Shown here piece after piece: positions 1 through 64,000 of a DNA stretch of 64,000 nucleotides. The DNA is from Sulfurimonas sp. HSL-3221 (GTDB taxonomy: Bacteria; Campylobacterota; Campylobacteria; Campylobacterales; Sulfurimonadaceae): assembly GCF_021044585.1 (NCBI RefSeq), contig NZ_CP087998.1, positions 620,001 through 684,000 on the forward strand, in the 5' to 3' direction. The position numbers were made by a program, and so were the translations under genes. Numbering within the stretch: position 1 is the first letter of the stretch; each line of letters starts with the position of its first letter. The notes under the pieces were generated by a model. The model worked only from the letters and a program-made list of their open reading frames with translations, was not told where the DNA came from and did not search any database.

Positions 1-900
1 GCGCAAAAAGAGCAGGCGATGCTTTTTATCCCGACCCGGGCGAATTTCAAATATCTCATCTGCAGCAGCTGCGGCTATACCTATGAGTGCCCTTTTTGCA
101 GTGTCGGGATGAGCGTACACCGCTACCGCCGTCAGGTACGCTGCCACTACTGCGGGTTTGCCGAGGCGATTCCCCAGCACTGTCCCGAATGCCAGACGGG
201 TGACCTTGTCAGTTCGCGTCTGGGCACGGCGGAAGCGGTCGAATATTTCCATGAGCAGCAGCCGCAGTGGCGGGTGGCGCAGTTCGACCGGGACAAGATC
301 ACAACCCAGAAAAAGCTCAAAGAGCTGCTGCACGCTTTTAACGAACACGAGATTGATCTGCTTGTCGGGACGCAGATGCTCTCGAAGGGGCATGATTACC
401 ATGCAGTGACGCTCGCGGTCGTTTTGGGTCTGGACAACCTTCTCAGTCTCAGCGATTACCGAGCTCGGGAGCGCGCATTGTCGCTTTTGCTGCAGATCGC
501 GGGGCGCAGCGGCCGGAAAAAGGCGGCACGCGTCATTGTGCAGACTTTCAATGCCGAATTCTTTTCCGCCTATGTCGATGCGTATGAACGGTTCTTGGAG
601 GAGGAGAAACTCTTCAGAGAAGGGATGTACCCGCCCTACAAAAAGCTCTGCCGCGTGCTCTTTGCCCACAAAAAAAGCGAGACTGCCGAAGCGGCGATGC
701 GTCAGATGGAAACGGGACTGAAAGTGTTCGACACGGTGGAAATCGTCGGGGCCGGGAAGGCACCGATTGAAAAGATCGCGGGGAAATACCGCTATCAGAT
801 TCTGTTGCGCTCCGATAAGAGCACTGACCTGATCCGGGCGCTCAAAACGACGAAGGTGCCGCTGGCCGAGATCGATATGGATCCCATCGAGTTCGGCTAA
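1..900 (+). CDS. priA: Primosomal protein N' (PriA helicase), C-terminal part only
   Basis: This is the 3' end of a gene whose start lies before the window; the frame is open from base 1. PriA is the 3'-to-5' DNA helicase that recognises stalled forks and reloads DnaB. The visible part begins in the helicase C-terminal lobe with the zinc-binding insert: the cysteine pairs CSSC, CPFC, CHYC and CPEC are all present. The helicase motifs GTQMLSKGHD and QIAGRSGR follow, then the PriA C-terminal domain. The replicative helicase gene dnaB, whose product PriA reloads, lies about 1.1 kb downstream. Identification is firm; the missing N-terminus cannot be judged. Confidence 0.95.
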   Translation, partial: AQKEQAMLFIPTRANFKYLICSSCGYTYECPFCSVGMSVHRYRRQVRCHYCGFAEAIPQHCPECQTGDLVSSRLGTAEAVEYFHEQQPQWRVAQFDRDKITTQKKLKELLHAFNEHEIDLLVGTQMLSKGHDYHAVTLAVVLGLDNLLSLSDYRARERALSLLLQIAGRSGRKKAARVIVQTFNAEFFSAYVDAYERFLEEEKLFREGMYPPYKKLCRVLFAHKKSETAEAAMRQMETGLKVFDTVEIVGAGKAPIEKIAGKYRYQILLRSDKSTDLIRALKTTKVPLAEIDMDPIEFG

Positions 901-936
901 TATCGATTTGAAAGCTCAAACTAACGGCCATCTGGC

Positions 937-942
937 TAAAAT
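937..942 (+). promoter_or_regulatory. -10 box of ispG, 6 bases before the start codon
   Basis: TAAAAT lies 6 bases before the ispG ATG, in a 48-base gap after priA. With the usual 6-8 base spacing, transcription would start at or beside the A of the ATG, so the mRNA would have little or no leader. No Shine-Dalgarno sequence is visible. This is inferred from spacing alone. Confidence 0.5.
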
Positions 943-948
943 CCCTCT

Positions 949-2010
949 ATGATTAAGCGCTATCCTACCAAGCAGATTTATGTCGGAAATGTCCCCGTCG
1001 GCGGGGATGCGCCTATTTCCGTTCAGTCGATGACCTACAGCCGTACCCGCGACGTCGAAGCGACGGTTGAACAGATCAACCGCCTTCATTTCGCGGGGTG
1101 TGACATTGTGCGTGTCGCCGTCCCGGATATGGAAGATGCGCTGGCACTCAGATCGATCAAGGAACAGATATCTTTGCCGCTTGTCGCCGACATCCATTTC
1201 AACTATAAGTTGGCCCTCGTAGCGGCAGAAGTCGTCGACTGTATCCGCATCAACCCGGGCAATATCGGTGAAAAAAGCCGGGTAAAGGATGTCGTCAAAG
1301 CCTGCCAGGAACGCAACATCCCGATCCGTATCGGCGTCAATGCGGGCAGCCTGGAAAAACAGTTCGATGCGAAGTACGGCCAGACGGCGGAGGGGATGGT
1401 CGCCTCGGCGGAGTACAACATCAAATTTCTCGAAGACCTCGGCTTTACGGATATCAAGGTTTCCCTCAAGGCCAGCGACGTGCAGCGTACCGTCGAGGCG
1501 TATCGCCTGCTGCGTCCGAAGAACAATTACCCTTTCCATCTTGGGGTGACCGAAGCAGGCACGAAGTTCCACGCGACGGTGAAGAGTGCCATCGGTCTGG
1601 GCACGCTGCTGCTGGAGGGGATAGGCGATACCATGCGCGTTTCCATCACCGGCGAACTCGAAGAGGAGATCAACGTCGGCCGCGCTATTCTCAAAGATTC
1701 CGGCGCGGCGGGGGAGGGGCTCAATATTATCTCCTGCCCGACCTGTGGCCGGATCGAAGCGGACCTGGTGAGCGCGGTGGACGAGATCGAAAAGCGCACC
1801 AAGCATATCAAGGCCCCGCTCAACGTCTCCGTTATGGGCTGCGTCGTCAATGCCATCGGTGAAGCGCAGCATGCCGACGTTGCGATCGCTTACGGCAAGG
1901 GGAGCGGCCTGGTGATGGTGAAGGGCGAAGTTGTTGCGCGCCTGGAGGAGAAGGAGCTGGTGGACAAGTTCGTCGACGAGGTTGAAAAGATGGCGGGAGG
2001 GAACGAATAA
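949..2010 (+). CDS. ispG: 4-hydroxy-3-methylbut-2-en-1-yl diphosphate synthase (IspG/GcpE)
   Basis: IspG converts methylerythritol cyclodiphosphate to HMBPP in the non-mevalonate (MEP) isoprenoid pathway, using a [4Fe-4S] cluster and reduced ferredoxin or flavodoxin. The 353-residue length fits the short bacterial form, a TIM barrel plus an iron-sulfur domain. The cluster ligands are visible as SCPTCGR (about residues 262 and 265) and GCVVNAIGE (about residue 297). The N-terminus, with the [18 protein letters not shown] segment, is typical of the family. The stop codon overlaps the dnaB start by one base (TAATG), so the two are probably translationally coupled. Confidence 0.97.
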
Positions 2011-3452
2011 TGGAAGAGAAACTCTACAACCTCGCCTTTGAAAAAGCCGTACTCAGTTCGATCATCTTCGAACCTTCCCAGTTCGAGGAGCTCGAAGCGA
2101 TTCTGAAGTCGGAGGATTTCTACCTGCCGGCACACCAGGATATCTACGGTGCCATCGTCTCCCTCTCCCGCCGGGACGAGCCGATCGACGAAGAGTTTAT
2201 CCGCAAAGAGCTCAATGCGAAGAAGAAGTTCGATGAGAACGTGATGCTCGAGATCCTCTCGGCCAACCCGATCTCGAATACGGCGGCCTACATTAAAGAG
2301 CTGAAGGATAAATCCCTCAAGCGGCACCTGCTGACCCTGACGACGGAGATCAAGAAGGTCGCGCTCGAAGAGGAGTGGCCCAGCAGCGAAGTCGTGGACA
2401 TGGTCGAGAAAAAGCTCTACGAGATCACCCAGGATTCGCAGACGAGCGATTTCAAAGACGCCGAGTCGGTGACGATCGATACGATGCGATACATCGAAGA
2501 GATGAAGGCGCGCGGTAATTCCGTACTGGTCGGTGTCGATACGGGGTTCGCTGAACTGAACAAGATGACGACGGGTTTCGGCAAGGGGGACCTCGTCATC
2601 GTTGCGGCGCGTCCGGCAATGGGGAAGACCTCCTTTGCGCTTAACATGGTGCAGAACCTGCTGCGAAAAGGGAAGGGCGTCGCTTTCTTCTCCCTGGAGA
2701 TGCCGGCGGAGCAGCTGATGCTACGTCTGCTCTCCGTTGATACCTCCGTCCCGCTGCAGAAACTGCGTGTCGGGGATATGAATGACGAGGAGTGGACAAG
2801 ACTCGGACAGGCGGTCGAACGGATGCAGTCGAGCAAGCTCTTTGTCGATGACCAGGGCTCGGTCAACATCAACCAGCTCCGTTCCCGTCTGCGCAAGCTC
2901 AAGGGGCAGCATCCCGAGATCGAGATGGCCGTTATCGACTACCTGCAGATCATGAGCGGCACGGGCACGCGGGACCGCCACCTGGAGGTCAGCGAAATGT
3001 CCCGGGGGCTGAAGATGCTGGCGCGTGAGCTGGAGATGCCCATCGTCGCGCTCTCCCAGCTCAACCGCGGCTTGGAGTCGCGCAACGACAAGCGCCCGAT
3101 GCTCAGCGATATCCGCGAATCCGGCTCCATCGAGCAGGACGCCGACATCATCCTCTTCGTCTACCGCGACGACGTCTACCTCTACAAGGAGGAGAAAGAG
3201 CGTGAAAAGGCGGCAAAGGCCGAAGGCAAGGAGTTTACGCCCACCTATGTCGAGAAAGAGGAGGAAGAGGCCGAGATCATCATCGGTAAGCAGCGTAACG
3301 GTCCGACGGGCCATGTCAAGTTGCTCTTCCAGAAGCGGCTGACCCGTTTTGTCGATATGCCGACCTATAATGCAACGGAGATCGTCTACGAGAACGTCGA
3401 TACGAAAAGCGCGGAGATGGATGTCGGCAGCGTTTCGATGCCGACGATCTGA
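2010..3452 (+). CDS. dnaB: Replicative DNA helicase DnaB
   Basis: DnaB is the hexameric helicase that unwinds DNA ahead of the replisome. The 480-residue protein has an N-terminal helical domain (about 1-105), a linker, and a RecA-like ATPase domain. The Walker A sequence ARPAMGKTS is near residue 200. Further on come the SLEMPAEQLMLRLLS segment, the Walker B region AVIDYLQIM, the ALSQLNRGLESR motif and the DIRESGSIEQDAD motif. The charged insert rich in K and E near residues 390-420 is, as I recall, usual in Campylobacterota DnaB. The gene overlaps ispG by one base. No inteins or frameshifts are seen. Confidence 0.97.
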   Translation: MEEKLYNLAFEKAVLSSIIFEPSQFEELEAILKSEDFYLPAHQDIYGAIVSLSRRDEPIDEEFIRKELNAKKKFDENVMLEILSANPISNTAAYIKELKDKSLKRHLLTLTTEIKKVALEEEWPSSEVVDMVEKKLYEITQDSQTSDFKDAESVTIDTMRYIEEMKARGNSVLVGVDTGFAELNKMTTGFGKGDLVIVAARPAMGKTSFALNMVQNLLRKGKGVAFFSLEMPAEQLMLRLLSVDTSVPLQKLRVGDMNDEEWTRLGQAVERMQSSKLFVDDQGSVNINQLRSRLRKLKGQHPEIEMAVIDYLQIMSGTGTRDRHLEVSEMSRGLKMLARELEMPIVALSQLNRGLESRNDKRPMLSDIRESGSIEQDADIILFVYRDDVYLYKEEKEREKAAKAEGKEFTPTYVEKEEEEAEIIIGKQRNGPTGHVKLLFQKRLTRFVDMPTYNATEIVYENVDTKSAEMDVGSVSMPTI

Positions 3453-3523
3453 TCAACCCGTACCCCACTACTCCCTTCAATAAGTTTTGATAGAATATCT
3501 ATAAACCAAAATAGTTATTCTAT

Positions 3524-4789
3524 ATGAAACTAGAGCCCCCTTCTCTTTTAACCTCCCCACGGGAAGTTGCCCTTTTCCTGGGTTTCGTTTTCGCTGCTTT
3601 TCTCCTTTCCCTTGGCGGGGAGTATCGTGCTTATACGCAATTGACCCGGTATGACGATGCGGTGATCTTTGCGACCGTCGAGCAGCAGTATGAAAAGCGC
3701 AAGGCGGAGCGGACCTACCAGGTGTTGAAGCTGCGCAGCGAGGCGGGTGCCTTCTTTTATATGACGGCCCCGGCGGCCCTGCGGAACCTGCAGGGGTATG
3801 CGGTACGGGTCTGGCTGCGAACGGACCGTCTGGATTTCAGGCACTATCTCAGCGGCTTTTTCGCCCATGGCGCTGTCGATGCCGTCTTGCCGCGACGCCA
3901 GTGGAAGTTTCGGGCGGGGGAGTGGTTCGCCGCCCAGCATGACGAGGGACGAAGCGGAGCGCTTTTTGCCGCACTTTTTACGGCAACGCCGCTGCCAACC
4001 GAGTTGCGAACGTCCCTGGGGCAGCTGGGCATCAGTCACCTGCTGGCGATCAGCGGCTTCCACCTGGGACTGCTCAGTGTGCTTCTGTTTACACTGCTGC
4101 GTTTTCCCTACCGCGCCCTGCAGTCGCGCTGGTTTCCCTGGCGCAACGCGCACAGGGATCTGTTCGCTGTCACGGCAATGATCCTGTTGGGCTATGCCCT
4201 CTTTTTGCAACTGCCGCCCTCCGTGCTGCGCGCTTTCGCGATGATGCTCATCGGTTTTTTTCTTTATGACCGCGGCCTCCGGCTGCTCTCGTTCCAATCC
4301 CTCTTCATCGCCGCCGTACTCTTGATTGCTATCTGGCCCCGGCTGCTCTTTTCCGTCGGGTTCTGCCTCTCCGTAGCGGGGGTCTATTATATTTTTCTTT
4401 TCCTGCACACTTTCGCCGACCGGGGCAAAATATTCACCTTCGTCGGGATGCACGTGTGGGTCTACCTGATGATGCTGCCGATCGCGCTGACGATTTTCGG
4501 TACCTTCTCGGCCCTTCACCCGCTCTCTATCCTCTGGACAATGCTCTTTATCCCTTTCTACCCGCTGACGCTGCTGCTGCACGCTGCCGGTGCTGGAGGC
4601 GTTCTTGATGCACCGATCGTCTGGATTCTCGAACTGCCAGTATCTGCGGTCAGGGTGGAGGCAGGGTGGTGGCTGCTGATCTCCTGGGGCGCTCTAAGCC
4701 TGCTTGCGCTTCCATCCAAGACGGTCAAAATGCTCCTGCCCTTTCTGGCCACGGCGGTATTTGTAGGCGCGGTCTATCAGGTAGCATAG
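3524..4789 (+). CDS. comEC: ComEC/Rec2-type DNA uptake channel protein
   Basis: This 421-residue integral membrane protein has about ten hydrophobic segments and the Competence-family signature around LGQLGISHLLAISGFHLGLL (residues about 165-190), where the SHLLAISGFH core is diagnostic. ComEC forms the inner-membrane channel for single-stranded DNA in natural transformation. The C-terminal metallo-beta-lactamase-like domain of longer ComEC proteins is absent, as in other Campylobacterota. The start codon ATG has no clear ribosome-binding site. Its last 96 bases run through the end of the convergent yihY gene, so both C-termini are encoded on opposite strands of one stretch. Confidence 0.9.
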   Translation: MKLEPPSLLTSPREVALFLGFVFAAFLLSLGGEYRAYTQLTRYDDAVIFATVEQQYEKRKAERTYQVLKLRSEAGAFFYMTAPAALRNLQGYAVRVWLRTDRLDFRHYLSGFFAHGAVDAVLPRRQWKFRAGEWFAAQHDEGRSGALFAALFTATPLPTELRTSLGQLGISHLLAISGFHLGLLSVLLFTLLRFPYRALQSRWFPWRNAHRDLFAVTAMILLGYALFLQLPPSVLRAFAMMLIGFFLYDRGLRLLSFQSLFIAAVLLIAIWPRLLFSVGFCLSVAGVYYIFLFLHTFADRGKIFTFVGMHVWVYLMMLPIALTIFGTFSALHPLSILWTMLFIPFYPLTLLLHAAGAGGVLDAPIVWILELPVSAVRVEAGWWLLISWGALSLLALPSKTVKMLLPFLATAVFVGAVYQVA

Positions 4790-5575
4790 CTTGAGGCCGT
4801 AGACGAAGATGATCCACGAGGTGTAGATCCAGATAAAGGTGAAGAGGACGATCGAGAAGGAGCCGTAGACGGTTGAATAGGTTTTGTTGTAGAAGATGTA
4901 GTAGACAAAACCGTTCTTGGCCAGCGTCCAGACGGCGGCGATGATAAAGGAGGTGATAAAGGCGGCCTTGGTGTCGACGTTGGTGTTGGGCGAGATCTTG
5001 TAGATGATGAAGAAAAGCATCCAGACGATGAAATAGGGGAAGAGGCTCACCAGGTTGAACCATGCCGTCGCCCCGTATTCGCCGAGTACGGCGGCGGCCC
5101 GGGTCGAGAGGTAGATGGAGAGACCGAAGGCGATCGGGCTCAAAGTTACCAGGGTCCAGTAGGTCGTGACCGACTGCCAGATGGAGCGGCGTTTTGTATG
5201 GAAGATCTTGTTGACGATGTACTCGTAGTTTTCGAAAAAGAGCATGGAGGCGACGACGATCATCACGGAACCGACGACGCTGAGTTTGACGGCGTTGCTG
5301 AGAAACTCGTCGATATATTGGGAGATCTGTTCGGACTGTACAGGCAGGAGGTTCTCGATGAGAAAGGTTTTCAGATCCGCGTAATACTCCTGGAAACTCG
5401 GCATCGTCACCGCGATGGAGAGGATGATCATCAGCAGCGGTATGACGGTGAAGATCGTGTAGAAACTGAGGCTCGAAGCGTAGTAGGTCAGCTCGGAGTC
5501 AAGGAGCTGGTTCCAGTAGTAGCGGGCGTGCCGCTTAAAGCGTTTCCAGGAGTAGCGGTGGATGTTCTCTTGCAT
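4694..5575 (-). CDS. YihY/BrkB family inner-membrane protein
   Basis: The 293-residue protein has about six membrane segments and the features of the YihY/virulence factor BrkB family: an N-terminal ELTYYASSLSFYTIFTVIPL segment and a central region ending in FTFIWIYTSWIIFVYGLKL. The family was once called ribonuclease BN, which is now regarded as a misassignment; its function is not settled. I chose the ATG at 5575 (MQENIHRYSW) over a TTG 18 bases upstream. A TACAAT box sits 6 bases before this ATG, suggesting a leaderless message. The 3' end overlaps convergent comEC by 96 bases. Confidence 0.88.
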   Translation of the reverse strand: MQENIHRYSWKRFKRHARYYWNQLLDSELTYYASSLSFYTIFTVIPLLMIILSIAVTMPSFQEYYADLKTFLIENLLPVQSEQISQYIDEFLSNAVKLSVVGSVMIVVASMLFFENYEYIVNKIFHTKRRSIWQSVTTYWTLVTLSPIAFGLSIYLSTRAAAVLGEYGATAWFNLVSLFPYFIVWMLFFIIYKISPNTNVDTKAAFITSFIIAAVWTLAKNGFVYYIFYNKTYSTVYGSFSIVLFTFIWIYTSWIIFVYGLKLCYLIDRAYKYRRGQKGQEHFDRLGWKRKQA

Positions 5576-5581
5576 ACGAAG

Positions 5582-5587
5582 ATTGTA
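5582..5587 (-). promoter_or_regulatory. -10 box of yihY, 6 bases before the ATG
   Basis: On the minus strand TACAAT is followed by six bases and then the ATG at 5575. The spacing predicts a transcript that starts at the start codon. No -35 or Shine-Dalgarno sequence could be picked out with confidence. Confidence 0.45.
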
Positions 5588-5640
5588 GCACAAAGCGCTT
5601 TACGGAAGCGGTGCGCAGGGGCGCACCGGGGGAGTATGGG

Positions 5641-7026
5641 TTAGTCGAGTCCCATCTTGTTCGGGTTGAGGATGTTGTTGGGGTCGAAGGCCTTTTTGAT
5701 CGCCTTGAAAAGATTCATCTCCTCGTCGGTAAAAGCCATGCCCATGTAGGGGGCCTTCGCCAGGCCGATGCCGTGCTCGCCGCTCAGCGTCCCGCCCATG
5801 TCGATGGTGGCCTGGAAAACCTCCTCGATTGCCTTGTAGCCGATTTTGACCTGTTCGGGGTCCTTGCCGTCGACCATGACGTTGGTGTGGACGTTGCCGT
5901 CGCCCGTATGGCCGAAGCAGGGGATGTTGATGTTGTACTTGTCGGCGATGGCGTAGAACTTCTCGAGCAGTCCCGGCAGGGCGGAGCGGGGGACGGTGAC
6001 GTCCTCGTTGAGCTTCTTGCTGCCGTAGACGGCGAGGGACTGGCTGGCGTTTCGGCGCGCGAACCAGAGGTCGGCGGCTTCGGCTTTGTCTTTTGCGATG
6101 ACGAAGTCCGAACAGCCGTTCTCGCGGAAGACCTTCTCGATCTGGGCGAGCTGGAAGTCCAGGTCGGGTTCGAGGTTGCCGTCAACGTCGGTGACGAGGA
6201 TGGCACCGGCATCGACGGGAAGGCCCTTGTTGAAGGTCTGCTCGACGGCACGGATGGTGAGGTTGTCGAGGAACTCCATCGCCACCGGGGTGACACCCGA
6301 GGCCATCGTTTTGTAGACCGCTTCCATCGCTTCCGTGACGGAGGGGAAAACCCCCATTGCCGTCTTGGTCATTTTCGGTTTGGCGATCAGTTTGAGGGTC
6401 ACCTCCGTCGTGACGGCCAGGGTCCCCTCCGAGGCGATGAGGATCCCTGCGATGTTATAGCCCGCGACATCCTTAATGGTCCGTTTGCCCGCCTTGATGA
6501 CGTCGCCGTTGGGGAGCACCGCCCTAATGGCCATGACATAGTCCTTGGTGATGCCGTATTTCGCCGCCCGCATACCGCCGGCGTTCTCGCTGACGTTGCC
6601 GCCGATCGTGGAGTAGTCCTGGCTGGCCGGGTCCGGCGGATAGAAAAGCCCGACCGCTTCGACGGCGCGCTGCAGGTCCATGTTGATGACCCCTGGCTGT
6701 ACGACGGCGACCATATTCTGCATGTCGATCTCGAGGATCTTGTTCATATGCTTTTCAAAGGCGAGGACGATCCCGCCGTGGCTGGGAAGCGCCCCGCCAG
6801 TAAAGCCGCTTCCTGCGCCGCGGGGAACGATGACGATGCCGTGTTCGTCGCAGTAGCGCAGGATGTCGCTGACGTCCTGCTCATGGCGCGGGAAGAGGAC
6901 GGCATCGGGTTCGAAACGTTCGCGGGTCGCATCGTAGGAGTAGGCGAGAAGATGCGCTTTGTCGCTGTAGATGTTGTCGTCGCCGACAACGGCGGCGAAG
7001 TGCTGCAGGTGCTTGGGATCGATCAT
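5641..7026 (-). CDS. glcD: FAD-linked oxidase, GlcD-type (glycolate/D-lactate dehydrogenase subunit)
   Basis: The 461-residue protein is a VAO/GlcD-type flavoprotein that oxidises a 2-hydroxy acid such as glycolate or D-lactate. The FAD-binding PCMH domain is at the N-terminus, with VIVPRGAGSGFTGGALP (about residues 68-85) and GGNVSENAGGMRAAKYG (about 140-160). The C-terminal FAD-oxidase domain carries HTGDGNVHTNVM and GTLSGEHGIGLAK near residues 375-430, which include family substrate and metal residues. Its ATG overlaps the stop of the upstream PgbA-like gene (ATGA), so they form one operon. H. pylori has the same pair (HP0508-HP0509). Substrate is not decidable from sequence. Confidence 0.92.
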   Translation of the reverse strand: MIDPKHLQHFAAVVGDDNIYSDKAHLLAYSYDATRERFEPDAVLFPRHEQDVSDILRYCDEHGIVIVPRGAGSGFTGGALPSHGGIVLAFEKHMNKILEIDMQNMVAVVQPGVINMDLQRAVEAVGLFYPPDPASQDYSTIGGNVSENAGGMRAAKYGITKDYVMAIRAVLPNGDVIKAGKRTIKDVAGYNIAGILIASEGTLAVTTEVTLKLIAKPKMTKTAMGVFPSVTEAMEAVYKTMASGVTPVAMEFLDNLTIRAVEQTFNKGLPVDAGAILVTDVDGNLEPDLDFQLAQIEKVFRENGCSDFVIAKDKAEAADLWFARRNASQSLAVYGSKKLNEDVTVPRSALPGLLEKFYAIADKYNINIPCFGHTGDGNVHTNVMVDGKDPEQVKIGYKAIEEVFQATIDMGGTLSGEHGIGLAKAPYMGMAFTDEEMNLFKAIKKAFDPNNILNPNKMGLD

Positions 7027-7832
7027 GGCTGGCCCTTCAGGTCAAATTCGTCTAATAATTGCTTATCGGCGCTTGGATGCGACTGAATAAAGTCGTATAG
7101 TTTCTGCGAGTGCGGGTTGTTTTCAACGAGCAGTTCGAGGTAATAGGGTTCATAGGCATCGAGCCTGCCGCTGCCGCTGCCGAACCAGTTGGCGTCGATC
7201 TCTTTAACCCGGGTGTAGAAAGGGAGCAGCGGCTTCTCATAACTCAGACCGGCCTGGGTGACCTGCAGCAGGCTCAGGCTCTGGCAGTCCAGGGTGAAGA
7301 GGGTGTCGTCAAGGTAGAGGAAGAGCAGACCCGTCGTGGCAACGGTGCAGAATCCGGCCAGGTCCTCTTTGAGCGGCGTCGGATGTCCCCGGTAGGAGAG
7401 GTAGGTTGCCAGGGTATCGGGATGCATCCAGTCGACACTGCCGAGCTGTTCCGTCAACTTGAAGTAGGTGGCACGCGTCGGGGCGATCAGTACACCGCGG
7501 GTATAAGCGAAGGCGAGGATGACCTCGTCACCTGCTTGGGGCTGCCACTCGCCGCGCGGCAGGGAGTTTTGCTGCAGACCGCTGTATTCGGAAAAGGCGA
7601 CGGTCAGGACACCGGCCGCGTCGTCATAGCGCTCGGCGACGGCATTGGCGATGATCGCACTGTGCTCCGGCGTAAAGTGGCGGACGACAAAACCGCTGAC
7701 GCCCGGTTCGACGCGCGCCGTCTTGATCGTACCGGACGCATTCTCGGCGGAGACGCTTTCGAGGGAGAGGTGCAGTGCGCCGGCATGAAGAAACCCTAAA
7801 AATAACGGAAGAATATAGAAGACTCTTATCAC
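7023..7832 (-). CDS. Secreted protein with PgbA-type N-terminal domain
   Basis: The 269-residue protein starts with a signal peptide (IRVFYILPLFLGFLHAGA, predicted cleavage after about residue 18). I recognise the body as the domain at the N-terminus of H. pylori plasminogen-binding protein PgbA: the AFAYTRGVLIAPTRATY stretch and the later cysteines match my memory of it. It lacks the charged C-terminal repeats of PgbA, so binding of plasminogen should not be assumed; a general envelope role is more likely. The start is GTG with an AAGG ribosome site. It overlaps glcD by four bases, and csd3 is divergent upstream, matching the H. pylori neighbourhood. Confidence 0.75.
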   Translation of the reverse strand: MIRVFYILPLFLGFLHAGALHLSLESVSAENASGTIKTARVEPGVSGFVVRHFTPEHSAIIANAVAERYDDAAGVLTVAFSEYSGLQQNSLPRGEWQPQAGDEVILAFAYTRGVLIAPTRATYFKLTEQLGSVDWMHPDTLATYLSYRGHPTPLKEDLAGFCTVATTGLLFLYLDDTLFTLDCQSLSLLQVTQAGLSYEKPLLPFYTRVKEIDANWFGSGSGRLDAYEPYYLELLVENNPHSQKLYDFIQSHPSADKQLLDEFDLKGQP

Positions 7833-7961
7833 TGAAAACCTTGCAATCTAAATGGGCAAAAATTATAGCCTAGCGTTGATAAATGGGCTCTTTATACCCT
7901 TTAGAGCTGGGCTTTAGGACGAATCTGCTACCCTTTCACATCCGTTGGATGGAGGTGAGAT

Positions 7962-9176
7962 TTGGTTCGGGTCTTTTGGCTGCTTTTGGCGCCCCTGGTG
8001 CTGTTGGCGTCGTCGGTGGAAACGTACAAATGGAGCGAGGGCGAGAGCTATCTGATGTTCCTGGAGCGTCTCCATCTTCCGCAGGCGCTTTATTACGATA
8101 TCGACAGCGACGACCAGAAGCTGACGGAGGAACTTCGAACCGGCATGCCCTATCAGGTGATGCATGACCGAAACGGCACGATTGAACAGGTGCTCATTCC
8201 CGTCTCCGACGAATTGCAGCTGCATCTTTACCGCAAAGCGGCCACTTACGCATTTGAAGCAATCCCGGTGATCGCGTCGACTGAGCAGGAGTCGATCACG
8301 CTCTCCATTGAAAACTCCCCCTATTACGATATTCTCAAAGCGACAGGTTCCCGCTCATTGGCGCATACCTTCGTCGCCGGGTTCAAAAACTCCCTGAACT
8401 TCCGCCGGGATCTGCGAAAAGGGGACCGGCTGGTGATGGTCTATACGCAGAAGTACCGTCTTGGAAGCCCTTTCGGCATGCCGGAGTTGAAGGTCGGTAT
8501 GATTGAAATGCGGGGGAAACGGCATTCGGTCTACCTGAACAGCGATGAGCGCTATTATGATGAAAAAGGGCGCCAGGTAGAGGGATTCCTGCTCTCCAGA
8601 CCCGTTCGAAACGGCCGGGTGAGTTCCGGGTTTACGCTGCGCCGCTTCCACCCGATTCTCAAACGCTACCGTGCCCACCTCGGGGTGGATTACGCCGCGC
8701 CGCGGGGCACGCCGGTCTTGGCTGCCGGCAGCGGAACCGTTATCTTCGCAGGACGGACGCGCGGGTATGGCAATCTTGTCAAGGTCCGTCACGGGGACGG
8801 GTATGTGACGCTGTATGCCCACCTGAAGGCACTCAAAGGCGGTATCCGCAGCGGTAAACCGGTCAAGCAGGGCCAGGTGATCGGCTACGTGGGCAGCACG
8901 GGGCTTTCGACCGGGCCGCACCTCCATTTCGGCCTCTATAAGAACGGCCGGGCGATCAATCCGGCACGGGTGGTCCAGGTGACAACGAAACAGCTCGGCG
9001 GCAAGGCACTTAAAGCCTTCAAAGGCCGGATGGCAAGTCTTGATACCAAGGTCGAGGAAGTGCTTGCGCACCCGACGGAGGCTGTGAAAGTGGAGACGAT
9101 CGACAACGCCTGCTATATCGATCCCGAAAGCTGCCGTCCGCTGAAAAAGGGGGAGATTAATGAAACACATCAGTGA
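7962..9176 (+). CDS. csd3: M23 peptidoglycan endopeptidase/carboxypeptidase, Csd3 (HdpA) type
   Basis: The protein has 404 residues, almost exactly the length of H. pylori Csd3 (HP0506), a periplasmic D,D-carboxypeptidase/endopeptidase that trims cell-wall crosslinks and sets cell shape. A signal peptide (residues 1-19) is followed by regulatory domains and a C-terminal LytM/M23 domain. The zinc ligands appear in HLGVDYAA (about 239-243) and HLHFGLY (about 321-323), with LYAHL between. The start is TTG, supported by a strong GGAGGTGA ribosome site six bases upstream; no ATG fits. The 3' end overlaps mgtE by 17 bases. Confidence 0.9.
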   Translation: MVRVFWLLLAPLVLLASSVETYKWSEGESYLMFLERLHLPQALYYDIDSDDQKLTEELRTGMPYQVMHDRNGTIEQVLIPVSDELQLHLYRKAATYAFEAIPVIASTEQESITLSIENSPYYDILKATGSRSLAHTFVAGFKNSLNFRRDLRKGDRLVMVYTQKYRLGSPFGMPELKVGMIEMRGKRHSVYLNSDERYYDEKGRQVEGFLLSRPVRNGRVSSGFTLRRFHPILKRYRAHLGVDYAAPRGTPVLAAGSGTVIFAGRTRGYGNLVKVRHGDGYVTLYAHLKALKGGIRSGKPVKQGQVIGYVGSTGLSTGPHLHFGLYKNGRAINPARVVQVTTKQLGGKALKAFKGRMASLDTKVEEVLAHPTEAVKVETIDNACYIDPESCRPLKKGEINETHQ

Positions 9177-10506
9177 GATCAAGCATGCGTTCGAGCAGTT
9201 CCTGCTGGCCAAGACGGAACATCTTCCCCACGCCAGCGAGATCGCTTACCTGCTTAAAAATGTTCACAAGGATAACCCGGAGGATTTCCGCGGAATGCTC
9301 GGCCGGATCCCCCAGGATGTCCGGGGAGAGGTCCTGCTCGAACTGCCCGAAAAGCTCAAAGAGGATGCGATCGAGCACTACTCCAGTGACGAGCTCGCCG
9401 AGGCGGTCGAAGGGCTGGATTCGGACGACGCCGCAGAGCTGATCGAGGATATCGTCGATTTCGACGAAGATAAGTCCGAGGCCGTTTACGAACAGCTCGA
9501 CGAGGAAGACCGCGAAGATATCGACAAGATCCGCAGCTACGAAGATGACCAGGCCGGTGCGTGGATGCAGACGGAGCTTTTCGAAGCGACCCTTGACGAG
9601 ACGGTACGCGATGCGATCGCCCGGCTCAAACGGCTCAAAGAAGAGGGCGAACTGGAGAATGTCCACCAGCTTTACATCGTCAATGACGAGCACCGCCTGG
9701 TTGCGACCGTTGCACTGGAAGACATGATCCTGATGGATTTCGAGCAGACGTTCCGTGCGCAGATGGGGCCCAAAGAGTTCCGATCGGTCGAGGCGACCGA
9801 CGACATCGACGAAGTGGCAACGATCTTCGAACAGTACGACGTCGCCGTGCTGCCGGTTGTCGACCACGACAGCCGTCTTGTCGGGCGGATCACCTCGGAC
9901 GATATCTTCGACGTCATCGAAGAGCGTGCCACCGAGCAGATCTATAACCTCGCCGGGGTCAACGACGAGGTTGAGCAGGAAGAGGGTATCAAAGGGGTTT
10001 TCAAAAACCGTGCAAGCTGGCTCTTTGTTAACCTCCTGACGGCCATCCTCGCTTCGGCGGTCATTGGCCTGTTCGATGCGACGATCGCGGCCTATGTCCC
10101 GCTGGCGATTCTGATGCCCATTGTCGCATCGATGGGGGGCAACGCGGGCACGCAGACCCTGACGGTCATGGTACGCCAGATGGCGTTGGGGGACATCGAG
10201 TTCGGCAACGCCAAATCGGCGCTCTACAAGGAGATCGCCGTTGCGCTGCTCAACGGGCTGCTTTTTGCTTTGATTATGGGGCTGATCGCCTGGGCCTGGT
10301 TCCAGCTTCCGCTCTTGGGAATGGTCATCGGGATGGCGATGATCATCAACCTTTTTATCGCCGGCTTTTTCGGTGCTTCCATCCCCCTGCTGCTCAAGCG
10401 CCTCAACATCGACCCGGCGGTCGGCTCGACCGTCCTGCTGACGACGGCGACGGACGTCTTCGGCTTCTTCAGCTTCCTCGGACTCGCCAAGATTATCCTT
10501 CTTTGA
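9160..10506 (+). CDS. mgtE: Magnesium transporter MgtE
   Basis: MgtE is a Mg2+-gated inner-membrane magnesium channel. The 448-residue protein shows the full layout: an N-terminal acidic helical domain (about 1-125), two CBS domains (about 130-255, ending near VGRITSDDIFDVIEERATEQ), a plug helix, and five membrane segments (about 285-448) with the pore signature MPIVASMGGNAGTQTLTV. Acidic residues in the N and CBS domains are the expected Mg2+ sensors. It starts inside the end of csd3 with a GGGGGAG ribosome site, so the two are co-transcribed. Confidence 0.96.
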   Translation: MKHISEIKHAFEQFLLAKTEHLPHASEIAYLLKNVHKDNPEDFRGMLGRIPQDVRGEVLLELPEKLKEDAIEHYSSDELAEAVEGLDSDDAAELIEDIVDFDEDKSEAVYEQLDEEDREDIDKIRSYEDDQAGAWMQTELFEATLDETVRDAIARLKRLKEEGELENVHQLYIVNDEHRLVATVALEDMILMDFEQTFRAQMGPKEFRSVEATDDIDEVATIFEQYDVAVLPVVDHDSRLVGRITSDDIFDVIEERATEQIYNLAGVNDEVEQEEGIKGVFKNRASWLFVNLLTAILASAVIGLFDATIAAYVPLAILMPIVASMGGNAGTQTLTVMVRQMALGDIEFGNAKSALYKEIAVALLNGLLFALIMGLIAWAWFQLPLLGMVIGMAMIINLFIAGFFGASIPLLLKRLNIDPAVGSTVLLTTATDVFGFFSFLGLAKIILL

Positions 10507-10866
10507 TTTTTCATTGAAGGGTTTGGCTCCCTTGTAAACATTTCTATAAGATCATTGATATTTGACGGTGCGGAAGAGCGCCATAGATGCATGCCCCCGA
10601 GGGAGTACATTTATGGCATGAGTCCATTGCTAAAGCAGGCATGGCGTCAGCGAAGTAGCCGAGCTTTTCAAGTAAATCTCGCGAGGCGAAGGGTCGCTTT
10701 TACAGTTTGTAAAAATAAATGAAGTGCGGTTGACTGCACGCGCCCCGGAGGAAGTGCCCTTGGGGTATGAGCCCGCTGCTGAAGCGGACACAGCGTCAGC
10801 GTAGCCGGAGGGGCTTTCAAGGAAACATCGCGTTGCGAGCGGTACCCTTGTTTGGCTCCTGCGGCG
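10507..10866. repeat. Gene-free gap with two direct copies of an intergenic repeat
   Basis: The 360 bases between mgtE and the TonB-dependent receptor hold no convincing gene. A weak hairpin (AAGGG/CCCTT, about 10517-10533) follows mgtE. Two imperfect direct copies of a roughly 110-base element follow, at about 10585-10695 and 10736-10845. They share the order GCATG/GCACG, GAGGGAGT/GAGGAAGT, GGCATGAGTC/GGTATGAGCC, GGCGTCAGCG/AGCGTCAGCG, TAGCCG, CTTTCAAG and a GCGAGGCGA/GCGTTGCGA end. Relatives occur at 28.6 kb and 37.3 kb. Confidence 0.7.
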
Positions 10867-12888
10867 TTAGAATTTATAAGAGACGTTGGCGTAGAAGTAA
10901 CGCCCCGGTTCGTTCAGCAGCATGACGTCCCCGGCGGGATCGAGGCTGAGCAGCGTCAGGTCTTTATAGGTGTTCGAAACGGCGTAGGTCGCGTTGAACA
11001 CGTTGTCGACGCCGGCGATCAGACCGAAGTTACGGTTGATGCGGTGATCGATTTTGAGGTTCATGACCGCCCAGGCGCCGATAGCCTGTTCACCGTTCTC
11101 CGCATCGTAACGGTCCCACTGGTGTGCGGCGACGCCTTCGATGGTGGCCAGACTGTCGTCACGATAGTTCCAGTTGAGCGCCAGGTGGCCTTTGAGCGGC
11201 GGAATATCGGCAAGGTTGGTGCCGTTCTGGTCTCTGAGCGCACTGTCTTTCTTGCCGTACTGGTATGCCGCACCGAAGTCGACGTAGACGGAATCGCTGG
11301 CAAACCATGTACCGGCGATTTCGGCACCCCAGATCGTGGCGTCGATGTTCTCGAACTTGTTCTGCATGATCGTCGGCGTGGCGTTATAGTAGATATAGTC
11401 CTTCAGGCGGCTGTAAAAGAGGCGCGTCTTCAGGTTGAAATTGCTGTAGGTGTTCGTCATCCCCAGGTCGGCTTCGTAGTTCGTCGTCTGGTCAAGATCG
11501 GGCGTACCGACGATCATGCCGCTTTTCTGGAAGTAGAGCTCGCGGGCGTCCGGGACGCGGGAGGCCATACCGATCCCGCCGAAGAAGCCGAGGCTCTCCG
11601 TCAGGGAGTAGTCCGCAAAAAGGTTGAGGCCGACGGAGGTGTAGTCATTGTCCTGCAGGGCGGGATTTCCCGAGGTGATGGCCGTATCGTCATAACGCAG
11701 CCCCAGCTTGTAGGCTGCATTGGTATAGCGTTTTTCCAGTTCGGCGAAAAAGGCGACGTTGCGGGTGTCGGCATCGTTGATGCTTGGGCCCATATAGGTG
11801 CCGTTCATGTCATAAGCGCCATCCCAGTTACGCAGGCTGCCGTCGAGGCCGAGGGTCAGATCCAATGTGTCCGAAAGTGCCGTCGTGTTTTTGAGCGTCG
11901 CCCCCTGGATCGTGGAAGTGAGGTGGTTGGTCATTGTCCCCATCATCATGGAGGATTTGCGCCATTCTGTCCACATCGGGTGGTCGACGTAGGAGTAGTA
12001 GTAGGTGGCGCGGAGCTCCTTGGACCAGCTGGTCAGATCCGTGGCCACGTACTGGACGTTGTAGAGGTCCGAGTTGTCATAGCGGGCATCCATCCCGGAG
12101 TTGGGGTAGAGGACACCGTCGCTGCGGTTGCCGGTGTAGCCGAGGCGGAGTTCCTGGTTCTCGGCCAGGTTGACAAAGAGTTTTGCCATTACGGAGCGTT
12201 TTGCGTAGGCGCTGCGGTCGCGTTCGGAGGGGAGGTAGGCATTCGGAGCCTTGGCCGTGCCCGCGGCAACGGCGTTGTCGATCTGGTCGGCGAAGGTGTT
12301 TCCGCTGCCGTCCTCGTACTGGCCGCTCCATTCGCCCGAGACGCCGATCAGCGCGCGGACCGTATCGTTACCGCCTGTGAGGGTGCCGGCGACTTTCGAG
12401 TAGCCGAAGCTGCCGAGCCCGGCGTTGAAATTGCCGTGTACTCCTTTGTCCGGCTGGACGGTGTCGACGGTCACAAGACCGCTGAGCGTTCCGGCGTGTT
12501 CGACGTCATACGGCCCTTCGATGATACTGATCGAGGCGATGTTGTTCGTGATGACGTGCGAGGTCGGCGGGTCCATACGGTTGGGGCAGGCGCCGTAGAT
12601 CTTGCCGCCGTCGACGATGACGTTGATGTTGTCGCGCTTCTGGCCGCGCAGGATGATATCGTTGGCGATACCGCTGCGGCGGACCAGGGTGATGCTCGGC
12701 ACCTGCTTGGCCAATGCCTCGGCGGTGTCGGCGGATTTGATCTCTTCGGTGTTAACGTCGCTGAGCGATGAACTTTCGACGACGATGCTGCCGAGCGTCG
12801 CTACGTCGCTGTCCGTGGCGTTGTTCTCTACCGTTTCATTGGCCAGCAGTGCGGCCGCGGCCAGCGAAACCAATACTGTTTTCTTCAT
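10867..12888 (-). CDS. TonB-dependent copper receptor, OprC/NosA type
   Basis: The 673-residue outer-membrane receptor has a signal peptide (residues about 1-16), a plug domain (about 45-160) and a 22-strand-type barrel ending in the C-terminal aromatic VSYKF. The plug carries CPNRM (C about 100, M about 104), the CxxxM motif that binds copper in Pseudomonas OprC, in the family context GACPNRMDPPTSHV. An HPM triplet near residue 304 matches the second OprC motif, HxM. Copper uptake is therefore the best prediction. It also resembles NosA, which supplies copper for nitrous oxide reductase. It is monocistronic, with no TonB/ExbBD beside it. Confidence 0.88.
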   Translation of the reverse strand: MKKTVLVSLAAAALLANETVENNATDSDVATLGSIVVESSSLSDVNTEEIKSADTAEALAKQVPSITLVRRSGIANDIILRGQKRDNINVIVDGGKIYGACPNRMDPPTSHVITNNIASISIIEGPYDVEHAGTLSGLVTVDTVQPDKGVHGNFNAGLGSFGYSKVAGTLTGGNDTVRALIGVSGEWSGQYEDGSGNTFADQIDNAVAAGTAKAPNAYLPSERDRSAYAKRSVMAKLFVNLAENQELRLGYTGNRSDGVLYPNSGMDARYDNSDLYNVQYVATDLTSWSKELRATYYYSYVDHPMWTEWRKSSMMMGTMTNHLTSTIQGATLKNTTALSDTLDLTLGLDGSLRNWDGAYDMNGTYMGPSINDADTRNVAFFAELEKRYTNAAYKLGLRYDDTAITSGNPALQDNDYTSVGLNLFADYSLTESLGFFGGIGMASRVPDARELYFQKSGMIVGTPDLDQTTNYEADLGMTNTYSNFNLKTRLFYSRLKDYIYYNATPTIMQNKFENIDATIWGAEIAGTWFASDSVYVDFGAAYQYGKKDSALRDQNGTNLADIPPLKGHLALNWNYRDDSLATIEGVAAHQWDRYDAENGEQAIGAWAVMNLKIDHRINRNFGLIAGVDNVFNATYAVSNTYKDLTLLSLDPAGDVMLLNEPGRYFYANVSYKF

Positions 12889-12982
12889 TCTTGTCCTTCA
12901 TTCAATTACATTCAAAACCGTCAATAGTAGAGCAAAAGTGTTAGGAGTCTGTTAAATGCTTATCGCTTCGCAGAGGATGCGT

Positions 12983-12988
12983 TACAAT
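12983..12988 (+). promoter_or_regulatory. -10 box of the 49-residue membrane protein
   Basis: TACAAT lies 7 bases before the ATG at 12996, inside a spacer after the divergent receptor gene. The arrangement again predicts almost no leader. Confidence 0.4.
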
Positions 12989-12995
12989 GGCGCCC

Positions 12996-13145
12996 ATGAA
13001 TGACAAAACGAAACAGATCATCAAAATCGTCCTGCTGCTCGCCGGGTCGGCCTTTTTTCTTTTTCAGGGTTTTTCCCTGCTCTTCACGGAGCAGGACGTG
13101 ACGCCGGAGAAGGTCGAAGCCGTTATGCAGGGCAGCGCAGAGTAA
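12996..13145 (+). CDS. Small single-pass membrane protein, 49 residues
   Basis: The frame encodes a 49-residue protein with a basic start (MNDKTKQIIK), one hydrophobic segment (about residues 9-30) and an acidic tail (TEQDVTPEKVEAVMQ). That is the pattern of a type II or signal-anchored membrane microprotein with its tail in the periplasm. I do not recognise a family. Another in-frame ATG lies at 12987, but it overlaps the -10 box TACAAT. The 3' end overlaps the end of the convergent agmatine deiminase gene by 23 bases. The clean codon pattern and promoter make it more likely real than not. Confidence 0.55.
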   Translation: MNDKTKQIIKIVLLLAGSAFFLFQGFSLLFTEQDVTPEKVEAVMQGSAE

Positions 13146-14166
13146 CGCAGGCGGGGAACTGCATCGTTACGCAGTGCAGCGAACCGTGCTGCCGGATCAG
13201 GACGCTGCAGTCGATACCGATGACCTCCCGGTCGGGGAAGAGGCGTCTGAAAATCGCCAGTGCTTCGTCGTCGTGGGGGTCGTTGTAGACCGGGACAAGG
13301 ATGGCGCCGTTGATGATGAGGAAGTTCGCGTAGGTCGCCGGCAGCCGTTCGTCCTCAAAATGGATCGCCTCGGTCATCGGCAGAGGGACGAGACGGAAGG
13401 GCTCGCTACGGTCATTGCGCAGCGCCTGTAGCTCCCGCTCCATCGTCTGCAGTGCCTCGTAGTGCTCGTCGGCAGCATCCGTGCATTGGACGTAGCAGAT
13501 GGTGTCGGCGTCGCAGAAGCGGGCGAGGGTGTCGATGTGGCTGTCGGTATCGTCCCCGGCAAGGTAGCCCGAGGTGAGCCAGAGGGTCCGTTTCACCCCC
13601 AGGGTCTCAGAAAGGACCGCTTCGATCTCTGCACGGCTTGTCAGTGTGCTGTTGCGGTTGGGGTTGAGCAGACACTCTTCGGTGACGAGCAGCAGCCCTT
13701 CGCCGTTGCTCTCGATCCCGCCCCCTTCGAGAATGAAACGGTGCGAAGTTGTGGGAGCGCCGTAGCATCCGGCGATTGCATTGGTCATGGCGCTGTCCCT
13801 GGCCGCTTCGAACTTGCCGCCCCACCCGGTGAAAGTGAAGTCCTGGATAAGGCACCCCGCCTCCGTTTCGACGGTAATGCCGCTGCAGTCGCGTGCCCAG
13901 GTGTCGTCGGTTTTGTACGCTATGAAACAGCGGTTCGCTCCCGGGGCGACGTAACGCTGGACGCGGGCAATGTCGTCACAGACAATAAGGCAGGGCTGAT
14001 AGCGGGAGACGGCTTCGGCGATGCGGGCAAACGTGCGGCACGCTTCGTCCAGGTAGGGGGCCCAGTCGCTGTCGGCGTGGGGGAAGATCAGCTGGACGAA
14101 GGACTGGGGTTCAAACTCGGCGGGGAGACGTTTCGGCTGGGGCACTGCTGGGCTCGCTATATTCAA
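13123..14166 (-). CDS. Agmatine deiminase / peptidyl-arginine deiminase family protein
   Basis: The 347-residue protein belongs to the guanidino-group-modifying family (PAD_porph). These enzymes hydrolyse agmatine to N-carbamoylputrescine in polyamine synthesis; H. pylori HP0049 is a relative. Visible family signatures are DDTWARDCSGIT, FILEGGGIESNGEG, DDTDSHIDTLARF and the catalytic cysteine in GSLHCVTMQFP near the C-terminus. The start is uncertain: TTG at 14166 gives MNIASPAVPQPKRLPAEFEPQ, while a GTG six codons later gives a family-like start; no ATG lies before LPAEFEPQ. It shares a palindromic divergent promoter with alr. Confidence 0.88.
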   Translation of the reverse strand: MNIASPAVPQPKRLPAEFEPQSFVQLIFPHADSDWAPYLDEACRTFARIAEAVSRYQPCLIVCDDIARVQRYVAPGANRCFIAYKTDDTWARDCSGITVETEAGCLIQDFTFTGWGGKFEAARDSAMTNAIAGCYGAPTTSHRFILEGGGIESNGEGLLLVTEECLLNPNRNSTLTSRAEIEAVLSETLGVKRTLWLTSGYLAGDDTDSHIDTLARFCDADTICYVQCTDAADEHYEALQTMERELQALRNDRSEPFRLVPLPMTEAIHFEDERLPATYANFLIINGAILVPVYNDPHDDEALAIFRRLFPDREVIGIDCSVLIRQHGSLHCVTMQFPACVTLRCPA

Positions 14167-14171
14167 TTTAT

Positions 14172-14185
14172 GACATTATAATGTC
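14172..14185. promoter_or_regulatory. Palindromic divergent -10 element between agmatine deiminase gene and alr
   Basis: GACATTATAATGTC is a perfect 14-base palindrome that places TATAAT on both strands. On the plus strand TATAAT (14177-14182) is 5 bases from the alr ATG. On the minus strand it is 8 bases from the TTG start. The same bases would be melted for both genes, so initiation in the two directions should be mutually exclusive. This is read directly from sequence; activity is inferred. Confidence 0.65.
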
Positions 14186-14187
14186 GT

Positions 14188-15207
14188 ATGGCTTTTATCA
14201 CCCTAGACCGCAAAGCGTTTCACCACAATCTCAATATGATCTCCAAACAGCTCCAGAGCCGTGACAAGATCGCACTGGTCCTCAAGGACAATGCCTACGG
14301 GCACGGGTTGAAGCAGATCGCGCAGGTCGCGAGCAAATACGGGATCACCCGGGCCGTCGTCCGCAGCATTGACGAAGCGGAGCAGGTCCGGGACAAGTTC
14401 CATTACATCCTCGTCCTTGCGGATACGCCCTCAGTGCTGATGCCCGCGTACTGTTTTACCATAAATGCGATGGAGCAGATCAAGAGCTTTCCCCCCGGCA
14501 GCCGGGTGGAGCTCAAGGTCGATACAGGGATGCACCGCAACGGGGTCCCGCCGCACCTGCTGCATCACGCTTTTGAAAAGATCAGCAAAAACGGCTTGAA
14601 GCTCGAAGGGGTAATGACCCACCACCGCAGTGCGGATGAGATGGGAAGCGAATATTTCTGGCAGCGCCACACCTTTGAAAGCGTCAAGCGCGAAGCCCTG
14701 ATGCTGGCCAAACGCTACGGCTTCACGAAGCTCCGCTTTCACTCCGCGAACTCCGCGGCGACCTTTAGAAGCCACGAGGGACATGATGATATGGTGCGTG
14801 TCGGTATCGCGGCGTACGGCTGTCTGGAGATGCCCGAGGGCCTGCCGCAGCCGGACCTGCTCCCGATTCTTTCGCTCTGGGGCGAAAAGATCTCCCAGCG
14901 GCGGCTCAACCAGGGCGAACGCGTCGGATACGGCGGGTGTTTCAGTGCCGATCGTCAACTGCAGGTCAGCAACTACGACGTCGGGTATGCCGACGGGCTG
15001 CTGCGGACGGCCTCGAACCGCTACAGCGCCCCCGGCGGCGAAAAAATGCTGGGGCGCGTCTCCATGGACAACTGCAGCTTTGCCGGCGACGCGGACGAGT
15101 TGCTCATCTTCAACGATGCCCGCAGCTACGCGCAGGCGGCCGGGACCATCTCTTACGAGGTCCTTGTCGGCCTGGACCCCCGCTTGCCGCGCAAGATCAT
15201 CGAGTAG
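14188..15207 (+). CDS. alr: Alanine racemase
   Basis: Alr is the PLP enzyme that makes D-alanine for peptidoglycan. The 339-residue protein is of normal, slightly short length. The PLP lysine is in ALVLKDNAYGHG (about residues 28-39). The second catalytic residue, a tyrosine, should lie in the ERVGYGG region (about residue 250). The barrel motif ELKVDTGMHRNG and the end ISYEVLVGLDPRLPR are also family-typical. A TATAAT box lies 5 bases before the ATG and no ribosome site is seen, so the message is probably leaderless. Confidence 0.95.
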   Translation: MAFITLDRKAFHHNLNMISKQLQSRDKIALVLKDNAYGHGLKQIAQVASKYGITRAVVRSIDEAEQVRDKFHYILVLADTPSVLMPAYCFTINAMEQIKSFPPGSRVELKVDTGMHRNGVPPHLLHHAFEKISKNGLKLEGVMTHHRSADEMGSEYFWQRHTFESVKREALMLAKRYGFTKLRFHSANSAATFRSHEGHDDMVRVGIAAYGCLEMPEGLPQPDLLPILSLWGEKISQRRLNQGERVGYGGCFSADRQLQVSNYDVGYADGLLRTASNRYSAPGGEKMLGRVSMDNCSFAGDADELLIFNDARSYAQAAGTISYEVLVGLDPRLPRKIIE

Positions 15208-15222
15208 CGCTTAAAGAAGTGT

Positions 15223-15615
15223 TTACCCGGTGACTTTGATCACCGCTTCGGCGAAGACCACTCCGTCGATCCCCTCGAACGCCATCGCCTCGATCTGCGC
15301 CTCATCTTCGATATAGGTCAGTACCTTCGCATCGAAAAGGTAGGTCTCCGCGACCTTCTGCACCGAAGGAGCCAGGGTGCTCTCGACCAGGATAAAGCGC
15401 GCACCGCTGTTTTCGGCAAAGAGCGCTTCTTTGACCGAGGCAGCTTCGAGGGCGAAGGGGATGTCGTTCGCTTGACAATAAGAAACAAGGTCGAGGTTGG
15501 ACGGGTCCCATGCGAAAAGTACCGTGCTGCCCGCGGGGGTCGCCGCAATCGCTTCGGGACCGTCGATGTGGTAGAAAGATTCCGATGCCAGATGCGGGTG
15601 GCCGAAGATCAGCAT
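15223..15615 (-). CDS. Conserved small protein of unknown function
   Basis: The 130-residue protein begins MLIFGHPHLASESFYHI. It alternates beta strands and helices (for example GSTVLFAWDPSNLDLVSYC and ARFILVESTLAPSVQKVAE), suggesting a small Rossmann-like fold without a recognisable catalytic motif. I chose the ATG at 15615, one base after the stop of the preceding gene; a longer frame would run back through that gene. It is the last gene of the ribA-rsmG-PP0621-type run and converges on alr. Function unknown. Confidence 0.7.
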   Translation of the reverse strand: MLIFGHPHLASESFYHIDGPEAIAATPAGSTVLFAWDPSNLDLVSYCQANDIPFALEAASVKEALFAENSGARFILVESTLAPSVQKVAETYLFDAKVLTYIEDEAQIEAMAFEGIDGVVFAEAVIKVTG

Positions 15616-15616
15616 T

Positions 15617-15847
15617 TCAGGCACCCTCCATGCAGCTTTTTGAACAGTAGTATTTTCCCTCTTTGATAAAGGCTTCCTTGACGCTGACGAAGACGCCGCA
15701 AGCTTCACAGGGCACCATCGTGTCATCGTCACTCTTTTTGGAAGTAGTGTCGGACTTCGGTTGCTTCGCGACCGGCGTACTTTTTTTGAAGAAGATGAAA
15801 TAGACGGCGGCGATGACGCCGAGGACGAGCAGGATTTTCAAGAGCAT
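15617..15847 (-). CDS. PP0621-type small membrane protein with zinc-ribbon-like cysteines
   Basis: The 76-residue protein has one N-terminal membrane segment (LLKILLVLGVIAAVYFIFF), a basic and polar linker, and a C-terminal metal site made of CEAC (about residues 47-50) and CSKSC (about 68-72). This matches the PP0621 family of small proteins; their role is unknown. Its ATG overlaps the end of rsmG by 10 bases, so it is translated as part of that operon. Confidence 0.78.
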   Translation of the reverse strand: MLLKILLVLGVIAAVYFIFFKKSTPVAKQPKSDTTSKKSDDDTMVPCEACGVFVSVKEAFIKEGKYYCSKSCMEGA

Positions 15848-16431
15848 GCGGTCTCCTTGGGAGGGTTGATAAGAAGGTAGTGGCGTTCCTCGGTCTCGAT
15901 GATGCGGAAGGGCAGATCCTCCGGCACTTCGTTATAGACGTTTTCGCCCTTGTAAAAGAGCAGCATCGTTGCCGCATCCCGGTAGGGGGTGCTGAGGTTC
16001 AGGAGCATCCCGGTATCGGTCACGGCCCGGGAGGTGATGAGGTCGAAGCGCTGATCGGGAAGCGCCTCGACGCGGCAGTTGGCCACGGTGACGTTCTCCA
16101 GGTTCAGCGTCGCTTTGACGAACTGCAGGAACCCGGCGCGTTTTTGCAGCGGTTCGACCAGGGTCCAGTGGGTCTGCGGCTGCGCCATTGCGAGGATCAG
16201 CCCGGGGAACCCCGCACCGGTCCCGATATCCATCGCCGTCGCCACCGGCGGCAAAAAGGTAACGGGGTAGAGGGCGTCGTAGAGGTAATACTCTACTGTC
16301 GCGGCATCCTTGTAGCCACTGAGGTTATGGACCTTGTTCCACTGCAGGAGCAGGTCGCGGTAGCGCTCCAGGTGGGAGAACAGCTGCGCGGGGGCATCGG
16401 GGAGGGCGGTGATCTTCTGGGCGAATGTCAT
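15838..16431 (-). CDS. rsmG: 16S rRNA (guanine-527 N7)-methyltransferase RsmG
   Basis: RsmG (GidB) methylates G527 of 16S rRNA using SAM; loss gives low-level streptomycin resistance in many bacteria. The 197-residue protein has the family's N-terminal helices with LQWNKVHNLSG (about 30-40), the SAM-binding GTGAGFPGLILA (about 70-81) and the later DLITSRAV motif. It lies three bases after ribA in the same direction and overlaps the PP0621-type gene. Confidence 0.95.
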   Translation of the reverse strand: MTFAQKITALPDAPAQLFSHLERYRDLLLQWNKVHNLSGYKDAATVEYYLYDALYPVTFLPPVATAMDIGTGAGFPGLILAMAQPQTHWTLVEPLQKRAGFLQFVKATLNLENVTVANCRVEALPDQRFDLITSRAVTDTGMLLNLSTPYRDAATMLLFYKGENVYNEVPEDLPFRIIETEERHYLLINPPKETACS

Positions 16432-16433
16432 GA

Positions 16434-17003
16434 TTAAAAGAGGTGCCCCATCTGCTCTTTTTTGACCTGCAGATAGTTTTCGTTGTGCTCGTTGGGGTCA
16501 ATGACGATGGGCAGGCGCTCGACGATCTCGACCCCCTCGATGGCGTTGATCTTCTGGGGGTTGTTGGTCAGCAGGCGGATCTTTGTAATCCCGTAGTGGG
16601 CCAGGATGAACTGGACCATTTCGTAGGTACGTTCGTCGGCCGCAAACCCCAGCTGATGATTGGCCGCGACGGTGTCGAAGCCTTTGTCCTGCAGGGCGTA
16701 GGCGTTGATCTTGTTGAGCAGCCCGATGTTACGTCCCTCCTGTCGCAGGTAGATGACGATGCCGCCCTCTTTTTCGATCATGTTGAGGGCATAGGCGAGC
16801 TGGTCGCCGCAGTCGCACTTGAGACTGCCCAGTGCGTCGCCGGTAAGGCACTCGGAGTGGACCCGTACGACCGGGGTGTCGCCGAAAGGCTCCCGCAGGA
16901 TCGCCAGGTGCTCTTTATGGCCCTGTTTGAAGGCTTGGACTTTAAACTTCCCGAAACGGGACGGGAGGTTGGCAACATCAGAAATCTTTATATTTTGAAG
17001 CAA
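16434..17003 (-). CDS. ribA: GTP cyclohydrolase II
   Basis: RibA opens the imidazole ring of GTP in the first step of riboflavin synthesis. The 189-residue monofunctional form carries the zinc site CLTGDALGSLKCDCG, the YLRQEGRNIGLLNKINAYALQDKG catalytic region and the LLTNNPQKI motif. Start: TTG at 17003 gives MLQNIKISDVANLPSRFGKF, which aligns with the H. pylori protein as I remember it; no ATG lies upstream of the conserved core. It is divergent from hemB across about 60 bases, so both likely use promoters in that spacer. Confidence 0.95.
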   Translation of the reverse strand: MLQNIKISDVANLPSRFGKFKVQAFKQGHKEHLAILREPFGDTPVVRVHSECLTGDALGSLKCDCGDQLAYALNMIEKEGGIVIYLRQEGRNIGLLNKINAYALQDKGFDTVAANHQLGFAADERTYEMVQFILAHYGITKIRLLTNNPQKINAIEGVEIVERLPIVIDPNEHNENYLQVKKEQMGHLF

Positions 17004-17065
17004 AAACAGTTCTTTAACGATGGAATTGTTACAATGCGATTATAGCAAAATTGTCAAGGGTGAAC

Positions 17066-18031
17066 ATGTTCCAACGTTTCCGCCGTAACCGGCTCAATTC
17101 CCATCTGCGTGCTCTGGTGCGCGAATACCACGTCCGTGCGGACGATTTTATCTATCCTCTTTTCGTGCGTTCGGGCGAAGGGATCAAGACGGAAGTCGCC
17201 TCGATGCCGGGCGTATTCCAGATGAGTATCGACGAAGCCATCCGCGAGTGCGAAACGCTCAAGGCACTGGGGATCTACTCCATTATCCTCTTCGGGATTC
17301 CCGACGTCAAAGACTCCGTGGGCTCCGATGCGCTGGATGAGAACGGCATCATCGCCACGGCCGTCAAAGCAATCAAGCGGGCCCACCCCGAGATGTTCGT
17401 CGTCACGGACCTCTGTTTCTGCGAGTACACCGACCACGGCCACTGCGGTATCATCGACCATGTGCACGAGACCGTCGACAACGACGCGACGCTCGCCATC
17501 TCCGGCCAGCAGGCGATCATCCATGCCCAAGCGGGCGCGGATATGATCGCGCCCTCGGGCATGATGGACGGGATCATCGAGACCCTGCGCACGGCGCTTG
17601 ACGGCAGCGGGTACGAGAACCTGCCGGTCATGAGCTACTCGACGAAGTTCGCCAGCGGCTACTACGGCCCGTTCCGCGATGTCGCGGAATCGACGCCGTC
17701 GTTCGGGGACCGCGCCACCTACCAGATGGACCCGGCCAACCGCCGCGAGGCGATCGCCGAGAGCATCGCGGACGAGATGCAGGGCGCGGATATCTTGATG
17801 GTCAAGCCTGCGCTTGCCTACCTTGATATCATCCGCGACATCCGCGAAGCGACCTCTCTTCCGCTCGCGGTCTACAATGTCAGCGGCGAATACGCCATGC
17901 TCAAACATGCAGGAGCGGCCGGCTTGATTGATTACGAGCGGGTGATGATGGAGACGATGCTTGGCTTCAAACGCGCCGGCGCGGACATCATTATCAGCTA
18001 CCACGCCAAAGAGGTAGCGGGGCTGCTGTAG
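17066..18031 (+). CDS. hemB: Delta-aminolevulinic acid dehydratase (porphobilinogen synthase)
   Basis: HemB joins two 5-aminolevulinate molecules to porphobilinogen in haem synthesis. The 321-residue protein has a metal-binding segment [13 protein letters not shown] (about 116-128), whose three cysteines indicate the zinc-dependent form, and the Schiff-base lysine regions [16 protein letters not shown] (about 192-207) and [12 protein letters not shown] (about 245-256). I start at ATG 17066, which has an AAGGG ribosome site; a TTG 15 bases upstream is unlikely. With hemJ at 23.5 kb it contributes to haem supply for the cytochromes here. Confidence 0.97.
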
Positions 18032-18050
18032 CCTTTTTCGCACTTTACGA

Positions 18051-18056
18051 TATAAT
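18051..18056 (+). promoter_or_regulatory. -10 box of argF
   Basis: A consensus TATAAT follows hemB by 19 bases and precedes the argF ATG by 44 bases. The leader between them contains a small hairpin, CGGG-GAAA-CCCG (about 18070-18081), with a GNRA-type loop. Whether the hairpin regulates anything is unknown. Confidence 0.6.
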
Positions 18057-18100
18057 GGGCGCTTTCATTCCGGGGAAACCCGTTACGCCGTGAGCAGAAA

Positions 18101-19021
18101 ATGCGACACTTTTTAACCCTCAGAGATTACACCAAAGAGGAGATCCTCTCCATCATCGACCTCGGACTGCAGATCAAGTCCGAGTGTAAACGCCGCGAAC
18201 ACAAGCCCTATCTGGACAAGCAGACGCTGGCGATGATCTTCGAGAAGAGTTCGACGCGGACCCGGGTCAGTTTCGAGACCGGGATCTACCAGCTCGGCGG
18301 ACAGGGGCTCTTCCTCTCCAACCGCGACATCCACCTGGGCCGTGGCGAGCCGGTCAAAGATACGGCCCGCGTCATCTCCTCCATGTGCGACATGGTGATG
18401 ATCCGTACCTTCGAGCAGAGCATGCTCGAAGAGTTCGCCTCCTTCTCCAAGGTCCCCGTCATCAACGGCCTCACGGACAGCTACCACCCGGTGCAGCTAC
18501 TGGCGGATTATATGACGATGATCGAACACGGTCAGGCGGAAAATCCTGTTGTTGCCTATGTCGGCGACGGCAACAATATGACTCATTCGTGGCTGATGCT
18601 CGCCGCCAAGCTCGGTTTTGAACTGCGCGTGGCGACGCCGAAGGGGTATGAAGTCGACGGGGCGATCCTTGCGGACGCCCTGGAGATGGCAAAGACGAGC
18701 GGTGCCGTCATCAAGGTCGGGAACGACCCGAAAGAAGCTATTGCCGGTGCGACGGTCGTGACGACGGACACCTGGGCCTCGATGGGTCAGGAAGACGAAA
18801 AAGAGCAGCGCATCCGCGATTTCGCCGGCTACATCGTCGACGAAGCGAAAATGGCGCTTGCCGCAGAAGATGCGATCTTCCTGCACTGCCTGCCGGCCTA
18901 CCGGGGGCAGGAGGTGAGCGAAGGGGTCCTCGAAGGCCCCCAGAGTGTGATCTTCGACGAGGCGGAGAACCGCCTTCATGCCCAAAAAGGATTGATGGTC
19001 TGGCTCGATCGGGCGCGTTAA
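18101..19021 (+). CDS. argF: Ornithine carbamoyltransferase
   Basis: ArgF makes citrulline from ornithine and carbamoyl phosphate in arginine synthesis. The 306-residue protein shows the carbamoyl-phosphate loop [10 protein letters not shown] (about 49-58), the segment [15 protein letters not shown] (about 126-140), [13 protein letters not shown], and the ornithine-side HCLPAYRG (about 261-268). It follows hemB but has its own promoter. A well-defined sigma-70 promoter for the next gene begins right after its stop. Confidence 0.96.
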
Positions 19022-19032
19022 AATCTGTTTAA

Positions 19033-19061
19033 TTGACTTTGGTCCGCCTACGCCCTATAAT
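19033..19061 (+). promoter_or_regulatory. Sigma-70 promoter of the five-haem cytochrome gene
   Basis: TTGACT (19033-19038) and TATAAT (19056-19061) are separated by 17 bases, a near-consensus pair and the clearest full promoter in the window. The cytochrome ATG at 19103 follows after about 41 bases, with an AAGG ribosome site. Confidence 0.75.
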
Positions 19062-19102
19062 AGTTTTAATCATATTTAAACTGTTAAAAAGGGACCAAGG
19101 TT

Positions 19103-20305
19103 ATGAAACGTATTGCCGCGACTCTACTGATGTTTGCCGCTTTCGGCGCCTCGACGTACGCTACGGAGGCCGCCCCCGAACTCAATTCACAATATCACGA
19201 CTCAAGCAAGTGCAAATCCTGCCACGCCGCCATTGTTAATGAATGGTCCGGTTCCTATCACGCCAAATCACATTATAAACATGACGAGTACCTCCGCCAA
19301 TCGATGGAGTACTACGCCCGCAAGACGCGCAAGCCCATCAATGCCGTGAAGGTGGAGTGTGCCGCCTGCCATAACCCCCGCGTTGCCGTGACGTCGACGG
19401 ACATCAACTACCAGATCGATGTCCTGATGGGGCTGGATGAGGGGAGCGAGGTCAATGCCGCGGTCAGCGACAGTTCGCTTTCAGAGGGGGTCAACTGCCT
19501 GGTCTGCCACAACGTCGACAGTATCAAGCATGACCTCCCGGCGGACAAGCGGGGCGTGCACCGGATCCAGTGGAACCCGGTCGGCATTATGAGCGGTCCG
19601 ATCGAGGACGCGAAGTCCCCCTACCACAAGACACAGTACCGCGACTTCTTCGGCAAGGACCCGAAACAGCTCTGTTTCGTCTGCCACGCCAATGACCGTT
19701 CTACGGAGAACCTCGTCTTTGCCAACACGCAAAAAGAGTACAAGGATACGACGAAGCAGTGTGCCGACTGCCATATGAGCCCGAAAAAGGAGGGGGTCGC
19801 GTCGAACCTTCCGATCGACAACGGCAAACCGAAGAAGCGCATGATCCGCGAACACGGCTTTGTCGGTGCCCATACGAACTGGCTCTGGCAGGATGCCCTG
19901 GGGATTGAAGCGAAAAAGAGCGGCGACAGCTTTATCGTGACGCTCAGCAATGAGAACCCTCACAATATTCCGACGGGCTTCGGTGCGCGGGAGCTGATCC
20001 TCGACGTCATCTACCGCAGCGGTTCCAAAGTGATCGAAACGAAGAGCATCTCGATGACCCAGCACTATACGGACAAACGGGGCAAACCGACGATCCCGCA
20101 CCTGGCGGCTGGCTCGACAGATGATATGTCCGTCCCGGCACGAGGTTCAAAGACGTTCAAAGTCCCGATGGTCAAAGGGGCCGGACAGGTGACCTTCGAA
20201 CTGCACTACCGCCTGGTGAATGACGAAATCCGCTCACTGCTTGAGCTGAAAGAACCACAGTGGAGCGAGAAGAAGTTTATCAACCGTACGACGATCAGGC
20301 TCTAA
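19103..20305 (+). CDS. Periplasmic pentahaem c-type cytochrome (c554-like)
   Basis: The 400-residue protein has a Sec signal peptide ending at TYA (about residue 21) and five CXXCH haem sites: CKSCH (about 36), CAACH (about 86), CLVCH (about 132), CFVCH (about 191) and CADCH (about 220). This fits the cytochrome c554/c-prime multihaem family, electron carriers or reductases of the periplasm. The C-terminal 170 residues have no haem and look beta-rich, with a segment (NPHNIPTGFGARELILDV) seen in related multihaem proteins. No quinol dehydrogenase or partner gene is adjacent, so its electron donor is unknown. Confidence 0.85.
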   Translation: MKRIAATLLMFAAFGASTYATEAAPELNSQYHDSSKCKSCHAAIVNEWSGSYHAKSHYKHDEYLRQSMEYYARKTRKPINAVKVECAACHNPRVAVTSTDINYQIDVLMGLDEGSEVNAAVSDSSLSEGVNCLVCHNVDSIKHDLPADKRGVHRIQWNPVGIMSGPIEDAKSPYHKTQYRDFFGKDPKQLCFVCHANDRSTENLVFANTQKEYKDTTKQCADCHMSPKKEGVASNLPIDNGKPKKRMIREHGFVGAHTNWLWQDALGIEAKKSGDSFIVTLSNENPHNIPTGFGARELILDVIYRSGSKVIETKSISMTQHYTDKRGKPTIPHLAAGSTDDMSVPARGSKTFKVPMVKGAGQVTFELHYRLVNDEIRSLLELKEPQWSEKKFINRTTIRL

Positions 20306-20326
20306 AGCGGGGCCGGGGAACCCGCT
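20306..20326. terminator. Hairpin between convergent genes
   Basis: AGCGGG (20306-20311) pairs with CCCGCT (20321-20326) around a nine-base loop, directly between the stop of the cytochrome gene and the stop of the convergent small gene. There is no clear U-run, so it may act as a bidirectional or weak terminator. Confidence 0.45.
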
Positions 20327-20535
20327 TAGCGGTTAATGAGCTTGATCATCACTTCATCGTCCGCGGTCTCGGCGGGGCGGAAGAAGTGTTTTCCGCAGAA
20401 CTCCTCATTGATGGTTCTGCACAATCCTTTGGCATAGATCATCGCGGCATCTTTGGTATCAAACGACATTTCCGAATCAATGTTTCTCGCATCTTTGAAG
20501 CATCCGCACTCTTTTTCCAACTTTACCGTAACCAT
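20326..20535 (-). CDS. Small ECGCFK-motif protein, copy 1
   Basis: This 69-residue protein of unknown function begins MVTVKLEKECGCFKDA. It has two close N-terminal cysteines in CGC, and two more at about residues 39 and 47 (GLCRTINEEFCGKHFF). A second gene 160 bases away encodes a 69-residue paralogue with the same cysteine positions and about half the residues identical. The conserved cysteines suggest metal or redox chemistry, but no family is recognised. No signal peptide is seen, so it should be cytoplasmic. It converges on the pentahaem cytochrome gene. Confidence 0.75.
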   Translation of the reverse strand: MVTVKLEKECGCFKDARNIDSEMSFDTKDAAMIYAKGLCRTINEEFCGKHFFRPAETADDEVMIKLINR

Positions 20536-20698
20536 TGTTCTTTCCTTATCGTGGTGTTTTACAGAGATAAAACTGCGGATGCATAGGCTATTCTACAGCG
20601 GGGTATAAAAGGCCCGGGAAAGGTGTTAATCAGACAGAAGAGTGGGGGGAGATAACAGCGACGGAGATGCCGCGAGTCTTCGTGGTGTGATGAACGGC

Positions 20699-20908
20699 TC
20701 AGCCGTTCATCGCCATGTTGATGGTCATTTCGTTGTCCGCCGTTTCAGTAACGCGGAAAGCGTGTTTCTGGCAGAAGGTCTCGTTCATATCGCTGCAGAG
20801 CTCCTGGGCATACAGGAGGGCGTCATCTTTGTTCTCGAAGGTCTTGACCGCTTCATAGTCCGAGCGTTTGAAGCAGCCGCACTCTTTTTCCATTTTAACT
20901 GTAATCAT
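20699..20908 (-). CDS. Small ECGCFK-motif protein, copy 2
   Basis: A 69-residue paralogue of the previous small protein, beginning MITVKMEKECGCFKRSDYE. The shared skeleton is M-TVK-EKECGCFK, KD-A--YA--LC, -N--FC-KH-FR--ETAD-E. I chose the ATG at 20908 because it aligns exactly with the start of copy 1; a start 33 bases upstream would add an unrelated extension. The spacer of about 160 bases between the copies suggests separate promoters rather than tight coupling. The pair looks like a local duplication. Function unknown. Confidence 0.75.
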   Translation of the reverse strand: MITVKMEKECGCFKRSDYEAVKTFENKDDALLYAQELCSDMNETFCQKHAFRVTETADNEMTINMAMNG

Positions 20909-21006
20909 TTCTCTATCCTCAATGAAATTCAGGAGCAGCATTCTACAGGGGATGGTTTAAGGGGGAGTAAAAAATTGGAGTCAGGTCGCCCGGGATGGGC
21001 GCGGTG

Positions 21007-21972
21007 TCAGTATGCGGCGCCGGTGACGCTGCGGACCTTCTCCGTGATCTCGCGGGCGGCTTCGCTGGCCTTGGCCGCGCCGGCTTTGAGAATGTCGCGG
21101 ACCTCGTCCTGGTGCGCTTCGTAATAGGCGCGCTTTTCACGGTAGGGGCGGAAATGTTCCCAGATCACCTCTGCCAGGTAGAGCTTGAAGTGGCCGTGCC
21201 CTTCGCCGCCGCGTTCGTAGCGTTCCTGGAGCGCGAGGCACTCATCCTCGTCGAGGAAGAGCTTGGCAATGTTGTAGACGTTGCATCCGCGCCACTCTTT
21301 GGGCTCTTCCATCGGGACGGCTTCGGTGACGATCTTCTTGATCGTCTTGAGCTGGGCTTTCTCGTCGCCGAAGATATTGATCGTGTTGCCGTAGCTCTTG
21401 CTCATCTTCTGTCCGTCGATGCCCGGGACCGTCGCCACGTTTTCGTCGACACGGAATTCGGGCAGTTTCAGGATGTCGCCGTAGGCGTTGTTGAAACGGA
21501 TGGCGATATCGCGGGCGATCTCGACGTGCTGGATCTGGTCCTTGCCGACGGGGACGACGTCGACGTCATAGAGCAGGATGTCGGCCGCCATCAGCACCGG
21601 GTAGGCAAAGAGGCTGTGGTTGGCGGAGATCCCCTTGGCGACCTTGTCCTTGTAGCTGTGGGCGCGCTCGAGCAGCCCCATCGGGGTGAAGGAGGAGAGG
21701 AACCAGTAGAGCTCGAGCACCTCTTTGACGTCGCTCTGGACCCAGAAGGTCGATTTCTCTGGGTCGATACCCAGGGCGAGGAAGTCGGTGGCGGCCTGCA
21801 TCGTCAGTTCGGAAAGGCGCCGGCCGTCTTGGACCGTCGTCATAGCGTGATAGTTGGCGATAAAGGCAAAAACCTCGTTCTCCGCCTGCGAATCGACCAT
21901 GGCTTTGATCGAGCCGAAATAGTTGCCGATATGCAGGTCACCGGAGGGTTGGATGCCCGTAAAAACTCTCAT
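21007..21972 (-). CDS. trpS: Tryptophan-tRNA ligase
   Basis: TrpS charges tRNA-Trp. The 321-residue class I synthetase has the HIGH-type motif as PSGDLHIGNYFGSI (about 9-22) and the KMSKSYGNTI loop (about 190-199). The C-terminal anticodon-binding helical part is complete. An AGGAG ribosome site precedes the ATG, and TATAAT on the minus strand (22002-21997) gives a plausible promoter about 25 bases upstream. It is divergent from hpf. Confidence 0.97.
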   Translation of the reverse strand: MRVFTGIQPSGDLHIGNYFGSIKAMVDSQAENEVFAFIANYHAMTTVQDGRRLSELTMQAATDFLALGIDPEKSTFWVQSDVKEVLELYWFLSSFTPMGLLERAHSYKDKVAKGISANHSLFAYPVLMAADILLYDVDVVPVGKDQIQHVEIARDIAIRFNNAYGDILKLPEFRVDENVATVPGIDGQKMSKSYGNTINIFGDEKAQLKTIKKIVTEAVPMEEPKEWRGCNVYNIAKLFLDEDECLALQERYERGGEGHGHFKLYLAEVIWEHFRPYREKRAYYEAHQDEVRDILKAGAAKASEAAREITEKVRSVTGAAY

Positions 21973-22019
21973 TGCTTCTCCTCTTTTAGTCGCGGCATTA
22001 TAGCGTAAGAGGTTGAAAA

Positions 22020-22034
22020 GGGGCGCAGCGCCCC
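22020..22034. other. GC-rich hairpin in a divergent promoter region
   Basis: GGGGCG and CGCCCC form a perfect 6-bp stem with a CAG loop between the divergent trpS and hpf genes. It lies upstream of both, so it is not an ordinary terminator; its role is unknown. Confidence 0.3.
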
Positions 22035-22113
22035 GCTGACGGCGGAATATTTGATGTCAATTTAGATATCTTCTGTTATACTTTTTTTATCCCAAAAAGA
22101 AAAAGGATTTACG

Positions 22114-22443
22114 ATGAATACTCCTATTCGCACAAAAGATATTACATTGACGGACAATACCCGCGACCACGTTCTGAAAGCCAAAGAACAGTTCATGAAA
22201 TTCGGACTCGATATTACGACGATCAATGTACTGCTGAGCAAAGTCAAAAACGGCGTTGAAGCAGAATTCGATATCCATATCGCCCATAACACACCGGTTG
22301 TAATTACGCAGCAAGACGCCGACCTTGATGCGGCGATCGATATGGCCGTCGAGCGTGCGAATAAAGCCCTCCGCCGTCTGCACGACAAACTCAAATCCCA
22401 CCGCGGACCGGGCCTCAAAGACATCGAGGTTCAGGAGGCCTAA
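22114..22443 (+). CDS. hpf: Ribosome hibernation promoting factor, short form
   Basis: The 109-residue protein has the beta-alpha-beta-beta-beta-alpha fold of the YfiA/HPF family (for example VKNGVEAEFDIHIAHNTPVV and DLDAAIDMAVERANKALRRLHDKL). It binds the 30S decoding region and silences ribosomes in stationary phase. It is of the short type, with no C-terminal dimerisation domain. The trxC gene starts five bases after its stop, so the two form an operon. A TATACT box about 30 bases upstream is the likely promoter. Confidence 0.9.
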   Translation: MNTPIRTKDITLTDNTRDHVLKAKEQFMKFGLDITTINVLLSKVKNGVEAEFDIHIAHNTPVVITQQDADLDAAIDMAVERANKALRRLHDKLKSHRGPGLKDIEVQEA

Positions 22444-22448
22444 GGGTC

Positions 22449-22880
22449 ATGGAAAAGCGCAAAGTGGTCTGCCCCCACTGCGGGCAGGTCAATGCCGTCC
22501 CGGTCAAAGAGACCTACGCCAAGGCCAACTGCGGCCACTGCAAACACTCCCTGCTTGATACGAAACCCATTGCCATGGATACGACTGCCTTCGACAACCA
22601 GGTCGCCAACAGCGATATCCCGGTCATCGTCGACTTCTGGGCCCCGTGGTGCGGCCCCTGTCGCATGATGGCGCCGGCGTTCGAGGAAGCTGCGACTTCT
22701 TTTGCGCTGAAAGCCAGGTTCGCAAAGGTTAATACGGAAGAGCAGCAGGGGCTGGCATCGCGCTTTCATATCCAGTCCATCCCGACGCTGATCGCCTTCA
22801 AAGGGGGGCGGGAAGCCGACCGGGTTTCCGGCGCCCTCAGCGCCGAGCAGCTCCGGCAGTGGGTCGGGCGTTTTCTCTGA
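22449..22880 (+). CDS. trxC: Thioredoxin 2 (TrxC type) with N-terminal zinc finger
   Basis: The 143-residue protein combines a zinc finger (CPHC at about 8-11 and CGHC at about 28-31) with a thioredoxin domain carrying the active site WAPWCGPC (about 64-71) and the cis-proline loop SIPTLIAF. TrxC proteins reduce disulfides in the cytosol, and the zinc finger tunes their redox state under oxidative stress. It lies directly behind hpf. A new promoter overlaps its stop codon and serves the next gene. Confidence 0.94.
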   Translation: MEKRKVVCPHCGQVNAVPVKETYAKANCGHCKHSLLDTKPIAMDTTAFDNQVANSDIPVIVDFWAPWCGPCRMMAPAFEEAATSFALKARFAKVNTEEQQGLASRFHIQSIPTLIAFKGGREADRVSGALSAEQLRQWVGRFL

Positions 22881-22886
22881 TATAAT
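22881..22886 (+). promoter_or_regulatory. -10 box of the outer-membrane protein gene
   Basis: TATAAT begins at the base after the trxC TGA and lies 8 bases before the next ATG (22895), again predicting a leaderless or nearly leaderless message. Confidence 0.5.
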
Positions 22887-22894
22887 GCTGCCCC

Positions 22895-23536
22895 ATGAAA
22901 CGGGGCATGACATTGAAACTACTTCTTCTACTTCTACTCTCTTTAACACTGGCAACGGCAGACGACAATGTGACCGCGGACGATAACGATTATTCCGTGC
23001 GGGTCGGATACGGTTTCTCCGATGAAAGCGATCTCGGTGAAATTATCTCGTTGATGGGCAACCAGCACCCGGCTGACACGTCGGCGGGCGGTGTCGAGTT
23101 CGGATACCGCTTTTCCCGTGATACATGGGGACTTCCTCTGGACTTCTACCTTAAAGGGGGCGTGAACCGTTTCTTCGAGAATGGCTACCAGAACGACTTT
23201 ATGGAGATGACCCTTTATATCAAGGCCTACTGGAACTTCCGGCCGTGGGAGCGCACGATCCGCCTCGGGTTCGGGGAGGGTGCCTCTTATGCCTGGGGCA
23301 TTCCCTACGTCGAGAAACTCGAAGCCCAGGCCGAAGGCGATCACAACTCGCGCTTTCTCAACTACCTCGACATCTCCCTCGATTTCGACCTGGGGCGCAT
23401 GGTCGGCTACCGGCCGCTATACGACACCTATGCCGGGTACGCCCTCAAGCACCGTTCGGGCATCTACGGGGCGATCAACGGTGTGCGCCGCGGCGGATCG
23501 AACTACAACCTCTGGTATGTTGAACACAACTTTTAG
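22895..23536 (+). CDS. Predicted outer-membrane beta-barrel protein, unknown function
   Basis: The 213-residue protein has a signal peptide (KRGMTLKLLLLLLLSLTLATA) and then alternating amphipathic strands (VRVGYGFSDES, GGVEFGYRF, FYLKGGVNRF, MTLYIKAYWNF, IRLGFGEGASYAW). It ends in an aromatic residue (YVEHNF), as barrel proteins do. The C-terminal part (YAGYALKHRSGIYG and GGSNYNLWYV) vaguely recalls the lipid A deacylase PagL with its His and Ser-Asn residues, but I would not call it. The hemJ gene follows nine bases later. Confidence 0.7.
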   Translation: MKRGMTLKLLLLLLLSLTLATADDNVTADDNDYSVRVGYGFSDESDLGEIISLMGNQHPADTSAGGVEFGYRFSRDTWGLPLDFYLKGGVNRFFENGYQNDFMEMTLYIKAYWNFRPWERTIRLGFGEGASYAWGIPYVEKLEAQAEGDHNSRFLNYLDISLDFDLGRMVGYRPLYDTYAGYALKHRSGIYGAINGVRRGGSNYNLWYVEHNF

Positions 23537-23545
23537 GAGCACTAC

Positions 23546-23980
23546 ATGGAATACTACAACTGGATACTGGCCTTTCACGTCATGAGTCTCATCAGCTGGA
23601 TGGCGATGCTTTTCTACTTGCCGCGCCTCTTTGTCTACCACACCGAGCATGCGGCCAATGCTGGCTTTGTCGAGGTCGTCAAGATCCAGGAGCACAAGAT
23701 CTACCACTATATCGGCGTGCCGGCGATGTGGGCAACGATCCTCAGCGGCGGGACGATGATCGCGCTCAACCCCGGACTCTTCCAGGGCGGCGGCTGGCTG
23801 CATGCGAAACTGACGGCGGCGCTGCTGCTGATCATCTACCATTTCACCCTCGGGCGCTACAAGAAGCAGCTGGCGGAGGGGACGTGCACAAAAAGCGGCA
23901 AGTTCTTCCGTGCCTACAACGAAATCCCTACACTGCTGATGATCTTTATCGTCATCATGGTGGTCATCAAGCCCTTTTAA
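23546..23980 (+). CDS. hemJ: Protoporphyrinogen IX oxidase, HemJ type
   Basis: HemJ oxidises protoporphyrinogen IX in haem synthesis in bacteria that lack HemG and HemY. The 144-residue protein has four membrane segments, an early histidine in AFHVMSLISWMAMLFYLPRLFVYH, and the later WLHAKLTAALLLIIYHF with the conserved K and H. These match the HemJ/UPF0093 family. It shares a short operon with the barrel protein gene. Its last four bases overlap the end of the convergent GGDEF-like gene. Confidence 0.9.
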   Translation: MEYYNWILAFHVMSLISWMAMLFYLPRLFVYHTEHAANAGFVEVVKIQEHKIYHYIGVPAMWATILSGGTMIALNPGLFQGGGWLHAKLTAALLLIIYHFTLGRYKKQLAEGTCTKSGKFFRAYNEIPTLLMIFIVIMVVIKPF

Positions 23981-24912
23981 CTCTGCAGCGCTTCGGCCTC
24001 GGCAAGGCAGGCCAGCCCGAAGGCTTCCGCATCGGTTTCGGGGGAGTACTCCTCCGTCTGTATGGCAAGCAGGTGATCGTTTTTGAGCATGCGCTGCAGA
24101 CGCTCCGACAGCGGGACGAGGTCCGCTGCATGGGCATGGGATGTCAGGAGCGCGAAGGCGGCGGGTGAGAGACGGAAGAGCTTCTCTTCCCTTCGGCAAC
24201 TGTCGTGCAGATCCTTGACAAGCTGCTTGAGGTTCCGTCTGTGGATGGCTTCTTTGTCAAAGACCATCAGGATAACGGAAAAAGAGGCATGTTCGCGCTG
24301 GGCGGCCAGGGCATGTCCCGTACACTCATCCAGGAAAGCCTGGGCATTGAACAGCCCGGTCTGAAAGTCGATGCGCTGGTTGGTTTCCAGGTCGATACGG
24401 ACATACCGGTAGATGAGGTAGAGCAGGTAGAAGATCAGCAGGCTGCCGAAGAGTCCAAGCATAAAGAGCGTATTGAGCAGCCGTTTGCTCTTTTCTTTCA
24501 TAACGTTGTGCAGGTCAAAAAGCGTGTGATTGCCGTGCAGCCAGCAGAGTTCACCCTCTTTGTTCAGCGTTTCGTCCGCAGTGCCCGATGCTGTTTTGAT
24601 CATTTCCCAGCACGCCTTCATCGTACCGTAGCTGCCAGCCAGCGTTCTTTCGGCTTCGCCGGGGTGTAACAAGGCAGGATACACCAGCTCAGAGGAGCGG
24701 AACGCTTCGTCGATCTCCGTCTCTATCCCGCCGTTTTCCGCCGGATTTGTGATATAGCGCTGAATGGAACCGCCGATGAACGTGAGCCGTTTGAGCAGGG
24801 CCTCGTCATCGTTCCGGTTGTCGAGTTGATAGGAGACGGTGAAGTATGCCAACGGCAGCAGTAACAAGAGGATGACGGTAAAGGCCGCCAGAAAGCTGGA
24901 CCGATTCTTCAC
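23977..24912 (-). CDS. Membrane sensor with a degenerate GGDEF domain
   Basis: The 311-residue protein has an N-terminal membrane helix (FLAAFTVILLLLLPLAYFTV), a periplasmic domain of about 130 residues, a second membrane helix (LFMLGLFGSLLIFYLLYLIYRY), and a cytosolic domain that aligns with GGDEF proteins (RIDFQTGLFNAQAFLDEC, then an RREEKLFRLSPAAFALL segment). The GGDEF signature itself is replaced by SPAAF, so diguanylate cyclase activity is not expected; it may bind a partner or nucleotide. The start is GTG at 24912, set by an AAGGAG site five bases upstream. Confidence 0.75.
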   Translation of the reverse strand: MKNRSSFLAAFTVILLLLLPLAYFTVSYQLDNRNDDEALLKRLTFIGGSIQRYITNPAENGGIETEIDEAFRSSELVYPALLHPGEAERTLAGSYGTMKACWEMIKTASGTADETLNKEGELCWLHGNHTLFDLHNVMKEKSKRLLNTLFMLGLFGSLLIFYLLYLIYRYVRIDLETNQRIDFQTGLFNAQAFLDECTGHALAAQREHASFSVILMVFDKEAIHRRNLKQLVKDLHDSCRREEKLFRLSPAAFALLTSHAHAADLVPLSERLQRMLKNDHLLAIQTEEYSPETDAEAFGLACLAEAEALQS

Positions 24913-25028
24913 GTGCACTCCTTTTGAATAGATTGTACTTGATTTCAACAAAAATCATTATGCCATACTTGAGCGTTTCAGGGGTACTACCACGCCGCAA
25001 AGCAAGAGAGGTATCGGCGCTTTTTCGT

Positions 25029-25034
25029 TATAAT
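25029..25034 (+). promoter_or_regulatory. -10 box of der
   Basis: TATAAT lies 46 bases before the der ATG. The leader between them contains an AGGGC/GCCCT pair separated by ten bases that could form a small hairpin. Confidence 0.5.
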
Positions 25035-25080
25035 TGCAAAAAATCAAGGGCACCTCTGAAAGCCCTCAATTGGGATATTG

Positions 25081-26502
25081 ATGAAAAAACTGGCCATTAT
25101 CGGGCGACCGAACGTAGGCAAAAGCTCCTTTTTTAACCGTCTGCTCAAGGAACGCGATGCCATTACGTCGGAGATGGCGGGGACGACGCGCGACGTCAAG
25201 AAAAGGGTCGCCACGGTCCTCGACCGGGAGGTCGAAGTGCTCGATACCGGCGGCCTTGACGAGGGAAGCGAACTCTTTGACAAGGTGCGCGAGAAGTCGA
25301 TCGCGGCCGCCAAGCAGGCGGATATCATCCTGTTCATGGTTGACGGCAAGAACCTGCCGATCGAAGAGGACAAGAAGCTCTTCCACGAACTCGAAGCGAT
25401 GGGCAAGAGCATGGCCCTCGTCGTCAACAAGATCGATAACGACAAGATGAAAGAGAAGGTGTGGGAGTACTACGAGTTCGGTACCCAGACGATCTTCGGC
25501 ATCTCCGTCTCCCACAACCGTTCCATCAACCCGCTGCTCGAGTGGATCGCCAAACAGCTCCCCTACATTCCCAAGGCCGGAGAGCTGGAAGCAGCGGAGC
25601 CGGACATGATGGATGAATTCGACGACCTTCTCGACACTTACATGGAGGAGGACGAGGAAGAGGGCTCCATCTACGACGAGAATGACGAGATGAAAGAGAG
25701 CGACGAGGACCCGAACCATATCAGCGTCGCGATCATCGGCCGGGTCAACGTCGGCAAAAGCTCCCTGCTTAACGCCCTGCTGGGGGAGGAGCGCTCCGTC
25801 GTCAGCGACGTCGCCGGGACGACGATAGACCCCATCGACGAAACGATTGAGCGCGACGACAAGACGATCACCTTCATCGACACGGCCGGTATCCGCAAAC
25901 GCGGCAAGATCGAGGGGATTGAACGCTATGCACTCTACCGTACCCGCACGATGCTCGAGCGCGCAAACCTCGCTCTGCTGGTGCTCGATGCCTCCGAGCC
26001 GTTCCGCGACCTCGACGAGAAGATCGCCGGCCTCATCGATGAGAACCGTCTCGCCTGCATGATCGTACTCAACAAATGGGACAAGGCGCCCAGGGACGAT
26101 TACGACAAGATCGTGCAGCAGGTACGCGACCGTTTCAAGTTTCTGCACTACGCCCCGGTCATCACGGTGTCGGCATTGACGAAGCAGCGCATCCATAAAC
26201 TTTACGACATGATCATCCAGATCAACGACAACTACTCACAGCGTATTACGACGTCGCGGCTCAACGAGGCGCTGGCGTTTGCCATGCGCAAACACCCCAT
26301 CCCGTCGATGCACGGGCAGGTGATCCGTCTGTACTACGCGACGCAGTACGCAACGCGCCCGCCGCAGATCGCGCTCATCATGAACAAGCCCAAGGGGCTG
26401 CACTTCACCTACCGCCGTTTCCTCGCCAACCAGCTGCGTGAGGCTTTCAATTTCGAGGGGACCCCGCTGCTCTTCAAAGCGAAGAAGCGGGGCGAGAAGT
26501 AG
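25081..26502 (+). CDS. der: Ribosome-associated GTPase Der (EngA)
   Basis: Der is a tandem GTPase needed for 50S ribosome assembly. The 473-residue protein has two G domains. The first carries GRPNVGKSSFF (about 7-17), DTGG and NKID; the second carries GRVNVGKSSLL (about 219-229), DTAGIRKRG and NKWD. A C-terminal KH-like domain follows. The acidic linker (EEDEEEGSIYDENDEMKESDED, about 183-204) is long but normal for the family. I use ATG 25081; a TTG directly before it is in frame but unneeded. Confidence 0.96.
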   Translation: MKKLAIIGRPNVGKSSFFNRLLKERDAITSEMAGTTRDVKKRVATVLDREVEVLDTGGLDEGSELFDKVREKSIAAAKQADIILFMVDGKNLPIEEDKKLFHELEAMGKSMALVVNKIDNDKMKEKVWEYYEFGTQTIFGISVSHNRSINPLLEWIAKQLPYIPKAGELEAAEPDMMDEFDDLLDTYMEEDEEEGSIYDENDEMKESDEDPNHISVAIIGRVNVGKSSLLNALLGEERSVVSDVAGTTIDPIDETIERDDKTITFIDTAGIRKRGKIEGIERYALYRTRTMLERANLALLVLDASEPFRDLDEKIAGLIDENRLACMIVLNKWDKAPRDDYDKIVQQVRDRFKFLHYAPVITVSALTKQRIHKLYDMIIQINDNYSQRITTSRLNEALAFAMRKHPIPSMHGQVIRLYYATQYATRPPQIALIMNKPKGLHFTYRRFLANQLREAFNFEGTPLLFKAKKRGEK

Positions 26503-26505
26503 GGC

Positions 26506-27291
26506 TCAGCCTGCCGCCAGAAACAGCGGCTCCTCTTCGACCTGCTGCCGATGGAAGTGCAGCAGTTTCCACTCTCCCTCCATCGTCTCCACAACAGCAG
26601 TACACGACTCCACCCAGTCGCCGCAGTTGAGGTAGTGCACTCCCTCGATGTTGCGGTTCTCCGCTTTATGGATGTGGCCGCAGATGACCCCGTCGAATTC
26701 GCGCCGTTTTGCTTCGGACACAAGAACCTGCTCGTAATCATCAATGAACATTACCGCTTTTTTGACGCTCTGCTTGGCGAAGTTTGAAAGGGACCAGAAG
26801 CGTTTGTAGCCGATCAGGCTGCGGATGCGGTTGATGGGTTTGTTGAGCTTGAGCAGCATTTCGTAACTGATGTCGCCGAACTTCGCCAGCCACTTCTTTG
26901 TCATCGTGATGCTGTCGAAGAAGTCGCCGTGGGTGACGAGGTACTCTTTGCCGTCTGTAGCGGTAAAGTGAAATTCGTTGGTGACCTCGATGTTGTCCCC
27001 CAGCGTCAGGGGGAGAAAGGAGCGGACAAATTCGTCGTGGTTGCCGAGGACATAAACAATTTTGGTCCCCTTGCGGGCGCGGCGCAGCAGTTTCTGGATG
27101 ACGTCGGAGTGCTCCTGCGGCCAGCTCCAGCGGCGGCGAAGCGCCCAGCCGTCGATAATATCGCCGACAAGGAAGAGCTGTTCGCTTTCGAACTCGCGGA
27201 AGAAATCGAGCAGGGCATCGGCCTGGGCGTGGCGGGAACCCAGGTGGATGTCGGAGAGAAAAACGGAACGGTACTGCTTGACGCTGTTATC
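26506..27291 (-). CDS. LpxH-like UDP-2,3-diacylglucosamine diphosphatase (metallophosphoesterase)
   Basis: The 261-residue calcineurin-type phosphoesterase has the metal motifs SDIHLGSRHA (about 14-23), VGDIIDGW (about 42-49), LGNHDEF (about 82-88), THGDFFD (about 121) and GHIHKAE (about 205). It fits COG2908, which includes LpxH/LpxH2 enzymes that cleave UDP-diacylglucosamine to lipid X in lipid A synthesis. Substrate is inferred only. I chose ATG 27291 (MDNSVKQYRSVFLS) over one 45 bases upstream. It ends four bases after der and is divergent from a glycosyltransferase. Confidence 0.8.
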   Translation of the reverse strand, partial: DNSVKQYRSVFLSDIHLGSRHAQADALLDFFREFESEQLFLVGDIIDGWALRRRWSWPQEHSDVIQKLLRRARKGTKIVYVLGNHDEFVRSFLPLTLGDNIEVTNEFHFTATDGKEYLVTHGDFFDSITMTKKWLAKFGDISYEMLLKLNKPINRIRSLIGYKRFWSLSNFAKQSVKKAVMFIDDYEQVLVSEAKRREFDGVICGHIHKAENRNIEGVHYLNCGDWVESCTAVVETMEGEWKLLHFHRQQVEEEPLFLAAG

Positions 27292-27333
27292 CATTTGTGT
27301 CACTTTCGTTTGGTTTGTGAAACCATACTCCAC

Positions 27334-27339
27334 CATAAT
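27334..27339 (+). promoter_or_regulatory. -10 box of the glycosyltransferase gene
   Basis: CATAAT lies 6 bases before the ATG at 27346 in the short divergent spacer. This is another case in which the transcript should start at or next to the start codon. Confidence 0.4.
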
Positions 27340-27345
27340 TGCGAA

Positions 27346-28497
27346 ATGGATACAACAGTATTACTGATCAGCGACACGGTCTACGACGCCAACGGGGTGT
27401 CGCGTTTCATCCAGGATATGGCCGCACAGTCCCGTCAGAGGGACGGCCGTTTCTCGGTATTGAGCGCTTCGCCGCTTGGCGGGGAGGAGGTTGAGAGCAA
27501 CATCGTCAACCTCAGGCCCTTCTGGTATGTCCGAATGCCCTTTTACCGGGAGCAGTTCCTCACCATCGTCCCGCCGTGGATGCAGATGTACCGCTACGTC
27601 AAGGCGGCATCGCCGGATGTTATCCACATCTCGACGCCGGGACCGCTGGGGATTTGCGCCATGCTTATTGCCAAGCGGTGCGGCATCCCGGTGGCAGGGA
27701 CCTACCATACGGATTTTCCCTCCTACATCCGCAAGCAGATCAAGCTGGAGATGGCCGAAGCGGTGACGCGGCGCTTCATGCGGTTCTTCTTTCACCGGAT
27801 GCAGCGGGTATTCTCCCGTTCGCAGCACTATATGGAGGTACTGGAGCGGGAACTGAAAATGGAAGAACGAAAACTGCGCTTCCTGCCGCCGGGGAGCAAT
27901 ACGGAACGCTTCTCCCCCCGTCACCGGGACCCGGCGGTCTGGCCCCGATTCGACATTCCCGTCGACACGCTTAAGATCCTCTACGTCGGCAGGCTCAGCG
28001 TCGAAAAGAACTTCCTTTTTGTCGTCGATCTCTTCGAGACCCTGCAACGCACCTGTGACGTGCCGCTCTCCCTGATCGTCGTCGGGGAGGGGAGCCTGGC
28101 CGAGAGCGTGAGCCGGCGGCGCAACAGCCACATCCACCTGCTGGGTCTTCAGGGCGGTTCGGATCTCTCGGCCCTCTATGCTTCCTCGGACCTGATGCTG
28201 TTCGCCTCCGTCACCGAAACGCTGGGGCAGGTCGTGATGGAAGCGCAGGCATCCGGGCTTCCCTGCATTGTCAGCGACCAGGGGGGCGTGACCGACACCG
28301 TGGCACACGGCAAAACGGGCTACTGTCTCAGTGTCGAGGATGACGACGAGTGGCAAAGCAACGCTAAAACGATGATTGAGAGCAGTGTGTTGCGTCAACA
28401 GATGGGTATGGCCGGCTGGCAGCGGATGCAGGAACGCTCCATCGCACAGACCTATGAGCGCTTTATGCAGGCGCATGATGAAATTGTTAAGCATTAA
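27346..28497 (+). CDS. GT4-family glycosyltransferase
   Basis: The 383-residue protein is a GT-B retaining glycosyltransferase. The N-terminal domain begins TTVLLISDTVYDANGVSRF and contains GTYHTDFPSYI. The C-terminal domain has KILYVGRLSVEKNF and the EX7E donor motif ETLGQVVME (about residues 287-295), with a VSDQGG segment near 305. The closest remembered relatives transfer sugars to lipids (mannosyl- or sulfoquinovosyl-transferase type), so a glycolipid role is likely given the divergent LpxH-like gene. The stop codon lies inside the first unit of a heptamer repeat. Confidence 0.82.
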   Translation: MDTTVLLISDTVYDANGVSRFIQDMAAQSRQRDGRFSVLSASPLGGEEVESNIVNLRPFWYVRMPFYREQFLTIVPPWMQMYRYVKAASPDVIHISTPGPLGICAMLIAKRCGIPVAGTYHTDFPSYIRKQIKLEMAEAVTRRFMRFFFHRMQRVFSRSQHYMEVLERELKMEERKLRFLPPGSNTERFSPRHRDPAVWPRFDIPVDTLKILYVGRLSVEKNFLFVVDLFETLQRTCDVPLSLIVVGEGSLAESVSRRRNSHIHLLGLQGGSDLSALYASSDLMLFASVTETLGQVVMEAQASGLPCIVSDQGGVTDTVAHGKTGYCLSVEDDDEWQSNAKTMIESSVLRQQMGMAGWQRMQERSIAQTYERFMQAHDEIVKH

Positions 28498-28535
28498 GAG
28501 TTAAGAGTTAAGAGTTAAGAGTTAAGAGTTAAGAG
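28494..28535. repeat. Six tandem copies of the heptamer TTAAGAG
   Basis: Six perfect head-to-tail copies of TTAAGAG occupy 42 bases. The glycosyltransferase stop codon TAA lies inside the first copy, so copy-number change would leave the protein intact but alter the 3' end of the mRNA. No other copy of the array was noticed in the window. Confidence 0.9.
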
Positions 28536-28700
28536 CGCGCAGCGCTGAGAGCGCAAGGCGCGAGAGCACCCCAAGGGCACTTCCTCCGGGCGCTTAGCGC
28601 TGAGGAAAACCCAGTATGCGCGCCCTGAGCGAAGCGAAGAAGTCCCCTTCGGGGGATTAGCGCAGTCGGAGGGGCTTTTGCTCCTTCGACGTACTGTTGG
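28536..28700. repeat. Two opposed members of the intergenic repeat family
   Basis: The 207-base gap between the glycosyltransferase and the peroxiredoxin genes has no gene. Bases 28568-28593 are the reverse complement of 10740-10766 with one base deleted. Further on, AAGTCCCCTTCGGGGGATTA and GCAGTCGGAGGGGCTTTT (about 28639-28679) form a shortened copy in the other orientation. The two halves could pair into a long hairpin between these convergent genes. Confidence 0.65.
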
Positions 28701-28704
28701 TATA

Positions 28705-29301
28705 TTAGAGCTCTTCGGAGTGTTTTGCGAGGTAGTCGGCAACACCGGCAGTGTCGGCTTTCATACCTTCGTCACCCTTGTTCCAACCTGCAGGACAGAC
28801 TTCGCCGTGCTCGTTCGTGAAGAGCATTGTGTCGACCATACGCAGCATCTCGTCGATGTTACGGCCGAGCGGGAGGTCGTTGATGACAGCGTGGCGGACC
28901 GTACCGTCTGTGTCGATCAGGAAAGAGCCGCGCAGTGCAACGCCGCCGTCGAGCAGAACGTCATAAGCTTTGGAGATCTCTTTGGTGAGGTCAGCGACGA
29001 GCGGGTAGCGGACCTGGCCGATACCGCCGTTTTCAACCGGCGTGTTTTTCCACGCGAAGTGGCTGAACTGGGAGTCGATGGAAACGCCGATAACGTTGAC
29101 GCCGCGATCTTGGAACTCCTGGAGGCGGTGGTCAAATGCGATGATCTCTGACGGGCAAACAAACGTAAAGTCCAGCGGGTAGAAGAAAAGGACGGTACCT
29201 TTTTCACCGAAGTTTTCGTAGAGGTTGAAGTTGTCGACGATCTGGTTGTCGCCGAGGACGGTAGTCGCGGTAAAGTCCGGTGCTTTTTGTGTAACGAGCA
29301 T
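28705..29301 (-). CDS. Typical 2-Cys peroxiredoxin (AhpC/TSA)
   Basis: The 198-residue peroxiredoxin reduces hydrogen peroxide and organic peroxides. The peroxidatic cysteine is in DFTFVCPSEI (about residue 48) and the resolving cysteine in GEVCPAGWNKG (about 169). The GGIG segment and a C-terminal tail ending YLAKHSEEL are as in oxidation-sensitive types. I start at ATG 29301 (MLVTQKAPDFTATTV), which aligns with the family; an upstream frame of 11 codons is not needed. Its upstream region is AT-rich but I could not define an operator. Confidence 0.94.
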   Translation of the reverse strand: MLVTQKAPDFTATTVLGDNQIVDNFNLYENFGEKGTVLFFYPLDFTFVCPSEIIAFDHRLQEFQDRGVNVIGVSIDSQFSHFAWKNTPVENGGIGQVRYPLVADLTKEISKAYDVLLDGGVALRGSFLIDTDGTVRHAVINDLPLGRNIDEMLRMVDTMLFTNEHGEVCPAGWNKGDEGMKADTAGVADYLAKHSEEL

Positions 29302-29710
29302 GGTTGAAACTCCTGTTTTTATGGGTGTAAACACACGGCTGAAACCAGTGGAACGTTTCAGCCGTGCGGTTGACAGTGCACATTCTATTCAAATACTCTT
29401 TTAAAAAAAATTATCGTTTAGAGGCGGTGCATTCGCTTTAAAAATGCTTCAGCACAGCGTTGCTGGTTCCGCATATGCATTGGGGCAGATCGGGTACGAC
29501 ACGCGCCGTTCCGATACGGAATGTGTTGCGAAAAACTTAAAAAAAGCACAGGCAAACCCGCGTACATCCATGTATAGGGTTTTGGAAGTGCCCTTTGGCT
29601 ATACTTCGATGATTTTTAGCTTTTTGCTATCTTTCATCAACTGGGCACCTCATAAGCTCCTCGAGATGACGGGGGTTTTTGAGGTGCCGATTTTACGATA
29701 AAGGAAAGAT
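29302..29710. other. Long gap before metK; one doubtful small frame
   Basis: This 409-base gap separates the divergent peroxiredoxin and metK genes. An open frame at 29444-29701 (plus, 85 codons) contains a SAYALGQIGYD stretch, faintly like PatA/PatG-type proteins, and one hydrophobic segment, but it has no ribosome site and ordinary composition. It may be a gene remnant or chance. The last 130 bases instead contain pairing segments (see the metK leader entry). Nothing else could be supported. Confidence 0.35.
29588..29688 (+). promoter_or_regulatory. Candidate structured leader of metK
   Basis: GGCACCTCA (29644-29652) and TGAGGTGCC (29680-29688) form a perfect 9-bp stem ending 22 bases before the metK start. 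The left arm overlaps GGGCAC (29643-29648), which can instead pair with GTGCCC (29588-29593). Two exclusive pairings just upstream of the SAM synthetase gene look like a leader switch. I do not recognise any known SAM riboswitch class. The evidence is pairing only. Confidence 0.4.
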
Positions 29711-30868
29711 GTGTCTAAAGAGTATATTTTTACTTCCGAATCCGTCACTGAAGGACATCCGGACAAGATGGCCGACCAGATCAGCGATGCGATCTTAGAC
29801 GATATTATTTCAAAAGACCCCAATTCCCACGTTGCCTGCGAAACCCTCGTTTCCAATGGATTCTGCGTTATTGCTGGCGAATTGAAAACCCATGCGTATA
29901 CCCCGATGCAGGATATCGTGCGCAACGTTGTCAAAGAGATCGGATACACGGACTCCACCTACGGGTTCGACCACCGCTCCGCCGCGGTGCTTAACGCCAT
30001 CGGCGAGCAGTCCCCGGAGATTGACCAGGGCGTCTCCCGCGAAGGCGGTGAGATCGGTGCGGGAGACCAGGGGCTGATGTTCGGCTACGCCTGCCGCGAA
30101 ACCGACGTTTTGATGCCGCTGCCGATCTACCTGGCGCACCGCATTACCGAGCGGCTCGCCGAAGCGCGCAAAGAGGGGATCATCCCCTACCTGCGTCCCG
30201 ACGGCAAGGCCCAGGTCAGCGTCCGCTATATTGACGGCAAACCCGTCAGCGTCGAAACGGTCGTCGTCTCGACCCAGCACCATGAGAACATCCCGCAGGA
30301 GCAGATCCACAACGATGTGATCGAAGCAGTGATCAAGCATGTTATCCCTGCCGATCTTCTCAGTGAGGATATTGTCTACCATATCAACCCGACCGGCTCC
30401 TTCGTCGTCGGGGGACCGCAGGGCGATGCCGGCCTCACCGGGCGTAAGATCATCGTTGATACCTACGGCGGTTCCTGTCCGCACGGCGGGGGCGCATTCA
30501 GCGGGAAAGACCCGACCAAGGTCGACCGCTCCGCGGCCTATGCGGCGCGTTATGTCGCTAAGAACCTTGTCGCTTCCGGTGCCTGTGAGCGCGCCACGAT
30601 CCAGGTCGCCTATGCGATCGGTGTCGTCGAGCCGATCTCGATCATGGTCGACACCCACGGTACGGCCGTCGTGGACGAAGAAAAGATCGAAGCCTGTGTC
30701 CGCGAACTCTTCGACCTGACACCGAAAGGGATTATCGAGACCCTCGACCTGCTGCGTCCGATCTACCGCAAAACGGCCGCCTACGGCCACTTCGGCCGGG
30801 AACTTCCCGAATTTACCTGGGAGAAGACCGACAAAGCCGAAGCGATCCGCGCCTACCTCGGATTCTAA
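29711..30868 (+). CDS. metK: S-adenosylmethionine synthetase
   Basis: MetK makes SAM from methionine and ATP. The 385-residue protein carries [21 protein letters not shown] (about 7-27), the [13 protein letters not shown] motif (about 116-128) and the P-loop-like [19 protein letters not shown] (about 258-276). The start is GTG at 29711 with an AAGGA site five bases upstream. It supplies the methyl donor for RsmG and the OvoA methyltransferase domain encoded in this window. The upstream region may be a regulatory leader. Confidence 0.97.
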
Positions 30869-31059
30869 GCGGCAAAACTCACGGGAAACGGCGGTGCAGA
30901 AACGGCCGTTTTCCCCGCCATACACGCCGTTTTGCCCATTTTTCCTGTTACCAATCTTCAGTCCTATTTTTGCACGACCATTTCAGCCCCATTTTTTAGG
31001 AATCATTAAAGTTCTTTCGCTAAACTTTTTTCACATCTACCATAATTGAAGGAGAAAAT

Positions 31060-31344
31060 ATGGCAGTATTGATTAACGACACATGTATCAACTGTGGTGC
31101 CTGTATTGACGAATGCCCGGTTGAGGCGATCGTAGACGAGGACGATAACCCGACGGGTGAAGAGATCTATTACGTTTACGGCGACAAATGTGTTGAATGT
31201 GTTGGCCACCATGATGAGCCGGCATGTGCAACTGCTTGTCCGACCGAAGGATGTATTGTTTGGGACGCAGTCGGCGAAAGCCCGTCTCACCGCGATGACA
31301 TCTCAGACGACATGCGCAGCGACCACACACCGGTTGTTGAGTAA
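31060..31344 (+). CDS. 2[4Fe-4S] ferredoxin
   Basis: The 94-residue ferredoxin has two cluster motifs: CINCGACIDECP (about 9-20) and CVEC...CATACPTEGC (about 45-67), where an eight-residue insert (VGHHDEPA) separates the second pair of cysteines. This is the YfhL/Chromatium type that binds two [4Fe-4S] clusters of low potential. It is a likely electron donor for enzymes such as IspG, but no partner is adjacent. The acidic C-terminal tail (HRDDISDDMRSDHTPVVE) is unremarkable. A GGAGAA ribosome site precedes the ATG. Confidence 0.92.
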   Translation: MAVLINDTCINCGACIDECPVEAIVDEDDNPTGEEIYYVYGDKCVECVGHHDEPACATACPTEGCIVWDAVGESPSHRDDISDDMRSDHTPVVE

Positions 31345-31364
31345 TCGATTAAAATAATGTACCC

Positions 31365-31382
31365 TTGCGCCTTCGGGCGCAA
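31365..31382 (+). terminator. UUCG-loop hairpin after the ferredoxin gene
   Basis: TTGCGCC-TTCG-GGCGCAA is a perfect 7-bp stem with a stable UUCG tetraloop, 20 bases after the ferredoxin stop. The following CCCTTCTTC has only a weak U-run, so termination may be partial. Confidence 0.65.
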
Positions 31383-31443
31383 CCCTTCTTCACCAATTCT
31401 CCAAAAAAATTCCCATTTCATTAGAATCAGATCTTTTTTTTGC

Positions 31444-31449
31444 TATAAT
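31444..31449 (+). promoter_or_regulatory. -10 box of the ndk operon
   Basis: TATAAT lies 35 bases before the ndk ATG, after an AT-rich stretch, and would start the ndk-yceD-rpmF-plsX-fabH transcript. A TAGGAG ribosome site precedes ndk. Confidence 0.6.
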
Positions 31450-31484
31450 TCCACCCTATTTTTGACTACTATAGGAGATACCGA

Positions 31485-31898
31485 ATGGAACAAACACTGT
31501 CCATCATTAAGCCGGATGCCGTAGCAAAGGGTGTCGTCGGCAAGATTCTTGATCGTTTTGAAAGCAATGGTCTGCGCGTCGCTGCAACGAAAATGCTGCA
31601 GCTTTCCCGCAAAGACGCTCAGGATTTCTATGCCGTTCACAAAGAGCGCCCTTTCTTCACTGACCTGGTCGAGTTCATGGTCAGCGGCCCGGTGGTGGTC
31701 AGCGTTCTTGAAGGTGAAAACGCCGTAGCCAAAAATCGTGACCTGATGGGCGCGACAAACCCGCAGGAAGCGGCGGCGGGCACGATCCGCGCCGATTTCG
31801 CGGAAAACATCGACGCCAATGCGGTTCACGGCAGCGACTCTCTTGAGAACGCTGAGATCGAAATTCGCTTCTTCTTCGCACAGAGAGAGATCTCCTAA
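31485..31898 (+). CDS. ndk: Nucleoside diphosphate kinase
   Basis: Ndk transfers phosphate between nucleoside tri- and diphosphates through a phosphohistidine. The 137-residue protein begins [19 protein letters not shown], has the [18 protein letters not shown] segment, and carries the active-site histidine in NAVHGSDS (about residue 114). Length and motifs are typical. The next gene follows after five bases, so ndk leads an operon that continues into ribosomal protein and fatty-acid genes. Confidence 0.97.
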
Positions 31899-31903
31899 CG
31901 CAG

Positions 31904-32251
31904 ATGAACATCCCGTTTCGTCGCGTCACAGCCGACCCCCAGCCCTTCGTTCTGGAGAAGAACGGTGCACGGTTAGAGGGGACGCTGCGCAAGTATCGCA
32001 GCGGTCTGGTACTGCTCGAAGCGACGATGCAGGGGAGTCTTGACGTAGATTGCTATCTCTGCGGCGATTCCTTTGCTATAATGCCGGATGAAAAAGTCGA
32101 ATTTCTGATTTCTGACGGTGTTTTTCATGGTCAGGATGAAACCTATGATGTGGTCGAGATGCATGATGGCACCATCGACCTCGACGAAGTGTTCGATTCG
32201 GAAATCGCTTTGATCGAAAGCGATTATCACGCCTGCCCCAACTGCAGGTAA
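31904..32251 (+). CDS. YceD family protein (DUF177)
   Basis: The 115-residue protein matches the YceD/DUF177 family: a strand-rich domain with CYLCGD (about 47-52) near the middle and a closing HACPNC pair of cysteines. In bacteria generally it is encoded directly before rpmF, as here, and has been linked to 23S rRNA synthesis or processing. The four cysteines could bind zinc. It is shorter than the E. coli protein but of usual length for Campylobacterota. Confidence 0.85.
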   Translation: MNIPFRRVTADPQPFVLEKNGARLEGTLRKYRSGLVLLEATMQGSLDVDCYLCGDSFAIMPDEKVEFLISDGVFHGQDETYDVVEMHDGTIDLDEVFDSEIALIESDYHACPNCR

Positions 32252-32272
32252 TCTACAAAGAAAGGAAATAAC

Positions 32273-32422
32273 ATGGCAGTACCTAAGAGACGCGTATCCC
32301 ACACGCGTGCAGCAAAACGCCGCACCCACTACAAAATCAAACTGGCACGTCCGGTCAAAGACAGTGACGGCACTTACAAAATGCCGCACCATGTCAATCC
32401 GACAACCGGCGAGTATAAATAA
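32273..32422 (+). CDS. rpmF: 50S ribosomal protein L32
   Basis: The 49-residue protein begins [20 protein letters not shown], the diagnostic L32 start, and ends [11 protein letters not shown]. The zinc-binding cysteines of some L32 proteins are absent. An AAAGGAAA ribosome site lies upstream. The stop codon abuts the TTG start of plsX with no spacer, an arrangement that should couple their translation. Confidence 0.96.
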
Positions 32423-33415
32423 TTGAAGGTCAAAATCGCGATTGACGCGATGGGTGGGGACTTCGGTCCCGAGCCTATTGTCAAAGGAACGATTGCGGCA
32501 CTGAAGCATTACCGTTTTGAGCCGATCCTTGTCGGAAAGAAAGAGGAGATTTTGCCTTTGATTCCGGGCGGGTTCAAAGACAAGATTTCGATTGTCGAAG
32601 CGGAGGATGTCATTGCGATGTCCGATGCGGCGACCGATGCGCTCAAGCGCAAAGAGAGCTCCATCTACAAAGCGGTCGATCTGGTCCGCAACGGTGAAGC
32701 CGACGGCGTCGTCTCCGCAGGGCATAGCGGCGCGACCATGTCGGTAGCGACCCTGCGCCTCGGACGTCTTAAGCACGTCCTGCGTCCGGCGCTGGTGACG
32801 TTGATGCCGAACAAGAACAAGAAGCGTACCGTGCTGCTTGACGTCGGCGCCAACGTCGACTGCAAACCGGAGCATTTGGCCCAGTTCGCGGTGATGGGGA
32901 GCTGTTACGCCCATGATATGTGGGCGATTACCCTCCCGACCGTCGGCCTCCTGGCCAACGGCGAAGAGGAGACCAAGGGTAACGACGTGACGAAGGGAGC
33001 CTTCCAGAAGCTTCGCGGCATGGAGGGGTTCGTCGGCAATGTCGAAGGACGCGATATCTTCAACGGTTCCGTCGACGTCGTCGTCTGCGACGGTTTCATC
33101 GGGAACCTTGTCCTTAAGTCTTCCGAAGGGGTTGCGAGTACGATCACGCACCTGATCAAGGACTATATCCGCAAATCGCCCATCGCGATCACGGGCGCGC
33201 TCCTGATGCGGAAGGTCTTCAAGCTTCTGAAAAAAGAGCTTGATTATGCCGAAGTCGGCGGGGCTCCGCTGATCGGGGTCAAGGGGTGCGCCATCGTCAG
33301 CCACGGCAAAAGCAACTCCAAAGCGATTAAAAACGCGATCAAACAGGCGATCGACTTCGTCGATACCGGGGTCAACGTTCACATTGAACGCGCCCTGGAT
33401 GCCACTGCCAAGTAA
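32423..33415 (+). CDS. plsX: Phosphate acyltransferase PlsX
   Basis: PlsX makes acyl-phosphate from acyl-ACP for phospholipid synthesis. The 330-residue protein begins [22 protein letters not shown] and has the SAGHSGATM segment (about 98-106), family-specific. The start is TTG, immediately after the rpmF stop; the next ATG lies inside the conserved DAMGGD motif and cannot be the start. The yceD-rpmF-plsX-fabH order is classical. Confidence 0.96.
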
Positions 33416-33426
33416 AAGGACAAGCC

Positions 33427-34431
33427 ATGTATGCAGCTTTTCGTTCGGTAGGTGCCTATGTGCCCGAGCGTATTCTGACCAACGCCGACCTCGAGAAAAT
33501 GGTCGATACCTCTGACGAGTGGATCACGAAACGCACCGGTATCAAAGAGCGCCATATCGCCGCCGACGACGAGTTTACCAGCGACATGGGGGCCAAGGCG
33601 GCTGCACTGGCGATCGAGCGTGCCGGCATCGCCAAAGAGGAGATCGATCTCGTGATCTGTGCGACGATCTCTCCGGACTACTTCAACATGCCCTCAACGG
33701 CGACCATCATCTCTTCCAAACTGGGCCTGCCCCAGGTCATGGCGTTCGACATTTCCGCCGCATGTACGGGATTCGTCTACGTCGTCAGCATGGCGAAGGC
33801 CTTTATCGAGTCGGGGATGAAAAAGAACGTCCTGGTCATCGGGGCGGAGAAACTCAGCGCCATTACCGATTACACGGACCGTACGACCTGTATCCTCTTC
33901 GGCGACGGCGCCGGGGCGGCGGTGATCAGCGCGACGGAGAACAAGGACGAAGCGATTCTCGACGTGCATACGGGTGCCGACGGCACCTACGCCGATCTGC
34001 TGATGACGCCGAACGGCGGCACGGGTTCGGCCCATGATGCGCTGGACGCGGAAGCGAAGACCGGCTGTTTTATGCAGATGAAGGGGAACGAAACCTTCAA
34101 GGTCGCCGTGCGTACCCTGACCAACGACGTCAAGGAGATCCTTGCCGAAAACAGTATGAGCGCCGATGATATCAAGCATTTCGTGCCGCACCAGGCGAAC
34201 TACCGGATCATCAAAGCGGTCGGTGACGCCCTGAACCTGCGCGAAGAGCAGGTGGTGCTGACCGTGCACAAGTACGGGAACACCTCCGGGTCATCCATCC
34301 CCATCGCCATCAACGATCTCTACGAGAGCGGCAAGCTGCAAAAGGGCGATATGATGCTGCTCGATGCTTTCGGCGGCGGGCTGACGTGGGGAAGCGCACT
34401 GGTGCCGTTTGCAGGACCGGCTGCGGTATGA
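33427..34431 (+). CDS. fabH: 3-oxoacyl-ACP synthase III
   Basis: FabH condenses acetyl-CoA with malonyl-ACP to start fatty-acid synthesis. The 334-residue thiolase-fold enzyme has its catalytic triad in SAACTGFVY (Cys about 113), [10 protein letters not shown] (His about 256) and [10 protein letters not shown] (Asn about 286). The [14 protein letters not shown] segment near residue 32 is typical. It follows plsX by 11 bases in the same operon. Confidence 0.97.
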
Positions 34432-34437
34432 TATAAT
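34432..34437 (+). promoter_or_regulatory. -10 box after fabH
   Basis: TATAAT begins at the base after the fabH TGA and lies 29 bases before the next ATG, with an AGGAAAG ribosome site between. Confidence 0.5.
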
Positions 34438-34466
34438 CCCCGGGACATCGGGTAGGAAAGAGGCAC

Positions 34467-34733
34467 ATGGTTTACGCGGCAATCGGGATCTCACTGTTAT
34501 TCGTCATACTGCTGATTGCTTTTAACGTTCGTTCGAACCACTGGCGCAACCGCCGAAAGAAAAAACGCCGCGAGGTGGCCGAGCGCCGCGTGAACAAAGG
34601 GCGCCGCAAGCGGAACAACCTTGACCATGAAAGCAGTCTCCCCGACCGCCGTTACGGCGGTGACCGCCGCGTCGGTCCGGAGACGCGCCGCCACAAAAAG
34701 CGCCGTGCGGAAGACCGCTTTGGCCACAATTGA
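34467..34733 (+). CDS. Small membrane-anchored, strongly basic protein
   Basis: The 88-residue protein has one N-terminal membrane helix (VYAAIGISLLFVILLIAF, about 2-19) followed by a tail extremely rich in arginine and lysine (RNRRKKKRREVAERRVNKGRR and later DRRYGGDRRVGPETRRHKKRR). About 40% of the cytosolic part is basic. This could bind nucleic acid, ribosomes or acidic lipid at the membrane; no family is recognised. The downstream HIT gene starts inside its last codons. Confidence 0.65.
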   Translation: MVYAAIGISLLFVILLIAFNVRSNHWRNRRKKKRREVAERRVNKGRRKRNNLDHESSLPDRRYGGDRRVGPETRRHKKRRAEDRFGHN

Positions 34734-35091
34734 CCTCCCCCTTCTTTTTATAGAAGCCCACGACAGCGAAGTGCCGTGGCTGAAAATTTTTGTCCGCCGC
34801 ACCGTACGTGAATTCAGCGAGTGTAACGCCGCAGAGAAGGCGGCGGTCTGGGATGCCCTGGACGTGATCGAGCGGGAGATGCTCGACTATTACCGTCCCG
34901 AAAAGATCAACATCGCCTCTTTTGGTAATATGCTGCCGCAGGTACACTGGCACATCATGGCCCGTTTCAAAGAGGACAGCTACTTTCCCGAACCCATGTG
35001 GGGCCCCCGCCAGCGCGAAGGTGCACTCGACCTGCCGCCGCTAGGAACGTTTCTTGAACGTCTGGCGAAAAAGTTTTCCGCCGAATCCTGA
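34720..35091 (+). CDS. HIT-family nucleotide hydrolase
   Basis: The HIT triad is seen as QVHWHIMARF (about residues 79-88), and the following SYFPEPMWG is a feature of a bacterial HIT subgroup. The start is uncertain. A frame extends back to 34621 but runs through the upstream gene; I prefer TTG 34720, which has a GGAAG site and gives the family-like N-terminus LATIDLPLLFIEAHDSEVPW. The resulting protein has 123 residues and overlaps the basic membrane protein gene by 14 bases. Substrate is unknown; such enzymes hydrolyse adenylated or Ap4A-like nucleotides. Confidence 0.8.
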   Translation: MATIDLPLLFIEAHDSEVPWLKIFVRRTVREFSECNAAEKAAVWDALDVIEREMLDYYRPEKINIASFGNMLPQVHWHIMARFKEDSYFPEPMWGPRQREGALDLPPLGTFLERLAKKFSAES

Positions 35092-35141
35092 CTTCATCTC
35101 TTTTTGGTTAGAATTGGTCGAAAACGAAGAAAGGGAAAACC

Positions 35142-37253
35142 TTGCAACGTTTTCACTCCTATCCGGTCAGACTTGACGGAACGGATCCGCAGGCGACGCG
35201 CGACGCGATCCGAAACGATTTCCTCAGTGCTTATTCGCTTTTTGAAGCCCTCTTCGGGCTGTTGAAGGACGAGAACGTCTTTTACCGCCGTTCGGAACGA
35301 ACCCGCCATCCGATGATCTTCTATTTTGGCCACACGGCAACTTTCTTTATCAACAAACTTCTGCTTGCGAAGGTGATCGACAAGCGGATCAATCCGGATT
35401 TCGAATCTCTCTTCGCGATTGGTGTCGATGAAATGGCCTGGGATGACATGGACAGTTCACGCTATGAGTGGCCCGGCGTCGATGCCGTGCGCGACTACCG
35501 TACCCGGGTCAAGGCGCAGGTCCTGGAGCTGATCGATACCCTTCCGCTGCAGTTGCCGATCACCCAGGAAAGCCCCTGGTGGGTCATCCTGATGGGGATC
35601 GAACATGAACGGATTCACATTGAGACGTCGAGCGTGCTGCACCGCCAGATGCCGCTGGAGGAGATCCGGCCCTCTGGACAGTTCCGATACTGCAACGACG
35701 CCGGTTTGCCACCGGAGAATAGCCTGGCAGTGATCAGCGGCGCGGCCGTCCAGCTTGGAAAAGCAAAAGGGGACCCCTATTACGGCTGGGATAACGAATA
35801 TGGCAGCGCGCGAATGGAAGTTACGGAGTTCCGGGCATCGAAGATGCTGGTCAGCCATGGGGAGTTCCTCCCCTTCGTCGAAGCGGGCGGCTATGAAGAC
35901 CCCGCCTATTGGGACGAGGAGGGGATGCGTTTCCTGGAGCGGAGCGGCGCGAAACATCCGCCCTTTTGGGTAGCGAAAGCAGCGGGCGGCTATCGGCTGC
36001 GCCTGCTGGACCGGGAGATCGACCTGCCGATGGACTGGCCGGTGGAGGTCAACTGCCTCGAAGCAGAGGCTTTCTGCCGCTATAAAAGCGCGCAGGAGGG
36101 GCGTGTGTATCGCCTGCCGACGGAAGCGGAGTGGGTACGGATGCTCGAGAGCTCCACGGCACTTTCGGGCGAACGGTTCGACGACGCCAACGCCAATATC
36201 AATTGGAACCACTTCGCCTCCTCCGTCCCCGTCAATACCTTCTTGCAGGGGGAGCTTTACGACGTCGTCGGGAACGTCTGGCAGTGGACGTCATCGACGA
36301 TTGACGGCTATACGGGGTTCGAACCGCATCCGGTCTATGACGATTTCTCTTTGCCGACCTTCGACGGCAAGCACAACCTGATCAAGGGGGGATCGTGGGC
36401 CTCAACGGGGAACGAGACCCTGCGCCATTCACGCTACGCGTTTCGCCGCCACTTCTACCAGCATGCAGGGTTCCGTTACGTGGAAGCCGATGCCCCCGCT
36501 GAGAGCATGCCGGAGAATATCTACGAAACGGACAGTCTGGTAGCGCAGTACTGCGAGTTCCAGTATGGACCGGACTGTTTCGATGTGAAAAACTTTGCGC
36601 GCAGCTGCGCGGAGCATGCCATCGCTTTCACGGCTTCCACCCCCCAAAAGCGGGCGCTGGATCTCGGCTGCGCGACGGGGCGGGCCTCCTTCGAACTGGC
36701 CAGGGTCTTCGACGACGTCACCGGGATCGACTTCTCCGCCCGTTTCATCCAGGTTGGAGCGGCCTTGAAAGCGCAGGGACAGATTGCCTATGAACGGGTA
36801 GAGGAGGGGGACGTCACGACCCGCCAGGTCCACTCGCTCGAGGAGTTCGGATTGGAGGAGACGGCTGTGAATGCGCAGTTCTGGCAAGGGGACGCCTGCA
36901 ACCTCAAGGCGCATTTCAGCGGGTATGACCTGATCATGGCCACGAACCTGATCGACCGTCTCTACGAACCGGAGCGCTTTTTAGGGACGGTGCATGAACG
37001 GCTGAACGAGGGAGGAATACTCCTGCTGACATCGCCCTATACCTGGCTGGAAGAGTATACGCAAAAAGCGCACTGGCTCGGCGGCTATTATGACGAGAAA
37101 GGGGAGGTTGTCGACGGACTGACCGGGCTCAAGACGATCCTCATGCCGCATTTCGAGTTGCTGGAGACCTTTGACGTCCCCTTCGTGATACGCGAAACGG
37201 CGCGCAAATACCAGCATACGCTCTCGCAGATGAGCGTCTGGAAAAAGCGTTAG
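35142..37253 (+). CDS. ovoA: Ovothiol synthase OvoA (sulfoxide synthase plus methyltransferase)
   Basis: OvoA joins cysteine to histidine C5 with O2 to give 5-histidylcysteine sulfoxide, and its C-terminal domain N-methylates the thiohistidine. The 703-residue protein has the full layout: a DinB-like N-terminal iron domain with the HX3HXE motif HERIHIE (about 154-160) and an earlier histidine in FYFGHTATF; an FGE-sulfatase domain (about 200-450, with DVVGNVWQWTSS and IKGGSWAS); and a SAM methyltransferase domain (about 470-703) with ALDLGCATGRASF. Start is TTG 35142 after AAAGGG. No lyase gene for the next ovothiol step is beside it. Confidence 0.93.
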   Translation: MQRFHSYPVRLDGTDPQATRDAIRNDFLSAYSLFEALFGLLKDENVFYRRSERTRHPMIFYFGHTATFFINKLLLAKVIDKRINPDFESLFAIGVDEMAWDDMDSSRYEWPGVDAVRDYRTRVKAQVLELIDTLPLQLPITQESPWWVILMGIEHERIHIETSSVLHRQMPLEEIRPSGQFRYCNDAGLPPENSLAVISGAAVQLGKAKGDPYYGWDNEYGSARMEVTEFRASKMLVSHGEFLPFVEAGGYEDPAYWDEEGMRFLERSGAKHPPFWVAKAAGGYRLRLLDREIDLPMDWPVEVNCLEAEAFCRYKSAQEGRVYRLPTEAEWVRMLESSTALSGERFDDANANINWNHFASSVPVNTFLQGELYDVVGNVWQWTSSTIDGYTGFEPHPVYDDFSLPTFDGKHNLIKGGSWASTGNETLRHSRYAFRRHFYQHAGFRYVEADAPAESMPENIYETDSLVAQYCEFQYGPDCFDVKNFARSCAEHAIAFTASTPQKRALDLGCATGRASFELARVFDDVTGIDFSARFIQVGAALKAQGQIAYERVEEGDVTTRQVHSLEEFGLEETAVNAQFWQGDACNLKAHFSGYDLIMATNLIDRLYEPERFLGTVHERLNEGGILLLTSPYTWLEEYTQKAHWLGGYYDEKGEVVDGLTGLKTILMPHFELLETFDVPFVIRETARKYQHTLSQMSVWKKR

Positions 37254-37280
37254 GAGAATAGAAGCACGGTTCTACTGTGT

Positions 37281-37335
37281 GTGGGCACTCCGCCGAGGAG
37301 AGCATAGCGCTAGCGTAGGGAACCGGGCTTTGCTC
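37281..37335. repeat. Diverged member of the intergenic repeat family
   Basis: In the 91-base gap between the convergent ovoA and metF genes, bases 37301-37331 resemble 10787-10817: both contain an AGCATAGCG/GACACAGCG block, then AGCGTAG, then a CCGGGCTTT/GAGGGGCTTT end. A short TAGAA/TTCTA hairpin lies before it (about 37259-37275) and may be the ovoA terminator. Confidence 0.5.
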
Positions 37336-37344
37336 GGATTCCGT

Positions 37345-38241
37345 TTAAGCTAATAATTCCGCGGCGACGCTGAACTGGTTGGCCATCATCAGGTGCACTT
37401 TCGGGTGCAGGGCCATGACGTCATCGAAAAGCTGCTTGCTCAGATCGAAGCCGATCTTGTAGGCGTCGTCCGCATCCTTGGCGTTGCCCAAGGCCTCGAG
37501 CCACGAGGGCGGAACGTGGATGCCCGGAACATGGGCATCAAGGAACTGGGCCGTGCGCAGTTTCGTAATGGGAAAGAGGCCGAGGACAAGTTGGGCATTT
37601 GTGCCGTGCTTCGCATTGGCTTCGTCCATCAGCTCCAGCAGCAGTTTGGCGTTATCAAGGTCGAAGACCGGCTGGGTGATGATCCCCTGGGCGCCGTGCT
37701 CGACTTTTTTGGCCATCTTCTTGTAGAGGCTCTTGGGGTTGCGGGCGAAGGAGTTGACGACGGCAAAGGGGAGAATCGGCTGCGGCGCGACGGAGAAGGC
37801 TTTGCCCTCCAGGTCGGTGCCGGCGTTAAAAGCGGCGATGATCTCCAGCAACAGGGTACTGTCACTTTCAAATACCCCTTTGGCATCTTTCTGGTCGGAG
37901 TTTTTGGCCGGGTCGCCTGTCAGGGCGAGAATGGCGCGGACGCCGGCTTCGTTGGCCCCGAGCAGGTCGCTTTGCAGGGCGATGCGGTTGCGGTCGCGCA
38001 TGCTCATCGTCGCCAGGACCGGTTTACCGAAGCGCTGCTGCATAAGGGTGGCGGCGAAGAGGGCGTTGTATTTCAGTTTGGCGAGGGGGTTGTCGGTGGT
38101 ACTGAAAGCGTCGACGCGCTCATGCAGGCCGAGGGATTCGATCGTGTCGATGACGGGGGCAAAGGAAGCGGAGTGCGACGGTGTCGTTTCGAGACTGACA
38201 TAACGTCCGTTTTTTAGCTTTGCTTCCAGTGCGTCAAACAC
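37345..38241 (-). CDS. metF: Methylenetetrahydrofolate reductase family protein
   Basis: The 298-residue TIM-barrel flavoprotein fits the MTHFR family: an early glutamate in YVSLETTPSHS, the VDAFSTTDNPLAKL segment, ILALTGDPAKNSDQ (FAD loop), and GIITQPVFD. MetF makes 5-methyl-THF for methionine synthesis. The LALTGDP motif and overall length support the assignment; it is somewhat diverged from E. coli MetF and might act on a different folate or partner protein. It is divergent from serB across a palindromic promoter. Confidence 0.85.
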   Translation of the reverse strand: MFDALEAKLKNGRYVSLETTPSHSASFAPVIDTIESLGLHERVDAFSTTDNPLAKLKYNALFAATLMQQRFGKPVLATMSMRDRNRIALQSDLLGANEAGVRAILALTGDPAKNSDQKDAKGVFESDSTLLLEIIAAFNAGTDLEGKAFSVAPQPILPFAVVNSFARNPKSLYKKMAKKVEHGAQGIITQPVFDLDNAKLLLELMDEANAKHGTNAQLVLGLFPITKLRTAQFLDAHVPGIHVPPSWLEALGNAKDADDAYKIGFDLSKQLFDDVMALHPKVHLMMANQFSVAAELLA

Positions 38242-38261
38242 GATTTACCCCTGCGGTGCGA

Positions 38262-38279
38262 TATAATGGCGCCATTATA
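38262..38279. promoter_or_regulatory. Palindromic divergent -10 element between metF and serB
   Basis: TATAATGGCGCCATTATA is a perfect 18-base palindrome with one TATAAT on each strand at its outer ends. It lies 20 bases before metF on the minus strand and 67 bases before serB on the plus strand. The outer placement differs from the alr case, in which the two boxes overlap. Confidence 0.65.
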
Positions 38280-38281
38280 AC

Positions 38282-38328
38282 CTAGGGCCCCGCCAAAAAA
38301 CCTGTACCGGGTCGGGGGATGCCCTTAG
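38282..38328 (+). promoter_or_regulatory. Candidate structured leader of serB
   Basis: CTAGGGC (38282-38288) pairs with GCCCTTAG (38321-38328, one bulged T). Inside, CCCGCC (38289-38294) pairs with GGTCGGG (38310-38316, one bulge) around a 15-base A-rich loop. The fold precedes the AAAGGA ribosome site of serB. No known riboswitch class was recognised; it could be a cis-regulator or attenuator. Confidence 0.4.
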
Positions 38329-38346
38329 AGAGCATAAAGGATAGGA

Positions 38347-38970
38347 ATGCGGTTATGCGTGTTTGATTTCGATTCGACGTTGATGGACGGCGAGACCATC
38401 GACTTTTTTGCCGAGGCGCTGGGCATAGGCGAAGAGGTCGCCGCCATCACGGAGCGGGCCATGAACGGGGAGCTTGACTTCTTCGAGAGCCTTCAGCAGC
38501 GGGCCAAGCTGCTCAAGGGGCTTGATGTGGAGACGGTAGAGCGCATCAGCCACTCCCTTCCCTACATGCCCGGTGCCAAAGAGACGATCGCGGCGCTGAA
38601 AGCGCAGGATATTACCGTCGTCTGTTTCAGCGGCGGTTTCCGTACGGCGACCTCCTACGCCAAGGACGTGCTCGGGTTCGATGCGGACTTCTCCAACGCA
38701 CTGCATGCCAAAGACGGCAGACTGACCGGCGAAGTCGGCGGGGACATGATGTTCAATTGGTCGAAGGGGGATATGCTCGTGCGCCTGCAGGGGCTGCTCA
38801 AGGTGACGCCCGAAGAGACGATGGTCGTCGGGGACGGGGCCAATGACCTCAGCATGTTCGCCCATGCCGGAACGCGGGTCGCCTTCTGCGCGAAACCGGT
38901 CCTGAAAGAGGCGGCGAATATCATCATCGATACCAAAGACCTCCGCGAAATCCTGGGGCGTCTCGTATGA
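38347..38970 (+). CDS. serB: Phosphoserine phosphatase
   Basis: SerB dephosphorylates phosphoserine in serine synthesis. The 207-residue HAD-family enzyme has motif I FDFDSTLMDGE (about 6-16), motif II CFSGGFR (about 97-103), the catalytic lysine in NWSKGDML, and motif III VVGDGANDLSMF. It lacks the N-terminal ACT-like region of E. coli SerB, which is normal for short bacterial forms. The next gene starts inside its stop (ATGA). Confidence 0.94.
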   Translation: MRLCVFDFDSTLMDGETIDFFAEALGIGEEVAAITERAMNGELDFFESLQQRAKLLKGLDVETVERISHSLPYMPGAKETIAALKAQDITVVCFSGGFRTATSYAKDVLGFDADFSNALHAKDGRLTGEVGGDMMFNWSKGDMLVRLQGLLKVTPEETMVVGDGANDLSMFAHAGTRVAFCAKPVLKEAANIIIDTKDLREILGRLV

Positions 38971-39281
38971 ATCTCTGGGAACGCTACAACCCTGAAACAA
39001 TGCTCGGCAGTGTCCTGGGGGAGATGACGGGGCTACCGATGATGCAGTGCCCGGAGAAAACGCTTTTCGAAGCGCTCAAGCGCCACCTGACGCGAAAAGA
39101 ACTGCGCTGCTGGGTGATGGCCCGGGGCGGGGTTGACCTGGAGACGATTGGTACGGAGACGGGTCTTGGTGCGGAGGAGATCGACAATGCGGTCCGCAAA
39201 GCCTCCAAAAAGATACGCCAGCCCAAGCTTCGAAGCGAATTCCAGCAGCTGCTCGGGGGCCTGGAAGCGGAGGATGCGTAA
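38967..39281 (+). CDS. Small protein with a helix-turn-helix-like C-terminus, unknown function
   Basis: The 104-residue protein begins MNLWERYNPETMLGSVLGEMTG and is translationally coupled to serB by a four-base overlap. Its second half (VDLETIGTETGLGAEEIDNAVRKASKKIRQPKLR) has the spacing of a sigma region 4-like helix-turn-helix, with basic residues after it, so DNA or RNA binding is possible. No family is recognised. It looks like a conserved partner of serB rather than a chance frame. Confidence 0.65.
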   Translation: MNLWERYNPETMLGSVLGEMTGLPMMQCPEKTLFEALKRHLTRKELRCWVMARGGVDLETIGTETGLGAEEIDNAVRKASKKIRQPKLRSEFQQLLGGLEAEDA

Positions 39282-39366
39282 CAGGCTGTGTTAAGATTTT
39301 TTTATCTTTCGTTCAGTCTGTCGTGATAAAATTGTGTTACTTTACGGTTTAGGAGGGATGAATCGA

Positions 39367-39702
39367 ATGAAAAAACATCTATCGGCCCTGTTGGGCGCGG
39401 CACTGCTGCTCGGCAGCTTCTCAACGGCGGCGAACGCCGACGTCAAACGGGGGCAGAAAGCCTATCTGAAGAAGTGTAAACGCTGTCACGGAAACGGTAC
39501 GAAGGGGGCCGCGATGAAGACCCAGAAAGAGTGGGCGGACGCTTTCGCGGATGATGCCGCGCTGTTCAGAGCGTGGCACAAAGATGACAAGAAGGCGATG
39601 AAATATATCGACAGCAGCCGCTTCAAGAAAGATGCACCGAATCTCAAGGATTTCCTCTACGAATACGGTTCGGATTCCGGTAACGTCCCCTCCTGCGGCT
39701 AA
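39367..39702 (+). CDS. Periplasmic monohaem c-type cytochrome
   Basis: The 111-residue protein has a signal peptide (KKHLSALLGAALLLGSFSTAANA, cleavage about residue 24) and one CKRCH haem site (about 37-41), followed by GNGTKGAAMKTQKEWAD. The axial methionine may be M49 or a later one (KKAMKY). I start at ATG 39367, 10 bases after the AGGAGG site; two upstream ATGs are in frame but one abuts that site. It is a small electron carrier of unknown partner. Confidence 0.82.
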   Translation: MKKHLSALLGAALLLGSFSTAANADVKRGQKAYLKKCKRCHGNGTKGAAMKTQKEWADAFADDAALFRAWHKDDKKAMKYIDSSRFKKDAPNLKDFLYEYGSDSGNVPSCG

Positions 39703-39736
39703 GCCCGCCACCGTCCCTACGGGACGCTCTTCCTCT

Positions 39737-41146
39737 CTACTCCGCCTCATCGCTGTTGATTTCGATGGCACCGTACTCCTGTAACAGTTCTATGATCTGC
39801 TTGCGCTGATGCTTCTGCGCAATCCGCATGGCGCTCATCCCCTGCGGCGAGATGCGGTTAACGTCGCAGCCGCATTCGCATAGAAAACGGCAGACATCGA
39901 TGTGGTTGTAGTAGACCGCCAGCATCAGCGCGCTCCAGCCGTAGTGGTCGATCCGGTCGATGTCCGCGTAGTTGTTAATGAGCACTTCGACCGCCGACTG
40001 GCGCCCCATGGAAGCGGCGACCATCAGCGCCGTCCGACCGTTCTTGTCGGTATAGTTGACGTCGCTGCCCAGCTGCATCAGCAGACGGAGGTGTTTTTTG
40101 ATCCCCTCATCCTGGCGCCGCGCGACGGTGTGAAAGAGCGGCGTCCACCCCGCCCGGTTTGTGGGGATGTCCGTATGGGCTCCACGGTCGAGCATGATGC
40201 GTAGCAGGTTGCGGTAACTGTCGGCGATCTCCGGGTAGGTCTCGATGCCGCGATGCACCAGGGAGAGCGGCGTATGCAGGCCGTCGTAGGTGAGGATGTT
40301 TGCGCCGTGACGGATCAGTGCAGCGGCCCCGTCGGGGTTGCCGTTGCGCAGGGCGATGGTCAGGGCCGTTGCATGGTTGTCCGTACGGTGTTCCAGGGTT
40401 GGGTAGCGCTGCAGCAGTTTTTCCAGGAGCCGCACGAACTTCGGGTGGGAGGCCGCAATGATAACGGGCGTGATCCCGTGCAGGTCGCCGGCGTCGATCG
40501 CGAGGCCCTTGTTGAGCAGGTAGGTGACGAGTTTCGGATTGTTCCCGAAAACGGCGTGGTGCAGCAGTGTCCGGTTCTGTACATCGCGTTTGGAGAGCTC
40601 CATCGGCGTCGCCTCGGCATTGACGATGGCGTAGAGGTTCCCCTTGGATGCCAGCTCGAAAAGGTCCGGCTCGGCCGGGAGGTCGAAAACAGGCTGGACC
40701 TCTTCGAGCAGGGAGAGGATGGTTTTACTCTTTTGGGCTTTGGCGATGGCGGCGGGGGTCATCCCTTCGCTGCTTTTTGCATGGGGGCGGGCGCCGTACT
40801 GCAGCAGCTGCAGTACGATCTCGGGATCACCGAGTTTGACGGCGAAATGCAGGGGCGTTTCCTGTTCCCGGTCCGCGAGGTTGGGGTTGGCACCGTACAT
40901 GAGAAGGTTCTCGACGATCCGGGTACGCTGCTGCATCACGGCGACGATCAGCGGGGGACGGTGGCCGAAGGCGTGGTAGTCGACGTCAAAGCCCTCCTCG
41001 ATCATTGACAACAGGGTCGCCTTGTCGTCGCTGCGGATGGCGTTGAAAAAGGTCTCGCTTTTGTGCTCGATGATCTCTCCGGCACTGGGGTCGTAGAGAT
41101 GCGTTCCCAAAAGCATGGCACTGTGCAGACGCTCCATAAAGGGCAT
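39737..41146 (-). CDS. Ankyrin-repeat protein
   Basis: The 469-residue protein is made almost wholly of ankyrin repeats. About ten to twelve units can be seen, for example RPPLIVAVMQQRTRIVENLLMYGANP, TPLHFAVKLGDPEIVLQLLQYGARP and TALMVAASMGRQSAVEVLINNYADI. No signal peptide or catalytic domain is present, so it is a cytosolic scaffold for protein contacts. The central units are degenerate. It is monocistronic with an AGGAG ribosome site and follows no related gene. Its target is unknown. Confidence 0.88.
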   Translation of the reverse strand: MPFMERLHSAMLLGTHLYDPSAGEIIEHKSETFFNAIRSDDKATLLSMIEEGFDVDYHAFGHRPPLIVAVMQQRTRIVENLLMYGANPNLADREQETPLHFAVKLGDPEIVLQLLQYGARPHAKSSEGMTPAAIAKAQKSKTILSLLEEVQPVFDLPAEPDLFELASKGNLYAIVNAEATPMELSKRDVQNRTLLHHAVFGNNPKLVTYLLNKGLAIDAGDLHGITPVIIAASHPKFVRLLEKLLQRYPTLEHRTDNHATALTIALRNGNPDGAAALIRHGANILTYDGLHTPLSLVHRGIETYPEIADSYRNLLRIMLDRGAHTDIPTNRAGWTPLFHTVARRQDEGIKKHLRLLMQLGSDVNYTDKNGRTALMVAASMGRQSAVEVLINNYADIDRIDHYGWSALMLAVYYNHIDVCRFLCECGCDVNRISPQGMSAMRIAQKHQRKQIIELLQEYGAIEINSDEAE

Positions 41147-41237
41147 ATCGGCTCCTGCAATCGAATGGATTTTGTTCTATCCTAGCATAAAAGTGTAAAA
41201 GGGGATTGAAGAAATGGGTGAAAAAATAAGCTCAAAG

Positions 41238-41259
41238 CTCCGAAGCGGGTGCTTCGGAG
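41238..41259 (-). terminator. Rho-independent terminator of the rpsF-ssb-rpsR operon
   Basis: CTCCGAAGC and GCTTCGGAG form a perfect 9-bp stem with a four-base loop just after the rpsR stop. On the minus strand it is followed by CTTTGAGCTTATTTTTTC, which supplies the U-run after a short spacer. Confidence 0.8.
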
Positions 41260-41266
41260 AACGAAA

Positions 41267-41530
41267 TTACTTGATAATTTCGAACGGGTTGACGACAACT
41301 TCCTTGCGGGAAATTGTGTACGGGATGATCGCAGCGGAACGTGCACGCTTGATCGCGATCGTGACCATGTCCTGGTGGCGCTTGCAGTTGCCTGTCAGGC
41401 GGCGCGGCATGATTTTGTAGCGCTCAGAGAGTGAGTGCTTGAGGCTAGAAGCATCTTTGTAGTCGATGAAGTCGACTTTTGCTTCACAGTATTTGCAATA
41501 ACGTTTTTTATATTTGCGTTTTTCTGCCAT
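41267..41530 (-). CDS. rpsR: 30S ribosomal protein S18
   Basis: The 87-residue protein has the S18 signature [32 protein letters not shown]. The cysteines in YCKYCE and NCKRH suggest the zinc-binding form. S18 pairs with S6 on the 30S platform. It is the last gene of the rpsF-ssb-rpsR operon and is followed by a strong terminator. Confidence 0.97.
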
Positions 41531-41556
41531 GGTTTTTTTCCTTGCTGTCTATTATT

Positions 41557-42084
41557 CTAGAATGGGATCTCGTCTTCGTCGATGTCGATCTCGGGAATCG
41601 TGTTCTCCGGCATCTGCTGTTTCGGCGGCTGGTAGGCATTCTGCGGTTGTGGCTGCTGCGGCGGCGGGTTGTAGCCCTGCTGCGGCGCATTGTATCCCTG
41701 GGAGCTCGGGGCGTTGTAGCCGCCGTTGCCCTGGGGAGCGTCGTATCCGCCCTGATCGCCGCGGGAATCCAGCATCTTCATCTCTTCGACGTTGACCGAG
41801 TGTTTCGAGCGTTTCTGCCCGTTCTGGTCCGTCCACTGCTCAAGCATCAGTCGCCCTTCGACGAGGACTTTACTCCCCTTGCGAAGGTACTGGTTTGCAA
41901 TCTCGCCGCTGCGGCCGAAGAAGGTGATGTCGATGAACATCGTTTCATCCACCATCTCGCCGTTTTGTTTCTTGAACTTGCGGTTGGTCGCAATGCCGGT
42001 TTTGGCAATGGCCATACCGCCTTGCGTGTAACGAAGCTCAATGTCGCGTGTAAGATTACCTACCAGAATGACTTTGTTGAACAT
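41557..42084 (-). CDS. ssb: Single-stranded DNA-binding protein
   Basis: The 175-residue protein has an N-terminal OB fold (MFNKVILVGNLTRDIELRYT to about residue 110), a disordered linker rich in Gly, Gln, Asn, Tyr and Pro with repeated GYNAPQ-like units, and the acidic tip DIDEDEIPF that recruits repair and replication proteins. It lies between rpsF and rpsR, as is common. Confidence 0.97.
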   Translation of the reverse strand: MFNKVILVGNLTRDIELRYTQGGMAIAKTGIATNRKFKKQNGEMVDETMFIDITFFGRSGEIANQYLRKGSKVLVEGRLMLEQWTDQNGQKRSKHSVNVEEMKMLDSRGDQGGYDAPQGNGGYNAPSSQGYNAPQQGYNPPPQQPQPQNAYQPPKQQMPENTIPEIDIDEDEIPF

Positions 42085-42104
42085 ATGGAAACTCTCCTAA
42101 CTGC

Positions 42105-42482
42105 TTAAGAAGCGGCGCTTTCGCTGCTCTCTTCGGTTTTCGCCGGCTGTTGCTTTGTCTTCTCGACCAAATCGTTCCATGCTTTGACTTCGCGCTTGGA
42201 ATCGTATTTGATCGTGACGTAACGGAGGAGTTCCTCGTTGATGCGGAAGCGGCGTTCGATCTCCGCGATCGCAGACGGCTCGATCATGTAATAGACAACG
42301 TGGAAGTAACCACGCGGGCTTTTTTCAATCGGGTAGGCCAGTTTGCGCATACCCATCTCGTCGCGTGCAACGATTTCGCCACCGTTTTCAGTGATGACGG
42401 CTTCGATCGCAGCGATGCTGTTTTTGATCTCTTCTTCTGTCAGGGTCGGTTTGACGATGACAAGGTTTTCGTAATGTCTCAT
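42105..42482 (-). CDS. rpsF: 30S ribosomal protein S6
   Basis: The 125-residue protein begins MRHYENLVIVKPTLTEEEI and has the S6 segment LAYPIEKSPRGYFHVVYYM; the C-terminal tail (TKQQPAKTEESSESAAS) is low-complexity, as in many S6 proteins. It leads the rpsF-ssb-rpsR operon. An AAGGAGAAA ribosome site precedes the ATG. Its leader may hold an S6:S18 binding site. Confidence 0.97.
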   Translation of the reverse strand: MRHYENLVIVKPTLTEEEIKNSIAAIEAVITENGGEIVARDEMGMRKLAYPIEKSPRGYFHVVYYMIEPSAIAEIERRFRINEELLRYVTIKYDSKREVKAWNDLVEKTKQQPAKTEESSESAAS

Positions 42483-42692
42483 GTAGAGTATTTCTCCTTA
42501 TGGTTTCATCCCTCATGGCTCTCGGTCACGGGTCATCCCGCGCGATAATATGCATTGCGTCGCAAAGCACAAAGAGTAAGGAACGCGCAATAATACATAA
42601 TTACGGCTTAATTTAAGGTGAAATTCAGACGTTGCGCTTCGGGAGCAACGGCGACGGCGCACCGCAGGGGGTTCGGCTGCCCTTTGTCGCGC
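42483..42692. other. Gap between rpsF start and holA end
   Basis: This 210-base gap holds the rpsF promoter and leader on the minus strand (a TATTAT box near 42545) and, after holA, GTTGC/GCAAC (42631-42649), a weak hairpin that may end the rnr-holA transcript. A second GC-rich stretch (about 42650-42695) has short pairing arms. No gene is seen. Confidence 0.4.
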
Positions 42693-43664
42693 CTACAGGA
42701 GGGATTGGACTTTCAGGAAGGTCGCGGCGAGGAGGGCGCTTTTGCTCCCGCCGCCCGCCGATTTCATCTGCAGCTCCGTGTCGCCGAGCAGGCTCATCAT
42801 CCGGGTGTATTGCGGCTGTTTGAAGCGGACGCTCTGCTGCGAACGCGCCTGCTCGATGCGCGGGGGGAGTTTATAGCCGAGGATCTTGGCCGAATCCGCG
42901 GCACCGTTCAGGCGGATGGAGGCGTAAAAGAGGTAGAGCTGGGCGATGTGGTTCGAGAGCGCCGTCAGCAGCCGTATCTCATCTTCGCCGTGTTCGAGCA
43001 GGCGGCGCATCAGGGGAACAAAATCCTGTTTCTGCAGCAGCGCGTCGATGAGCTGGTCGACTTTGACCTCGGCGACGCCGTAGACGAGCTCGTCGATCTC
43101 TTTGATGCCGATACGCCCCTGCAGCAGTGAAAATTTGTCCAGTTCGTTGATGGTGAGGGCGAGGTCGCCGTTTTGCGATTCGAGCAGATGGGTCGCGGCG
43201 TAGGGGTCGAGGTTGATGCCGCGTGCGGCCGCCTCGTTCAGCACGATCTGGCGCGCCTCATTGGGGAAGGGGCGGAAGAGCCGAACGTCCGCACCGCCCG
43301 ATTTCGGGCCGAAGGCAGTGGTGGCGCTTTTTTTGAAGTCGGTGCCGAAATAGGCGTAGATGAAGAGGTTGCCGGGGTTCTTCTGTACCAGGTCGATCAG
43401 GGCAGTGAGGTCGTTTTTCGGCAGCTTCTTCTCGCTCTTGACGATAAGAACGTTGCGGCCGCCGAAGAGCGAGCCCTGCGACAGGTGCGCCTTGGCGCTC
43501 GAGAACTGGTACTCGTCAAAGTAGACGCTGAGGATGTTCGGGTCCTCGACGGCGGCGAGCTGCTTGGTGTAGTGCTCGATCAGGAAGTGGCTTTCGCCGT
43601 AGAGCATGACGGCCCCGGGGGCCTTGCCCTGCCGGATCAGGTTGTCCAGATCCTGCCGCTTCAT
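42693..43664 (-). CDS. holA: DNA polymerase III subunit delta
   Basis: The 323-residue protein fits the delta subunit of the clamp loader: an AAA+ type N-terminal domain (AVMLYGESHFLIEHYTKQL, then NVLIVKSEKKLPK) and a helical C-terminal collar domain (ISLALTINELDKFSLL-like and FVPLMRRLLEHGEDEIRLLTALSNHIAQLY). It has no Walker motif, as expected for delta. Its start overlaps the end of rnr by four bases. The rpsR-ssb-rpsF-holA-rnr order is that of H. pylori HP1244-HP1248. Confidence 0.9.
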   Translation of the reverse strand: MKRQDLDNLIRQGKAPGAVMLYGESHFLIEHYTKQLAAVEDPNILSVYFDEYQFSSAKAHLSQGSLFGGRNVLIVKSEKKLPKNDLTALIDLVQKNPGNLFIYAYFGTDFKKSATTAFGPKSGGADVRLFRPFPNEARQIVLNEAAARGINLDPYAATHLLESQNGDLALTINELDKFSLLQGRIGIKEIDELVYGVAEVKVDQLIDALLQKQDFVPLMRRLLEHGEDEIRLLTALSNHIAQLYLFYASIRLNGAADSAKILGYKLPPRIEQARSQQSVRFKQPQYTRMMSLLGDTELQMKSAGGGSKSALLAATFLKVQSLL

Positions 43665-45640
43665 TCGCGCTCCTTGGAGAGGGTCGCATGGGACTCCACG
43701 GTACGGACGTAGGTCGTATGGATCCGCGCGGTGGCCAGGCTGACGTTTTCGATGCGCAGTTCGATGTCATCAAAGAGCATGACCGGCTCGTTTGTGACGA
43801 CTTTGACCTTGGCGCCGCGCAGCGGCCCGGTGATCTCGGCACGCAGTTCCGGGTCGGTGGCGTAGACCCGCGCCGGGAAGACCTCGCCGATATGCCCGGC
43901 GGCCCAGCGGGCGAATTTTCGGTCCATGAAGCGCAGTTCGATGTCGCTGGCTTCGCGCTCCTTGTCGCTGATGGCGAAGCAGAGCGCGTCGATGTTGCGC
44001 AGGACGTAGGAGCCCTCCTCCTTGTCGCCGCGCTGGATCGCTTTGAGCAGCCGGTGGACGATGAGGTCGGAGTAGCGGCGGATGGGGGAGGTGAAGTGGG
44101 TGTAGCGCTCGAACCCCAGCCCGAAGTGGCCGACGTTGTCCGGGGCATAGCGCGCCTGCATCTGGGAACGGATGATAAGGGTATCGACTTCATGGGCGAT
44201 CCCGCGCTTTTCGGCTTCGTGCTGGATGCCGGTAATGGTCTCCTTGAGGCTCTCTTTCTGCTCGGCGATGATCCCGATGCCGGCCAGTTCGGTGTAGAGG
44301 CTCTGCAGCTTGGCCGGGCTCGGGGGTTCGTGGATACGGAAAACACCGCGCTCGTACATCGCCGCGGCGGCTTTGTTCGCCAGCAGCATACAGTCCTCGA
44401 TGAGGGCGTGCGAGGGGGTCTCCTCAGCGACGGTCGTCTCCACAATGTTTTGCGCGTCATCCAGGGCCATCTCCAGCTCTTCGGAGCGGAAGTCGAAACC
44501 GACTTTGAGGCGCTTTTCGCGCAGGGCATCGGTCAGTTTGCGCAGTTCGAAAAGGTTGGCGATGACGGTCCGTTCGTCGTCATTCGCCGGTGCGGCCTTG
44601 CCGGGGGCGTCAAAGAGCGCATCGACCTCCTCGTAGTTGAAGCGGCGCTTGGAGTGGATAACGGACTCGAAGAGTTCCGTCTCGACGACCTCGTGGCTCT
44701 CCGGGTCGAGGACCATTTTGAAGGTGTAGGCGAGGCGGTCGACGTGGGGCTGCAGAGAGCATAGCGTCTCGGAAAGCTCGCGCGGCAGCATCGGAATGGA
44801 GCGGTGGGGCAGGTAGATGGAGAAGCTGCGGTAGATCGCCTCGGCATCGATGGGGCCGAAGGGGGTAACGTAGGCGCTGACGTCCGCGATGGCGACATAG
44901 AGGGTGTGCGCGTCGGGCAGGTAGCAGACGGCGTCGTCGAAGTCCTTGGCCGTGACGGGGTCGATGGTGCAGAAGGGGAGGCTGCGCAGGTCCTTGCGCC
45001 CCGGAAACTTCGAAGCGTCGACTGTTTTGTCGAAACTCGCGGCGAGTTTTTTGACCTCGTCGTCGAACTCGTCATGCTTGTTGTACATCGCAAGGACGAT
45101 CTTCTCGTCCACCAGCGGGTCGGCCAGGTTGCCGAGGACCTCCATGATCTCGCCGTTCTGGTTATTGACCTTGAACAGCGTCCCCTCTTCATACCCGGCA
45201 AGGGCCTCGGCGCTGAGCGGCACCCCGGCGGGGTAGTCGTTGCGGATGTCGAGCACCGATTTGACGCCGTTTTGGATCTTGATATAGGCGACGCTGAAGG
45301 TCTCCGCCCGTCCGACGACGGCGACGAGCTTCGCCGAGGGTCTTCCCCGGCGCCCGAGCAGCCGTTTGACGATGACGAGGTCTCCCTCCTTGGCATCGCC
45401 CAGGTCGTGTTCGTCGATAAAGAGGTCGCGCACGTTCGCGCCGAGAACCTGCAGGTAGGCGCCGCTGCCCGACTGGTTCATGGCGATGGCGCCGGCACGA
45501 TACTGGGAAGGGAGGCGGTAGACGCCCTCTTCAAGGACGACGAGGCCTTCTTGGAGCCACTGCGCAACGAGGGGCTTTTCGTCTTCGGCAACGTCCTGGG
45601 CATAGAGTCCGACGGTCAATCTGACAAGGAGTGATTTCAT
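43661..45640 (-). CDS. rnr: Ribonuclease R (RNB-family 3'-5' exoribonuclease)
   Basis: RNase R degrades structured RNA from the 3' end. The 659-residue protein has N-terminal cold-shock-type OB domains (about 55-190) and an RNB catalytic domain with the magnesium aspartates in CTIDPVTAKDFDDAVCY (about 228-244). The conserved HFTSPIRRYSDLIVHR segment is near residue 515. The C-terminal S1 domain is short and diverged, as I expect for Campylobacterota. A TATAAT box lies about 27 bases upstream. It heads the rnr-holA operon. Confidence 0.95.
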   Translation of the reverse strand: MKSLLVRLTVGLYAQDVAEDEKPLVAQWLQEGLVVLEEGVYRLPSQYRAGAIAMNQSGSGAYLQVLGANVRDLFIDEHDLGDAKEGDLVIVKRLLGRRGRPSAKLVAVVGRAETFSVAYIKIQNGVKSVLDIRNDYPAGVPLSAEALAGYEEGTLFKVNNQNGEIMEVLGNLADPLVDEKIVLAMYNKHDEFDDEVKKLAASFDKTVDASKFPGRKDLRSLPFCTIDPVTAKDFDDAVCYLPDAHTLYVAIADVSAYVTPFGPIDAEAIYRSFSIYLPHRSIPMLPRELSETLCSLQPHVDRLAYTFKMVLDPESHEVVETELFESVIHSKRRFNYEEVDALFDAPGKAAPANDDERTVIANLFELRKLTDALREKRLKVGFDFRSEELEMALDDAQNIVETTVAEETPSHALIEDCMLLANKAAAAMYERGVFRIHEPPSPAKLQSLYTELAGIGIIAEQKESLKETITGIQHEAEKRGIAHEVDTLIIRSQMQARYAPDNVGHFGLGFERYTHFTSPIRRYSDLIVHRLLKAIQRGDKEEGSYVLRNIDALCFAISDKEREASDIELRFMDRKFARWAAGHIGEVFPARVYATDPELRAEITGPLRGAKVKVVTNEPVMLFDDIELRIENVSLATARIHTTYVRTVESHATLSKERE

Positions 45641-45735
45641 GGAGGCTTTCGATTTTTTACCAGATTATAGCGTATGGGATAACTTATGCTAAAATTTTCG
45701 ACTACCCAATATTAAACACAATAGGAGAAAAAGCA

Positions 45736-46071
45736 TTGCAGTTTATTGATAGTGAAGCGGTATTGAAACAGCTCGGTTATGCACCGAACGAGGCACTCAT
45801 GGAACAGGTCGGACGCATTGAAGCGAATACGGCCGGATATGACAAGATCCAGAAGCATATCCTTGAGCTGCACGAGCAGCTGAAAGTCGATGACAGTTTC
45901 GTGGCCCTTTCGAATACGCGCGACTGTTTCAAGATCAAGATCGAGGCACCGAGCGACGAGCGCAAAGCCGAAGCCCTGGAACGCCTGAACCATTTCACCG
46001 AAAAATATAAGATCGACCTCGAACAGGTCCCGGGAAAAGAGACCTACTACATCCTGGGGTACAGCAAGTAA
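45736..46071 (+). CDS. Conserved protein of unknown function, 111 residues
   Basis: The protein begins MQFIDSEAVLKQLGYAPNEALMEQ from a TTG codon, with an AGGAG site eight bases before it. A longer in-frame extension upstream runs back into the divergent rnr promoter and is unlikely. It is alpha-helical with two short strands, has no signal peptide, and no catalytic motif is recognised (one cysteine in TRDCFKIKI). The greA-type gene follows after about 100 bases. Confidence 0.7.
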   Translation: MQFIDSEAVLKQLGYAPNEALMEQVGRIEANTAGYDKIQKHILELHEQLKVDDSFVALSNTRDCFKIKIEAPSDERKAEALERLNHFTEKYKIDLEQVPGKETYYILGYSK

Positions 46072-46168
46072 ATCATGCGCGTTGAGCCGATGATACCTCA
46101 GAAATGCAAGGTGAGTGACCGCACGTTGCATCTGAGTAAAATAGCTGAGATAGGAGGGAGGTTCAATT

Positions 46169-46699
46169 TTGTCCAAAGTTGAACCGATGACCCCCGAAGG
46201 GTACGACCTCCTTGTCCGGGAGTTCAAATTCCTCAAAGAGGTCGAAAAACCCCGCGTCAACCACGAAAAACAGGTGGCGGCGGAGCTCGGGGACCGCAGC
46301 GAAAACGCGGAGTACCATGCCGCCAAGGAGAAACTCCGCCACATCGACAAGCGTCTTTTCTATCTTAACGGCATGATCGAAAAGGCCCGGGTGATCGATC
46401 CCGAAGGCCTCGACCACAGCCGGGTGCATTTCGGTGCGACTGTCACCCTCGAGCGCATCGAAGACGGGAAGGAAGAGCGCTATACAATTTGCGGAGTGCT
46501 CGAGAGCGAACCGGAGATCGGACTTATCTCTGTGCACGCGCCCCTCTCCCGGGCGGTTATGGGCAAAACGGAGGGGGACGAACTTACGGTGAAGTTGCCC
46601 GCCGGCCTGCGCGCGTACGAGGTGATCACTATCGAGTACATTCCGCTTTTTTCATTGAAAAAACAGATCCGAAGCGAGGCGGATTTCAGTTTCGCCTGA
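46169..46699 (+). CDS. greA: Transcript cleavage factor, GreA/GreB family
   Basis: Gre factors rescue backtracked RNA polymerase by stimulating RNA cleavage. The 176-residue protein has the coiled-coil N-terminus with the acidic tip motif GDRSENAEYHAAKEK (about 41-55) and the FKBP-like C-terminal domain. It has about 15 more residues than usual, forming a C-terminal tail. The start is TTG with a GGAGGGAGG site; an ATG six codons on would still keep the domain. GreB identity cannot be excluded. Confidence 0.88.
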   Translation: MSKVEPMTPEGYDLLVREFKFLKEVEKPRVNHEKQVAAELGDRSENAEYHAAKEKLRHIDKRLFYLNGMIEKARVIDPEGLDHSRVHFGATVTLERIEDGKEERYTICGVLESEPEIGLISVHAPLSRAVMGKTEGDELTVKLPAGLRAYEVITIEYIPLFSLKKQIRSEADFSFA

Positions 46700-46760
46700 A
46701 AAGCGCTTCCTCTGCCGTTCTCCCTCAGCCGGCACCACCGGAATTTCAACTCCCCTTTGC

Positions 46761-46766
46761 TATAAT
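46761..46766 (+). promoter_or_regulatory. -10 box of purL
   Basis: TATAAT lies 31 bases before the purL GTG. A six-codon frame, ATG at 46781 to TGA at 46799-46801, lies in the leader and its stop overlaps the purL start codon. Confidence 0.55.
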
Positions 46767-46797
46767 CCTTTCCACTATTTATGCGTAAGGAAATGCA

Positions 46798-49011
<2,214 letters not shown>

Positions 49012-49058
49012 CCCCACCCGCACGACACTGCAACCTCCTCTGATACCTCATGTCGGCG

Positions 49059-49703
49059 TTAGCCGGCATGATAGAAAAAGCCCCCGATTCCCAGCGTAAA
49101 GACAAGATTACCGTAGAGGGAGTGCTCAATGGCGCTCATGGCGACGGAACGGGTACGCAGATAGGTACGCATAAAGAGCACACCTCCCAGAAAACTCAGG
49201 ATAACGGCGACGGGATTGCCGAACACACCGTGTACCAGGGAAAAGAGCAGGGCGTTAAACAGGATGAGAAGCCGCCGGTCGGCGATGAGGTGTTCAAACC
49301 GGTAGGTGAAAAAGCCCCGGAAGACGATCTCCTGCGCCAGGGCGGAGAGCAGCGGGTAAAGGAGCATCACCAGCAGCCACAGCCCCGGCCGCTCGCGGGG
49401 AAACGCAAAAAGCAGTCCAGGGAAAAGAGCCCAAATCGCGACATCCAATAACGTTCCCAAAATGATGAATCGGACAAGCACCCTCAAAAGTTCGTTGCCG
49501 TCGATATGCCACCGCAGATGCGTGTTACCCTCTTTTCGCAGTCCATAGAGGGCATAGAGCATGCCAAGCCACAGCAGCGGCATGACGGCGAACTTCGGCA
49601 GCAAACCCGTGATGATCAGCATCGGAAGTGCGAAGTAAAGCAGCACTGTTTCGAACAGGAGACGGAGCCGGGAAGAGATCACGGTGTCGGTAAAGGGGGG
49701 CAC
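49059..49703 (-). CDS. CPBP-family intramembrane metalloprotease
   Basis: The 214-residue membrane protein has six or more membrane helices and the three CPBP (CAAX protease/Abi) motifs: AQEIVFRGFF with the tandem E and R (about 124-133), NALLFSLVHGVFGN (about 148-161), and HSLYGNLVF (about 195-203). Such proteases cleave membrane substrates and include bacteriocin self-immunity proteins. The start is GTG; a diverged ribosome site is seen. It converges on purL and lies next to, but is not coupled with, the giant cassette. Confidence 0.85.
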   Translation of the reverse strand: MPPFTDTVISSRLRLLFETVLLYFALPMLIITGLLPKFAVMPLLWLGMLYALYGLRKEGNTHLRWHIDGNELLRVLVRFIILGTLLDVAIWALFPGLLFAFPRERPGLWLLVMLLYPLLSALAQEIVFRGFFTYRFEHLIADRRLLILFNALLFSLVHGVFGNPVAVILSFLGGVLFMRTYLRTRSVAMSAIEHSLYGNLVFTLGIGGFFYHAG

Positions 49704-49771
49704 GTCTGTTCCATTTTTTATCGAAAATTCTTTTGAGTTTCAGGGTGCCCTTTTCAGGGCACGTTGATTGC

Positions 49772-51967
49772 TCAAAGGAGCAGTGTGGCCGTCACGAAGC
49801 CGCTTTGCCCTCCGCCGTCGTTGACCTGCTGGACACCGATGGTGACGGTACGCCCGGCACTCTGCGGGAGGGGGAGTGAAAGCGAATCGAACAGATGGTA
49901 GTTCTGGTAAGGGGATTGCGCCCGCTGCTCTCCGGGAACAGCTTCCGCAGCGAAATCACCGGGGGTGCTGTCAGCCCACCAGACGGTGTAAAGACCGGCA
50001 GAGAGTGGATTGGTAAAGGTCAGCTTGATCATCGTACGGTTATAGAAATCGACGCCGAGAGGTTCGGCAATGAACGGCGGCGGAACCGTGGGAGTTACCG
50101 GGATGCGTACCGCCCGGACGGTATTGCCGGCGGGGCCCACTTTTCCAAGGGCCTTGAGGCGCAGATGGTACGCCACAGTGTCGGATACCCCGTCGGGGCC
50201 GGGGAGAGGGTCGGGCACGTTGAGTTCGGTCGGAAGGGTTGCGGGGTCGAACTCTGCGACTTTTGTCCAGAGGTCAAGATGCGTCGGCATCTGATGGAGT
50301 TCGGCGGCTCCGGCAAGAAAAAGGGTAGTGCCGCCGTCTCCCGGTTCAAAGAAGACGTCGCTGCCCGAGACGCCCGTTACTTCCGCTTTGAACGGCGGGG
50401 CGACGAGGAATCCTCCCAGGAAATCGTCCAGTGTACCTGCCCCCGCAACGGTGGTGCGGTAGCGGTTGGCGCCGACGTAGACCGGTGCGGACACTGTGAC
50501 CGGTTCCAGACGGGGCTGACCCGCCGCGCCGCTCTTTTGCCGGTAGACATGCACCTTGGCCCCGGCATCTTCTTTGATGACTTTGTCGGGCAGCCAGCCG
50601 GGGAGCGCCGGCGATTCCGTTTGGCGTATCAGGGTTGCGGTCCCGCTCTGATAGCGTGCCTCTACCAACGGCGGGGCCGGCGGTTCATACCCAAAGGAGA
50701 GGCCGGTCCATGGCGACCACATACTGAAGGTGCTTTCGCGATCCCACGCATCGGTGGCGCAGATCCTGCAGCGGACTTGGACATCATGGAAAGGGACTTC
50801 CCGGCGCCGGGTCAGGTTGCCTTCGCCCGGCAGCTCATCGGGAAAGCGGGTGCGGTTCTCGATACTCTCCTTTAGCAGGTCGCCCCCGATAGAAGGGCTT
50901 TTTGAAGTCTCCTCTTCAAGACGTACTCCCAGGGCATCTGCAGCCGTCTGTTGCCAGTGCAGGTTGTAGCTGGCCTCGAAGACGGGTTTATCCGTTTTGG
51001 CATCGATGCCGAAATGCACTTTGGGATCACCGTAGAGGGGCACACCGGGCGCAGTAAGATCGGCAACGGGACGGGAGAGACAGATGACGAGATTGCTGGG
51101 GCCGACCCGTTTGTCTTTTTCTCTGACGCGGTAGACGGCGGTCTTGCCCGAGGGTATCTTGTCGAGCAGCAGGTCACGTTTGAGATCGTCTATCTTCGGC
51201 CACTGGGTCCGGGGGCCGTCGAAAAAGCCGTGCCCGAACAGAAGGGCGTGTTCCCATCGAAGGGCTGCCATCATGCCGAAGATCTCCCAGGGGGAGGCTT
51301 CCCCATCTTCAAGATCGGCCGGGTCCGAAGCCTGACCTTCCTGTGCCGCCGTGACAAACTCCTGCCACTCCGCCGCATCGAGGGTCGTCGGTATCGAGCT
51401 GCGCGGTGCCACGGCTGCCAAGTCGGCATCGAGGGTCTTTTTGACACGGATACGGGCAATCTCCTCAAAGGAGAGCCCCCGGTCATCGAAGAGGTCGAGG
51501 CTGCGGAAGTTTTCGAAACGACTTCCCATGCCGAGCAGTTCAAACCGGTCCATGTCTGCCGCTTCGACCAGGACGACCTCCCCGTCGGTGACGCTGCGTT
51601 CGGCCACCAGGGTGTCCGTCGCGCTATCAAATACCCGAAGCCGGGTCGACATGCCGCGATAGGTAAAGCGGACAGCTTGGACGGGGGCCGGCAGCTTAAA
51701 TCGGCAGACAATCAATCCGTCGGGAATGATGTCGCCGTGCACGTTCCACCAGCTGGCGGGCACACTGAGCAGCGCCGTCGATTCGCCGGGGGTTTCCGGT
51801 TTGCGGGGGGAGAGTTCGTCCATCCATGCCCGTTCGACGATGATGGTATCGGGCAGTCCGAGAAAACCGCCGGAACCGTCCGGCGCTTGCAGAGGATAGG
51901 ACCAGCGCAAGCGGTGGCCTGTGGGTGCATCGTCGACCCAACCGAGTCCTGTAAGATAGAGTTTCAT
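49772..51967 (-). CDS. Large beta-rich protein of unknown function, second gene of the giant cassette
   Basis: The 731-residue protein begins MKLYLTGLGWVDDAPTGHRLRWSYPL; there is no signal peptide or membrane helix. Much of it reads as fibronectin-III-like beta domains: segments such as YRVREKDKRVGPSNLVICLSRP, VQVRCRICATDAWDRESTFSMWSPW and VFLRV-type strands are followed by proline-rich junctions (EPPAPPLVEARY, PVTPTVPPPFIAEP). It contains many Trp and Tyr. Its ATG overlaps the stop of the 1361-residue gene upstream by four bases, so the two proteins are made together and probably work together. I do not recognise a family and do not assign a function. Confidence 0.75.
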   Translation of the reverse strand: MKLYLTGLGWVDDAPTGHRLRWSYPLQAPDGSGGFLGLPDTIIVERAWMDELSPRKPETPGESTALLSVPASWWNVHGDIIPDGLIVCRFKLPAPVQAVRFTYRGMSTRLRVFDSATDTLVAERSVTDGEVVLVEAADMDRFELLGMGSRFENFRSLDLFDDRGLSFEEIARIRVKKTLDADLAAVAPRSSIPTTLDAAEWQEFVTAAQEGQASDPADLEDGEASPWEIFGMMAALRWEHALLFGHGFFDGPRTQWPKIDDLKRDLLLDKIPSGKTAVYRVREKDKRVGPSNLVICLSRPVADLTAPGVPLYGDPKVHFGIDAKTDKPVFEASYNLHWQQTAADALGVRLEEETSKSPSIGGDLLKESIENRTRFPDELPGEGNLTRRREVPFHDVQVRCRICATDAWDRESTFSMWSPWTGLSFGYEPPAPPLVEARYQSGTATLIRQTESPALPGWLPDKVIKEDAGAKVHVYRQKSGAAGQPRLEPVTVSAPVYVGANRYRTTVAGAGTLDDFLGGFLVAPPFKAEVTGVSGSDVFFEPGDGGTTLFLAGAAELHQMPTHLDLWTKVAEFDPATLPTELNVPDPLPGPDGVSDTVAYHLRLKALGKVGPAGNTVRAVRIPVTPTVPPPFIAEPLGVDFYNRTMIKLTFTNPLSAGLYTVWWADSTPGDFAAEAVPGEQRAQSPYQNYHLFDSLSLPLPQSAGRTVTIGVQQVNDGGGQSGFVTATLLL

Positions 51968-54900
51968 TCCATGCCTCCTTTATCTGACACGTCGCTGTCG
52001 AGCCCAACGTCGGGAGCGGACGTTTTCGGCACGTTTTTGGTTTCGGCTGCGGAGAGGGTACGAATGGCGCTCCCAAGGTTCTCCGGAAGGTCGGCAAGGC
52101 GTTTTGAGACGTTTTCAAGCTGCTTCACGGCGGAAGAGAACGCATCCAGCGCGGGCTGATCCGGTGTTTGAAGCGGCGGTGTCGCGTCGCCTTTGAGGCG
52201 TTCTTTGATCCAGTCAGGGTCGACCCGGGGGTCGATCAGGACATCGATGATGTCCCATGGGATATCGTAAATGACAACAAGCCGTTCGAGCAGCCCGGCA
52301 GGAATTTCGATGGGCGAGGCCGGCAGCGGCCACCGCTCCCCGAACGGCTGTATGAACGTCAGGGCAATCTGCTCGGTCGGGCCGCCGACGGCCGGTGAGG
52401 GGCGCAGGCGCGGCAGCCCCGGCAACGTCGTGTCAAACCGGAGTGTCAAGGTATATTCGCCGCGGGGCAGCCGGGTGCGGTGCCCGGCCAGCCCCCCGAC
52501 CAGGAATGCGGATGTGGCATCCGGACTCGGCAGGATTTCGACGGTCAGTTCAAGAGGATGGCGCAGCTCGTATCCGGTAGGGCAGTCGCCGCTCTGTTCG
52601 ACATGTCTGATCTGCAGCGACGCTTCGACACGGCGCCAATCCACCGGTTCGGGTGTTCGGACCCACAGCGCCAAAGGACGGCCGCTGCCGTCGGTGACAG
52701 CCTCTATGGTCGTACTCTCGACGGTATCATTGATCCCGTCGAGCATATCGCCGCTCCCGTCATTGAAGCGGGCGCCGGATGCCGCAGCGAACCGCGCGAA
52801 GCGCTCGGCACTGAGAGCATCAAGGGGGCTGATCCACTGTGTCATCGCGCTCGGGAGGCGCCAGTTGACGGGCGGGACACTCAGCTCTTCGGGGTAGAGA
52901 GGTTGGATCAGATCGCCGTTGCCGATCAGTCGGTCGTTCTCGAAAACAGGGCGGAATGATTCGGCGACAGAAAGCGTTTTCCGTGCGAAAATCGGATCGA
53001 CACGGTTTCCTTTTCGCACCGGACGGTGGGGCTTCTGATACGAGACGGGGATGATGGAAGGGCAGCAGGCACTGTCGGTGCGCCCGCTGGGGTTGTAACG
53101 CACGGTGAGACACCGGCTGTCCCAGTCGAGGTGCTCTGTGAAGGAGGCGAACATGGAGACATAGCAGTTCCAGCCGTCGAGCTTCACCTCGCCGCGTTCG
53201 GGGTGATCGAACGCAAGGGCCACCGCGGCCGGTCCGCTTTGGGCCAGGAGGTCGGGAAGGACGATCTCCTGATCCGGCGAGACCGTGCCGCAGTGTTCCG
53301 CTATCCATTGACGCGACTGCCCCGGGAGGTAGGAGTCGCCGTCACCGTTCGGACCCGGAATGAGGTCTTGGACGACGGTTTCCCCGCTTTCCCAGACGAT
53401 GCGCATCCGCAGTGGATTGAAGATCGCGTCCATATAGGGGACCAAGAAGCGTACTGCCGGTCGGTAATCCTGGTAAATCGGGAAACCGAATCCGTACATC
53501 GTGGGGTTCCAGGGCAGTGATTCGTCAAAAAAGATCCGATTGTCACCGATGGTGGTGGAGCGGATATAGGGACGCAGGGTTTCGGGGAAGTCAATGTTGA
53601 AGGTATCGTTGAGTTCCCATTCGGTCGTTTTACTGCTGGGCAGGCCCCCGCCGGGATACTCCGCAACGGAGGTGCCGGAGAGTGACACGGCGTACCGGCC
53701 CGGTGTCAGGACAACTTTCTCCTGCCAGTTACAGCTGCGTTGGCGTGCTTCAGTATAGCGTACGGCATAGAGCAGCAGGTCGCGATCCTTGCTGCCGGAC
53801 GAGATGACAATGGTCGCTTCGGGTTGCGGCAGCTGAATGGTCAGGGCCATCAGCTGCAGACTGTCGTAAGGACTCCAGACGACATCGGATACGGTAAAGA
53901 CACCATACTTGGTCTCAATCCGCATTTTCCGATCGTATTCGAGATTTCCAACCAGATACAGCGTGATCTGCTCTACTTCGACAGGGAGGTCGGTCGCCGT
54001 ACGGAAAGCAAGTTCAAACCGTTCGCTTTTAAAGACCCGAGTCGGCAACGCCGGCTGGAACACCGTTTCAAGCGAGCCCATGTTCTGAATGGGGTCGACG
54101 AGCATCTCATTGAAACGTCGGGGATTGATGAAGTGCTCCTCCGCGCCGTACCCGAAGTTCACCTCACAGGTACGCCCCGGGGTTTCATAGGTGCTCTCTA
54201 TCGTATCCACGTGGGGAACAACCCAGGCAAAGGGGTCCTGGCCGTTGATGTGCAGCCGTGCGGTATCGCCGCCCGGTCCTGCCGCCCAAACCGCCTGGAT
54301 GCCGGCGACGGTCGTACCCTGGGCGATGTCGGTCACTGTGAGGGAGTCCAGACGGTGGGTGACGGTGTAGCCTCCCTCCGTGGCAGCGCTGATGACGGAG
54401 CCGACAACCTTGCCGGTCTGGTCGATGACGCGAGTGCTGAACGGTATCACGATCTCGACGTCAGGCCAGGCCCCGCGCGCTTCGGCGTTGAACTCCCACT
54501 GCCGTCCGGTCAGGGCATGCAGCAGCGCCGGTTTCATCGCGCCGCTGTCCGATTCGGCCCCCCGTTTCCAGGTCCCGGCCAGCAGCGGCGAGGCGACGGC
54601 AGGCGCTTCGGGCTCTTCATCCCCCAGGGTCAGGGTCTTTTCGCCTTTGATATCGGGGATTGGCCAGGGAAGGTTCAGTTTGTATTTAAAGGTGACATCC
54701 AGTTCCGTCGGATCGGGCGTATGTCCCAGGACCTCCGCCGCGCCGCTCAGGGCAAACTTGAATTTCCACACTTTGAGCCCCAGCTCGCCCCAGATCTTGA
54801 ACAGCCCTTCGAGCAGGACCGGGTTCCATCCGATGGTGGCGGCGACGGCCGCGCCGATCCGGGCGAAGAGGGTGATGATACTCCACTTCCACTCGCCGCC

Positions 54901-56049
54901 GATCGAAATGCCGGCGCCGAAGGCCATGCGGTAATTGTTGATCATAAAGAAGAGTTCGGCGCGGAGCAGGTCGGAGAGGATTTTGCCGCTGATCTGCTTC
55001 TGCTGGGTACCAAGGTTGATATACCAGGTAGTCGGGTTCTCGAAGGAGAAGAAGGCGTCGAGCACCCCGTTTGCACGGAGCAGATAGGTCTTTCCCTCTT
55101 TGGGAATGTTGACCTTGACACCCATGCCGAGCGCCATGGAGGCCGAGGCAATGTCGACGACGATGTACCCTTCGACCTGCGCCGAGTCGCTGGAGATCAG
55201 CTTGCCCGTACCACCCAGGATAAAGACCGGTCCCGGGGTCAGCACCGCCAGACCGATCGGCTCGAGTTTGAGTACGTAGCCGTTGTCCGCCAGGGTGACC
55301 AGGTCCGTTCGGATGCCCACGCCCACGGCTGTCTGGTCGATGGGGCCGGCCTGCCAGCGGTCGAGTTCCTTGTTCTTTGCCCAGCGGACATAATCATTGG
55401 CGGCCGGGTCGGTGACAGGCAGGCCGTTCTTTTCGAGACGGGCGATGAAATTGTAGGCGAAGTCGCCTCCCATCCCGGCGAGTCCCAGGCCGGTACTGCC
55501 CAGTGGGACGGGTGCCGGAAGGTCGACATCCAGCCCGATCATGACGCCGCGGTCGCTCAGGCCGCCCAGGAAGAGGTCCAGGCCGAAACCGGCGGGCTCT
55601 ATTTTCAGCGCGCCGCGTCCCATCCAGACCCCGTCGTCATATCCCAATCCAAGCTGGGCATTGAAGACCTTCTTTTTCCTGATCTTGAGGTCGCCCATGA
55701 CGGTAATCCATTCGATGATGGTGATGGGAGAACCCCCGCTCATCAAATCGACGTCCGTAGAGATGGTGACCTCCACACGCATAAAGACCGATTCCATCCC
55801 CTTGAACAGGGGAATGCGTCCCCGGATCAGAAAGGTGATATGGTCTACTTCCGGATCGGATGTGGCGGTATAATCCGTCACCCGTACCAGCGGTGAGGAT
55901 GCCAGCGGCTTTTCGCTGCCGACTTCACTTGCAAGCTCTTTGAGCTTGGTTTCAATTTGCGTTTCTCCCCATGTGGCGATATCTTCCCACATGTCTCGGA
56001 GAGCCTGCCAGATGATTTCCCTAAAAAGATTGTCAAGCCATTGATCCAT
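51964..56049 (-). CDS. Giant beta-rich protein of unknown function, 1361 residues
   Basis: This is the largest gene here. It has no signal peptide; the N-terminus (MDQWLDNLFREIIWQALRDM) is amphipathic helical. Residues about 50-460 form a strand-rich domain with a long series of amphipathic and glycine-rich strands (LGLGYDDGVWMGRGALKIEP, LFLGGLSDRGVMIGLDVDL, PAPVPLGSTGLGLAGMGGDF). This recalls uncharacterised large proteins, possibly DUF6603, but I cannot verify it. Beta domains follow (about 500-1230), then a helical C-terminus with a polar tail. An AGGGG site precedes the ATG; the 731-residue gene overlaps its stop. Confidence 0.75.
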   Translation of the reverse strand: MDQWLDNLFREIIWQALRDMWEDIATWGETQIETKLKELASEVGSEKPLASSPLVRVTDYTATSDPEVDHITFLIRGRIPLFKGMESVFMRVEVTISTDVDLMSGGSPITIIEWITVMGDLKIRKKKVFNAQLGLGYDDGVWMGRGALKIEPAGFGLDLFLGGLSDRGVMIGLDVDLPAPVPLGSTGLGLAGMGGDFAYNFIARLEKNGLPVTDPAANDYVRWAKNKELDRWQAGPIDQTAVGVGIRTDLVTLADNGYVLKLEPIGLAVLTPGPVFILGGTGKLISSDSAQVEGYIVVDIASASMALGMGVKVNIPKEGKTYLLRANGVLDAFFSFENPTTWYINLGTQQKQISGKILSDLLRAELFFMINNYRMAFGAGISIGGEWKWSIITLFARIGAAVAATIGWNPVLLEGLFKIWGELGLKVWKFKFALSGAAEVLGHTPDPTELDVTFKYKLNLPWPIPDIKGEKTLTLGDEEPEAPAVASPLLAGTWKRGAESDSGAMKPALLHALTGRQWEFNAEARGAWPDVEIVIPFSTRVIDQTGKVVGSVISAATEGGYTVTHRLDSLTVTDIAQGTTVAGIQAVWAAGPGGDTARLHINGQDPFAWVVPHVDTIESTYETPGRTCEVNFGYGAEEHFINPRRFNEMLVDPIQNMGSLETVFQPALPTRVFKSERFELAFRTATDLPVEVEQITLYLVGNLEYDRKMRIETKYGVFTVSDVVWSPYDSLQLMALTIQLPQPEATIVISSGSKDRDLLLYAVRYTEARQRSCNWQEKVVLTPGRYAVSLSGTSVAEYPGGGLPSSKTTEWELNDTFNIDFPETLRPYIRSTTIGDNRIFFDESLPWNPTMYGFGFPIYQDYRPAVRFLVPYMDAIFNPLRMRIVWESGETVVQDLIPGPNGDGDSYLPGQSRQWIAEHCGTVSPDQEIVLPDLLAQSGPAAVALAFDHPERGEVKLDGWNCYVSMFASFTEHLDWDSRCLTVRYNPSGRTDSACCPSIIPVSYQKPHRPVRKGNRVDPIFARKTLSVAESFRPVFENDRLIGNGDLIQPLYPEELSVPPVNWRLPSAMTQWISPLDALSAERFARFAAASGARFNDGSGDMLDGINDTVESTTIEAVTDGSGRPLALWVRTPEPVDWRRVEASLQIRHVEQSGDCPTGYELRHPLELTVEILPSPDATSAFLVGGLAGHRTRLPRGEYTLTLRFDTTLPGLPRLRPSPAVGGPTEQIALTFIQPFGERWPLPASPIEIPAGLLERLVVIYDIPWDIIDVLIDPRVDPDWIKERLKGDATPPLQTPDQPALDAFSSAVKQLENVSKRLADLPENLGSAIRTLSAAETKNVPKTSAPDVGLDSDVSDKGGME

Positions 56050-56569
56050 CGTTCCCGCCCCTTTGCGTTTGCCTGCGTTCCGTTTGACGTTTCCCTAACG
56101 ACTCCTACCGTGAGCTATGCCTATTACGCCCCTGCTGTATGCATACTAAAAAACATACATTCATATTAATAATTAAAAAGACGTACTTGATAATTCTACA
56201 AGTTGTAGCTTAAAAGATGCAACAAGATGCCGTGTATAAGTATTGGGAGGAAAACGGGCGTGGCCGGAAGGGATGGCATCGTCGGGGGGCTTGCTGTGAA
56301 AAAGGGGAGAGGGACGGTCGACGGAGTGTCAGCGCATTTTGAATGCCAGCGTGAAATCCTCGTAGTCCAGGTAGGTGAAGCGGAAAAAGAAGCTATCCAG
56401 ACGCTTGCAGCACTTTGTAAAGATATTGGTAGACTCTGCTTTCATGTGTTCCATCATAGTACGCTTCTATTACCTCCGGGGGACAGATCCGCAACCGTTT
56501 GATAACATCGTGGGAAAAGCAGTGATGATAGACATCGGTCCCGAAACGATCAAAGCGGTGCCGAAGCAG
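56050..56569. other. AT-rich gap with operator-like palindromes and a possible tiny gene
   Basis: The 520 bases before the giant cassette are far more AT-rich than the surroundings, chiefly 56140-56225. Two perfect inverted repeats are seen: CTACAA-G-TTGTAG (56196-56208) and GTATGCATAC (near 56140-56150). Minus-strand TATTAAT/TATGAAT runs could be -10 boxes for the 1361-residue gene. The rest holds one possible small gene (56329-56457, minus). I see nothing else. Confidence 0.5.
56329..56457 (-). CDS. Possible 42-residue protein, doubtful
   Basis: The frame encodes a protein with the middle KCCKRLDSFFFRFTYLDYED and a basic end. Cys-Cys, clustered Phe and Asp, and a normal codon pattern argue for coding, but the GGAGG site is 15 bases from the ATG, too far for a good ribosome site. 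It could be a remnant of a longer gene. Family unknown. Confidence 0.3.
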   Translation of the reverse strand: MMEHMKAESTNIFTKCCKRLDSFFFRFTYLDYEDFTLAFKMR

Positions 56570-58504
56570 CTACTGGTGTCGCTCGGCGATGCGGCGGAAC
56601 TCCTCTTTGAGTGCGAGGAAGACGTCGACGATCTGCGGGTCGAAATGGCTTCCCCGTCCCTCGACGATGATCGCCTCCGTCTCTTCAAAAGAGAAGGGCT
56701 CTTTGTAGTAGCGCCGGCTGATGAGCGCATCGTATACGTCGGCCAGGGCCATCAGACGTGCCTCGAGGGGGATCGCCTCGCCCGAGAGTCCCTGGGGGTA
56801 GCCGCTGCCGTTCCACTTTTCATGGTGGCCGTAGGCGATATTGCGGGCGACACGGAGCATTTCGTTGTCGCGGTAGCTGTTAATGGCGTTGTCGAGCATC
56901 TCCTTGCCGTAAGTCGTATGCAGTTTCATCGTCTCGAACTCTTCGGGGGTGAGCCGGCCCGGTTTTTTGAGGATATGGTCCGGGATGCCGACTTTGCCGA
57001 TGTCGTGGAGCGGTGCGGTATGAAAGAGCTGCTCGATATAGGTGTCGCTGAGTATCTCCCGGTAGGAGCCCTGCCGCGCCATGGCCATGGCGAGAAGCCT
57101 GACGTAGTTTTTGGTACGGATGATGTGGGCGCCCGTCTCCATATCCCGTGTCTCTGCGACGAGGGCCATGCTGTCGAGGGCCGCCTGGTGGGAGTGGCTG
57201 AGCTGCTCGTAGAACTGTTTGCGCTGGGTATAGCCTTTGACCGCAATGGCGAGGGCCATAATGATAAAGCTGACAGCCAACGGGGTCAGGAAATAGCCCG
57301 GGGCGATGTAGAGCGATTGGGTCAGCGCGGTGACGGCGGCGGCGCTGTAGAACAGTGTGACGGCACCGAAGAAGAAGATAATGGAGAGGTAGCGTTTGCG
57401 GCGGAACAGGATGAGCGTTGCCAGGGCGCTCAGAAACGAAAGGACCATATTGACGGGGGGGAAGACCCCGGGTTGGGAGATGAGGTCGCCGTTGAAGAAG
57501 TTTTCGATCAGCGTCGCATGCATAAAGATCCCCGGCAGCACTTCGTCCGGGGCAACGGTATAGCGGTCGTGAAGTCCCACGGCCGTCGCACCGACGAGGA
57601 CGTATTTACCCCGGATGTCGGCGGGGTCTACCCGGCCCTGCAGCAGGTCGACGGCGGAGATGCGCCGGTAGGTGTCCGGGGGATAGAAGCGGAGCAATAC
57701 ATTGGTATGGGCATCGGTGTAGAAGGTCCGGTCACCGAGTGTTGTCCGAAGGCCAAGGGGGCTGTCTGCAAGGCGCATTTCGGCAGGGAAGCGTCCCGAG
57801 GTCAGCAGCATCGCGACGGCGAGAGCGGCGACGGGTTTGTGTTGCAAGCGCATAACAAGGGGCATCCGGCGGAAAATACCGTCACGATCCTCGCGGGCAT
57901 TGATAAAACCCGTAGAGCGACTCTGCCTCTGCAGGGCGGGAATGTTGCAGAGCAGCCCTACCCCGGTATAGAGCGTATCAACCCCTTCGGCATCGATGCG
58001 GTAGCCTGTATCCTTGAAACAGGCAGTGTCGTTGCTGTCCCACCGATTTTTGAGGTAGAGCGGCAGCAGCAGTGGAAGGTCGCTGATCGTGTCGGCCAGG
58101 AGGGTGTCGTTATCGTACAGCCACTCCGGGAGCCCTCCGATCTGCACGGAGAGACCGAAATAGTCGCGGTAGAAACGTACGAGTTCCCGGGGGGAGGTGC
58201 GGTCGTTTTCAGGGAAGATGACGTCCGCGGCGATGGCCGCGGGCTTGTAGGTGCCGATCTGCTCAAGCAGCTTGGCCGTCAGGACCCTGGGCCAGGGCCA
58301 CTGTCCCAGCGCTTCGAGGCTTTTGTCGTCGATCTCGACGATCATCGTCGCCGGTTCGCCGAGCTGCGACGGAGCGACGACTGTGGCGATCCGTTTATAG
58401 AGGTCGTAGAGAAAATTGTCGCTTTGCTGCAGCAGGGCGGTCGGGTAGGCCGCCAGATAGAAGAGCAGCGTCGACAGCGCGACTGCGACGTAGAATTTCC
58501 GCAT
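56570..58504 (-). CDS. CHASE2 sensor with HD-GYP phosphodiesterase output
   Basis: The 644-residue protein has an N-terminal membrane helix, an extracytoplasmic CHASE2 sensor domain (about 30-330, with GQWPWPRVLTAKLLEQIG and GKYVLVGATAVGLHDRYTVAPD), three membrane helices (about 340-420) and a cytosolic HD-GYP domain. The HD motif is HDIGKVGIP (about 498-506) and the GYP motif HHEKWNGSGYP (about 556-566), so cyclic-di-GMP hydrolysis is expected. It ends the fecR-ompA-type operon; the spacer to the OmpA-like gene is four bases. The ligand is unknown. Confidence 0.9.
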   Translation of the reverse strand: MRKFYVAVALSTLLFYLAAYPTALLQQSDNFLYDLYKRIATVVAPSQLGEPATMIVEIDDKSLEALGQWPWPRVLTAKLLEQIGTYKPAAIAADVIFPENDRTSPRELVRFYRDYFGLSVQIGGLPEWLYDNDTLLADTISDLPLLLPLYLKNRWDSNDTACFKDTGYRIDAEGVDTLYTGVGLLCNIPALQRQSRSTGFINAREDRDGIFRRMPLVMRLQHKPVAALAVAMLLTSGRFPAEMRLADSPLGLRTTLGDRTFYTDAHTNVLLRFYPPDTYRRISAVDLLQGRVDPADIRGKYVLVGATAVGLHDRYTVAPDEVLPGIFMHATLIENFFNGDLISQPGVFPPVNMVLSFLSALATLILFRRKRYLSIIFFFGAVTLFYSAAAVTALTQSLYIAPGYFLTPLAVSFIIMALAIAVKGYTQRKQFYEQLSHSHQAALDSMALVAETRDMETGAHIIRTKNYVRLLAMAMARQGSYREILSDTYIEQLFHTAPLHDIGKVGIPDHILKKPGRLTPEEFETMKLHTTYGKEMLDNAINSYRDNEMLRVARNIAYGHHEKWNGSGYPQGLSGEAIPLEARLMALADVYDALISRRYYKEPFSFEETEAIIVEGRGSHFDPQIVDVFLALKEEFRRIAERHQ

Positions 58505-58508
58505 GACG

Positions 58509-59105
58509 CTACCGGATCGTCATCACGACACGGCGGTTTTGCGGTTCGGTAGTATTATCCGGCGTCTGCACCTGGAGGAGATACTCCCCCAGTCCGTCGG
58601 TTTGGCATCGGCGCATCGTGACGTCCCGCCGTTCGAGCATCGTTTTGAGCGCCGAAGCCCGTTTCTCCGAGAGGGCGAGATTGTACGACTCGCTCCCCGT
58701 CGTGTCGGTGTAGCCGGTGATGGTGAGACGCAGGGGGCTGAGCTCCCGGAGCAGCGGAAGGATTTGGGCAAGATCGTGGCGCGATTTCGGTGTCAGGCCG
58801 GCGCTGTTGTTCTCGAAATAGAGAGTGAGGGTCAGAGGCGGAGGCGGCGCGACGGCGAAGGTTTCAGCGTCCTCGGCGGTCAGCTCTGCGTCTGAAACCG
58901 TTTCAGGAGCACTGGGGGCCTCCGAACTGCTTTCCAGTCTGGTACCTTCGTAGGGGGTGTCGATGGTGAGACTTCCACCTTCCGTGGTGACGATGATGGC
59001 GTTTTGGCTGCTTTTGTTATCAAGCAGTACGACCTCCGTACCAGGGTGATCCATCACCAGAGCCGTGACAATGAGGACGACGGAGACAAGGAGGACTTCG
59101 ATCAT
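58509..59105 (-). CDS. OmpA-family peptidoglycan-associated protein
   Basis: The 198-residue protein has an N-terminal hydrophobic helix (IEVLLVSVVLIVTALVM), a periplasmic linker rich in acidic and Ser/Pro residues (about 50-90), and a C-terminal OmpA-like domain that begins LTLTLYFENNSAGLTPKSRHDL and contains ITGYTDTTGSESYNLALSEKRA. The D and R residues that bind meso-DAP in peptidoglycan are present. It probably anchors the sensor to the cell wall. The fecR-type gene ends one base before its start. Confidence 0.88.
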   Translation of the reverse strand: MIEVLLVSVVLIVTALVMDHPGTEVVLLDNKSSQNAIIVTTEGGSLTIDTPYEGTRLESSSEAPSAPETVSDAELTAEDAETFAVAPPPPLTLTLYFENNSAGLTPKSRHDLAQILPLLRELSPLRLTITGYTDTTGSESYNLALSEKRASALKTMLERRDVTMRRCQTDGLGEYLLQVQTPDNTTEPQNRRVVMTIR

Positions 59106-59106
59106 A

Positions 59107-59532
59107 TCAATGCACCTTTACGAAAAAGCGGGTACCGCGTACCCCTATCGTCCCCTCGGGAACTCTGAAAGTGACGGATTTTGGGGAAACTTTCCCGATT
59201 TTACCGGTTTCGACGATGGCGCTTCCCTCTTTCAAGAAGAGGTCGAACCGGTACTTTTTCCGGCTCGGCTCGAAGAGGTAATCGTCGATCTTCAGCACGC
59301 TCTTGTTGCCCAGGGCGACCGTGCTGCCGTCGTTGAAGAGAATGCTGAGGGCACCGTCGCTCCCGGTAAAGATGATGTCGCCCCGGTAAAGCTCCTCACC
59401 GCTGTCTGAAGGGGTAATGACATCGCCGCCCCGGCGGATGCCGACCTCGTTTTTCAGGTTGTCAAGCACGGCGACACTCTCCGCAGACCAGAGCGTGATG
59501 CTTATCAGACATAAAAGAAGGATTCGTTTCAT
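59107..59532 (-). CDS. Secreted FecR-domain protein
   Basis: The 141-residue protein has a signal peptide (KRILLLCLISITLWSAESVA) and a FecR-type beta domain with DIIFTGSDGALSILFNDGSTVALGNKS and PEGTIGVRGTRFFVKV. FecR domains in such secreted proteins bind the cell envelope or carry signals to partner sensors. The start is ATG 59532, set by an AAGGTGA site; a frame 24 bases upstream is less likely. It leads the operon with an OmpA-like protein and a CHASE2-HD-GYP sensor. Confidence 0.87.
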   Translation of the reverse strand: MKRILLLCLISITLWSAESVAVLDNLKNEVGIRRGGDVITPSDSGEELYRGDIIFTGSDGALSILFNDGSTVALGNKSVLKIDDYLFEPSRKKYRFDLFLKEGSAIVETGKIGKVSPKSVTFRVPEGTIGVRGTRFFVKVH

Positions 59533-59605
59533 TGGGTCACCTTGCAAGGGGTGCATGCTTTTTTTAGATTGTATGACAATCCGTGTGAAAATGTCAAACG
59601 ACGCG

Positions 59606-59815
59606 CTATGATCGAAAGAGATTGACGAGCAGTGTCAGTACGATGCTGATAACGACCATCGTGGTAATGGGGATGTAGATGCGGGAGTGTTCGTTTTCGA
59701 TACGGATGTCGCCGGGGAGTCTGCCGAACCATCCGAAAAAGCCCGGTAGGAAGTGCAGCAGAAGGCCGACAACGACCAGCAGGGTGCCGGCGATGATCAG
59801 CCATTTTGCCGTCAT
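59606..59815 (-). CDS. DUF2905 family small membrane protein
   Basis: The 69-residue protein has two membrane helices (WLIIAGTLLVVVGLLLHF and ITTMVVISIVLTLLVNLF) around the loop GWFGRLPGDIRIENEHSRIYIPI, which carries the DUF2905 signature RLPGDI. Function unknown. Its ATG overlaps the sulP stop by four bases, so it is translated from the valS-sulP message. Confidence 0.88.
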   Translation of the reverse strand: MTAKWLIIAGTLLVVVGLLLHFLPGFFGWFGRLPGDIRIENEHSRIYIPITTMVVISIVLTLLVNLFRS

Positions 59816-61350
59816 AGGTTGACTGCGACCTTGTAGGTGGGGTCGGTGACCTCGTAGGTGCAGTGGGGACCGGCGGCTTTGAGAAGTTTTTTACAATCTT
59901 CGCTCAGGTGCCGCAGCGTGAGCTGCTTGTTGGCATCTTCGTACTTGCGGGTGATCGTATCGATCGCTTCGACGCCGGAAGCGTCCATGACCCGGGCGTT
60001 TTGGAAGTCGATCACGACGCGCGGGGGGTCCCGGTCGATCGTAAAGGCGTCGAAGAAGCTCGCCGTCGAACCGAAGAAGAGGGGACCGTCGAGTTCATAC
60101 ACCTTCGTGCCGTCCGCTTCGACCTGGCTTTTGGCATAGATGCGCGCATGTTTCCAGGCAAAGACAAGGGCGGAGATGATGACACCGGAGATGACGGCAA
60201 TGGCCAGGTCCTCGACGATCGTAATGAGTGTCACGGCGACCATGACGAAGGCGTCGGAACGCGGCATATATTTCAGGTGGCTGAAACTGCTCCATTCGAA
60301 GGTGCCGATGCTGACCATGAACATGATCCCGACCAGCACGGCGATCGGGATGACGTTGAGCACATCGGTGAGCGACGCGACGAGGACCATCAGGCCGACG
60401 GCGGCAGTAACGCCGGAGAGCCGTCCGAGGCCGCCGGAGGTGTAATTGATGATGGACTGGCCGATCATCGCACACCCCGGCATCCCGCCGAAGAGTCCGC
60501 AGGTCATATTCCCGGTTCCCAGCGCGATACACTCCTGGTTGCCGCTGCCGCGGGTGCCGCTCATCTCGTCAAGGACAGCCAGGGTCAGCAGGGACTCGAT
60601 TAGGCCGACAAGGGCCATGATGACCGCATAGGGGAGGACGACGAGGATGGCGCTCGGGTCGAGGATGAAGTCCGGAATGTGGAAAGAGGGCAGCTGACCT
60701 TTGAACGCGGAGAGGTTCGCCATGTCGCCGACGGTACCGGTCTGGAGGCCGAAAAGGTAGGCGACGAGGGTGAGCGCAACGATGGCGACGAGGCCGGCCG
60801 GGACTGCTTTGGTGTAGCGCGGCAGGACGAACATGATCAACATCGTGATCGCTACGAGGGCGTACATGATGACGCCTTCACCCTCAAAGAACTTGAACTG
60901 CGCCGTTGCGATGACGATGGCTAGACCGTTGACAAAGCCGTACATTGCCGGCTGGGGGACGAGGCGGATGAACTTACCCATCTTGAAGACGCCGAAAAGG
61001 ATCTGGATCGCGCCGGTCAGCAGGGCGGCGAGAGTGACGTACTGCAGGACGCCCCAGGCGAGTTCCTCCCCGCCGAGCCCCTGCGAACGAAGCAATCCGG
61101 AGACCTCCAGGGTCAGGCCGATAAGGACGACGGCAACGGAGCCGGTCGCCCCGCTGATCATCCCGGGCTTGCCGCCGATCAGCGCCGTGATAAGGCCGAG
61201 GATAAAGGCGGTGTAGAGACCGACAATGGGGCTGACTTCGGCGATGAAGGCGAAGGCGATCGCTTCGGGCACAAGGGCGACGGCAACGACGAGCCCGGAG
61301 AGGACGTCGTTCTTGATGTTATCGGTACGGTAGTTCTGAAGGTTGAACAT
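59812..61350 (-). CDS. SulP-family anion transporter with STAS domain
   Basis: The 512-residue protein is a SLC26/SulP transporter: many membrane segments begin with NDVLSGLVVAVALVPEAIAFAFIA, followed by the ALIGGKPGMISGATGSVAVVL motif (about 57-77), and end with a cytosolic STAS domain (about 415-510) holding RVVIDFQNARVMDASGVEAID. Substrates of this family include sulfate, bicarbonate and other anions, and the sequence does not decide among them. It starts on the last base of the valS stop codon (TGATG), so it is coupled to valS. Confidence 0.92.
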   Translation of the reverse strand: MFNLQNYRTDNIKNDVLSGLVVAVALVPEAIAFAFIAEVSPIVGLYTAFILGLITALIGGKPGMISGATGSVAVVLIGLTLEVSGLLRSQGLGGEELAWGVLQYVTLAALLTGAIQILFGVFKMGKFIRLVPQPAMYGFVNGLAIVIATAQFKFFEGEGVIMYALVAITMLIMFVLPRYTKAVPAGLVAIVALTLVAYLFGLQTGTVGDMANLSAFKGQLPSFHIPDFILDPSAILVVLPYAVIMALVGLIESLLTLAVLDEMSGTRGSGNQECIALGTGNMTCGLFGGMPGCAMIGQSIINYTSGGLGRLSGVTAAVGLMVLVASLTDVLNVIPIAVLVGIMFMVSIGTFEWSSFSHLKYMPRSDAFVMVAVTLITIVEDLAIAVISGVIISALVFAWKHARIYAKSQVEADGTKVYELDGPLFFGSTASFFDAFTIDRDPPRVVIDFQNARVMDASGVEAIDTITRKYEDANKQLTLRHLSEDCKKLLKAAGPHCTYEVTDPTYKVAVNL

Positions 61351-63974
61351 CAGGCTCCCTGCAGGCTCTCGAGCTGGTCGAGGATCTTGCGCTGTTTGTT
61401 CTGGGCGTCAACGAGGGCTTCGCGGTTGGTGGCGACGACCTCTTCGGGCGCGTTGGCGACGAAGCGCTCGTTATTGAGCATCCCCGCCAGTTTAGCGATC
61501 TCTTTTTCCAGCTTCGCGTTCTGCTTCTCCAGCCGGTCGATGATCGGCGCGAGGTCGATGGAGCCGGTCGGGATGAAGACCTCGACCTTCTCCCCGACGT
61601 CGCTGACGGCATTTTCCATCTTCTCGGTGACGAAGCCGACCTTTTCGACCTTGCCGAGGCGGCAGATGTAGGCATCCATCGCTTCGGATGTAACGGCATC
61701 CGTCTTGACGTAAGCCTCCTCGATCTTCTGGTTGCCCATGTCGATGAGGGTCTTTGCGCGGCGGACGGTGACGATGGCATCCATGATGACGTCGAACATC
61801 GCTTCGATTTGCATATCGCGTTCACCCGCTTCCGGGTAGCGGCTGATCATGATGGAGTTGCCGTTTTCAAGCGACGTGCCGGAGAGCTCGTGGTAGAGGT
61901 ACTCGGTCATGAACGGCATGAACGGGTGCAGCAGCTTCATGGACGCTTTGAAGATGGCGCCCAGTTCCGGCACGCTCTCCTTGCTGACCTTGGAGAGCTC
62001 GATGCCCCAGTCACAGAACTCGTTCCACAAGAAGCGGTAGAGGACCGTGGCCGCATCGTTGAAGCGGTACTCGTCGAGGAAGCCGCGGGTTTCAACGACG
62101 GCGGCGTTGAAGCGGCTCTGCATATAGCGGCCGAGGTCGGTTGTGACCGTGATGTTCTCCAGGTCGTCGAAGGTTTCGACGTTCATCTGGAGGAACTTCG
62201 CCGCGTTGTAGAGCTTGTTGGTGAAGTTGCGGCTCAGTTCCAGCTTCTCTTCGCTGAGGCGGATGTCGCGCCCCTGGACGGCGAGGACGGCGAGGGTAAA
62301 GCGCAGGGCGTCGGCGCTGTATTTCTCGACCATGTCGAGCGGGTCGATGACGTTGCCTTTGGACTTGGACATCTTCTGGCCGTGTTCGTCGCGTACCAGC
62401 GCGTGCAGGTAAATGTGGTCGAACGGGAGTTTGCCCATGAAGGTCTCGCCCATCAGCATCATCCGTGCGACCCAGAAGAAGAGAATGTCGAATCCGGTGA
62501 TCAGCAGGCTGTTGGGGTAGAAGTTCTTGAGATCGTCGCTCTCGAACAGCTTGTCCATGACCGGGTCGCCGTTGCCCCAGCCCAGGGTCGAGAAGGGCCA
62601 GAGCGCCGAGGAGAACCAGGTGTCGAGGACGTCGGGGTCCTGGACGATGTTCTTGGAAGAGCAATGCGGACAGGCTTCCGGTTCCTCCTGCTGCGTCGCC
62701 CATTCGTGGCCGCAGTCGTTGCAGTAGAAGACCGGGATGCGGTGGCCCCACCAGAGCTGGCGGGAAATACACCAGTCGCGCAGGTCGATCATCCAGGCGT
62801 TGTAGCTGTTGATCCAGTGCTGCGGGAAGAACTTGACGAGGCCGTCGTTGACTTTCTCGATGCTGCCGCGGGCCGTTTCGGCGCGGACGAACCACTGCTT
62901 GGAGATGTAGGGCTCGACGACGTTCTTACAGCGGTAACAGTGGCCGACCTGGTGAACGTGATCCTCGATCTTCTCGACGAAGCCTTCCTCTTCGAGGCGC
63001 TTGACGATGACTTCGCGCGCTTCAAGGCGTTCGAGCCCTTTGAACTCGCCGGCGAAGTCGTTGAGGATACCCTTCTCGTCAAAGACGGTGATGAATTCGA
63101 GGTCATGGCGCTTGCCGACCTCGTAGTCGTTCGGATCATGCGCCGGGGTAACCTTGACCATCCCCGTTCCGAACTCCATGTCGACGTGCTCGTCGGCGAT
63201 GATGGGGATCTCGCGGTCGATGAGCGGGAGTTTGAGCTTTTTACCGATGAGGGCCTTGTAGCGCTCGTCGTCGGGGTGGACCATGACGGCGGTATCGCCG
63301 AAGTAGGTCTCCGGACGGGTTGTCGCGACGACGATGTGGCCGTTGCCGTCCGCGTAGGGGTAGCGGACGTGGTAGAAGTGGCCGTTGTGCTCTTCGTATT
63401 CGACTTCGATGTCGGAGAGGGCACCGTCGTGGGTACACCAGTTGACCATGTAGTTTCCGCGGACGATCAGCCCTTTGTCGTAGAGGTTGACGAAGGCTTC
63501 TTTGACGGCGGATTTGAGCCCTTCGTCCATCGTGAAGCGCTCGCGGCTCCAGGCGGGGGAGACGCCCATCTTGCGCAGCTGGCCGACCATGATCCCGCCG
63601 GACTCCTCTTTCCACGCCCAGACGCGCTCCAGGAATTTCTCGCGGCCGAGTTCTTCTTTGGTCGTTCCCTCTTCGAGCAGCTGTTTCTCAACGACGTTCT
63701 GCGTCGCGATTCCCGCGTGGTCCGTGCCCGGCTGCCACAGGGTCTTGTAGCCGTCCATCCGCTTATAGCGGACGATAATGTCCTGGAGTGTGAAGGTGAG
63801 GGAGTGGCCGATGTGCAGGCGCCCGGTGACGTTCGGCGGCGGCATCATGATGGCGAAGTTTTTATCCGCCTTTTGGATGGCTTTGTTCCCGTCGATTTCG
63901 AAGTATCCACGCTCCTCCCATATCGGGTAAAACGCTGATTCGACCGCTTTCGGATCGTAGCTTTTTTTGGACAT
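61350..63974 (-). CDS. valS: Valine-tRNA ligase
   Basis: ValS charges tRNA-Val. The 874-residue class I synthetase has the HIGH motif in PPPNVTGRLHIGHSLTF (about 42-58), an editing domain (about 190-330), the KMSKSKGNVIDP loop (about 535-546), and the C-terminal coiled coil (LEKQNAKLEKEIAKLAG and later) characteristic of ValS. A zinc-like pair of CxxC sites is present near residues 420-450. Its 5' end lies 26 bases from the window edge, so only part of its promoter is visible. Confidence 0.97.
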   Translation of the reverse strand: MSKKSYDPKAVESAFYPIWEERGYFEIDGNKAIQKADKNFAIMMPPPNVTGRLHIGHSLTFTLQDIIVRYKRMDGYKTLWQPGTDHAGIATQNVVEKQLLEEGTTKEELGREKFLERVWAWKEESGGIMVGQLRKMGVSPAWSRERFTMDEGLKSAVKEAFVNLYDKGLIVRGNYMVNWCTHDGALSDIEVEYEEHNGHFYHVRYPYADGNGHIVVATTRPETYFGDTAVMVHPDDERYKALIGKKLKLPLIDREIPIIADEHVDMEFGTGMVKVTPAHDPNDYEVGKRHDLEFITVFDEKGILNDFAGEFKGLERLEAREVIVKRLEEEGFVEKIEDHVHQVGHCYRCKNVVEPYISKQWFVRAETARGSIEKVNDGLVKFFPQHWINSYNAWMIDLRDWCISRQLWWGHRIPVFYCNDCGHEWATQQEEPEACPHCSSKNIVQDPDVLDTWFSSALWPFSTLGWGNGDPVMDKLFESDDLKNFYPNSLLITGFDILFFWVARMMLMGETFMGKLPFDHIYLHALVRDEHGQKMSKSKGNVIDPLDMVEKYSADALRFTLAVLAVQGRDIRLSEEKLELSRNFTNKLYNAAKFLQMNVETFDDLENITVTTDLGRYMQSRFNAAVVETRGFLDEYRFNDAATVLYRFLWNEFCDWGIELSKVSKESVPELGAIFKASMKLLHPFMPFMTEYLYHELSGTSLENGNSIMISRYPEAGERDMQIEAMFDVIMDAIVTVRRAKTLIDMGNQKIEEAYVKTDAVTSEAMDAYICRLGKVEKVGFVTEKMENAVSDVGEKVEVFIPTGSIDLAPIIDRLEKQNAKLEKEIAKLAGMLNNERFVANAPEEVVATNREALVDAQNKQRKILDQLESLQGA

Positions 63975-64000
63975 TATTGGTGCCTTTTACAGTAGATATT

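What the first reader, a model, noticed from the sequence alone, without database searches (positions are those of the whole stretch)
49772..56049. Two-gene accessory cassette encoding giant proteins without recognised relatives
Seen: two overlapping genes (ATGA junction) encode 1361 and 731 residues. Both lack signal peptides and membrane anchors. Both are rich in beta strands, Trp and Tyr, and carry fibronectin-III-like modules; the first has a long Gly-rich strand-repeat domain at residues 50-460. They sit alone between housekeeping blocks behind an AT-rich regulatory gap. Known families: I associate the first protein's glycine-rich strand segments with large uncharacterised proteins (perhaps DUF6603), but cannot confirm. 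Inference: coupled partners forming a large cytosolic or non-classically secreted assembly, perhaps surface-, phage-tail- or toxin-related.
Basis: partly seen in the sequence, partly recalled or inferred. Interest (0 to 1): 0.75.

Follow-up and report, generated by a model that had tools for sequence, protein, structure and literature searches.

The report
Conserved giant two-protein accessory cassette
Two neighbouring genes make a pair of very large proteins of unknown function that this bacterium acquired as a unit; distant versions of the first protein also sit beside a giant partner in other phyla, next to toxin genes in one group, so the pair may be the frame of an undescribed toxin-carrying or cell-surface system.

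Summary
Two minus-strand genes, A (51964-56049, 1361 aa) and B (49772-51967, 731 aa), overlap by ATGA, lack signal peptides and membrane helices, and have no Pfam, NCBIfam, PHROG, PADLOC or PDB sequence match. They form a 6.67-kb insertion between purL and a CHASE2/HD-GYP gene: one congener has A+B at 97/96% identity, another has the empty site, a third has other cargo there. Both are under purifying selection (dN/dS 0.07, 0.09). Unmistakable A-B homologues, in the same order, occur on an Azospirillum plasmid and in an Anaerolineae MAG. A-like proteins in Bacteroidota, Proteobacteria and Chloroflexota also sit beside a giant B-like partner (20 of 20 positive genomes in a 301-genome Sphingobacteriales sample). 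There they share an operon with polymorphic toxins, immunity genes and tail-fibre-like genes; elsewhere with phospholipase-D-like genes. Homology of window B to those partners is suggested but not proven. Best reading: a co-inherited pair forming a large beta-rich complex, the chassis of an undescribed carrier/conflict or surface system. Function remains inference; the AlphaFold models failed (pLDDT 33-39).

The parts
51964..56049 (-). Gene A, 1361 aa: predicted N-terminal helix (about 3-42), Gly-rich beta-strand core (about 50-480, remote DUF6603 homologue at 170-480), then about 800 residues of likely beta domains and a Pro-rich/helical tail
54580..55632 (-). DNA coding A residues 140-490, used as the first row of the core profile A7; shared with giant proteins of Proteobacteria, Bacteroidota and Chloroflexota
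49772..51967 (-). Gene B, 731 aa, ATGA-overlapping partner; N-terminal motif HRLRWSYP...GLPDTIIVER; no database family
51964..51967 (-). ATGA stop/start overlap; AAAGGAGG Shine-Dalgarno just upstream inside A
56050..56569 (.). 520-bp gap of 48% G+C upstream of A; SD-like AAAGGGG before the A start; partly conserved with the congener (83.5% over about 480 bp)
49653..56325 (.). Extent of DNA absent from congener G005 (77 bp there instead): the accessory insertion
49704..49771 (.). 68-bp spacer after B with the inverted repeat GTGCCCT-GAAA-AGGGCAC, a possible hairpin end of the transcript
   Evidence: inspection, no T tail

Best explanation
A and B are translationally coupled, co-inherited partners that form one large soluble beta-rich complex. 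They are a minimal two-gene member of a widespread, undescribed 'DUF6603-like giant plus giant partner' system. In relatives the same A-type protein and a giant B-type partner are the constant part, while the genes beside them vary: polymorphic nuclease/deaminase toxins with immunity and tail-fibre-like proteins in Sphingobacteriales, phospholipase-D-like enzymes in Chloroflexota, Burkholderiales and Rhizobiales. I infer that the pair is the chassis that carries, displays or delivers such activities in conflict with other cells, probably through the amphipathic strand-repeat core of A. In the window no toxin or enzyme lies in the cassette, so the pair either acts alone (surface or storage assembly) or uses cargo encoded elsewhere. 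Shown: coupling, co-inheritance, remote DUF6603 relation, selection, context in relatives. Inferred: complex formation, carrier role, secretion.
For: ATGA overlap with a strong SD. A+B gained or lost together as the only genes of a 6.67-kb insertion. dN/dS 0.07 and 0.09. Full-length A and B adjacent, in the same order, on the Azospirillum thermophilum plasmid (42% and 38.5% by tblastn) and in an Anaerolineae MAG (A 58%). A core homologous to DUF6603. Giant partner beside A-like: 20 of 20 positive genomes in a 301-genome Sphingobacteriales sample, 0 of 20 negatives examined, also R. tropici, A. oryzae, Paracoccus, Mycetohabitans, and 3 of 4 Chloroflexota places. B-like proteins of Proteobacteria, Chloroflexota and Bacteroidota form one family: three collinear hhalign segments, best E 2.8e-7, reversed control 0.9. 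Toxins with an alignable N-part and at least five C-terminal types, two EndoU_bacteria above cut-off. PLD domains.
Against: No toxin, immunity, fibre or PLD gene lies in the window cassette. Homology of window B to the toxin-associated B-like family is not significant (best hhalign E 0.03 against 0.30 reversed). The context comes from relatives at 21-30% identity to A, only over the core. No secretion signal. No contractile tail tube (PF06841) in G000 or G004, and fewer than half of the A-positive genomes have one. One A-positive genome, G431, lacks a detectable B-like gene. No usable structure.
Confidence: 0.38

Rival explanations
1. Surface or extracellular adhesion/matrix assembly: A and B leave the cell by a non-classical route and form an adhesive or protective layer, with no toxin involved.
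For: Beta-rich, Trp-rich, giant, acidic proteins (net charge -49 and -25); no toxin in the cassette; fibre-like genes in distant relatives; an RTX-type calcium-binding protein gene next to the Azospirillum pair.
Against: No signal peptide, no sorting signal, no secretion genes in the cassette; B-like and A-like proteins co-occur with toxins and immunity genes rather than with adhesin export systems.
Confidence: 0.25
2. Lipid- or hydrophobic-ligand-binding complex: the amphipathic strand-repeat core of A forms a groove or barrel that binds lipids, with lipid-active enzymes (PLD-like) as occasional partners.
For: Strong beta-amphipathicity of A 50-480; about 22 consecutive long strands in the (low-confidence) model; weak OMP_b-brl matches of two core members; PLD-like neighbours in Mycetohabitans and Chloroflexota, degenerate PLD-like by eye in R. 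tropici; an LCAT/CHAT protein next to one Sphingobacterium operon.
Against: Model pLDDT 39, so the fold is unknown; no lipid enzyme in the window; PLD-family proteins can also be nucleases.
Confidence: 0.17
3. Anti-phage or anti-plasmid defence pair on a variable genomic site.
For: The insertion site is variable (empty in G005, other cargo in G007); sporadic distribution; toxins in distant loci.
Against: No PADLOC match; no nuclease, NTPase or sensor domain recognised in A or B.
Confidence: 0.08
4. Phage-tail-like or contractile-injection component (eCIS).
For: eCIS_core protein about 7 kb upstream of A in the Anaerolineae MAG; tail-fibre-like genes downstream of B-like in Sphingobacteriales.
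Against: No eCIS_core over threshold and no tail tube in the window's genome; 14 of 24 A-positive genomes lack a tail tube; no PHROG match; no hit in viral contigs; only chance-level phage matches.
Confidence: 0.05

Closest known systems
DUF6603 (Pfam PF20248)
   Same: A residues 170-480 align over about 320 columns in profile-profile comparison (95.9%, E 5e-9); giant proteins encoded beside another giant protein; three distant A-core members hit PF20248 weakly.
   Different: A itself does not reach PF20248. True DUF6603 loci in Sphingobacteriales are separate and have their own four-gene set, DUF6603 plus about 500 aa, 310 aa and 1340 aa.
Sphingobacteriales A-like/B-like operons with polymorphic toxins (found here; no description found in the searched library)
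   Same: A core (21-30% identical), order A then giant partner on the same strand.
   Different: Those operons add about 720 aa, toxin, immunity, and tail-fibre-like genes; A is about 2100 aa and B about 1650 aa; homology of window B to that B is unproven.
TANFOR polymorphic toxins of Bacteroidetes (PMC7073777)
   Same: Large Bacteroidetes proteins with variable C-terminal toxins and FN3 domains reported.
   Different: TANFOR toxins are proposed type IX substrates; the operons here lack that annotation, and no TANFOR model hit any of the five toxins scanned against NCBIfam.
Extracellular contractile injection systems (PMC8213781)
   Same: Toxin association and tail-fibre-like genes in distant relatives.
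   Different: No tail tube or eCIS core in the window's genome.

Membership tests
DUF6603 (PF20248) | Score above the Pfam gathering cut-off | tested here: not met
   No hit for A at E up to 1; no match in the own genome.
DUF6603 (PF20248) | Remote homology of the core domain by profile-profile comparison | tested here: met
   hhalign A7 vs A8: 95.9%, E 5.3e-9, 323 columns.
A/B two-giant system defined here | A-core protein with an adjacent giant partner gene on the same strand | tested here: met
   Window, G004, A. thermophilum, Anaerolineae MAG; 20/20 Sphingobacteriales.
A/B two-giant system defined here | Partner homologous to the B-like family of Proteobacteria, Chloroflexota and Bacteroidota | tested here: inconclusive
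   Window B vs all B-like: E 0.03, reversed control 0.30; hmmsearch E 0.19 at rank 17.
Polymorphic toxin system | Variable C-terminal toxin domain with immunity gene | tested here: not met
   No toxin domain in A or B; no immunity gene in the cassette; present only in distant relatives.
Contractile injection system / phage tail | Tail tube (PF06841) or eCIS_core in the same genome | tested here: not met
Fibronectin-III protein | Recognisable fn3 domains | tested here: not met
   No Pfam fn3 hit in A or B at E up to 1.

The most novel reading that the evidence does not exclude
The pair is the minimal form of a previously undescribed delivery platform made of two giant proteins, a DUF6603-like strand-repeat body and an FN3-like partner, that carries exchangeable toxins or enzymes between cells without a contractile tail or a classical secretion signal, spread by horizontal transfer across several phyla.
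Probability: 0.2. Interest if true: 0.9.

Novelty: new variant of a known kind. Interest (0 to 1): 0.6.

Why it matters
DUF6603 proteins are widespread giant proteins of unknown function, and I found no paper naming them in the searched open-access library. The survey ties a divergent DUF6603 branch to a giant partner gene and, in Bacteroidota, to polymorphic toxins with immunity and tail-fibre-like genes. That gives a testable hypothesis for the function of these proteins. The window's cassette is the smallest version found (6.3 kb, two genes, no toxin) and would be a convenient system for biochemistry and structure.

Tried and rejected
Pfam, NCBIfam, PHROGs, PADLOC and PDB sequence searches of A and B: no matches; profile search of the A core against the PDB: none. 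Phage and viral collections: chance-level hits only. AlphaFold2 of A 1-560 and of B: pLDDT 39 and 33, discarded; no fold search was run because such models give meaningless matches; plasmid-derived homologues could not be added because the tool does not accept them. eCIS: no core protein or tail tube in the genome. Recent import by composition: codon usage and G+C are host-like. Direct or inverted repeats at the insertion ends: none of 10 bp or more. Homology of window B to distant B-like partners: pairwise and shallow profile tests failed; the deepest test was suggestive only.

Full report
Observation. Two minus-strand ORFs, A (51964-56049, 1361 aa) and B (49772-51967, 731 aa), overlap by ATGA exactly as reported. 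B has a strong ribosome-binding site inside the end of A (AAAGGAGGCATGGAATGA), and A has AAAGGGG upstream of its ATG. Neither has a membrane-length hydrophobic segment. A 50-480 is Gly-rich, Cys-free and strongly beta-amphipathic; PurL and the HD-GYP protein used as controls are not. Trp is enriched but Tyr is not. FN3 domains were not recognised. A 520-bp gap of lower G+C lies upstream.

Accessory status. Of seven congeners searched, only G004 carries the pair (97 and 96% identity). No other genome in the phylum sample of 397 has B, and none of 60 relatives other than G004 has A. In congener G005, window positions 49652 and 56326 are joined by 77 bp, so A+B and their promoter region are the whole insertion. 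In G007 the same site holds two unrelated genes and lacks the CAAX protease. Codon usage is host-like. Synonymous divergence of A and B from G004 (0.22, 0.25) is of the same order as that of HD-GYP (0.29) and purL (0.39), and dN/dS is 0.07 and 0.09. The pair is therefore not newly arrived and is maintained by selection.

Relatives. tblastn of A and B against plasmids found both side by side on an Azospirillum thermophilum megaplasmid; the A gene there is split by an apparent frameshift. A scan of 84,980 genomes found an Anaerolineae MAG with A at 58% identity and a B start directly behind it, with the B reading frame damaged near 14265 and then cut by the contig end. Wider searches of Anaerolineae and Chloroflexota gave no other full-length A. 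The core of A (170-480) also matches giant proteins of Mycetohabitans, Rhizobium tropici, Azospirillum oryzae, Paracoccus, Mucilaginibacter, Sphingobacterium and others. A 13-sequence core profile matches a profile of true DUF6603 domains over 323 columns with 95.9% probability, although PF20248 does not detect A directly.

Partner gene. In R. tropici and A. oryzae the A-like gene overlaps a 1225- or 1083-aa gene by ATGA; in Paracoccus a 1114-aa gene follows directly; in Mycetohabitans a 1322-aa gene and a PLD gene precede it. In a 301-genome sample of one Bacteroidota order, 20 genomes have the A core. All 20 have a B-like gene next to it on the same strand, none of 20 examined negatives has one, and the additional genome G431 is the only A-positive genome without it. 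Chloroflexota loci show the same pairing, one of them with two PLD-domain proteins in between. With the Chloroflexota sequences added, the B-like proteins of Proteobacteria/Chloroflexota and Bacteroidota are one family: three collinear segments, best E 2.8e-7, reversed control 0.9. Window B, Azospirillum thermophilum B and Anaerolineae B are clearly homologous to each other, but their link to that larger family is only suggestive: best E 0.03 against 0.30 reversed, over the WEHALLFGHGFFD region, plus the shared N-terminal LRW motif by eye.

Context in Sphingobacteriales. The usual order is a ~720-aa protein, a ~1000-aa protein with alignable N-part and C-terminal 150 residues of at least five unrelated types, a small variable gene, A, B, then genes with a common N-terminus (PPITDAYIDEIIK...NKTQGVKLRELIK) and variable tails resembling tail fibres. 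Two of the variable C-termini are EndoU_bacteria nucleases above the curated cut-off, others resemble deaminases below it, and one small gene resembles SMI1/KNR4 immunity, slightly below its cut-off. These are polymorphic toxin cassettes in which A and B are among the constant parts. A contractile tail tube is absent from the window's genome and from most A-positive genomes, so a contractile machine is not a general requirement.

Interpretation. Shown: a coupled, selected, co-inherited two-gene cassette; remote DUF6603 homology of A; recurrent pairing of A-type giants with another giant; toxins or PLD-like enzymes as recurrent neighbours elsewhere. Inferred: A and B form one complex that serves as a carrier, display or delivery chassis. 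The window version has no recognised cargo, so a toxin role here is not shown, and surface-assembly and lipid-binding rivals stay open. Both AlphaFold models were of too low confidence to use. No paper in the searched library mentions DUF6603 or PF20248.

Noticed in passing
L073 8998-12623 (G007 652000-669000): In another congener the same purL / CHASE2-HD-GYP site holds a different two-gene cargo (800 aa and a 369-aa VWA-like protein) and no CAAX protease: a variable insertion site.
   Followed up: partly
L056-L063 (true DUF6603 loci in Sphingobacteriales): PF20248 proteins sit in a conserved four-gene set with ~500-aa, ~310-aa (YGVPTEYLIPDPRLLPSESIRFFFLD) and ~1340-aa (GIHLHWxLPD) proteins; none of those scanned has a Pfam family.
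   Followed up: partly
L094-L108, L048-L053: Conserved Sphingobacteriales polymorphic toxin operons with two giant proteins and tail-fibre-like genes; no description found in the paper searches made.
   Followed up: partly
L026 13180-18525: 1781-aa protein with CHAT protease, LCAT-like hydrolase and DUF7379 domains, divergent from a Sphingobacterium toxin operon.
   Followed up: no
L010 997-2823: eCIS_core (PF13699) protein about 7 kb upstream of the A-B pair in the Anaerolineae MAG; that genome also has PF06841 tail-tube genes on another contig.
   Followed up: partly
L116 10154-13749: Two tandem PLD-domain proteins between the B-like and A-like genes of a Chloroflexota genome, the same B-PLD-A order as in Mycetohabitans.
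   Followed up: yes
L005 20001-24220: The A gene of Azospirillum thermophilum is split into two frames near residue 130, either a sequencing error or a decayed copy.
   Followed up: no
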